In this document: positions 1-30,426 of the stretch, piece by piece | How positions within the stretch are numbered: position 1 is the stretch's first letter | How the letters are laid out: each line of letters starts with the position of its first letter | Virus record (IMG/VR): IMGVR_UViG_3300048672_000242 | Span: 1-30,426 of that record | DNA length: 30,426 nt | Origin: a virus | Direction: 5' to 3' (one strand) | Notes under the pieces: model-generated | The model's input: only the letters and a program-made list of their open reading frames with translations | The model's database searches: none | What the model was told of the DNA's origin: nothing | Made by a program: the position numbers and the translations under genes

Positions 1-80
1 GCCCCACCCTGAAAGAGATTCCTTACTACCGGGGAGGGGTATCCCCCTGCACCCCCTGCCATTCGCGTCTGCTGCCCCAT
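1..80 (-). CDS. possible 5' end of a truncated small gene
   Basis: An ATG at 80-78 on the minus strand opens 26 codons without a stop to the window edge. The visible peptide is Gly-rich, starting MGQQTRMAGGAGGYPSP. It lies downstream of the leftward operon, 71 bases after the previous stop. No family can be recognised from so few residues, and the G-rich sequence could be chance. A competing 15-codon ORF lies at about 141-94. Low confidence that this is a gene. Confidence 0.25.
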   Translation of the reverse strand, partial: MGQQTRMAGGAGGYPSPVVRNLFQGG

Positions 81-151
81 GCAGCCCGCTTTAGCCTCTA
101 AACACCCCGAAGTAGCGGAACCTGGCTGCGTGGCGCATATGCGAATCCCGG

Positions 152-520
152 TCATCCTACCCTCCGGGATAGCGGGCTGCCCTTAGACCCTGAAGCCCTG
201 GGCCTGGTCCACCCGTGAAACTCCAGCAGCATGACCACGTCTCCGACAGCCCACTGAATGGCCAGCTCCCTGTCCTTACCTTGAGTCACTATGATAGAGT
301 AGTAGAGCTTGGCCCTTTCCCTTATCAACTTCTGAAGAATAACAGCGCGGACGTGTGCTCCACTGCTAGACCGCTCGAAGATGAAGTCCCACGCGAGTGA
401 TACTTGTGGCGGGCTGGGCTTATACCGGCGAAGGGGGATAGACATCTGCCCATACCACTGCTTCAGGATTATCCGGTCCAAGGGGGAGACGGGTTTAAGG
501 GGATTAGGATTGGTAGCCAT
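152..520 (-). CDS. hypothetical phage protein, 122 aa
   Basis: The ORF runs from ATG at 520 to TGA at 154-152. The protein is basic. It begins with a Pro-rich segment (MATNPNPLKPVSPLD), then a central region rich in Arg, Leu and aromatic residues, with a helical stretch (RAVILQKLIRERAKLYYS). No catalytic motif or membrane segment is visible. It is the first gene after the iteron-like array at 589-677 and reads in the same direction as the upstream operon. Length and position fit the many small accessory proteins at the ends of phage early operons, but I do not recognise the family. Confidence 0.6.
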   Translation of the reverse strand: MATNPNPLKPVSPLDRIILKQWYGQMSIPLRRYKPSPPQVSLAWDFIFERSSSGAHVRAVILQKLIRERAKLYYSIIVTQGKDRELAIQWAVGDVVMLLEFHGWTRPRASGSKGSPLSRRVG

Positions 521-588
521 ATACCATTGTTATTCTATGCGCACCTCAGGAATGTGAGCGACAGCGAACATTCCCTATACCTCTTATT

Positions 589-679
589 GCTCGCAGGTCC
601 GCTCGCAGTCCGCTCGCAGGGTAGCTCGCAGAAACTGCCAGCCTACCTGCGAGCTGCAGTGCGAGGGTAGCTCGCAGGT
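589..679. repeat. iteron-like array of GCTCGCAG repeats with hairpin
   Basis: The octamer GCTCGCAG occurs in direct orientation at 589-596, 601-608, 612-619, 624-631 and 670-677. One inverted copy lies at 647-654 and a degenerate inverted copy near 660-665. The first four are spaced 12, 11 and 12 bp, about one helical turn, so they present on one DNA face. An 11-bp perfect inverted repeat (645-655 with 669-679, 13-nt loop) lies directly after the DUF1376 stop. Helically phased iterons next to a replication-type gene suggest an origin or protein-binding site. The hairpin could instead end the transcript, but no T-run follows. Confidence 0.65.
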
Positions 680-1102
680 CTAGTCCCGGGTTGGAGGTTT
701 ATTTCCATATCTTTTATTCGCGGTTGCCCTAGCCAGCCTACTCCGTTCGCCTTTCGACACTCCGTTCCATCTGGCCTTTCCGCCGTTCACGGCGGCTTCA
801 TACTTGCTTTTGGAAATCGCCCATTCCTCATCCGCTCGCTTCTGTGTCCATAGACCGTCCTCGTTTTGGCAGAAGTATTTGTTGTTATCAAACAAGATGG
901 AGCGGATGGCCGGCCATTCATCCTTGTCCCTCCTCGCTATCCGCCTGAGCGTATCGTCGTCATCCTCCATCCCCTTACAGTGGTTGTGATTCCAGTAATA
1001 CCATAGAAGCCGGATATAAGAAACCACCACCTTGTCTGACCTTCCCTCCATCGCGGAAAAAAAGTCATTCCCGTAAAGGGGCATGTAGGATGATGGGTTC
1101 AT
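680..1102 (-). CDS. DUF1376-type phage replication-associated protein
   Basis: A 140-aa protein from ATG 1102. It shows the DUF1376 pattern: an N-terminal 'MPLYGNDFFSAM' block, a helix with 'YIRLLWYYWNHN', an acidic 'MEDDDDTLRRIARRDKDEW' segment, then 'GLWTQKRADEEW' followed by a basic tail (NGGKARWNG). DUF1376 proteins occur in phage and prophage replication modules and resemble initiator/helicase-loader N-termini. The exact biochemistry is not settled. The nearby iteron array at 589-677 fits a DNA-binding role in initiation, which is inference. The basic, Gly/Lys/Arg-rich C-terminus suggests nucleic-acid contact. Confidence 0.75.
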   Translation of the reverse strand: MNPSSYMPLYGNDFFSAMEGRSDKVVVSYIRLLWYYWNHNHCKGMEDDDDTLRRIARRDKDEWPAIRSILFDNNKYFCQNEDGLWTQKRADEEWAISKSKYEAAVNGGKARWNGVSKGERSRLARATANKRYGNKPPTRD

Positions 1103-1139
1103 CTAGTGTTTGGTTAGTTCGTCCGTGGTGTTGGTGTGT

Positions 1140-1343
1140 TCATTTCGGATTCCTTTCCAAGAGTTTGTTGGCTGCGGCGGTGATGGCTGCTTCGATTGAA
1201 CGTGTGTTCACTTTCATCTTCGTTTCACGTTCGTGTTTAACAATCCTCGCCGCTTCCATCATGGCGTCATGTTGGATTTCCCGGATGGATTCCAAGCTTG
1301 TTTCTCCGGCTAATTCTTTCTGCCATTCTTCTGCTATTTTCAT
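1140..1343 (-). CDS. small helical hypothetical protein, 67 aa
   Basis: I chose the ATG at 1343-1341, which overlaps the stop of the upstream gene as ATGA and has GGAGGG about 10 nt upstream. An in-frame start six codons earlier would overlap more and is less likely. The protein (MKIAEEWQKELAGETSLESI...) is highly charged and predicted all-helical, with Met-rich 'HDAMMEAARIV' and a C-terminal 'AAITAAANKLLERN'. No cysteines, membrane segment or catalytic motif. Coupled translation with the 90-aa gene suggests they act together. Function unknown. Confidence 0.6.
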   Translation of the reverse strand: MKIAEEWQKELAGETSLESIREIQHDAMMEAARIVKHERETKMKVNTRSIEAAITAAANKLLERNPK

Positions 1344-1612
1344 AGTATTTTTACCCTCCACAGTTTTTTATCGAATGTTTTCCTGACACTTTCCAGGGCT
1401 TCCTCCGGGCTTTCCGCATAAAGCGGGCCGTGCACAAACCCATCTTCCAGCACGTCTTTCGGGATTACCAGCGCGCTGTATTTCTTCAGAGCTTTTCCCT
1501 CCGGTGTTAGAACATAGATGCTCCGGCACCGTTCGCATAGCTTGTGGCCATATAGCGGTATCGCTCCACAACCGTCAATGGCACACCGGATACCCCGGAC
1601 GGGTAGTTTCAT
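1340..1612 (-). CDS. small Cys-rich (probable zinc-binding) protein, 90 aa
   Basis: Starts at ATG 1612 after a purine-rich leader (GGGAAAAGGT). The N-terminal third has 'CAIDGCGAIPLYGHKLCERC', four cysteines plus a His in CxxxxC...CxxC spacing, which looks like a small zinc knuckle. The rest contains 'ESPEEALESVRKTF' and is probably helical. It overlaps the next gene by four bases. Similar one-knuckle proteins are common in phage early operons, but I cannot assign a function. Confidence 0.6.
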   Translation of the reverse strand: MKLPVRGIRCAIDGCGAIPLYGHKLCERCRSIYVLTPEGKALKKYSALVIPKDVLEDGFVHGPLYAESPEEALESVRKTFDKKLWRVKIL

Positions 1613-1663
1613 ACCTTTTCCCTTCGCGGTGGCCCCAGTGACCGCCTGCGAGGCTCTGTGGGG

Positions 1664-2515
1664 CTAATAATCTTTAGGGACGGCAGTATCCCAGTCGATT
1701 CTGTGGTGTAGTCTCCGGTTCGTCCGTCCCATGACTTCTATCGTGACACAGTTAGGTGAGCATAGGATTGTGTAGAAACTCTTCACGTAGGTTCCGCCGT
1801 CCAAATATATCTCCGTCATCCCGCCCTTCGCCTTCTGCGTTATCGTCTGGTCGAGCTGGACATGCGGAAGGGTGAAGAATACGTTCCCTTGTGACTGAAG
1901 CCGCGTGTAAGTATTGACATCCTCATTTATCCTCCCGGAGAATTGGAACCTGCGCTCCGTGGAGCAGAAGAAGCTGTTCATAGCTTTACGCTTGGGCGGG
2001 TTTCCGAACTGCGCTCCACCACCGAACCAATCCCCGCCCTGCGAGAAAGCGATACTGGCCACCGGGATAGACTTGTAGAATTCCAACGTGGCGTAAATCA
2101 TGTCGCCCATCGTCCTCCGGATATACGGACAAGTGGACGGGTGCTCGAACTTGTCGTTCATCCGATACTTGAAATATGGATAATCATCGTCCAGCTCCAG
2201 GAAGTAGGTGTAACCTAGACGTTGCGCAATATCGAAGCAAGCGTTGCGAGCGTAGAGAATGGCGCGGCGGTCATCGAAGTTGTCAAACTCGTCCACCTGT
2301 TCCGCTACCGCAGCCTTGTCGAACATCTCCACGTTTTCCTGGCCGAACCGTTTCGCATACTTGTATGCCGTCTTGTCCTCGTTGTCGATTACAAGGTGAA
2401 TCGGCCCATCGTATCCATTATCCCGGAGCGTATCGTATGTCAGGACGGAATCCGGCCCGCCGTGCGTAAGGATGAAGACGCAGAAGTCAGGGTGTCTTTC
2501 CGTGTTCGTTTTCAT
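1664..2515 (-). CDS. TET-associated-type glycosyltransferase (TAGT-like)
   Basis: The 283-aa protein has a GT-A-like pattern. The N-terminal 'FCVFILTHGGPDSVLTYDTL' is followed by 'HLVIDNEDKTAYKYAKRFG', then 'DRRAILYARNACFDIAQ', and the metal-binding acidic motif 'FLELDDDY' at residues 105-112. A later 'RINEDVNTYTR' block follows (residue numbers from the ATG at 2515). This order is what I know from TET/JBP-associated phage glycosyltransferases, which add sugars to oxidised methyl-pyrimidines in phage DNA. No TET/JBP dioxygenase is visible in this window, so the acceptor is uncertain. A DNA methyltransferase lies about 1.7 kb upstream in the same operon. The start at 2515 overlaps the upstream gene by 29 bases; an in-frame ATC/ATG-region start at 2527 would add four residues. 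The family call is from memory of its motifs. Confidence 0.75.
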   Translation of the reverse strand: MKTNTERHPDFCVFILTHGGPDSVLTYDTLRDNGYDGPIHLVIDNEDKTAYKYAKRFGQENVEMFDKAAVAEQVDEFDNFDDRRAILYARNACFDIAQRLGYTYFLELDDDYPYFKYRMNDKFEHPSTCPYIRRTMGDMIYATLEFYKSIPVASIAFSQGGDWFGGGAQFGNPPKRKAMNSFFCSTERRFQFSGRINEDVNTYTRLQSQGNVFFTLPHVQLDQTITQKAKGGMTEIYLDGGTYVKSFYTILCSPNCVTIEVMGRTNRRLHHRIDWDTAVPKDY

Positions 2516-2945
2516 ATATCTGCGCAATCTCTTTCGTGAACTTTACGTAGCCTTCCTTGATAGCGTCTTCAAAGTCGATAATCACAAGCGCGGATTTCTC
2601 CATGAGTCGCTTCATCTCTGGAGTCGCGTGGGCGTAGTAGTTGGCGATGCGACCGTAGTAGAATACGTCGTGACGTCCCGCTGCAGTAATTAGGAATGCC
2701 TTTTCTTCCGGAGATAGCCCGCTGGATTTAATCTCTTTGATTAACTTCTTGGCCTTGGACATATCGACCAACTCAATCAGGTGCGGCTTCTTTCCTTTCG
2801 GCACATATATCGGCGTTGGAATCTTCAGCGTGTAATCGGATTCCAGCTTGTCGTCCTCACCAAACATATTCTCCTGCTTCGCGAATGCACGTTCACGCAG
2901 AGGTTCGCGCCTGGGTAGTGGCCGGCGTGGTAGCGGTTTTCCCAT
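2487..2945 (-). CDS. conserved hypothetical phage protein, 152 aa
   Basis: The N-terminus is extremely basic and Pro/Arg-rich (MGKPLPRRPLPRREPLRER), followed by an acidic linker. The folded part begins near residue 40 with 'IPTPIYVPKGKKPHLIELVD', then 'SPEEKAFLITAAGRH', 'RIANYYAHATPEMKRLMEKSA' and 'LVIIDFEDAIKEGYV'. I have the impression that this RH...YYAHA...LMEKSALVIID pattern recurs in phage early regions, often near replication genes, but no biochemical function is known to me. It follows the primase-like gene by one base and overlaps the glycosyltransferase start, so it is an operon member. Confidence 0.65.
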   Translation of the reverse strand: MGKPLPRRPLPRREPLRERAFAKQENMFGEDDKLESDYTLKIPTPIYVPKGKKPHLIELVDMSKAKKLIKEIKSSGLSPEEKAFLITAAGRHDVFYYGRIANYYAHATPEMKRLMEKSALVIIDFEDAIKEGYVKFTKEIAQIYENEHGKTP

Positions 2946-2946
2946 G

Positions 2947-3786
2947 TTATTTCTTACTCCAAATCTGATTCCGCATCGCAGACTCTATCAGCGCTTTGCT
3001 TCCTCCCGCCCGGACAAATGCGCGCATGTCCTTGTATCCGCCGGGAGGTTTCAGGATTATGGAGTTGAGTTTCAACTCCGCTTTAAGCCTTCTCGCTCCC
3101 ACGATTCCAGGTCTTGCTTGTATCCCTCCGGGAAGATTCTTGATTTCATCTTCGTCCGACACCACCACAGCGTTGTAAATCTTCAACCGCTTCAGCGCGG
3201 CCTTGATAAACTCGTTGCCAGATGAACACGTTGGCCGACCAATGGTGTAGAATCCCAACGAGAGCAGTGCGGCGGTGTCCGTCGGTCCTTCCGGAAGGAA
3301 TGCGCAAAAAGTTACCTGTAGGTAACTTTTTGGAAGGAAGATTCCCTGCCTGCTTCCGGTCACGGCCCACTTCTTTCCTTCATCACTCCGCAACCGGATT
3401 CCAATTATGTTCCCGTCTCCGTCACTCATCGGCCACGCCCACGCCTTATACTCCGGAGCGTAGCACGCCCCCAGTGCTATCAATGCTTCCACGAGGACTC
3501 CCAGCCGGTTCGCGTAGGCTTGGAGTTGTATGAGGCTTGTGGTTGCAACCCACGGGGCTAAAAGTGCGGGAGCGTTAATCGAATCCGGAGCCTTCCGGGA
3601 TGGCGGGACGTAAGTTGGACGTGGGATGTTGGATTCATAGAAGTGATACCACCCACCTTTCGGATTCGAGTGCGCACTTTCCACCCGCTGGCATAACATC
3701 GCCCTGTCACCGTAAGTGCACCAGTCTGTGCGTCCGCAGACTGGACAAGGATTCGCCTTTGAAACATGTCTCCAGATTCTGCTCAT
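2947..3786 (-). CDS. Toprim primase-like protein with N-terminal zinc finger
   Basis: 279 aa. An N-terminal zinc-binding site is visible: C14, C17, C23, C32. The C-terminal half has Toprim signatures: 'LPEGPTDTAA' with the catalytic Glu at about 166, and 'VVVSDEDE' at about 207-214 with the DxD acidic pair. Toprim primases make RNA primers. The compact zinc-finger plus Toprim layout without a helicase matches phage or plasmid primase-like proteins, and separate helicases are encoded nearby. The start ATG overlaps the upstream stop (ATGA). Residues 153-160 (KSYLQVTF) are encoded by a palindromic repeat (3306-3331) just before the Toprim core, an unusual in-frame element. Confidence 0.8.
   Translation of the reverse strand: MSRIWRHVSKANPCPVCGRTDWCTYGDRAMLCQRVESAHSNPKGGWYHFYESNIPRPTYVPPSRKAPDSINAPALLAPWVATTSLIQLQAYANRLGVLVEALIALGACYAPEYKAWAWPMSDGDGNIIGIRLRSDEGKKWAVTGSRQGIFLPKSYLQVTFCAFLPEGPTDTAALLSLGFYTIGRPTCSSGNEFIKAALKRLKIYNAVVVSDEDEIKNLPGGIQARPGIVGARRLKAELKLNSIILKPPGGYKDMRAFVRAGGSKALIESAMRNQIWSKK
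3306..3331. repeat. dispersed palindrome, copy 1 (intragenic)
   Basis: A perfect 12-bp inverted repeat: AAAAAGTTACCT, a 2-base centre (GT), then AGGTAACTTTTT. It lies in frame inside the primase-like gene. Related copies occur at 18285-18300 and 26911-26926. Confidence 0.8.
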
Positions 3787-3953
3787 TGATTCTCCAATTG
3801 TTCACCGTTAAATATGTGAAGCAGTCCTAACTCTTCAAGTTCAACTACATACCTGACTTCGTTCTTAGTAGTAAGAAACACTGAAACCACCACGCCTGGA
3901 AAACTGTAGCCTTTCGGCTTGTAGACTTTGTCTCCAACTTTGAATTTAATCAT
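3783..3953 (-). CDS. small KOW/SH3-like protein, 56 aa
   Basis: A 56-codon gene shorter than usual ORF cut-offs. It is supported by four-base ATGA overlaps at both ends: its ATG (3953) with the stop of the 80-aa gene and its TGA (3785-3783) with the start of the primase gene. The peptide starts 'MIKFKVGDKVYKPKGYSFPG', continues with V-rich strands (VVVSVFLTT, EVRYVVELEELG) and ends near 'LLHIFNGEQLENQ'. The pattern 'VGDKV.KPKGY.FPG.V...RYVVE...LLHIFN..QL' is, as I recall, common in phages and looks like a small beta-barrel (KOW/SH3-like) fold. No function is known to me. Confidence 0.8.
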   Translation of the reverse strand: MIKFKVGDKVYKPKGYSFPGVVVSVFLTTKNEVRYVVELEELGLLHIFNGEQLENQ

Positions 3954-4192
3954 CGCCTTTTGCTCTTTTTCTCTAATGTTATCAATACACCGCGTGGAAT
4001 TTTTTCCACTTCCACATCACACCTGAGCACCGTGGCTTCCCATACCTTTACAATCTTCGCTCCCACCCCAACGTTGTCTCCCACCCACGCTTCCATTTCT
4101 TCGCGGGACTCGAAAGATGGATTCGCTTGAAACCTCCAAAGGTTCGGACTCTCCCGCTTGGGCGGAGCGGACTTTCGCGTAGGAGGTTTCAT
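3950..4192 (-). CDS. hypothetical protein, 80 aa
   Basis: ATG at 4192, ten bases after the methyltransferase stop; the TGA overlaps the start of the 56-aa gene. The N-terminus is basic and Pro-rich (MKPPTRKSAPPKRESPN). The remainder alternates strand and helix (NLWRFQANPSFESREEMEAW, then KIVKVWEATVLRCDVEVEK) and ends with a basic KKSKRR tail. There is one Cys and no catalytic motif. I do not recognise the family. Its place in a tightly overlapping run argues that it is translated. Confidence 0.6.
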   Translation of the reverse strand: MKPPTRKSAPPKRESPNLWRFQANPSFESREEMEAWVGDNVGVGAKIVKVWEATVLRCDVEVEKIPRGVLITLEKKSKRR

Positions 4193-4202
4193 TAGCCTGG
4201 CT

Positions 4203-5189
4203 TTAGAGTTTTAGGGTTTGTTCGTGAGCATATTCCGCGCTCTTGGCAAGGCTCTTAATTGCCTGCCGATAATAGGTAGCTTTTAATTCAGAACCCACCC
4301 CCAGTCGGCCATTGATTACCGCACCAAACACCTCGCTACCTACGCCCATAAATGGCGTAAAAACAGTCTCACCCTCGTTCGACCAAAGAATCACCGCTCG
4401 CTCAATTACATCTAACTGAAGTGGATGGCAGTGCTTCTCATCGTCAACATCCCGGCTTTCTTCGTAGGGTAGCACGTTATCAATCCGGATATCATCCCAG
4501 AACGATGACGCGTATTGCCGCCAAATCCAATGACTAAAACGATTCTCGGTCTGCTTACCCTTGTGCCCCTTAAATTCCTGCAACTCATGTGGCATAATAC
4601 GCTCACCAGCGTAGCGATGAAGTCCTGTCGGATGCGCGACCGGGATTTGATTCTCGCCTTTCTTGCGGAACATGAGTAGCTGGTCAGCACCGGCTACGTC
4701 GCAGAGGGTTGAATCTTCGCAAAGCTGTTGGTGGGCCAGTCCCTTCGCCATCGTGCGAAGCCGGACACCTAGCGGCTCTTTCCAAATCATGCGCCGTCCA
4801 CAAAAGATAAATCCGCACTTCTCGTGAAGCCGGATAATATCGCCGGGGAAATCAATCAATCCTGAGCCAGCGTTCGCGGCGACTCCCATCTTTGCAGTCG
4901 GTCCATTCCCGGTTCCGGCAACGTCCATACAATGAACGGCGGAAATTCGCCCCGGCATTGTGATACGGAACAACTCGCGAACGCAAAAACCGTAGTTCTC
5001 CATGAACTGTTGGTAGCTACTATTGTTGCTCATGTCGCGTGGGTCGGATGAGTAGTTGTAAAGTCCAGCAAACGGCGGTGAATAGACACTCATTCCAATC
5101 TTATCGTTGGGAAGCTTGCGCATCACCTCAACGCAATCGCCATTGTATAGCGCGTATCGGTCTGTAATTTTTTGTGGGATTAAAGCCAT
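4203..5189 (-). CDS. site-specific DNA methyltransferase (amino-MTase, beta-class layout)
   Basis: 328 aa. Catalytic motif IV is 'SPPF' at residues 37-40 (MSVYSPPFAG), the signature of N6-adenine or N4-cytosine methyltransferases; SPP(Y/F) is more often N4-cytosine. The AdoMet-binding motif I comes later, as 'FTPFMGVGSEVFGA' at about 277-290, so the order is IV - target recognition - I, typical of beta-class enzymes. 'HPLQLDVIERAVILWS' (255-270) precedes it. No restriction endonuclease gene is adjacent, so this is probably an orphan phage methylase protecting or modifying phage DNA. It overlaps the SNF2-like helicase gene by ten bases, a pairing I recall from other phages. Confidence 0.88.
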   Translation of the reverse strand: MALIPQKITDRYALYNGDCVEVMRKLPNDKIGMSVYSPPFAGLYNYSSDPRDMSNNSSYQQFMENYGFCVRELFRITMPGRISAVHCMDVAGTGNGPTAKMGVAANAGSGLIDFPGDIIRLHEKCGFIFCGRRMIWKEPLGVRLRTMAKGLAHQQLCEDSTLCDVAGADQLLMFRKKGENQIPVAHPTGLHRYAGERIMPHELQEFKGHKGKQTENRFSHWIWRQYASSFWDDIRIDNVLPYEESRDVDDEKHCHPLQLDVIERAVILWSNEGETVFTPFMGVGSEVFGAVINGRLGVGSELKATYYRQAIKSLAKSAEYAHEQTLKL

Positions 5190-6601
5190 GATGGTATAGT
5201 AAGTTGAGTATGGTTGTTGGTTTTCTTTTCTATCTTCAGTTCGTTATTAATGAGTGCGACCAGCTTTGAAAACATAACTTCCGCTGCGGCGGCTTTCCGG
5301 TTAAGGTTTTTAAGCACGCCCTGCTCACCCTCGCTCGCAATCACATCTACACGCACCGGATACCTTTGCCCAAACCTCCAAGAGCGGCGAACGCATTGGT
5401 AGTATTGCTCAAACGAGTGCGACGGGAAAAATGTCTGGTGGGCGCAGTGTTGCCAGTTAAGTCCATAACCGGCTATGATTCCCTTGCTGACAATGACGCG
5501 AATCTTTCCAGCGGAAAATGCTTCAAAGGTTTCCTCTTTGAACTCATCTGAGTCACCACCGTCAACCTCAACCGAATCAGGTATCAGTTTTTCAAGTAGA
5601 TGACCCTCGTCGTTTAAGTGGCACCAAGCGATAGCTGGCTTCTTGGTTTTGTTAATTAGGTCTGCCGCCATGCCGCATCTCTCATCTAATGTGCGCCGAC
5701 GTTCAGCGCGCTGCTCTTGCAATCCAACGGCGGGAAGGTCGAACAAGTAGCCATCGTTGCGCGTGCTTGCCTTGACGATATGCTCCGCCGTTTCCAGCTT
5801 GGGCAAAATATATCCTTCGTCTGAAAACCCCAAGTCCGACGGTTTCCGAACCGCCCGTGCCCAACTGCAAACCCAGCGCCAGAAGTCGTGCTCGGCATGG
5901 CCCCGGAAACGCCACTTGGCGGTGTCTTGCTTTGCTCGCCAGTTTGATCCCTTGTCCCTATAGACTGACGGGTGCAACGAGTTCTGTGCGTTCTTAAAAA
6001 AGCGCGCCAGCATGTCCATGTAACCGAGTTCGCCAAGGGCTTCTGAGGATGTTCCTAGTTCGATGTAGTCGTTCGGAGCGGCAGTCGCGGTGTAGAGCGA
6101 ACGGTATTGGATCTTCCGCATGAACTCCGTGATTTCGCTTTTAATCGCTCCGTCGAAATTCTTCAAGATGCTGGATTCATCGCACGCCACGCCGCCAAAT
6201 TGCTTCCAATCAAATTTCCCAAGTTGCTGGTAGTTGGTGACGACGATTTTGGAATTGATCGAACCGTCCCTCGATTGCTTTGCCTCAATGCCAAACTTAG
6301 TAGCTTCACGGACGGTCTGTGGGCCAACTGCTAGTGGGGTAAGGATTAACACCGGCTTGTTGGTTTTCTCAACGACGTTCTGTGCCCAACAAAGCTGCAT
6401 CGGTGTTTTACCCAGACCGCAATCCGCCATCGTCGCAGTGCGACCTTTGCGGATAGTCCAATCCACAAGTGCTGCCTGAAAAGGAAATAACCAGTCAGGT
6501 AGGAACGTAGGCTTAAACCCAGTCATTCCATTAAGTTGAGACTTACCCTCAACGAAACTCTCATAGGTTTGAATCGGTCGCGATGGAACTTTGAATTTCA
6601 T
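5180..6601 (-). CDS. SNF2-like SF2 helicase/translocase
   Basis: About 473 aa from ATG 6601; a TTG two codons upstream is possible but weaker. Motif I is 'MADCGLGKTPMQ', motif Ia 'PVLILTPLAVGPQ', motif II 'CDESSILKNF' (a DES(S) form of DEAD/DEAH), motif III 'YTATAAPND'. The C-terminal lobe has 'IIAGYGLNWQHC' and motif VI 'QYYQCVRRSWRFGQ'. This is the arrangement of SNF2-family dsDNA translocases. In phages such proteins accompany methyltransferases and primase-like genes and are presumed to act in replication or recombination. A second SF2 helicase lies immediately upstream. Only the ATPase core is present, with no added nuclease domain. Confidence 0.88.
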   Translation of the reverse strand: MKFKVPSRPIQTYESFVEGKSQLNGMTGFKPTFLPDWLFPFQAALVDWTIRKGRTATMADCGLGKTPMQLCWAQNVVEKTNKPVLILTPLAVGPQTVREATKFGIEAKQSRDGSINSKIVVTNYQQLGKFDWKQFGGVACDESSILKNFDGAIKSEITEFMRKIQYRSLYTATAAPNDYIELGTSSEALGELGYMDMLARFFKNAQNSLHPSVYRDKGSNWRAKQDTAKWRFRGHAEHDFWRWVCSWARAVRKPSDLGFSDEGYILPKLETAEHIVKASTRNDGYLFDLPAVGLQEQRAERRRTLDERCGMAADLINKTKKPAIAWCHLNDEGHLLEKLIPDSVEVDGGDSDEFKEETFEAFSAGKIRVIVSKGIIAGYGLNWQHCAHQTFFPSHSFEQYYQCVRRSWRFGQRYPVRVDVIASEGEQGVLKNLNRKAAAAEVMFSKLVALINNELKIEKKTNNHTQLTIPSWL

Positions 6602-6603
6602 AA

Positions 6604-8355
6604 TCAAAAAGGAACATCATCTTCAAACGCCACCGCAACTTCCGGTTCCCGTCTCGGCATCGGCATCTTCTTAACCTCAACCTTCGGACGCTTCCATCCA
6701 TTCCTGGCGATGGCGTCCATCGCCGCGCTCGCCTGCTCGAAAGACATGTCTGCCGACTCCTTCTTGGAGTAACCGAACTTCTGGAGCGCTGCGGCCTGCT
6801 TGAGTGTGCACTTGTTGTTCTTCCAGCGGTCAAACATCGTATCTATTAGCTGGCGACCTTCCGCGTAGCTTATCGAATCCGGGTCCACGCCTATCTTCTG
6901 GCGCAATACTGCCCGTTGTTTCTCGCTGAATTGTTTTACGTTGTCCCATCCTCTTGGTTTGACCGGCTTCAGGTCTAGTATGTCGAACGGATTGACGCTG
7001 TGCTTAGTGTAGGTTGTCCTTGCTACCAGCCTGGCCTTCCGCGCAGCTTCCTGTAAATGACGCTCACGCAATTCCTCCGCACGCTTTTCTTCTTCTTCCA
7101 ATAGCTTCGCCATATCCACCGGCTTGCCGGATTTCTTGGCAATGTTAATAGCGGAACTTACAACTTCATCGGATACGTTACCGCCAAGAATGTCAGCGGT
7201 GGACATGAGCTTATGCCGTCCGGAGTTTCCGACAAAGTCGATAATCAGGCAGGATGGTTTTACGCTCCGCTCAATCGCCATCGTCCGCATGGTGGCCGAC
7301 GGATAGTTATTAAGCTTGTGCGCAATCGACTCGTGCGGCCGGGTGGCGCGTCCTGCCATCTGCGCATATAGGCTACGGGACTTCGTTGGACGTGCCATGG
7401 ATATGACCTCCACCCCGGAGTCGTCAAACCCTTCGGTGAACACGCCGCAGTTCCAAAGGAATTGAATCTTCCCTAGCGCAAAGTCCTTTACAATCTTCTG
7501 CCTGTCCTCCGTGGGGGTGCCGCCGTGGACGAATGCGGCCATTCCTTGCCTGTGGCGGTTGAATATATCCGCGAGCATCTTTGCGTGGACCACAGAGGCA
7601 GCAAAGCCGATTCCCCGCTTATCTCCGATGATGTCTATCGTGGCCCCGGCTACGCCTTGGACATTCTTTTCGGACTTCATTACTGCGTCCAAGTCTGCTC
7701 CGTTCAAGTCCCCTGCAGTTGTTCTTACGTCCGCAAAGTTTATCCCGGACACGTGGACCATGTCTTGAAGTATCGGAACCAACCAGCCGTCCTTGATGGC
7801 GTCAATTATTTCATAGTCGAATGCGACTTCACCGAACAGCTGTCCCAACGCTTCCTCGTCACTCCTGTCCGGCGTGGCAGTAACTCCAAGGACAACCAAG
7901 TCCGGATTCTGCATATACCAGTCGATGACGCGACGGTAAGTGGACGACGTGGCGTGGTGCGCTTCGTCGATGATTAGCAGGCCGAAGTCTTTCGGGTCAA
8001 ACTTCGTCAGCCGGCCAGCCCCGTCGCCACCGGACGTATGAGTCTGAATCGTGGAGACGATTATGTTGGAGCGCGGGTGGAATAGGTTCCGGTCAGTCTC
8101 CGCCCGATACTGACCCATCTCTATATCCACCTGCTCCCCGGTGATAAGTTGCATCTTATCCCGCGCCTGCCAGATAAGTTCCTGCCGATGCGCAAGAATC
8201 ATGCTTCGCTTCGGAAGCATCCGCTTGACGATATGCGAGAACACGACCGTCTTCCCGCATCCGGTTGGCAAGACTCCAAGCAGAGATCGGTTCCCTTCGC
8301 TCCATAGGCGGAAGGAATTGTCTATCGCTCCGTGCTGGTAAGGGCGTGGCTTCAT
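6604..8355 (-). CDS. DEAD/DEAH-box SF2 helicase
   Basis: 583 aa. Motif I 'GVLPTGCGKTVVFSH' (GCGKT ends about residue 36), motif Ia 'SMILAHRQELIWQ', motif II 'LLIIDEAHHATS' with DEAH at about 130-133, motif III 'GVTATPDR' at about 157-164, motif V 'GVFTEGFDDSGVEV', motif VI 'YAQMAGRATRPH'. This is the RecQ/type III-restriction-like SF2 helicase core common in phages. The C-terminal 180 residues (after 'CLIIDFVGNSGRHKL') carry a coiled, Lys/Glu/Arg-rich segment and a helical tail that ends 'VAVAFEDDVPF'; this acidic end resembles partner-binding tails such as that of SSB. It ends four bases into the next start region. Confidence 0.9.
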   Translation of the reverse strand: MKPRPYQHGAIDNSFRLWSEGNRSLLGVLPTGCGKTVVFSHIVKRMLPKRSMILAHRQELIWQARDKMQLITGEQVDIEMGQYRAETDRNLFHPRSNIIVSTIQTHTSGGDGAGRLTKFDPKDFGLLIIDEAHHATSSTYRRVIDWYMQNPDLVVLGVTATPDRSDEEALGQLFGEVAFDYEIIDAIKDGWLVPILQDMVHVSGINFADVRTTAGDLNGADLDAVMKSEKNVQGVAGATIDIIGDKRGIGFAASVVHAKMLADIFNRHRQGMAAFVHGGTPTEDRQKIVKDFALGKIQFLWNCGVFTEGFDDSGVEVISMARPTKSRSLYAQMAGRATRPHESIAHKLNNYPSATMRTMAIERSVKPSCLIIDFVGNSGRHKLMSTADILGGNVSDEVVSSAINIAKKSGKPVDMAKLLEEEEKRAEELRERHLQEAARKARLVARTTYTKHSVNPFDILDLKPVKPRGWDNVKQFSEKQRAVLRQKIGVDPDSISYAEGRQLIDTMFDRWKNNKCTLKQAAALQKFGYSKKESADMSFEQASAAMDAIARNGWKRPKVEVKKMPMPRREPEVAVAFEDDVPF

Positions 8356-8368
8356 GGTTTACCACGTC

Positions 8369-8542
8369 TTACCAATCCTTCAGGTGATACCTACGCATCC
8401 GCTTGACATAATACGGGTGCATCTCTCCGGTTTCCGCCGTGTATTTCTTCGCTTCATCCGGGGTGGGTTCCTTGTCTTCAGAGGCTCGCGACGGCACACG
8501 CTTCGGTGGTCCAGACGGTTCGCGTTTTGGTGGAAGTGGCAT
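8369..8542 (-). CDS. very short hypothetical protein, 57 aa
   Basis: ATG 8542 lies one base after the TAA of the 105-aa gene, with GAGG about 12 nt upstream. The stop is 13 bases before the SF2 helicase start. The peptide is basic and Pro-rich (MPLPPKREPSGPPKRVPSRA), then acidic 'PTPDEAKKYTAETGEM', ending 'HPYYVKRMRRYHLKDW'. The Pro/Arg-rich N-terminus resembles those of the 152-aa and 80-aa proteins in this operon. No family recognised. Gene status rests on position and spacing. Confidence 0.5.
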   Translation of the reverse strand: MPLPPKREPSGPPKRVPSRASEDKEPTPDEAKKYTAETGEMHPYYVKRMRRYHLKDW

Positions 8543-8543
8543 A

Positions 8544-8861
8544 TTACTTGGATTCCTCAACCCACTTATAGCCGTACGATGTATCGCCGTGACCCGGTCG
8601 TGTAAAGTCAAACGGCTTCCGGTTTTCGGGCTGAGGCTTGCTCGGTTCGCAAGTCCACCCCTTACACGGGCGTGCGTCTTTACTGGCGTAGGATTCCAAC
8701 GTCGACAATGCCTCACCGGCTCCGTGGAGACTGCGGAGTGAGAGCAATTCCTGCGCAAGTGAATAAGCTCCGTCGTGGAAGCCATTGGCGTAGGTTGCCC
8801 GCAGTGATCCCCCGGGGATTCCTTCTGGCTCCTGTCTTAATGGTTCTATTGTTTTATTCAT
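8544..8861 (-). CDS. hypothetical protein, 105 aa
   Basis: ATG 8861 preceded by AGGAAGGAAATAAAAAACC, combining a purine-rich element with the A-rich leader typical here. The N-terminal half is helical (ANGFHDGAYSLAQELLSLRS...EALSTLESY), the second half polar with two Cys (ARPCKGWTCE) and a charged end (GYKWVEESK). Position between recombination and helicase genes suggests an accessory DNA-metabolism role, but nothing in the sequence shows it. Function unknown. Confidence 0.55.
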   Translation of the reverse strand: MNKTIEPLRQEPEGIPGGSLRATYANGFHDGAYSLAQELLSLRSLHGAGEALSTLESYASKDARPCKGWTCEPSKPQPENRKPFDFTRPGHGDTSYGYKWVEESK

Positions 8862-8881
8862 GGTTTTTTATTTCCTTCCTA

Positions 8882-9244
8882 TCAGGTTTCACGTGTCGGC
8901 ACCGTGGGATAGGATACCACCGTGCAAATCCATTTACCGGGAGCCTCGCTGCGCTTCCCGCCTTTCTTCCACCCGTGCACAACTATCTTCCCCCGCGCCC
9001 TGAGCCATATCAGCGCCCTTGGCTCATTCCGTATCTTCACCACCCGCTCATTGGCGTGGCCGGTAGTAGTAGATTGAACGCCAACGATGATTCCCTTTTC
9101 ATCGTGGATGCACAGTATGTCGATGAATCCAAACAAGTCCTGACGGACGCGGGCGAACGGGTTCCACTTCTCGACTACCTGACACACGTAACCATCCTTG
9201 CGCATCTTTTCGAGGGATAGCTTAGTTGGAGAATTCTTTCCCAC
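8882..9244 (-). CDS. small PD-(D/E)XK-like (VRR-NUC/Hjc-like) protein
   Basis: 120 aa from GTG 9244, two bases after the upstream TAA. The pattern 'LEKMRKDGYVCQVVEKWNP...RQDLFGFIDILCI...GIIVGVQSTT' matches small phage proteins with a restriction-endonuclease-like fold: a Glu/Lys helix, an Asp in 'FIDIL' (D42), then a beta-strand ending 'VQST'. The usual E-x-K after the Asp appears here as Q57-S-T, so catalysis is uncertain; it may be a degenerate or binding-only fold. Later 'NEPRALIWLRARGKIVVHGWKK' is also typical. Its place in a recombination operon suits a junction-resolving or recycling nuclease, which is inference. Confidence 0.65.
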   Translation of the reverse strand: MGKNSPTKLSLEKMRKDGYVCQVVEKWNPFARVRQDLFGFIDILCIHDEKGIIVGVQSTTTGHANERVVKIRNEPRALIWLRARGKIVVHGWKKGGKRSEAPGKWICTVVSYPTVPTRET

Positions 9245-9245
9245 G

Positions 9246-9986
9246 TTAAATCTCCACCGCTCCGCGCAACTTCTTCGCTTCGTCCGGAACGCAGTTTTTC
9301 CAGTAGAACTTGGAAACGAATCCCCGCCCCTTACAGTCCAGGCAACCTTCCGGTTCCGTCCCGTTGCACGTAACGCAGACGGCGTAGGGTCTAGCCGTTT
9401 CTAGATCCGCCTTCGCTTGGTCGATGGATGCGCAGACCGACTTGAAATTCACCTCCGCGAACAACTTATTCCCGGAGTCTTGCGCATCGTCGATACGGGA
9501 ACGAATCGCCGCCAGGTATGTGAGAATCTCCACGACCGTCTCTGCTGACTCCCAGAGGTCAAGGGATTCGGGTGGGATAGGAAAGCCGGTTCCGTCCTTT
9601 TGAACGGCTGCAGTGGTCACTGGCGGCTTCTGCGCGGCGTTGGCGATAGACTTGGCCGTAACCGCTCCGGAGGATGCCGCCTGCGCGACTACCGCAGCCC
9701 GTTGGGGAACCGGAACCTTGGACAACGCCTTCGCTGCGTTCGCGGAAGTTAAAAGCGGGTTACTTTTCCCGATGGGCGCGGAAGCAATGAGATGGTAAGC
9801 GTGCTTCTTGCTCCACCCCCAAACTTCCTCACAGTAGGCTTCAAAGGTTTCATACTTCTCCCGGTAAAGTTTCGTGTCCCGGATTTTGGTAAGGGCTTCA
9901 CCGACTTGAATCCAAGCATCCTTATGCTTCTTGATAACGGCTTCAAGTTTTTTCAGTTCCGCCGACTCGCGTGTTGTTAGTTTCAT
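9246..9986 (-). CDS. phage regulatory/replication-type protein with C-terminal Cys4 zinc finger
   Basis: 246 aa. The N-terminal 70 residues read like the helix-rich plasmid/phage family with 'IQVGEALTKIRDTKLYREKY' and 'YCEEVWGWSKKHAYHLIASA', a DNA-binding-like module seen in phage replication and partition neighbourhoods. The middle (75-130) is Ala-rich and probably flexible. The C-terminus has a DnaJ-like zinc site: C204-x2-C207, C215-x2-C218 ('CVTCNGTEPEGCLDCKGRGF'), with C232 nearby. The start follows an A-rich leader. Function unknown; I infer nucleic-acid binding. Confidence 0.6.
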   Translation of the reverse strand: MKLTTRESAELKKLEAVIKKHKDAWIQVGEALTKIRDTKLYREKYETFEAYCEEVWGWSKKHAYHLIASAPIGKSNPLLTSANAAKALSKVPVPQRAAVVAQAASSGAVTAKSIANAAQKPPVTTAAVQKDGTGFPIPPESLDLWESAETVVEILTYLAAIRSRIDDAQDSGNKLFAEVNFKSVCASIDQAKADLETARPYAVCVTCNGTEPEGCLDCKGRGFVSKFYWKNCVPDEAKKLRGAVEI

Positions 9987-10066
9987 ATGTTTCTTGGAAA
10001 TTTGTGCGGGTATTTTTCTTCAGGTCCCGCAAACTGGTTTTTCCACGGTGCCGTCGCACCGCTAAT

Positions 10067-10843
10067 TCACAGCCCCAGATGGGCTTTCAACTTGCCCCAG
10101 TCTTCACCGGACTCCGCTTCCTTCCCCTTGCCGAACAGTTCGTCTTGCGCGGCGAACCACTTCGCGCCCATCTTCTTCTCGTCCAGATTCGGATTCGCGG
10201 CCTGGAACGCATCCCAGACAGTCTCCTGGTCGGACTCTTCCACCGTCTCGGTTTCCGGTTCCGGGTCAGGCTCACGGGAAGGCTTGCCACCCTGCGCAGG
10301 CGCACCGGGCTTCGCCGGAGCGGTAGTTTTACCGGCTGCCGGTTTGGACGCGCTGGCAGACTTGCTGGACGCAGCGCCGACGGCTTTGAACTTACTCCCC
10401 CACTTCGCGAGAATGGCCTTGCGGTCAGACTCCGCGATGGGTTCGCTGCGCTTCGCTCCACGGGTGAGCGAATTGAGAAACTTCGCCTTGAACTGTTCCA
10501 CCGGCTCGTCCTTGCCTTCCGGCGTCCAGGAGTCATCGATGTAGCACTGCGCAAGGATGAACTCTGCTTCGCCGGTTTCGTTGACTGGAATCTCTTCCAG
10601 CTCGAAAGGGTTGGTTCCGGCCCAGTCCGGGAAGATTTCCTTCATGCTTTCCCACGTGGAAAGCATGAGCGAACCATCCTTCTTGCCGAAGTAAAAGGTG
10701 TCGACACCTTGATACTTCATGTCACCGCCGATAAGCTCGAAAGCGATTTCAAGCCCCAGCGCTCCGGCTTCGGTTTCCACGATGACCACCGGCTTTGTGC
10801 GCCGTGCGTAATGGTCTCCGGGTTGTGGTAGTATTTTGCTCAT
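10067..10843 (-). CDS. possible phage ssDNA-binding-type protein (DUF669-like context)
   Basis: 258 aa with three parts. A folded N-terminus (about 1-150) has strands 'KPVVIVETEAGALGLEIAFEL', 'DTFYFGKKDGSL' and 'AEFILAQCYIDDSW'. A disordered Ala/Pro/Lys/Glu-rich linker covers about 155-205 (ASSKSASASKPAAGKTT...EPDPEPETET). A short helical C-terminus begins 'ETVWDAFQAANPNLDEKK'. It sits in the recombination module with a Cas4/AddB-like nuclease and a Sak4-like ATPase, where an SSB-type protein is usual. I assign SSB-like function only from context and domain layout, not from a motif. Confidence 0.5.
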   Translation of the reverse strand: MSKILPQPGDHYARRTKPVVIVETEAGALGLEIAFELIGGDMKYQGVDTFYFGKKDGSLMLSTWESMKEIFPDWAGTNPFELEEIPVNETGEAEFILAQCYIDDSWTPEGKDEPVEQFKAKFLNSLTRGAKRSEPIAESDRKAILAKWGSKFKAVGAASSKSASASKPAAGKTTAPAKPGAPAQGGKPSREPDPEPETETVEESDQETVWDAFQAANPNLDEKKMGAKWFAAQDELFGKGKEAESGEDWGKLKAHLGL

Positions 10844-10896
10844 ATGTTTTATTACTGGTTTTTGTTTGTTTCTGCGATTCGGTTACTGGCCGAAAG

Positions 10897-11157
10897 TTAA
10901 TGACTGATTAAAGCCAATGCGAGTCGCGTGCGCTCACACTGTTCCAGGAGTCTGGCGCGACGTGGGTCATCTTTCTTGAAAGATTCCATGACCCACACTT
11001 CGTCATCTAGCCGCTTCTCCAAACGTTGGACTTTCGTCTTGTTGGCGATAGACCGGGAGGGTTTCGGTGGAACTGCATGTGCGGCTTTCATGTTCCAAGA
11101 TTTCTTTTGCTTCCGCTGGTAAGTTGATTTCTTGACTCCGGTTATTTGGATGCTCAT
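10897..11157 (-). CDS. small basic coiled-coil protein, 86 aa
   Basis: I chose ATG 11157 (MSIQITGVKKSTYQRKQKKS), which follows an A/T-rich leader; the longer ORF to 11220 would overlap the upstream gene. The N-terminal half is Lys/Arg-rich. The C-terminal half is a likely coiled coil (KTKVQRLEKRLDDEVWVMESF...RARLLEQCERTRLALAL). There are no metal-binding or catalytic motifs. Basic plus coiled coil suggests a small nucleic-acid-associated protein, but no family is recognised. Confidence 0.5.
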   Translation of the reverse strand: MSIQITGVKKSTYQRKQKKSWNMKAAHAVPPKPSRSIANKTKVQRLEKRLDDEVWVMESFKKDDPRRARLLEQCERTRLALALISH

Positions 11158-11171
11158 ATTATTTAATGATT

Positions 11172-11720
11172 TCACTTGAATGGGTTTGAAACCAATGTCC
11201 GAATTTGACCAGCTTGCCACTTCTTCTTTTCTTTTTTGGCGTAGGCGGCGGCGTCGGCGGCGTTGGCAGCGGCGGCGTCGGCGGCGTAGGCGGCGTAAGC
11301 GGCGGCGGCGTCGGCGGCGTCGGCGGTGGCGTAGGCGGCGGCGGCGGCGTAGGCGGCGGCGTAGGCGTAGGCGGCGGCGGCGGCGGCGGCGTAGGCGTAG
11401 GCGGCGGCGGATTTACATTTCATCCGCATTTTTTCCGTTGGGTTTTCCAGGTATTCCAAAGCCGCTTCGATTGCCTGACGCGGGCGCAAGTCCTTCGGAT
11501 ATTTCTTTTCAAAGATGTTTAAAACATCCTTAGCAAAAATACAAGCGAGCCTAACCGATGTCGGTTTGTCTAGTAGGGATTTTTTACGAAGAAACCAAAA
11601 CATCCAGTCTGGCCGTTCACAGTTTTCCCAAGCCTTAACTAAAGTTCTTTGCCCCCGCGCCCATTCCAACCCTTCGTAGCACGGGTTCATTTCTTCAAGT
11701 TTAATAAGTGAGTTTTTCAT
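11172..11720 (-). CDS. Imm-5-like 'putative immunity' protein with Ala/Tyr repeats
   Basis: 182 aa from ATG 11720. The N-terminal 100 residues match a recognisable pattern: 'GLEWARGQRTLVKAWENCERPDWMFWFL', 'VRLACIFAKDVLNIFEKK' and 'DLRPRQAIEAALEYLEN'. I know this from proteins annotated as putative immunity proteins (Imm-5-like), which occur in phages and bacteria. Residues about 105-161 are almost only Ala, Tyr and Asp in AAAYA/ADAA repeats, predicted as a long amphipathic or low-complexity helix. The basic tail is KKEKKKW. The true function is not established to my knowledge. The GCN repeat tract makes slippage-driven length variation likely. Confidence 0.7.
   Translation of the reverse strand: MKNSLIKLEEMNPCYEGLEWARGQRTLVKAWENCERPDWMFWFLRKKSLLDKPTSVRLACIFAKDVLNIFEKKYPKDLRPRQAIEAALEYLENPTEKMRMKCKSAAAYAYAAAAAAAYAYAAAYAAAAAYATADAADAAAAYAAYAADAAAANAADAAAYAKKEKKKWQAGQIRTLVSNPFK
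11238..11408. repeat. GGC/GTA trinucleotide-type low-complexity tract
   Basis: About 170 bp composed nearly only of GGC, GTA and related triplets on the plus strand (GCC/TAC on the coding strand). It encodes the Ala/Tyr repeat of the 11172-11720 protein. Such a tract can expand or contract by replication slippage in steps of three bases without breaking the frame. It also creates long Arg- or Gly-rich ORFs on the plus strand, which are shadows. Confidence 0.9.
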
Positions 11721-11744
11721 TTGTGGTTTATTTTTTGTATTGGA

Positions 11745-12578
11745 TTATTTAATGATTTTATCCCACGGGGATTCTCCGTGAACGATGTCGATGGATTCGT
11801 TAGTCGTGCGGGACTTCGCCATGCAGTGCGGAAGCTCCGCCGTGTAAAGTGTCCGCGTCCCGATTCCTTGCGCCTTCTTGCTCCCCTTCTCGGTATTCAC
11901 GTCGTAACCGAGGAATAAGACGTGGTCACACCATTCCTTGAGACGGTAGCGGATGGAAGCGGACTTGCTGTTCTGTAGCCGGGGTTCATAGCGGAGGAAA
12001 TCCTCACCGGAAGGATTCGGAACCATCGCGGTGCAGTCGTGCGCAATAAGAATCACATTGCGACCCTCCCGGACGTGCTTGTCCAAGTCTCCCAGAATCG
12101 TGAGGAAGGTTTCAAAGACATACTGGTATCCCTTTCCAAATCCGTAGTCCTCGATGCCCTGCGCCCGCTGTCCTTTGTCCGTCTTCACCTTGGCGAGCGT
12201 ATAGTTCACCGCCCACTCTTCCAGCTTCGTCGCCGTGTCGATAGCGATGTTATCGATGCCCTCCCACCCGCTTCCTTGCAGCGCGTTCCGGGTGGATTCA
12301 AAATCCTTCGCTCCGGGGATAAGCACCGGAAGCTCCGCGCCAATATCCGTTAGCTGAGTGCGCAGAATATCCAAGGACTCGTCCGCGTCAACGACGGCGG
12401 TCGTTCCGGGGAGCAGGCACGCGAGCGTTGACTTTCCGATTCCCCCGGTTCCGAACAGGAGGATTCGGTGTCCTCGCTTTGTTGCTCCCAGCTTTCCGAA
12501 CGACACCTTTGTCGGCCTGGGCGGCTGGGCGGGTGGGGATTGGGAGTTTAGACGGCGTGGAGGGAGCGGTTTGTTCAT
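11745..12578 (-). CDS. Sak4-like RecA-family ATPase (single-strand annealing recombinase)
   Basis: 277 aa from ATG 12578 after leader AACACAAACAAAAACTC. Walker A is 'LFGTGGIGKSTLA' (G43-T51), followed by 'AVVDADESLDIL', the Walker B-like strand 'NIAIDTATKLEEW' at about 110-122, and the sensor-type 'RNVILIAHDC' at about 173-182. This compact RecA core, with 'FGPPG.GKST...DTLDSLT...HxK', is the pattern of phage Sak4 and related AAA_24 proteins, which anneal ssDNA in recombination with an SSB. The neighbouring PD-(D/E)XK/Fe-S nuclease is the usual partner. Its first 64 codons overlap the nuclease reading frame (see findings). Confidence 0.82.
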   Translation of the reverse strand: MNKPLPPRRLNSQSPPAQPPRPTKVSFGKLGATKRGHRILLFGTGGIGKSTLACLLPGTTAVVDADESLDILRTQLTDIGAELPVLIPGAKDFESTRNALQGSGWEGIDNIAIDTATKLEEWAVNYTLAKVKTDKGQRAQGIEDYGFGKGYQYVFETFLTILGDLDKHVREGRNVILIAHDCTAMVPNPSGEDFLRYEPRLQNSKSASIRYRLKEWCDHVLFLGYDVNTEKGSKKAQGIGTRTLYTAELPHCMAKSRTTNESIDIVHGESPWDKIIK

Positions 12579-13632
12579 GAGTTTTTGTTTGTGTTGGGGG
12601 ACTTAGTTCAACGTTGAACTGCTGGATGGAGAATCCTTCCGGTGGCCGGTTGGGGTCAACGGTAAGATTGGAAAGGCAGAACGATTTATAATCGCAGAAG
12701 AAGCAGGTATCATGGTCCACGTGACGCGGCCAGGCTTCGGGATTTCTTTCAGCCCCACCTTCGGACTCCCGAAGATGTGTTATCATCCCGGCCAACGCGA
12801 TACGGTGGCGCTTGAACGATTCGACTTGGTCATCGATGACCGGAACCTCCTTGCGACAAAAATAGAAATCGGGGCGGAGCTTGGTATCTTGGTAAAGCCG
12901 CTCGCAGTATTCGTCTGGAGTCTCTTGGTGCTTCCGGACTTCCCACCCTTTTGACTTATCACCACCCTGAACAGGTTCGCCGTTTTTCTTGAACTGGCGC
13001 ACGCCGTTCGCATCCTCCACGATTTTCTTCCCGTTCTCGTCAAGGTCAACTATCTCCTTGGGATTGATAGACGGCTTCCGGGTAGTATCGTAAAAGATTT
13101 TAGAAATGTCGTAGCCTAGATGTTCCCGTCCTGCGCAAACGTATTGATACACCTGCGCATTAAACTTGAGGCGGGTCCAATAGTCCGACTCCGGGAAGAT
13201 GCTCTCACCGGTGGTCTTGGATTCAATGAGAGTAACGTGCCCGTCCGCCATCGTTCCGATGTTGTCTATCTTTCCCCGGAGGATAAAGCTGCCCGGCATG
13301 TCCGGGTCCACGTAGGTGAATTCGACCTCCGGGTTGAGATAGCCGGAACGCTCCACCTTTCCATACCTGTCATAATAGCCTGCCAGAAGCGCTGCGAGCT
13401 TGGCACAGTCATACTCTTCCAAGTCCGTCCCTTCCGGTATCGCGTGTGCGATGGCGGTCTTATATGACTCGCCTGCCCACCGGGCTTCCATCGCGAGGTG
13501 CCACGCGGTTCCGAACCGGAGCGCACCGGCGGGACGCCTATCCGCTCGCAGTCCAATCTCATAGCTCCAGAAAGACCTGCGCAAGCAGCTTACCATTCCG
13601 GTGAGGCGGGACGCTGTAAGGACGTTGTTCAC
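12388..13632 (-). CDS. PD-(D/E)XK nuclease with Fe-S cysteines (Cas4/AddB-like exonuclease)
   Basis: 414 aa from GTG 13632, which overlaps the upstream stop as GTGA; a start at 13695 would lie inside the zinc-ribbon gene. Visible core: C16 ('SCLRRSFWSYE'), 'RFGTAWHLAME' at 39-49, catalytic 'GKIDNIG' (D123) and 'LIESKTTG' (E137, K139), then 'FNAQVYQYV'. Three further Cys are in 'DTCFFCDYKSFCL' (C310, C313, C319). With C16 this is the Cas4/AddB Fe-S layout. These act as exonucleases that resect ends for recombinases such as Sak4. The last roughly 64 residues are low-complexity Pro/Arg-rich and are encoded antiphase to the start of the Sak4 gene, which suggests a lost stop codon. Confidence 0.88.
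   Translation of the reverse strand: MNNVLTASRLTGMVSCLRRSFWSYEIGLRADRRPAGALRFGTAWHLAMEARWAGESYKTAIAHAIPEGTDLEEYDCAKLAALLAGYYDRYGKVERSGYLNPEVEFTYVDPDMPGSFILRGKIDNIGTMADGHVTLIESKTTGESIFPESDYWTRLKFNAQVYQYVCAGREHLGYDISKIFYDTTRKPSINPKEIVDLDENGKKIVEDANGVRQFKKNGEPVQGGDKSKGWEVRKHQETPDEYCERLYQDTKLRPDFYFCRKEVPVIDDQVESFKRHRIALAGMITHLRESEGGAERNPEAWPRHVDHDTCFFCDYKSFCLSNLTVDPNRPPEGFSIQQFNVELSPPTQTKTHEQTAPSTPSKLPIPTRPAAQADKGVVRKAGSNKARTPNPPVRNRGNRKVNARVPAPRNDRRR
12605..12620. repeat. 16-bp perfect palindrome near the nuclease/Sak4 junction
   Basis: AGTTCAACGTTGAACT is perfectly self-complementary. It lies 27 bp before the Sak4-like start codon and encodes QFNVEL in the nuclease frame. It may be a protein-binding site, or a trace of where the nuclease once ended. 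No second copy was noticed. Confidence 0.6.
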
Positions 13633-13937
13633 TTGCACCTGTCCTTCCCGTATGCGGTCACGCCTTCCTTCGCTTCGCCGTCGCCCGCCACCCACCCCTT
13701 CGCTTCCTTATCCTTAACCGGCCTGCCACAGTAGGTGCACGAGCGCTGGTTAAGCAGTGGGCGATTACATCCTGCGCAGACGGTCTTAGTAGGTTCCGCC
13801 GGGGCGCGGGCCGTGCTGACCGGCTGCTTACAGTTGGGGCACTCCACCTTCCAACGGATTACCCCGGAGCGAAAGACCGCGAGGAAGTTCACCCCGCAGC
13901 CACACCTTACACTTACTGATTTCGATTTCACTTTCAT
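13629..13937 (-). CDS. double zinc-ribbon small protein, 102 aa
   Basis: Three Cys clusters: 'RCGCG' near residue 12 with 'CPNC' at about 33-36 (first ribbon), then 'CAGC' and 'CTYC' (second ribbon, residues about 54-70). The tail is basic and ends '...KDRCK'. Proteins with tandem zinc ribbons act as small nucleic-acid-binding or protein-interaction adaptors; no enzyme domain is present. The gene follows the RHH gene by two bases and overlaps the nuclease start (GTGA), so it is translationally coupled to the recombination nuclease. The specific function is unknown. Confidence 0.65.
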   Translation of the reverse strand: MKVKSKSVSVRCGCGVNFLAVFRSGVIRWKVECPNCKQPVSTARAPAEPTKTVCAGCNRPLLNQRSCTYCGRPVKDKEAKGWVAGDGEAKEGVTAYGKDRCK

Positions 13938-13939
13938 AA

Positions 13940-14170
13940 TTACTTTTTAATTGGACGGCCAGACGACTTCCGCTCACAGCTCCGGTAGAGCAACACCCGC
14001 TCCGCTTTCTTCAGGCAGAAGAAATTCTGCAACGCGATGGTCACAACGGACGCAACGGAGATTCCGCTGGCCTTCGCTTCCTCCCGGATATTCGCCGGGA
14101 GGTATGAAGGAATATCCACGTTCAGCGCGAGCTTCTTCTTATCGGGATTTTTGGAAGGTTGATTTGGCAT
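13940..14170 (-). CDS. ribbon-helix-helix transcriptional regulator
   Basis: I chose ATG 14170, giving 76 aa, because an operator copy (14190-14208) covers the region an upstream GTG start (14212) would use. The fold is read as a beta-strand 'KLALNVDIP' (about 13-21), helix A 'SYLPANIREEAKASG' (22-36), and helix B 'ISVASVVTIALQNFF' (37-51), followed by a basic C-terminus (RSCERKSSGRPIKK). This matches the Arc/MetJ/CopG fold, dimers of which insert the paired strand into the DNA major groove. Two operator-like palindromes lie just upstream, and related copies lie in the divergent promoter region, which supports autoregulation and control of both operons. The regulatory claim is inference. Confidence 0.8.
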   Translation of the reverse strand: MPNQPSKNPDKKKLALNVDIPSYLPANIREEAKASGISVASVVTIALQNFFCLKKAERVLLYRSCERKSSGRPIKK

Positions 14171-14189
14171 ATAAGTTTCGTATCTGGAC

Positions 14190-14208
14190 GGAGTTTCTAG
14201 GAACCTCC
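14190..14208. promoter_or_regulatory. operator-like palindrome O1 upstream of RHH gene
   Basis: GGAGTTTCTAGGAACCTCC, a near-perfect inverted repeat 20 bp upstream of the RHH start codon. Core GTTTCTAGGAAC at 14193-14204. Shares its core with copies at 14230, 16191 and 16293. Confidence 0.75.
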
Positions 14209-14229
14209 CCACTTAGTAAATACAAATAA

Positions 14230-14246
14230 GGAGGTTTCTAGGAACT
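14230..14246. promoter_or_regulatory. operator-like palindrome O2 upstream of RHH gene
   Basis: GGAGGTTTCTAGGAACT, with core GTTTCTAGGAAC at 14234-14245, 41 bp (about four helical turns) from the core of O1. It lies between the end of the UvrD-like gene and the RHH start. I find no clean -10/-35 pair here, so the exact promoter of the RHH gene is uncertain. Confidence 0.75.
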
Positions 14247-14248
14247 AA

Positions 14249-16048
14249 CTAAAAGCCGGAAGCCCCTTGCGAGACTTCCGGCGAACCGTCGATGCGGATT
14301 ACTGCACTATCGGACTCGACAACCGTCACGACCTGCTCGTGGCCGGCGATTGAGACGACGTGGCCAACTTCCAACTGGACCAACTCCGGCGGAGGTTCCG
14401 GGAGTGGTTCACCAACGATGGCTTTGTAGTCCTCCCGTGTCCGGACTCCCATCTCAACTTCCGTCATCCGCTTAGGCGGAGCCTGTTTAGAAGGGGCTGC
14501 CACCTTCGCTGCTTCGACTGAGGCTGGCTTTTGTTCCGCGAGGCTATTCCCAGACGCCCCCACCATGTAAAGCTCCCGTTGCGCCCGGGTGATGGCAACG
14601 TAGTAAATGTTGTCTTCCTCGCGTCCCTTTCCCCGGCGAAAAGTCTCGGTGAGGCAGAACACCCGGTTCCACTCCAACCCCTTTGCCTTGTGGACGGAGG
14701 AAAGGACAACGGCGGGTTTGGAGTTGGAGTCCGTATCAGAAAAGAGGTTCGTGATACGAGCCTCAATATCGTTCACGCTGGAAGCCCCTTCCGCAATTGC
14801 GCAAAGAGTCGCGGCGATGTCGGAAACCTGCTCCACCTTCTTTTCGATATTCTTGGACTTGGAAGCGTTGAGCCGCGCGATTTGCTTCTCGCTCCACGCT
14901 TGGACTTTCTCAAGGAAGTTCGGAACGGACTTGGCCTTCATGCTGCGAACCATCCCAACGAGCTGCTTGCCGATGTCACGGCCTTCGATGCGTGCCGGGA
15001 TATTCTTGCGCAGAAGCGAAAGGGCGAGCGGCATAAGCGGAGCGTTTAGTCGGGAGAGTATCGCGTCACCTACCGCTACCGTCCCCATCATGGCGAACTG
15101 GTTTACGTTCTGGACGGAACCTTCCGGAGACGCGTCATGCCACTTGTAGTCCGGCACAACCTCTTGAGCGAGCCGGACGATGGACTTGGCGCAGCGGTAG
15201 GTAGTCGTCAGCGTAAGCTCGTGCGCGGCTAACGTCTTGCGCATCATTTCGAGTCCGTCTTGGACCGCACCCCGGAAACCGTAGATGGCCTGGCGGTCAT
15301 CGCCCACGACGATTACCGGGCCACGGGAAGCGAGACGAGCCATCGTAAGCTGCGGGAGGTTCATGTCCTGGGCTTCGTCGATTAGCACTAAATCGTAAGA
15401 GGGTTTGACCCATCCCATCGCTACCGGAAGCCACACCATGTCGTTGAATGATATTCGTCCGGCTTTATCCGGGACGCGGGAAAGTTCCAAGACCCGGAGC
15501 GCTGCTCCGCAAAGCTCCCGGTTAGAATCCCACACGATGTCCTGCGCGTCAATAATGGAAAGTAAATCCGCTTCCGTAGGGGCGATGCAGGTGTTCTTCG
15601 CAAAGCCGACCAGCTTCACGACCGCCGCGATGAATGGCTTGGCCGCGTCCCCGTAACCGCACACCTCCGCAGCCCGGTCAAACTCCACATCGTCATCCGG
15701 CTTCGCGTTCCGCCACACGTTCCGCACGAAGCGGTATCCGACGGAGTGGAGCGTGAGGACTTCCACGCGAGGGTCGACAATCTTTTCCTCCGCTTCCTTC
15801 TGGTTCCGCTTGTTGAACACGGCGTAGAGAATCTTGCGGAAGGATTCGGGGACGTAGCGGAAACCCTCTTTCGAGGTGGCCGTCTTGCCGGTTCCGGCAC
15901 GCGCCTTGATGACGAAGTTGGTTGCGGACTTCGGGACTAGCGAAGCCATCGCCGCGAAGATGATTTCCTGTTCCTCACTCCACGTATGTTTCGGAGCGCG
16001 GGCTGCGCGGTTTTGCGCAAGGGCGGAGGTGGGGGAAAGGGGTTTCAT
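14249..16048 (-). CDS. UvrD/Rep-like SF1 helicase
   Basis: 599 aa from ATG 16048 with a good Shine-Dalgarno (GGAGGT, 5 nt spacing). Motif I 'ARAGTGKT' 49-56, motif II 'LIDEAQD' 222-228, motif III 'VVGDDRQAIYGFRGA' 247-261, motif IV 'TTYRC' 282-286, motif V 'SVHKAKGLEW' 451-460, motif VI 'YVAITRAQRELYMVG' 483-497. This is a full SF1A helicase set of 3'-5' type; the size matches compact phage UvrD-like helicases. The last roughly 90 residues are Ala/Pro/Glu-rich with a small beta-rich end (VGHVVSIAGHEQVVTVVES). It is the first gene of the leftward operon and probably transcribed from the operator-controlled promoter at 16183-16211. Confidence 0.93.
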   Translation of the reverse strand: MKPLSPTSALAQNRAARAPKHTWSEEQEIIFAAMASLVPKSATNFVIKARAGTGKTATSKEGFRYVPESFRKILYAVFNKRNQKEAEEKIVDPRVEVLTLHSVGYRFVRNVWRNAKPDDDVEFDRAAEVCGYGDAAKPFIAAVVKLVGFAKNTCIAPTEADLLSIIDAQDIVWDSNRELCGAALRVLELSRVPDKAGRISFNDMVWLPVAMGWVKPSYDLVLIDEAQDMNLPQLTMARLASRGPVIVVGDDRQAIYGFRGAVQDGLEMMRKTLAAHELTLTTTYRCAKSIVRLAQEVVPDYKWHDASPEGSVQNVNQFAMMGTVAVGDAILSRLNAPLMPLALSLLRKNIPARIEGRDIGKQLVGMVRSMKAKSVPNFLEKVQAWSEKQIARLNASKSKNIEKKVEQVSDIAATLCAIAEGASSVNDIEARITNLFSDTDSNSKPAVVLSSVHKAKGLEWNRVFCLTETFRRGKGREEDNIYYVAITRAQRELYMVGASGNSLAEQKPASVEAAKVAAPSKQAPPKRMTEVEMGVRTREDYKAIVGEPLPEPPPELVQLEVGHVVSIAGHEQVVTVVESDSAVIRIDGSPEVSQGASGF

Positions 16049-16182
16049 CGCACACCTCCAATAGAAACAAGCCGAACTTCGCCGGATACTCCGCTTGCAA
16101 AAAAAGCGGACTCGGTAAAAGTTTTCGGCGAAAAAGAATTTTCGCTCGCCTCGGTGTTTTTAGAATTCGCGTTCACACCGTC

Positions 16183-16211
16183 ACCATAGCGGAGGTTTCT
16201 AGAAATGTCTA
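16183..16211 (-). promoter_or_regulatory. leftward sigma70-like promoter with operator in spacer
   Basis: On the minus strand: -35 TAGACA (16211-16206), 17-bp spacer, -10 TATGGT (16188-16183). The spacer contains the operator half TTTCTAGAAACCTCC. A start near 16176 gives a roughly 128-nt leader containing a perfect 7-bp stem (16090-16096 with 16104-16110) before the UvrD-like gene. Confidence 0.65.
16191..16206. promoter_or_regulatory. operator-like palindrome O3
   Basis: GGAGGTTTCTAGAAAT; core GTTTCTAGAAAT (16195-16206). It overlaps the spacer of the leftward promoter, so a bound repressor would block RNA polymerase. A further degenerate half-site (TCTAGAAC) follows at 16208-16215. Confidence 0.75.
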
Positions 16212-16287
16212 GAACTATTTTCATTTATTTCGCTGACGAGGTTCCGCCCGTCCGGACGGTGACGATGAAAATAATTTCAGATTTTTA

Positions 16288-16316
16288 TAGACAGGTTTCT
16301 AGAAACCTCCTAGAGT
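16288..16316 (+). promoter_or_regulatory. rightward sigma70-like promoter with operator in spacer
   Basis: -35 TAGACA (16288-16293), spacer exactly 17 bp (16294-16310), -10 TAGAGT (16311-16316). The spacer is the operator itself. The predicted start near 16323 gives a roughly 47-nt leader with a hairpin before the first plus-strand gene. It mirrors the leftward promoter in design: same -35, same spacer length and same operator. Confidence 0.65.
16293..16310. promoter_or_regulatory. operator-like palindrome O4 (best copy)
   Basis: AGGTTTCTAGAAACCTCC; the first 16 bases are a perfect palindrome (16293-16308). Likely the strongest binding site of the set because both half-sites are intact. Confidence 0.8.
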
Positions 16317-16328
16317 ATCTATCAGCGT

Positions 16329-16348
16329 CCGGAGGAATTAACCTCCGG
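16329..16348 (+). other. leader hairpin before the first plus-strand gene
   Basis: CCGGAGG, loop AATTAA, CCTCCGG: a perfect 7-bp stem. It sequesters a GGAGG Shine-Dalgarno-like sequence 35 nt upstream of the ATG at 16370, so it could affect translation or mRNA stability. Confidence 0.55.
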
Positions 16349-16369
16349 CGAAAAAAAGAAACGCAAAAC

Positions 16370-16819
16370 ATGAAAACACAAATCATTAACTTCATCAATA
16401 ACCTCACTGGCGTCACGGCTCTCCGCGCTCAAGTCTCCGCGCTGGAGGCCCTAACCGGAAAGCTCCACATCGCATTGAACGACGTGGCCACCAGCCGTCT
16501 CACCGAGGAACAAGTTAACTCCGCTATCGAACGTGCCACCGAAGATTTTGTAACCGAACGGAAACTCAACGATACAGTGGAAGATGCGATGAACGGAAAC
16601 GACTGGGATTCCATCGTGTCAGAAACCTTCGGTGAGCGCCACACTTCCTCCGCCGTTTCGGAAGCCGTGGAGGAAGCGATTGAAGAGCGTCTCCGCAACA
16701 GCGACTTCGATGAGGGAATCGTGGAAACGGTTATCCAGGCGCTGGAAGATTCCGAAAAAGATTCCGAACTTGTCGAAGCGATTCAGGCCGCGCTCCGCGA
16801 CCACGCCGTCACGAAGTAA
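16370..16819 (+). CDS. acidic helical protein of unknown function, 149 aa
   Basis: I start it at ATG 16370 (MKTQIINFINNLTG), not at 16205: the upstream stretch holds the operator, promoter and hairpin, and its translation is not protein-like. About 31 Asp/Glu against 13 Lys/Arg, spread in helical segments such as 'EEQVNSAIERATEDF', 'DTVEDAMNGNDWDSI', 'VSEAVEEAIEERLRNSDFDEG' and 'VIQALEDSEKDSELVEAI'. No Cys or membrane segment. Strong acidity and first-gene position behind a repressed promoter make a DNA-mimic or host-protein inhibitor thinkable, but there is no motif to prove it. Function unknown. Confidence 0.7.
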   Translation: MKTQIINFINNLTGVTALRAQVSALEALTGKLHIALNDVATSRLTEEQVNSAIERATEDFVTERKLNDTVEDAMNGNDWDSIVSETFGERHTSSAVSEAVEEAIEERLRNSDFDEGIVETVIQALEDSEKDSELVEAIQAALRDHAVTK

Positions 16820-16840
16820 TTGACTCCCCGGTCACCTTCC

Positions 16841-16888
16841 TCCCGGTAACGGGACGGCGGGTGAGCGGGAAGGCAATCACGCCTTTCC
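16841..16888 (+). other. paired hairpins between two plus-strand genes
   Basis: First hairpin TCCCG-GTAA-CGGGA (16841-16854), second GGAAGGC-AATCAC-GCCTTTCC with one bulged T (16868-16888). They lie between the acidic-protein gene and the next start (16907). No T-run follows, so they may be mRNA processing or stability elements rather than terminators. Confidence 0.45.
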
Positions 16889-16906
16889 AAAACTAAAACG
16901 CGAATT

Positions 16907-17515
16907 ATGAAACAGAAATTCCAAGTCGGTGACCAGGTAGTCGTGAACGATGAAAAGTCGTATCGGTTCGGACGCGAGTTTGCAACCGTCGTGGCGGTGG
17001 AACCGGACAAGCAGAGAATCCCCGAAGGCGAGCGGGTTGACGGGTTGGTAGTGGTCTTGTGGCCAGACCTGCAGATGACCTCCACCTACGCCCCGAAGAA
17101 TCTCACCGCCCTGACGGAGTGGCGGAACCTCCAGTTCAGGAACGGTGGGCATACCGTCCTCGGTGAAACCTGCTCCTGCGGGCAGGATACCGTAGTCTGC
17201 CAGGTGTGCGCCAAAATCGTCTGCGGGTCAATGGCGAGCTGGATGACCCCGGCTCCCGGTAAGACCTTTAACGGGAATGTTTGCGCGGCCTGCGCGAAGG
17301 TAGCGAAGTCGGAACCCTCCCCGGCTAAGACGGACGAGATTTGGTTCATCCAAGACGCCAACGAGTATGGCAACTATTACGACTCCGTCGGCTTCCGGTA
17401 TGTTTCCAAGGAGGTAGCGGTGGAGAAACTCGAATCGTGGCGCAAGGCTTTCCCCAAGCGGAACAGCCGTCTCATCCTCCGCGTTGACACGTTCGTAGCG
17501 GGAGGTGCGAAATGA
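16907..17515 (+). CDS. Cys-rich protein with KOW-like N-terminus, 202 aa
   Basis: Starts at ATG 16907 after leader AACTAAAACGCGAATT. The N-terminal 65 residues (FQVGDQVVVNDEKSYRFGRE, VVAVEPDKQ, LVVVLWPDLQ) look like a small beta-barrel of KOW type. The middle has seven Cys: C89, C91, C98, C101, C106, C126, C129 ('TCSCGQDTVVCQVCAKIVC' and 'CAACAK'), suggesting a zinc-binding module of treble-clef/ribbon type. The C-terminal part 'IQDANEYGNYYDSVGFRY' is mixed alpha/beta. Overlaps the next gene by four bases. I do not recognise the family; a nucleic-acid or ribosome-related role is conceivable. Confidence 0.65.
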   Translation: MKQKFQVGDQVVVNDEKSYRFGREFATVVAVEPDKQRIPEGERVDGLVVVLWPDLQMTSTYAPKNLTALTEWRNLQFRNGGHTVLGETCSCGQDTVVCQVCAKIVCGSMASWMTPAPGKTFNGNVCAACAKVAKSEPSPAKTDEIWFIQDANEYGNYYDSVGFRYVSKEVAVEKLESWRKAFPKRNSRLILRVDTFVAGGAK

Positions 17516-17907
17516 AATACGTCATGTTCACCAACGTCAAGACCGGCCAACGTCTTCCGGTAATCTTCCCGGACTTCTTGACTCACCGAGATATGCGGGC
17601 GGGAGCGGACTGGAAGCCTACCAGCGCGGGATTCTTCAACGGTCTCACTGAGAAGCCTTACGGGAAAAGCGAAACGCTCAAGCTCCGCTCGCGGGAGGAT
17701 GACGCAGAGTTGATTATTGCGACCCTTACGAACAGCAATGCTATAATCCTCTTTGCGCAGGATGAGGAAGGGGAGCTGGAGAAGTTGAAGGTTGCGCAAG
17801 AAGCTCCCGCCCCGGTTCCGGTAGTCATTAACCGCTGCCCGACGTGCGGCTTGGGATACACGGACGCGGAGCGGGCGATGGCCTGCTGCGAGGAAAACTT
17901 CAGATAG
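17512..17907 (+). CDS. hypothetical protein with C-terminal Cys cluster, 131 aa
   Basis: ATG at 17512 overlaps the preceding TGA (ATGA). The N-terminal domain (MKYVMFTNVKTGQRLPVIFP, then GLTEKPYGKSETLKLRS) is mixed strand/helix. A flexible Ala/Pro stretch (EAPAPVPVV) leads to 'RCPTCGLGYTDAERAMACC' with C109, C112, C125 and C126, a likely zinc knuckle. Coupled translation with the 202-aa Cys-rich protein suggests joint function. No family recognised. Confidence 0.6.
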   Translation: MKYVMFTNVKTGQRLPVIFPDFLTHRDMRAGADWKPTSAGFFNGLTEKPYGKSETLKLRSREDDAELIIATLTNSNAIILFAQDEEGELEKLKVAQEAPAPVPVVINRCPTCGLGYTDAERAMACCEENFR

Positions 17908-17919
17908 GAAACTAAAACT

Positions 17920-18282
17920 ATGAACCAAGAAGAAATCGAAAACTCACCACAGCAGAAACGTCTTGTCCGGGATTCGATGGGAATCCTGCTGAACGAACTG
18001 CGCGAGCTGGAGAAGGCAATCAACGAAGACGCGGACGGCGATGAGGGGGAATCCGTAGCGCTGAAATCCATAGCCCAACTTGACGACCTGGCGAAACTTC
18101 ACATCGACTCCTGGACTCCGGAGCATATTAAGGGGCTTCTTGAAATCCTTCTTGCGCAGTCGCTCCATCGCGAGGTTTCCGGAATCGCGGTCAAGTGCGT
18201 CATGATTCACAGGGAGACCGGAATACCGCTTTCCAAAATCGGGGAGGGATTATTCAAGAAGGCTTGTAAACTTTGGCCGTAA
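17920..18282 (+). CDS. helical hypothetical protein, 120 aa
   Basis: ATG 17920 preceded by GGAAACTAAAACT, the A-rich leader style of this genome. Acidic and helical N-terminus (NQEEIENSPQQKR, ELRELEKAINEDADGDEGES), then helical 'LLEILLAQSLHREVSGIAV' and 'KIGEGLFKKACKLW' at the C-terminus. No domain is recognised. It is the last gene of the plus-strand cluster; its TAA abuts a copy of the dispersed palindrome and a strong stem-loop follows. Confidence 0.6.
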   Translation: MNQEEIENSPQQKRLVRDSMGILLNELRELEKAINEDADGDEGESVALKSIAQLDDLAKLHIDSWTPEHIKGLLEILLAQSLHREVSGIAVKCVMIHRETGIPLSKIGEGLFKKACKLWP

Positions 18283-18284
18283 AA

Positions 18285-18300
18285 GTAACCTGCAGGTAAC
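18285..18300. repeat. dispersed palindrome, copy 2 (3' of plus cluster)
   Basis: GTAACCTGCAGGTAAC, inner 10 bp perfect. It directly follows the stop codon of the 120-aa gene. Its left flank is AAAA, as at copy 3 read on the minus strand. Confidence 0.75.
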
Positions 18301-18336
18301 GAATCCCCGCCGGGACGCGAATACCGGCGGGGATTC
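18301..18336. terminator. strong stem-loop between convergent operons
   Basis: GAATCCCCGCCGG (18301-18313), 10-nt loop, CCGGCGGGGATTC (18324-18336): a perfect 13-bp stem. It sits between the last plus-strand gene and the last minus-strand tail gene (ends 18425), so it probably stops transcription in one or both directions. No clear U-tract, so intrinsic termination is likely but not certain. Confidence 0.65.
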
Positions 18337-18424
18337 TACTGTAGCCGCCAAACGTCTCTGCTGGTCATCTGGCGCGTTTTTATTGTAAAAGAGGGTGCGG
18401 ATAGCGGGGAGCGGTATTATTGCC

Positions 18425-18721
18425 CTACGTGACCAATGCGCCACCCCGGTTAAGCCGCTTCCCGCGCCTGGCGCACCCGCTGCAAGCTGGGTCTTTGCCG
18501 ATGGCCTTGGCGATTGGCTTGGCGACTACGCCAACCACGTCACCGAACTGACCGGACTTCGCGCTCACCAGCATCCATTTTCCACGGCTTATATGAAGCC
18601 AGTCTCCGCGAACCGTTCCATGAGAAATCACGTCCGCATACCAGCCGTCTGGCTTGGTGTTCATCGCGTCAATCAGCTTTTGTAGAGGGATGGTCACGAC
18701 GGAGTTGAACAGTTGTTCCAC
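18425..18721 (-). CDS. hypothetical protein with C-terminal CxxC, 98 aa
   Basis: Last gene of the tail operon. Helical N-terminus (LFNSVVTIPLQKLIDAMN), a beta-rich middle (GDWLHISRGKWMLVSAKSG), and a C-terminal 'VVAKPIAKAIGKDPACSGCARRGKRLN' with a CxxC pair. An 'IAK...PCxGCxxRxxxLN' ending is, as I recall, recurrent in small phage proteins encoded near tail genes. It overlaps the end of the 819-aa gene by 28 bases. Function unknown. Confidence 0.6.
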   Translation of the reverse strand: MEQLFNSVVTIPLQKLIDAMNTKPDGWYADVISHGTVRGDWLHISRGKWMLVSAKSGQFGDVVGVVAKPIAKAIGKDPACSGCARRGKRLNRGGALVT

Positions 18722-21153
18722 GCGGCTTCAATTTGATTTGGCTCACTCCCCGTCCATCCAGATCCGGTGGGCGGAGTCGCTGGGATGTCAAACGAGCAAT
18801 CTGCGGGAAGGTCTGGGCAGGACTCGCCGCCCCTGGTTCCTGAGAATTTCACCGTGCGAGCCTCAACGGTCGGCTGGCATCCGGCGAACGTATCCGCGCA
18901 GGCGATTGGGTCTTGCCAGTAAGGGTCAATAATGTATTGGATGAATAAACATGCCCACCGCGCACCGCATGACGTGAGGTTCATACTCTCCGGAAATGCC
19001 CGGACATAAGCGCCCACTGGAGCATCCGCGTTCGGCGTGCAGGCGAGGACGGGGCAGAGACCGGGTTTCAGGATGTCCGTATTCGTCGGCGTCGCGTCAA
19101 CGTCGCCGGTGGAATCATCAGGCGACCAGATTTGCTCCACGAAATTCCCCGTGCTGGCGGATGAATTCCAAAGGTAGTGTGGGGCGTGCGCGTAGTTTGG
19201 GGCGGTGCCGATGTATTTATTGCTCGTGAGCCAAACACCAGCGGAGAAATCTCCATCAACTGTTCCGGTCGTGTCGGCGAGCCGCGTCCAAGTCAGATTG
19301 TCGGCATCGGTCAGGATTGCGTTTGCCGCATTGCGAACGGCAACCAAGTCGCCCGTTATGAGATTCTGAGCGGCGGCAAACGTGAACGTCGTCTTGTCCG
19401 TTCCTTCATCGTAGGTTCCCGTGACCGCCACGCGCCCACAAATGGCCCAAGGCGACGGCCATTGAGCCGTTCCGTTGTCGTATTGCCAGCGGAGTTTTCC
19501 GACCAACCCGAAATAGCCCTGGCTTAATCCATCCCATTGTGCGGCGGTGTAGGCAGCGGCAATCATCGTTGCCGATGTTGGAAGTTCATCGCCAAGCGTG
19601 AGCGTGGTGGAGTCCACGGCTGACACATAAAAGATTTTGTGACGCAGCGCATAGAAATCCGCGTCGTGTGATACGTCGTCGGTGGCACGGATGCCAACCA
19701 AGTCACCGGCGGAAACGTGAGCATCCATTCCTGTGACTGTAAGGACACTTCCAGCAATCCCCGTTACGCACGCGGCCTTTGTGGTGTCAATCAGCCAACG
19801 GTCAGGGCCGCATGGTCGGAATGGGTTGTAACTGTCGAACACTTCCTTGACCTCGCAACCCTTTTGAATCATCAGCCGGCCAGCTTCTTCCTCAACGGAC
19901 ATGTTGTAGAATAGCCAATAACCCGGCCAGCGTGAATCCATGCCAGCGTGGTAATTGCTCGTGGCCTCCGTCGCGGTTCGTGGGATGACAAGGTCTGTAT
20001 TGTCGCCAAGCCCATTTGACGCCATGCTGAATTCCGCGCCAACATCCGTAATGTGCCAGCCTCCAGAGCTTGACCAAGTGGCATGGTCGAATCCAAAAGA
20101 CCAATCCGGCCAGCCAAGGTCAAACGGTGCTCCCAAAACGTCTCCGGTGCTCTCATCGGTTTCAGTGTAGCCCCATGCAACATCTGGGCTTGTCGCCAAT
20201 CGCTCATCCCGGCGTGTTATCACGGCCAATGCCCTCCAGCTATCCATGCGCCACGGAAGGCTGCCATTGTCGCTCAATGACCACGCATCCGACAACGCAG
20301 TAACGTCGGTCAACAAGTCCGTTGGGTAATAAGGGTTGGAAAGTTCAACTAGAACCTCCGCCGCAGTCCATCCGGTGATGCCATAGGCTGTTCCATGTTG
20401 TGTGATTTTGAAATGGAACTTGGTGTCCGTGATGGTCGAGGCAGAGGCGTCAAGCCAGCTTGAAAAGTCCCCGCCAGCGTCGCCATCTAGGGTGAGATTT
20501 TCTCCGCCCATGACGGAGGCCGCGCTCGCCGCCAGTTCTGTAATGTCGGCCCCGGTGATCGGGTAGAACAAGTGGGCCGCAATCATGCTTGACCAATAGC
20601 TGCCCAACAATTGAATCGAAAACAGGCAGTTTGTGTCATTCAGAACAGGTAAAACAATTCCGTCGCCGTCTTCCGGGAGTATTGAATTCGGATCTGGTTC
20701 CGTATCGTTGTAACTTTTGGTGTCCACAGTAATCAAGCCGGATGTCCTGTCCACCGTGGTCTTCAACTCGAAATCATATCCTCCGCTTCCAGCCGTGGTA
20801 TCATATCGGCCAAGGATTCGGATGCGGCGGGTGAGATACTTTACCGGGATAACCTGACAACTTTCGCTAATGCAGTAAGTAAAGCCATATTGCCCGCTCC
20901 AATGCTTCTCCGCCTGAACCAGCTTGTGTCCGCGCTTAGAAAAGCTCCGGAGCGTCTGCGTCAGCGGGTCGGTGATCTCATAGCAGTTCCAGTTCTGATG
21001 CGTGCCCGGACAGTCCCCGGCGGCGGGTCGGTCAGCGCGGGCTATCGGCGGTGGCGCTTGCGATGCCGGCGGCGAACCATCCACGAGAGACGTGTTGATG
21101 TAGTCGTCCAAAACCTCACGAACCGTGCAACAGTTACAGCATCCAAATGCCAT
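18694..21153 (-). CDS. large Cys-rich probable distal tail/virion protein, 819 aa
   Basis: The longest gene in the tail operon. Composition is virion-like: Thr, Ser, Asp, Trp and Gly rich, beta-heavy, with about 22 Cys. The N-terminus begins 'MAFGCCNCCTVREVLDDYIN', with paired Cys. Later Cys pairs are spread along the chain (e.g. 'CISESC', 'CPVLAC', 'CGARWAC', 'CADTFAGC', 'CPDLPADC'), which is uncommon for cytoplasmic phage tail proteins and may reflect disulphides or metal sites. No enzyme motif is visible. Position after the tape measure and two smaller tail genes suggests a distal-tail or baseplate-type component. Assignment from context. Confidence 0.6.
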   Translation of the reverse strand: MAFGCCNCCTVREVLDDYINTSLVDGSPPASQAPPPIARADRPAAGDCPGTHQNWNCYEITDPLTQTLRSFSKRGHKLVQAEKHWSGQYGFTYCISESCQVIPVKYLTRRIRILGRYDTTAGSGGYDFELKTTVDRTSGLITVDTKSYNDTEPDPNSILPEDGDGIVLPVLNDTNCLFSIQLLGSYWSSMIAAHLFYPITGADITELAASAASVMGGENLTLDGDAGGDFSSWLDASASTITDTKFHFKITQHGTAYGITGWTAAEVLVELSNPYYPTDLLTDVTALSDAWSLSDNGSLPWRMDSWRALAVITRRDERLATSPDVAWGYTETDESTGDVLGAPFDLGWPDWSFGFDHATWSSSGGWHITDVGAEFSMASNGLGDNTDLVIPRTATEATSNYHAGMDSRWPGYWLFYNMSVEEEAGRLMIQKGCEVKEVFDSYNPFRPCGPDRWLIDTTKAACVTGIAGSVLTVTGMDAHVSAGDLVGIRATDDVSHDADFYALRHKIFYVSAVDSTTLTLGDELPTSATMIAAAYTAAQWDGLSQGYFGLVGKLRWQYDNGTAQWPSPWAICGRVAVTGTYDEGTDKTTFTFAAAQNLITGDLVAVRNAANAILTDADNLTWTRLADTTGTVDGDFSAGVWLTSNKYIGTAPNYAHAPHYLWNSSASTGNFVEQIWSPDDSTGDVDATPTNTDILKPGLCPVLACTPNADAPVGAYVRAFPESMNLTSCGARWACLFIQYIIDPYWQDPIACADTFAGCQPTVEARTVKFSGTRGGESCPDLPADCSFDIPATPPTGSGWTGSEPNQIEAAWNNCSTPS

Positions 21154-21157
21154 AATA

Positions 21158-21460
21158 TCAAACAGACGGGTCTATTACGTTTGCTTCCGGGGGAATATCG
21201 GCTTCGTCCACCGCATCTCCCATCGCCAATACCGGGAGGTATTGCTTTGTTCCTGCGCCAGCTCCGTTCTCGTAACAGATAGGAACATACACTACACTTC
21301 CGCGCTGGATATGCCTCCGCGCATGAATAGCGGTTCCGTGCGAAGTCTTGGTATGAGTCCCGGTAGAAACCGAAACGGTCATTGACCGGAGGCAATCCAC
21401 CATCTTGTTCCACTCAACTGAAAGCGGATTACTTGCAGGAAGTTTCCTGGGGATTGTCAT
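21158..21460 (-). CDS. small tail-region protein, 100 aa
   Basis: ATG 21460 overlaps the upstream stop (ATGA). Short N-terminal helix (SVEWNKMVDCLRSMT), then a polar beta-like region (SVSTGTHTKTSHGTAIHARR, SVVYVPICYENG). No family recognised. Its place between two distal-tail genes suggests a virion or assembly role. Confidence 0.5.
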   Translation of the reverse strand: MTIPRKLPASNPLSVEWNKMVDCLRSMTVSVSTGTHTKTSHGTAIHARRHIQRGSVVYVPICYENGAGAGTKQYLPVLAMGDAVDEADIPPEANVIDPSV

Positions 21461-22302
21461 ACGTCAAGGAGGACGGCGGAATCATAGGCTTCATAAAACA
21501 ACGCGGAAGCCTGCTTGAACCCGGTGTAGTAATACACTATCTGGGTCTTGCCACCCCATGCAGCGGAAACAGTAGGCGGAGCTTTAATCCATTGGGTATT
21601 GGCTTCCAACCCGAACCACTCTGAAGTTGGAATACCCTCCAACGCTGTTACTTCAGAGTCCGTCCAAATCTTTCCAGTTCCAACGTATGCCGCCTTTACT
21701 TGCGCATACGTTGCAGCGGTAATCGTCCGGCGAAATACTTCGTTGTATTGGATTACGTTTTCCACGCCACGGCCGATGATGGCGTTTATGAGTTTTAACC
21801 CAATAGTCGTGTAGGCTCCGGCTGCTATCTTATCCAGTTCTGTAGTAAGCGCTGCGCGCGCCTTCGCCAACGCCGTCAGTGTCGTCTCAGACGCCAGCGG
21901 CTCGTAGTCCCCGGAGTTATACTTGTTAACAATTCGCTGAACCGCCGCGATAGATTCTGCGGTCATCTGCGCATTAAGCCGGGGCGAGTTATAGACGGAC
22001 GGGTTGTCCACGTTGACTTCCAGCTCGTAAACGTTTGTTGGAACGTCCGCTTGCGGCCCGCCTTGGTCATCTGGCGTCCCTTGAAACGTCGCCACTATCT
22101 CCCAATCACCATCGCCTTTTGGGTGGACGCTCATGGTGGCGGGGCCGCGAGACAGCACCTCATCGCGCTTTGCCTTACACTCCGCTTCGCTGCCGGTGTA
22201 ACGATACACCGATGAGAACCCGTCGCGCAGAGCAAACTCAACCTCTGGTCCATTCGGGAACGGGCCTGCGCCGGCATCTGTTGCGATAATTCTATCTGAC
22301 AT
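21457..22302 (-). CDS. probable tail component, 281 aa
   Basis: Follows the tape measure by three bases. The N-terminal 80 residues are beta-rich (VEFALRDGFSSVYRYTG, DWEIVATFQGTP). The middle is long helical (LTALAKARAALTTELDKIAAG, LKLINAIIGRGVENVI), and the C-terminus 'YYYTGFKQASALFYEAYDSAVLLDV' is mixed. Position immediately after a tape measure is that of distal tail/baseplate proteins in siphophages and myophages. No catalytic motif. Function by context only. Confidence 0.55.
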   Translation of the reverse strand: MSDRIIATDAGAGPFPNGPEVEFALRDGFSSVYRYTGSEAECKAKRDEVLSRGPATMSVHPKGDGDWEIVATFQGTPDDQGGPQADVPTNVYELEVNVDNPSVYNSPRLNAQMTAESIAAVQRIVNKYNSGDYEPLASETTLTALAKARAALTTELDKIAAGAYTTIGLKLINAIIGRGVENVIQYNEVFRRTITAATYAQVKAAYVGTGKIWTDSEVTALEGIPTSEWFGLEANTQWIKAPPTVSAAWGGKTQIVYYYTGFKQASALFYEAYDSAVLLDV

Positions 22303-22305
22303 AAA

Positions 22306-23469
22306 TCAAGATGGGAAAAGATTGGTGTTGGGCTTAGGCTTTGTATTCTGGTCAATTCTCCGGAGCGCCTGAAGCTGCTGCTGAGAGACGTTCAATTGTT
22401 GGTTTCCAACCAGCCCGGCTGCGGTAAAAAGTCCAAGCTTTGAGAGCGAGTCCGCCTCACGCTTAATAGACTTTCCCCTGTCTTTCGTAAAGATGTCATC
22501 GGCTTCAACTCCACCCTTATTAGCGGCATCGCGGGCTGCCCGTCTAGCCTTCCTTGCGGCCTCGCGTGCGTCATCTTCCTTTTTCTTTTCTTCGTCAGCC
22601 TTAATTATCTCCTGACCGGCGGCGGATTCAGCGTCGTCCATGTTTTCGTCTTTTATTCCAAGAGCTTTATCAATTAAAAAGCTTGCAGGGTTAGCAAGCA
22701 CCCCGATGTCTTTTACCAGCCCGCCGGTGCTTCTTGTTCCAATATAAGCGCCAGCCGCACCGCCAACTTTCTTGACCCAGTCAATAAAGTTTTTAAGTTG
22801 ATAAACAACCCAGATAATAGCCGGAGCCAAATCCACCATCAGCGTTGTCTTGAGGTCTGTAAACACATCACCCAGGTCGTCCAGTCGGTCAACCATATCA
22901 TCTGTCATTACACCCGCGCCCTTATCTATTCCGTCCTTCAAAGCTTGAATCAACTTCCGCCCGGTCTTTCCACCAACAACTTTCGCAGCTTCCTCCGCTT
23001 CCGTTCCACCAGAGCGAAGTGCTGCGGCGAGCTTGGTCATGAAGTCCTGCGCAGATAAAGACCCTGCTCCGGATACCTCTCCGGGCTTAAAGCCAAGCTT
23101 TCCAAACGCGCGCGACTCCGCACCTTGCGGGTCTGACCCAGACTTAGCACGGGAAGTCTGGAGCTTGGACATAAAGGCGAACAGGTCATCCTCGCTACTC
23201 CCAGCACGCTTCGCCGCCTGCGTCATCCGCTGAAACCACTCCACGTTCACCTTGAGGATGTCGGTTATATCCCGGAGGTGAGACGCATACTCAATTGTCT
23301 CCTTGGTCAATGCTGTGACGGCGGCTACGGAGAATGCTCCAGCCAACGCCGGCCCCAGTGAGCCACTGAGAGATCTGGTCAAGCCTCTGGCAATTCCCTT
23401 CGCTCCGTTCACAGCCCCGGAGAATCCGGTATTGTCGCCAGTGATTCTTACCTTCAGTTCTGCGGACAT
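22306..23469 (-). CDS. short tail tape measure-like protein, 387 aa
   Basis: Starts with the common phage pattern 'KVRITGDNTGFSGAVNGAKG', then Gly/Ala-rich 'SLSGSLGPALAGAFSVAAVTAL', a long helix with 'YASHLRDITDILKVNVEWFQRMTQAAKRAG', a second amphipathic or membrane-like stretch ('LMVDLAPAIIWVVYQLKNFIDWV'), and a highly charged coiled coil (ADEEKKKEDDAREAARKARRAARDAA). This is tape-measure-like. At about 1.5 Angstrom per residue, the usual tape-measure rule, 387 residues would fit a tail near 60 nm, shorter than most siphophages. Its start overlaps the end of the chaperone-position gene. Confidence 0.75.
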   Translation of the reverse strand: MSAELKVRITGDNTGFSGAVNGAKGIARGLTRSLSGSLGPALAGAFSVAAVTALTKETIEYASHLRDITDILKVNVEWFQRMTQAAKRAGSSEDDLFAFMSKLQTSRAKSGSDPQGAESRAFGKLGFKPGEVSGAGSLSAQDFMTKLAAALRSGGTEAEEAAKVVGGKTGRKLIQALKDGIDKGAGVMTDDMVDRLDDLGDVFTDLKTTLMVDLAPAIIWVVYQLKNFIDWVKKVGGAAGAYIGTRSTGGLVKDIGVLANPASFLIDKALGIKDENMDDAESAAGQEIIKADEEKKKEDDAREAARKARRAARDAANKGGVEADDIFTKDRGKSIKREADSLSKLGLFTAAGLVGNQQLNVSQQQLQALRRIDQNTKPKPNTNLFPS

Positions 23470-24062
23470 GCTTTAATCCTTTCGGCCATTTCCCGCGTGT
23501 AGAAAGTCCGTCTCCAATTCTTTATGTCCTCACACCGATTCGCGTCTTCAATCTCCTTTGCGCAGAAGTAATCATACCACCGGCCAGGAAGGTATCCGTT
23601 CATGACTTCCGATTCTAACTGGCCGGCCATCATAAGACGGTTGCGCAGGAGTATCTCCCACGGAGAAGTCAGCTCAATCGAATTCGCCCCGGCGGGATAC
23701 CGCATCAACGGTGGCATCCGGTATCCGTCTTTCAAGTAGAGACGGAACCGGAGATTAACTTCGCCCATGTCCAGGCTGCGCAAGTTGAATATACCTTTCA
23801 CCTTCCGCTTCCACTTGTAGATGATTCGGTCCAGTTCGTTGTTATACAAAGCCGAGAATCCGGCTTCATAGGACAACCCGCACAGCGCGATTCCAACCAC
23901 GACATCTTCCGGCTGGAACTTATCGTCCAGCGTTTCGTCGCTGAACGGAAGCCCAGCCGCACGGAAGTTATAGTGGTGCCCCAAGCAGAATGGCATAAGT
24001 AGGACTCCCCCAACCCGGAACGGTTGGGGGATGGTCCCGCTTATGTCGGCATACTTGGTCAT
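23454..24062 (-). CDS. tail assembly chaperone-position protein, 202 aa
   Basis: Lies between the tube-like protein and the tape measure, where tail assembly chaperones are usually found; they are often expressed by frameshifting, but I see no obvious slippery site. Residues 'VGGVLLMPFCLGHHYNFRAAGLPF', 'YNNELDRIIYKWKRKVKG' and 'SPWEILLRNRLMMAGQLES' suggest mixed alpha/beta. The C-terminal 'WYDYFCAKEIEDANRCEDI' is charged. ATGA overlap at its start. Assigned from synteny, not from sequence. Confidence 0.5.
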   Translation of the reverse strand: MTKYADISGTIPQPFRVGGVLLMPFCLGHHYNFRAAGLPFSDETLDDKFQPEDVVVGIALCGLSYEAGFSALYNNELDRIIYKWKRKVKGIFNLRSLDMGEVNLRFRLYLKDGYRMPPLMRYPAGANSIELTSPWEILLRNRLMMAGQLESEVMNGYLPGRWYDYFCAKEIEDANRCEDIKNWRRTFYTREMAERIKACPQN

Positions 24063-24511
24063 GCTGCGACGGCGAACGTCTTGGAGAACTTGCGAACTAC
24101 AAGGTCAAGAACGAATTCGTTGTCCGGGGTGTAGCTCCCGGTCGCACTCTCCACGTAAGCGGTTCCGGCAATCTGGGCATCCCCGGCGCAGGTAATAACG
24201 CCAACGTCATCTTTCAACGGGATGGCGGCGCATTCGGCCAGCGCGAGCGCGAGCGTGGTTGAACGAAGTTTGCAACTAAACGTGAGTTGCATCGTCTTAT
24301 TGGTGCGACGTTTCGAGATGACTTCGTTGTCGTTGTCGCGAACCATCGCCGTGTCCGCGTCCGGCGACTTGTCCACCTTGGTGAAGATGTCGTAGGTGTG
24401 CACATTGGCGCTCGCCACGACTTGGTTTCCGGGGGCTCCGAAGGCGATTGACATCGCCGGTATCCCCGAGTGCATTACTTTCCCCGCCTCTGCGATTTGG
24501 TCAGCTGGCAT
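24059..24511 (-). CDS. tail tube-like protein, 150 aa
   Basis: Compact, beta-rich, Thr/Val/Ala-rich: 'SIAFGAPGNQVVASANVHTY', 'KRRTNKTMQLTFSCKLRST', 'GVITCAGDAQIAGTAYVES', ending 'EFVLDLVVRKFSK'. Tail tubes and related head-tail adaptors of this size are beta-sandwich proteins with such composition. Its location just before the chaperone-position gene and tape measure supports tail tube. No catalytic residues. Confidence 0.55.
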   Translation of the reverse strand: MPADQIAEAGKVMHSGIPAMSIAFGAPGNQVVASANVHTYDIFTKVDKSPDADTAMVRDNDNEVISKRRTNKTMQLTFSCKLRSTTLALALAECAAIPLKDDVGVITCAGDAQIAGTAYVESATGSYTPDNEFVLDLVVRKFSKTFAVAA

Positions 24512-24514
24512 AAC

Positions 24515-24667
24515 TTACTTACCTTTCTTAGTTGGTTCCACAACGATGGCGTTCACAACGTGCTCGCCGTGGTTGAGGACTACGGTGTTGGTTTTCTCGT
24601 CAACGCACACCGCGTCAACGATGACCCCTTTTGGGTATTCGATTTTGACTTGTTCTCCGTTTTTCAT
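24515..24667 (-). CDS. small hypothetical protein, 50 aa
   Basis: Short gene between the 120-aa and 150-aa tail genes. ATG 24667, stop TAA 24517-24515, then GTTATG, which starts the tube-like gene. The peptide is 'MKNGEQVKIEYPKGVIVD' plus beta-strand-like 'AVCVDEKTNTVVLNHGEHVVNAIVVEP', ending in the basic KKGK. It looks like one small beta-barrel unit. Function unknown; position suggests a minor tail or assembly factor. Confidence 0.65.
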   Translation of the reverse strand: MKNGEQVKIEYPKGVIVDAVCVDEKTNTVVLNHGEHVVNAIVVEPTKKGK

Positions 24668-24677
24668 GTTTCCTTTA

Positions 24678-25040
24678 TCACGCCTCGACGGCTGCGACCA
24701 GAACGCGGCATGCGGCTGTATCGGCTTTGGCGTAAATCGTTGCCCCTGCCGGGGAGATGAGCATAGAGACCCCGGGGAGCAGCTTCATCTCGGTGGGCGG
24801 GTTGGTAAATCCAACCAAGACGAAGTTGGTAGCGTCAAGGTTGGTAAGCATGAGCGCTGCCGGTGCTCCGGTAATTTCACCGAGCGCAATCAATTCCGCA
24901 GCGGCGAACCCAATCAGCTGGGTCGCTTGAAGCGTATCGTCTCCGGCCATCGTGAGAGACTTTACTTGCGCTCCGGGATTTACAACCGCGCCACCCTTTC
25001 GGGCTACCAGATTGACCGTGATTGAGACTTCGTTTGCCAT
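24678..25040 (-). CDS. small virion-type protein, 120 aa
   Basis: Hydrophobic beta-rich, Ala/Leu/Val-rich: 'SITVNLVARKGGAVVNPGAQ', 'FVLVGFTNPPTEMKLLPGVS', 'CRVLVAAVEA'. It resembles small virion proteins such as tail or decoration proteins, and its single compact domain fits a tail assembly role. It follows the terminator-position gene by four bases. No specific family recognised. Confidence 0.5.
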   Translation of the reverse strand: MANEVSITVNLVARKGGAVVNPGAQVKSLTMAGDDTLQATQLIGFAAAELIALGEITGAPAALMLTNLDATNFVLVGFTNPPTEMKLLPGVSMLISPAGATIYAKADTAACRVLVAAVEA

Positions 25041-25044
25041 AAAG

Positions 25045-25512
25045 TTATGATGTGATTACCGCGCACTTGACCGTTAGTTCAATGGACGAATAGAAATTAC
25101 ACGAACCTTCATCGTTGGAACTTGTCTTGATATCCCGCCCCTTGTTCACGTAGGTAACAAGGAATCCCACCGGAGCCACAGCGTTCAGGCTCGTTATCAA
25201 ATCCGCCGTGGCGATACACAAGATATTGCGCAGGCTGGTAAGTCTCAGCTTGTGCTTTTCCAAGTCGGCAGCCAAGCTTGGAGTTGCCCATATCGTCTTG
25301 AGTCCAACCTCAACTCCCAGCTCGAAATTGCCAAGCGTATAGTCCGGAACCTTTCCGCCTTCGCAGATTACTACGCATCGGTCAGCGTCGTCCACTGCCA
25401 TCGGGTCATAGAAAGACACAATCGGAATTCCTCCGATGTCTAAGTTATTATCCTCCTGCCTGGCCAAAAGGAATGTAAGGAACGTATCGCAGAGTTGGAA
25501 TTCGGGAATCAT
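25045..25512 (-). CDS. tail terminator-position protein, 155 aa
   Basis: I start it at ATG 25512, which overlaps the previous stop as ATGA; longer versions would extend into that gene. The protein is alpha/beta mixed: 'IPEFQLCDTFLTFLLARQED', 'VVICEGGKVPDYTLGNFELGVEV', 'LRLTSLRNILCIATADLITSL', 'GFLVTYVNKGRD' and 'FYSSIELTVKCAVI'. Size and position between the gp10-like protein and the tube-like genes match tail terminator proteins of siphophages. Assigned from synteny. Confidence 0.5.
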   Translation of the reverse strand: MIPEFQLCDTFLTFLLARQEDNNLDIGGIPIVSFYDPMAVDDADRCVVICEGGKVPDYTLGNFELGVEVGLKTIWATPSLAADLEKHKLRLTSLRNILCIATADLITSLNAVAPVGFLVTYVNKGRDIKTSSNDEGSCNFYSSIELTVKCAVITS

Positions 25513-26327
25513 TTCTTTAAGTCTCGTTGGAGCTTGCGTTGCAGGTCTGCGGTTATAGCTCGCGCGCGCCCCGCTATTGACGCGGAGATAATTCTGTCCG
25601 GGTCTCCAGCGCTTGCCCACTCGCTCCGGTTATTGAAAGTGATTTCAATCTTTCCGTCCGAAAAGATATTGACTCCGTGGCCGGCACGAAGGTGACGTCC
25701 AACCCAGTTACCTGGAGAAACCTTTCCGCCCAGACGGACGAATCCTTCAGCCCATCCGCCCCGCGCTTGGCCAACCATCTTCTGCTTGGCCTTGACAAAC
25801 TTATTAAAGACCTGCTGCGGAACCGGATACTTGGATATGACGGTCAGCTTACCGCGCACGTCGTCCTTGCGGGACTTCGGCTTGTCTCCATACTTTCCGC
25901 GCACCTTCTTCATCCACTCGGTGTCCGGCTGCGGGTTGAACTTCACCTCCGGGACGGCGTGGCCGGAGAAGATGAACCGGATGGGCGAGTTGAGATTCCG
26001 CTTTCCTTGCGCATATTTCACAGCCCGGTTAAAGACGGGAGCGGAAACCGGGAGGAAAATGGCGCGAGCCTCGCGGAGGATAGCTCTCTCACCTATCGCC
26101 TTCGCGCTTAGATTGGCAATGGCGGGGTCAGAGAGGCTGGAACCCTCCCGGAGTAGCTTTACCAGCTCCTTGCCCTTAAATGGCGGTGTGCGGCTTATTA
26201 GCTCTCGGGCGAGGAGCCGTGACTGCGACTTGAAAGTGGCGTCACGGTCAGACTTGAACAACCTGACCTTTTCGTTTATCAGGTCAACGAACTTCTTTTC
26301 TTCAACTATGAATCTTACTCCACTCAT
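25509..26327 (-). CDS. HK97-gp10-like tail completion protein, 272 aa
   Basis: Starts at ATG 26327 with a four-base overlap. The N-terminal part 'VRFIVEEKKFVDLINEKVRLFKS' is followed by helical, basic 'QSRLLARELISRTPPFKGKE' and several Lys/Arg patches. A C-terminal segment, 'GKIEITFNNRSEWASAGDPDRI', then a helical end 'RARAITADLQRKLQRDLKK'. Basic helical proteins in this position (head-tail joining, before the tail genes) resemble phage HK97 gp10-type proteins; at 272 aa it is longer than most. Confidence rests on order and composition. Confidence 0.5.
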   Translation of the reverse strand: MSGVRFIVEEKKFVDLINEKVRLFKSDRDATFKSQSRLLARELISRTPPFKGKELVKLLREGSSLSDPAIANLSAKAIGERAILREARAIFLPVSAPVFNRAVKYAQGKRNLNSPIRFIFSGHAVPEVKFNPQPDTEWMKKVRGKYGDKPKSRKDDVRGKLTVISKYPVPQQVFNKFVKAKQKMVGQARGGWAEGFVRLGGKVSPGNWVGRHLRAGHGVNIFSDGKIEITFNNRSEWASAGDPDRIISASIAGRARAITADLQRKLQRDLKK

Positions 26328-26653
26328 TGCACGGGAAGCCGCTGAGCCTCGCAAATCCAAGTAGCGTAGATGGGGTCATAATCATCGGTCAGCTTCAGAA
26401 CCTTGAAGCTCCGTCCGTAACCCCTGTCCACCATAATCTGGACGGTTCGTGCATCGTCCACGTCATCCTCCAGCGCGGTGATTTTCACATAAACCGGATT
26501 CCTTCCCCGCGCCAGCTGGTAAGGTTCAGCCATCGGAGGAAGGTCTTCAACCAATACCTTGAACGTGGCTACATTATCAGCCAATACTTCCACCCCGGAC
26601 ACCTTTAAGTGCGCCCGGAATCCCCTTACCTGTATTTGCTGTTCAACGTTCAT
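26324..26653 (-). CDS. head-tail joining-position protein, 109 aa
   Basis: The first structural gene of this block in reading order, overlapping the gp10-like gene. 'NVEQQIQVRGFRAHLKVSGVEVL', 'NVATFKVLVEDLPPMAE', 'VDDARTVQIMVDRGYGRSFKVLKLTDDY' and 'YATWICEAQRLPVQ' alternate beta and helix. Size and place fit a head-tail connector or stopper protein. No motif identifies it. Confidence 0.5.
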   Translation of the reverse strand: MNVEQQIQVRGFRAHLKVSGVEVLADNVATFKVLVEDLPPMAEPYQLARGRNPVYVKITALEDDVDDARTVQIMVDRGYGRSFKVLKLTDDYDPIYATWICEAQRLPVQ

Positions 26654-26672
26654 GGTCTATCAGTTCCCCGGA

Positions 26673-26903
26673 TTAGGGCACAGGGTCAGGTTCCACTCGG
26701 TATTCGGGCGGTGGCTCGTTGGCCGTGTAAGCGTCGCGAAGGGAATCCACATGCGCGGCGATGGCGTCCTGTTGCGCCTTGGTGATAACACCCATCCCGA
26801 AAAGGGTGTCAAGGAACTGCTTCGCCTCAGTGACAAACTTGGCGATGTCTGGAGTAACGGCGATGCCGGCCTGAATGAGCTGAACTACGAATAGTATGTT
26901 CAT
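26673..26903 (-). CDS. small holin-like/membrane-associated protein, 76 aa
   Basis: Begins with a hydrophobic helix (NILFVVQLIQAGIAVTPDIAKFV), then amphipathic (EAKQFLDTLFGMGVITKAQQDAIAAHVDSL), ending in an acidic Pro-rich tail (EPPPEYRVEPDPVP). One short membrane or interfacial segment and small size resemble phage lysis or membrane-associated proteins. It sits in the lysis-like block between the holin-like fusion and the structural genes. Uncertain. Confidence 0.5.
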   Translation of the reverse strand: MNILFVVQLIQAGIAVTPDIAKFVTEAKQFLDTLFGMGVITKAQQDAIAAHVDSLRDAYTANEPPPEYRVEPDPVP

Positions 26904-26910
26904 AAATTTA

Positions 26911-26926
26911 GTTACCTGTAGGTTAC
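26911..26926. repeat. dispersed palindrome, copy 3 (supplies a stop codon)
   Basis: GTTACCTGTAGGTTAC on the plus strand. Read on the minus strand it is GTAACCTACAGGTAAC, and the TAA inside it (26925-26923) is the stop codon of the 26923-27627 gene. It lies between two lysis-type genes. Confidence 0.75.
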
Positions 26927-27627
26927 TTTTGGGTTTGTGGAATTACCGTGACAGCCGCAGCCGTTAATGCTTGAAGCTTGGACAGCGCCGACTGCATAGT
27001 GGAGAGTCCTGCTGGAGTTGGATACAACTTGTAAGCCTCCCGTGCCTTCGTATAGTCGCCGACAACCTTCCATGCCTCGATGCGCATCTTATCAAGCTGA
27101 AGCTTGATGTTCGGGTCTAGCTTCCAAAGCAATTCCCGGTTCTTGATTTCAATATTGGATACCGTCCGGAAGCCGCTATCCGCAATGGCAAAGGATGAGT
27201 CAGCGGCGAACAGGGCGAAGTCCGATTCGATTACTTGGACTTGATTTGTTGAAACGATGCCGGCGGCGTTAGTCTGATAAGATGGGACGGTTGGAGCATA
27301 AGCACCTCCAAATTCTAGCCGGGAGGTTCCGGACGCACACCCCGTCGCAAACGTCGCCAGCGCCCATATGGCGAGTCCAAACGCCAAAACCAGGCCGAGA
27401 TACCCGGCTGTGCCTTTTGGCGCATGCGGCGTCACTGTGCCATCTGGTTGCGCAATTAGTTTCGGGGTATTGGAACCCCAAAAGATAGCGCGGAAGATTC
27501 CGACAATTCCACCGCCCTGGACAATGGCGTAGAATGCACGAGTGAGGTATGGGAATACCGCGACTAGCAGGATTGCCCACCCCCGGTATTTTTCGGGGAG
27601 CATGTTGATTACTGGGATGTCGTTCAT
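26923..27627 (-). CDS. membrane protein, possible holin-lipoprotein fusion, 234 aa
   Basis: I use ATG 27627 (MNDIPVINMLPEKYRGW), since the N-terminal extension to 27747 is Cys-rich nonsense and overlaps the upstream gene; an A-rich leader precedes this ATG. Segments: TM1 'WAILLVAVFPYLTRAFYAIV' (17-36), a Gly-rich loop, TM2 'GYLGLVLAFGLAIWALATFA' (75-94), then 'TGCASG' with C97 like a lipobox. The C-terminal region is helical (NIEIKNRELLWKLDPNIKLQLDKMR). A holin-like membrane part followed by a lipoprotein-like cleavage site and coiled region could be a lysis or spanin-type protein. The stop is inside a dispersed palindrome. Confidence 0.6.
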   Translation of the reverse strand: MNDIPVINMLPEKYRGWAILLVAVFPYLTRAFYAIVQGGGIVGIFRAIFWGSNTPKLIAQPDGTVTPHAPKGTAGYLGLVLAFGLAIWALATFATGCASGTSRLEFGGAYAPTVPSYQTNAAGIVSTNQVQVIESDFALFAADSSFAIADSGFRTVSNIEIKNRELLWKLDPNIKLQLDKMRIEAWKVVGDYTKAREAYKLYPTPAGLSTMQSALSKLQALTAAAVTVIPQTQK

Positions 27628-27659
27628 TGTTTGTTCTTTCGTTTTTTGTTTTGTTTGAG

Positions 27660-28010
27660 TTATGGACCTTTTACATGGGACAGCGCATAGCCAATTACAG
27701 AACCAAGAGCAGATGAAGCTGCGAACAGGGCGCACAATACCTTCCACCCGCCACGAGCTTCAGCCCGTGTCACTTCCAGGGATTCAACGCGCTGGACTAA
27801 TGCCTCGTGGAAGACGCAAGGCGTCCCACGTGTGGCAGATATGGTCGTCGCTAGGTGCATGACTTTCAAAGAAAGAGAGTTTGACGCCTCAGTGTTTTGC
27901 TTCAACGCCTCGGTTTGCTCTCCCGATATCCGGAACAGCGTCGCAATCTGCTCGTCATGTCGTGCGCTGGCGATTTCAGCATTAGTAAGTCGTCCTTCCA
28001 TATCATTCAT
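27660..28010 (-). CDS. coiled-coil protein with C-terminal TM (holin/spanin-type), 116 aa
   Basis: Long helical N-terminal region rich in Ala, Glu and Ser (NAEIASARHDEQIATLF, EALKQNTEASNSLSLKV), then a C-terminal single TM (GGWKVLCALFAASSALGSVIGYAL) and a short basic tail (SHVKGP). This one-TM, coiled-coil layout is frequent in phage lysis blocks (holin or i-spanin-like). It overlaps the Fis-like gene by eight bases. No endolysin is visible nearby. Confidence 0.6.
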   Translation of the reverse strand: MNDMEGRLTNAEIASARHDEQIATLFRISGEQTEALKQNTEASNSLSLKVMHLATTISATRGTPCVFHEALVQRVESLEVTRAEARGGWKVLCALFAASSALGSVIGYALSHVKGP

Positions 28011-28263
28011 GGTGCGCCATCGTCCTTTCGCTTTTCTTCCGCCGTCGCCACAGCGTCGCCGGGTTGACTTTCAAAATCTTCGCGGCCTCGGCCAGCGTCG
28101 CGGAGTAATCAATCACGTTCTGGATGTGCCCAGCCTTTACTTCACGCATGGGAAGCAGCAACAGCGGCACGCGCTTGGGTGGCTCCGGTTCCTGGCCGTA
28201 TTGGTCGAGCCATTGCTTCGCTATCGCCTGCCACTCGCCTGGCGGGCAGTGGTTTCCGAGCAT
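28003..28263 (-). CDS. small protein with Fis-like C-terminal HTH, 86 aa
   Basis: I choose ATG 28263; the longer ORF to 28428 would overlap the lipoprotein gene by about 145 bases. The N-terminal 'MLGNHCPPGEWQAIAKQWLDQ' is unknown. The C-terminus 'AGHIQNVIDYSATLAEAAKILKVNPATLWRRRKK' matches a Fis-type helix-turn-helix with its typical 'TLAEAAKxLxVxxxTLWRRRK' ending. Fis-like HTHs occur in transcriptional activators. Here it may regulate late genes or bind DNA during packaging. The regulatory role is inference. Confidence 0.6.
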   Translation of the reverse strand: MLGNHCPPGEWQAIAKQWLDQYGQEPEPPKRVPLLLLPMREVKAGHIQNVIDYSATLAEAAKILKVNPATLWRRRKKSERTMAHHE

Positions 28264-28283
28264 GTGCAATGGGATCAGGCCGT

Positions 28284-28694
28284 TCACCACAGTCCTTTCC
28301 AAGCGCACCGGAAGAACCCGCTGCTCGTTGTGTTCGTCGTCGCCACCTGAAACTCGCGCCACAAGCCATTGGTCGGCACGGGCGGGCAGGAGTTCGTTGC
28401 CTGCCAGATGCGCTCCCATGTCACGCAATTCGTGCTGCGTTCAACCCAGACCAGTTTCGCGTTGGGCTGGTTCGTGAGCGTCAAATCGCGCACAGTGACC
28501 GAGAACGGAAAGCTGTTGGTTCCCGGCGCTACTGGAGCGACTGCCTCACGTCGCGCAATCGTGGCAGCACCCGGCGGCAGCGGCACTTCGCAACTCAACG
28601 GCGTGCGACCGGCGCAACCGCACAACATCAGCAGCACCGTGCCAAGGAGCAGGTTGAACGCGATAATCGACCAGATTGGCGGGATGTTTTTCAC
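28284..28694 (-). CDS. putative lipoprotein, 136 aa
   Basis: GTG 28694 overlaps the tail-fibre stop (GTGA). The N-terminus is a signal: 'PPIWSIIAFNLLLGTVLLMLCGC' with a lipobox-like L-C-G-C (C27). The mature part is Thr/Asn-rich and contains 'VWVERSTNCVTWERIWQATN' and 'FQVATTNTTSSGFFRC'. The 'STN..TW' plus later aromatic pattern resembles repeats I know from Verrucomicrobiota surface proteins, with a beta-sandwich look. Likely an outer-membrane lipoprotein made during infection, for example in superinfection exclusion or lysis; this is inference. Confidence 0.6.
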   Translation of the reverse strand: MKNIPPIWSIIAFNLLLGTVLLMLCGCAGRTPLSCEVPLPPGAATIARREAVAPVAPGTNSFPFSVTVRDLTLTNQPNAKLVWVERSTNCVTWERIWQATNSCPPVPTNGLWREFQVATTNTTSSGFFRCAWKGLW

Positions 28695-30426
28695 GGCATG
28701 GTGAAATTGTAGTGGCTGACCAGATTGCTGGCCGCGTCATAATACGAATCCCACTTCACCGCGCCTGACGCATTGGCCGTGGTGTTGCTCCACCATGTTG
28801 TGATGTTGTTGGTGCCAATCGCGGCAACGGTTGGCGCGGTTGTAAGAATGGCGGCGCGGATGCCATTTGTCACGGTAATGGTGCTGCCAATCACCGTATT
28901 GCCCGCAAGATAGTTTGACCCTCCGCCAATCCACAGTCCCCAATAGGAAACAGTCGGTGTGTTCGTTTCTCCGCTGTAATAAAAGCCGTAGACGTTTTTG
29001 TTAGTCGCCGCACCGTTGAACTGTTGAGCATAGTAATGATAGAGCGTCGTGACCGTTCCACCGCCTGCTTCGGTTGGCAGGGATGCGAATGAATAGTAAT
29101 TGTTCAGAGTGCCCGCCGAACTCGGAGCCGAATACGTATTGCGAGCTTGAAAGCCCATCATGTGATCTTGCGCCGTGGCAGTAGTCATCGTGGCGAAGGC
29201 GTCGAATGACGCATAGGCTTTAGAATTGCGTTGGAAACTTGCGTTGTCACAGAAGCCATGCCCGTTTTCCGCAGCCCCTGCACCGGTATAGGCTTTGGTG
29301 TTGGCAAATGCAGGGCCAGTTGAATTGGCATCCAGCGTGCCGGACTTAAAATACTTCGCTCCTTGATTCTCGGCGCACTGAACCATGCCGGTCGCATAGA
29401 GCCAGTTGAAGTTTGTCAACAGTCCGACACCTCCCCCATTCAGCGTCCCGCCCAGCAGCGTCAAATTTCCATCACACACGAGGTTACTGGTCGCATAAAC
29501 CATCGGTTGAGCGAAGGCAGAGACTTGCTGATTGGTTCCGCCAATGGCGGATGACATCCAGATTCCGTAGAGCATTCCATTGGTAAAGCGGGTTACATCA
29601 CCGGTATCATTGGCCAACCAGATTCCTCCGCTGTTAGTAATCTTCCACGCAGACGCAGTGTTCGTGTATTGCGAGCCAGACCAAATATATCTACCAGCGT
29701 TGCCTGTGAAGTAGAGGACGTTCGTATCCGCCAATACGCACATCATCGGCAGACTCGCGACCGGCAGCTTGCCCTTGGCCGTGGAGAGGTTCACGTTGGT
29801 TCCGCCGCCAAGGTTGCCGTAAAATGCGAACGGACTATGCTTGCCAATGGTCACGGTGCCCAGCGATGCGTCAGCAAACAGGCCAAGCTCGCTCACGTCG
29901 TTGGTGATGCCGAAGAAGGTCTTCCACGAGTAGCCAGAGTTAACAGCCAACAATGGCGCGCCGACGCCACCGTAAATCGTGGTCTGGTTGGCAAGGTCAT
30001 TGAACATCTTGTAGCCCAGCCCGGCACTAGCCCCGGTGGACAGAACCGTGTTTGAAACCGTGAGCAGCCCGTGAATCGTCTGCGCGCCTGAGAAGGAATT
30101 GCCGCCGGCCAGCTTGGCGTAACCGTTCGTGAAGGACAGGTCAGTCGTGCCACCGTTCGCGGTGTTGTTCGTGTAGCCGTAACGCTGATTATCCTCAAAC
30201 GTCAGTCCCAGCCATGAGGCCGCAAGCTGACCGGCAATAGAATTACCTTTTGCGGATAGATGCGGGTCGCCAGGCGAATCAGGATAGGCGTAGTAACCAA
30301 GATTCGTCGCATTGGCTTTTGGATTGAGCAGACCATAAAAGTCGAGATAAGGTCGCCCCCACTTCTGCGCGAGCGTAAACATGCCCTCTCGCTGTTCCTT
30401 TGCGGCGGTGTAGTTGCCAGCCAAAC
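28691..30426 (-). CDS. tail fibre with C-terminal part of an SGNH/GDSL esterase domain (5' truncated)
   Basis: Open at the window edge; only the last roughly 577 residues are present. The N-terminal 80 residues visible include 'RPYLDFYGLLNP' and 'GDPHLSAKGNSIAGQLAASWLG', which is the DxxH block that ends SGNH/GDSL hydrolase domains and holds the catalytic Asp and His. The rest is a fibre: Gly/Thr/Asn-rich beta repeats (e.g. 'ANGGTTDLSFTNGYAKLAGG', 'GGGTNVNLSTAKGKLPVASL', 'GGTLNGGGVGLLTNFNWLYA'), typical of receptor-binding or depolymerase fibres. SGNH domains in phage fibres deacetylate capsular or O-antigen glycans. The catalytic Ser block lies outside the window. Confidence 0.75.
   Translation of the reverse strand, partial: LAGNYTAAKEQREGMFTLAQKWGRPYLDFYGLLNPKANATNLGYYAYPDSPGDPHLSAKGNSIAGQLAASWLGLTFEDNQRYGYTNNTANGGTTDLSFTNGYAKLAGGNSFSGAQTIHGLLTVSNTVLSTGASAGLGYKMFNDLANQTTIYGGVGAPLLAVNSGYSWKTFFGITNDVSELGLFADASLGTVTIGKHSPFAFYGNLGGGTNVNLSTAKGKLPVASLPMMCVLADTNVLYFTGNAGRYIWSGSQYTNTASAWKITNSGGIWLANDTGDVTRFTNGMLYGIWMSSAIGGTNQQVSAFAQPMVYATSNLVCDGNLTLLGGTLNGGGVGLLTNFNWLYATGMVQCAENQGAKYFKSGTLDANSTGPAFANTKAYTGAGAAENGHGFCDNASFQRNSKAYASFDAFATMTTATAQDHMMGFQARNTYSAPSSAGTLNNYYSFASLPTEAGGGTVTTLYHYYAQQFNGAATNKNVYGFYYSGETNTPTVSYWGLWIGGGSNYLAGNTVIGSTITVTNGIRAAILTTAPTVAAIGTNNITTWWSNTTANASGAVKWDSYYDAASNLVSHYNFTMP

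Follow-up and report, generated by a model that had tools for sequence, protein, structure and literature searches.

A rightward four-gene cluster of an uncharacterised tailed phage as a candidate early operon with palindromic operators and a ribbon-helix-helix-like regulator

The 30,426-bp IMG/VR virus record analysed here (the window, meaning the whole stretch of DNA) carries four genes that run against the direction of its other major genes, raising the question of what this cluster encodes and how its transcription is controlled. An earlier note, made from the sequence alone, had singled out the genes at 16370–18282 as the only rightward ones. Our analysis agrees: the four are intact coding ORFs on the + strand, each of which fits the codon usage of the securely identified genes of this phage better in its own frame than in any other, and the remaining major genes lie on the − strand. 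The cluster is bounded by a divergent promoter region at one end and by a 13-bp stem-loop at the other. ORF1 (16370..16819, +) encodes a 149-aa protein that is predicted to be all-helical, with a pI of 4.3 and exactly the 31 D/E and 13 K/R residues that the note had estimated. Its frame is open back to 16205, but translation probably begins at the ATG at 16370, because the predicted promoter sits within this upstream open stretch. ORF2 (16907..17515, +; 202 aa, 7 Cys) and ORF3 (17512..17907, +; 131 aa, 4 Cys) overlap at an ATGA, and ORF3 combines an N-terminal phrog_3988 domain with a Cys-containing tail. ORF4 (17920..18282, +) encodes 120 aa of helical-looking sequence. ORF1, ORF2 and ORF4 are orphans.

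The untranslated parts of the cluster contain several predicted RNA structures, and searches of the Rfam and tRNA models gave no match. The ORF1 leader contains a perfect 7-bp hairpin (16329..16348, +; CCGGAGG-AATTAA-CCTCCGG; z −3.8) that includes a GGAGG ~30 nt 5' of the ATG, and the ORF1–ORF2 spacer is structured, with two hairpins (16827..16885, +; z −4.0). After ORF4, the stem-loop at 18301..18336 has the perfect 13-bp stem that the note had described, with a 10-nt loop; the absence of a T-run after the stem sets it apart from a canonical intrinsic terminator. It lies between convergent transcripts, with the cluster arriving from the left and the structural genes from the right, and given this arrangement it could serve both directions. 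Most genes in the window have A-rich leaders without a Shine-Dalgarno sequence, such as AAACTAAAAC before ORF2 and ORF4; the few exceptions include the helicase gene and ORF3, which have GGAGG. This scarcity hints at a host with non-Shine-Dalgarno initiation. We found no close prophage in reference genomes, the best relatives being Myxococcota loci at 41–43%. Elsewhere in the window, the non-coding stretch between 520 and 680 has short repeats, both direct and inverted (GTCCGCTCGCA, AGGGTAGCTCGCAGGTC; 589–680), and the product of the gene at 11172–11720 (−), whose long tail is of low complexity and made up of Ala, Tyr and Asp (YAYAAAAAAAYAYAAAYAA...), resembles phage 'putative immunity protein' sequences.

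The promoter of the cluster had been claimed to be operator-controlled. A CTAG-centred palindrome, AGGTTTCTAGAAACCT, occurs four times in the 30 kb at up to three mismatches, versus 0.08 occurrences expected, and four copies arose in none of 100 shuffles; the palindromes are thus real and far above chance, and their role as operators is predicted from sequence. Predicted operator O2 (16293..16308) is AGGTTTCTAGAAACCT itself, a perfect 16-bp palindrome; only two other palindromes of the window have perfect 8-bp arms. O1 (16193..16208; AGGTTTCTAGAAATGT) was also detected as a direct repeat, and O3 (14191..14206) and O4 (14232..14247) lie upstream of a small repressor-like gene, so that each of the four palindromes sits in one of the gaps on either side of the helicase gene. 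The predicted cluster promoter P_R (16288..16316, +) reads TAGACA-GGTTTCTAGAAACCTCC-TAGAGT, and the predicted divergent helicase promoter P_L (16183..16211, −) reads TAGACA-TTTCTAGAAACCTCCGC-TATGGT, each with a palindrome within its 17-bp spacer. A scan for sigma-70-type promoters found two versus 1.0 expected in shuffles, and promoter scores alone mean little; we take P_R and P_L seriously because they coincide with the palindromes.

The same palindromes connect the cluster to its neighbours. The UvrD-type helicase gene (14249..16048, −) is the divergent neighbour of the cluster, and its predicted promoter has the same palindrome. At its end, a predicted terminator (14255..14282, −), consisting of a 12-pair stem followed by TTTTAG, would split the helicase transcript from that of the repressor-like gene, consistent with the latter having its own promoter; no sigma-70 promoter was found before it. 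O3 and O4 sit downstream of the helicase gene and directly before this gene (13940..14170, −), which the note leaves out and which encodes a 76-aa putative autorepressor resembling, at sub-threshold level, ribbon-helix-helix (RHH) proteins of the Arc/BrnA type. Its best PHROGs match is phrog_582 'Arc-like repressor' (E 0.009, sub-threshold) and its sole NCBIfam match is the RHH antitoxin BrnA (E 0.0041, 17.3 bits versus a cut-off of 60); Pfam gave no match. RHH families are therefore top or near-top matches in PHROGs and NCBIfam, at scores below the curated cut-off in every library (best E 0.004). An AlphaFold model built from two sequences, of low confidence (pLDDT 64.5), has helices at 26–35 and 39–48, plausible places for an RHH fold, and no strand. 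Foldseek and VIA searches with this model listed no RHH chain, a result that is uninformative either way at this pLDDT. Related proteins recur after the helicase in other phages: one follows it in L004 (BLASTP E 4e-5 between the two proteins; none of 2000 shuffles scored as well), and a more distant one, weakly Arc- and RelB-like, lies ~1.1 kb after it in L012 (1 of 2000 shuffles). A search of L004 for operators found no repeated site between its two regions above chance. Arc and Mnt of phage P22 are small RHH repressors that control phage promoters through short palindromic sites with a TAGA/CTAG core. The window resembles that system in its small RHH-like protein, its short palindromes with a TAGA/CTAG core and its putatively controlled phage promoters; by contrast, the protein similarity here is sub-threshold and the system is known from sequence.

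We also compared the window with related phages. L015/G011 (41,964 bp) has a replication cassette in common with the window, including the helicase, a Sak4-like ATPase, an SF2 helicase and, as judged by eye, a RecB/Cas4-like protein; G007 has the cassette and a tail-region protein in common with it. In both L015 and G007, the genes in the slot preceding the helicase are small and read in the same direction as the helicase. In the window this slot contains the four cluster genes, inverted, and the inversion makes the cluster look isolated. The small genes that the relatives hold in this slot are unrelated. L015 has a palindrome of its own, TTGTCTTACAA, distinct from that of the window and present at three sites versus 0.17 expected. 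One site, at 4783, lies before a small-gene cluster containing an ORF3 relative, between possible TGGACG and TATATT hexamers noted by eye; the other two, at 10627 and 10680, lie before the small gene that follows the helicase. The layout is therefore seen twice with different palindromes. The L015 post-helicase protein has no detectable relationship to the 76-aa protein of the window. A GC-rich stem without a T-run, GGCCCTTCCAC-CGTC-GTGGAAGGGCC, comparable to the one after ORF4 of the window, lies between the last tail gene and the small-gene cluster of L015. In L033 (G007), a 14-bp inverted pair, AATCATAAGCAACT (3249–3262) and AGTTGCTTATGATT (3398–3411), occupies the divergent region between the early operon and the structural genes.

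The sequences themselves show the ORFs, where the four sites lie, that a repressor-like gene is present and that L015 has an analogous layout. We propose, with evenly balanced confidence, that the cluster serves an uncharacterised tailed phage as an early accessory operon, shut off by a small RHH-like autorepressor. Host RNA polymerase would read the cluster rightward from P_R, with leftward transcription of the helicase gene from P_L. The 76-aa protein would bind the CTAG palindromes in both promoter spacers and before its own gene and, having accumulated, would silence its own gene along with the operon and the helicase promoter. We infer binding of the 76-aa protein to these sites with repression as the outcome, early expression, and products whose place of action is the host (defence, transcription or another process) and not the virion. 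Control by operators is well supported as a prediction, more strongly than in the note, because four candidate operators, a repressor-like gene and the same layout in a relative point to it; the placement of ORF3 relatives in small-gene regions also favours the proposed operon. Points against the proposal are the sub-threshold level of the RHH matches, the lack of a strand in the 76-aa model, the unrelated L015 protein, the negative sigma-70 promoter scan before the repressor-like gene and the orphan status of ORF1, ORF2 and ORF4. The description of the cluster as an isolated module, likewise well supported by the sequence, needs one qualification: these are the only rightward genes, but the cluster has its regulatory sites in common with the helicase and repressor-like genes and belongs to the putative circuit for that reason.

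The main rival, although a doubtful one, takes the CTAG element not for an operator but for a phage promoter motif, recognised by a host or phage-modified RNA polymerase; the cluster would then be one of several transcription units using it. All four sites have in common an oriented 3' extension, TTYCTAGAAAC(C)TCC, pointing toward the downstream gene, which favours a promoter motif, and L009, where a 24-bp promoter-like sequence recurs exactly in front of several genes, indicates that such elements occur in this phage group. In L009, this 24-mer, GGTTTTATATAGGTAGAGACTATG, ends in a gene's ATG at 7425, 7701 and 9567 (+), corresponding to 8141, 10007 and 10283 (−) in L041, the same contig; its core, TATATAGGTAGA, is present in about nine copies, and the 24-mer looks like a phage-specific promoter producing very short or leaderless mRNAs. 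The window element, however, is palindromic, with perfect 8-bp arms at O2, and lies between separate −35/−10-like hexamers; moreover, two copies adjoin the repressor-like gene, and none of the four CTAG elements has a conserved −10 sequence at a fixed distance. It is far less probable that the repressor-like gene encodes the antitoxin of a toxin-antitoxin pair or a lysogeny regulator instead of an early-gene switch. The RHH antitoxins BrnA, HicB and RelB are among the weak matches of the 76-aa protein or its relative, but the adjoining gene (13629–13937) gives weak matches to zinc-ribbon models and none to a toxin, and the lack of a close prophage in reference genomes argues against a lysogeny regulator.

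With regard to the gene products, the claim that none has a recognisable family held for three of the four. ORF1, ORF2 and ORF4 have no relatives in viral contigs, phage records or the ORFs of 28 loci, and only insignificant matches or none in Pfam, NCBIfam and PADLOC; for ORF2, 13 related records and plasmids also gave none, and the L015 gene that precedes the ORF3 relative there has no similarity to it. ORF3, by contrast, matches phrog_3988 (E 2.5e-7, residues 1–73 to profile positions 1–89) and has relatives in 91 annotated phage records, chiefly of Erwinia and Pseudomonas phages. All of the relatives listed are hypothetical or unannotated, not known structural or metabolic proteins, and the result that the note had named as refuting its reading therefore did not arise. 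ORF2 and ORF3 had also been called Cys-rich or zinc-knuckle-type proteins. The cysteines are there, in the pattern CXC-X8-CX2C-X4-C..CX2C in the middle region of ORF2 and CX2C..CC in ORF3, but the CX2CX4HX4C spacing is absent in both.

The phrog_3988-like part of ORF3 spans residues 1 to about 91, and relatives in L015, L002 and L003 are 40% identical (over 94 aa for that of L015). Judged on a four-sequence alignment and the annotated phage relatives, the residues in common are K2 Y3 V4 .. P16 .. P20 .. H25 .. S38 A39 .. G51 S53 .. L56 .. D64. We examined the genomic setting of the relatives in four phage regions: in Pbunavirus SN small hypothetical genes surround it, and the minor head gene lies on the opposite strand; in Erwinia phage SNUABM_30 and Serratia phage SMP it lies within runs of small genes; and in Brevundimonas phage Polewnik it lies among small hypothetical genes and adjoins an AAA ATPase. 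In Polewnik (L028), the ORF3 relative (3989–4342) directly follows the ATPase gene (2568–3989), making the ATPase a possible functional partner. The window protein thus agrees with the family from Pbunavirus, Erwinia jumbo, Brevundimonas and Serratia phages in its KYVMF..PVIFP..H..M..SAGF..GxSxSL..D pattern and in its placement in a small-gene region; it differs in its Cys-containing C-terminal tail, which is absent in the relatives read.

Whether these products counter host defences was the more specific question. That they are anti-defence proteins, with ORF1 as a DNA mimic, seems unlikely to us. The acidity of ORF1 (31 D/E in 149 aa) is in favour, as are weak matches to the DNA mimic DMP12 (Pfam E 0.12, PDB E 0.52); these, however, are not significant, troponin C scores equally in the PDB search and shuffled ORF1 also attains an E of 0.1 in Pfam, so we dropped the DMP12 similarity as evidence. 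The AlphaFold model of ORF1 is helical but, at a pLDDT of 50.6, too poor for fold comparison, making its Foldseek matches (best E 0.67) meaningless. Defence-related PADLOC models matched none of the cluster products. The architecture of the locus is also in favour: in acr-aca operons, inverted repeats within the core promoter block RNA polymerase (PMC9410906), and P_R, which would drive a small-gene operon, likewise has an inverted repeat within its core. Further points of likeness are a small phage repressor (a candidate here), one to two inverted repeats in or beside the core promoter, and autoregulation. On the other hand, described Aca families are helix-turn-helix proteins (PMC9410906), whereas the regulator here is RHH-like and encoded outside the operon, across the helicase gene; Pfam, PHROGs and NCBIfam found no helix-turn-helix protein in the four-gene operon, and known anti-CRISPRs are absent among the products. 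The resemblance is therefore one of mechanism only. In archaeal viruses, anti-defence genes were predicted from a regulatory motif common to early genes (aca8; PMC11065993); the common regulatory sequence before putative early genes is similar here, but the promoters are bacterial-type, the genes are few and the case stands at the level of sequence.

An extended form of this idea, which we also regard as improbable, is an anti-defence island in which three relative-less families (acidic helical, Cys-rich and helical) and a phrog_3988 protein are controlled together with the replication helicase by an RHH regulator in the Aca role. Somewhat less probable again is a reading of the cluster as morons, a neutral accessory region with no role in infection under standard conditions. 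Unrelated small genes in the same slot of relatives and the orphan status of three of the four cluster genes would fit such a region, but the four intact frames, the phage-like codon usage and the dedicated predicted promoter speak against it. The cluster is most likely ordinary in kind, a phage early operon, with orphan gene contents.

Taken as an early operon under a putative RHH-like autorepressor, the locus offers a testable circuit, with one candidate repressor, four sites and three transcription units, in a phage group known from metagenomes only. phrog_3988 emerges as a widespread family of phage small-gene regions, without an assigned function in the records searched; if the anti-defence island were real, the ORF3 family, found in many phages, would be a widespread early host-interaction protein. 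The common operators provide a route to the early genes of this phage group.
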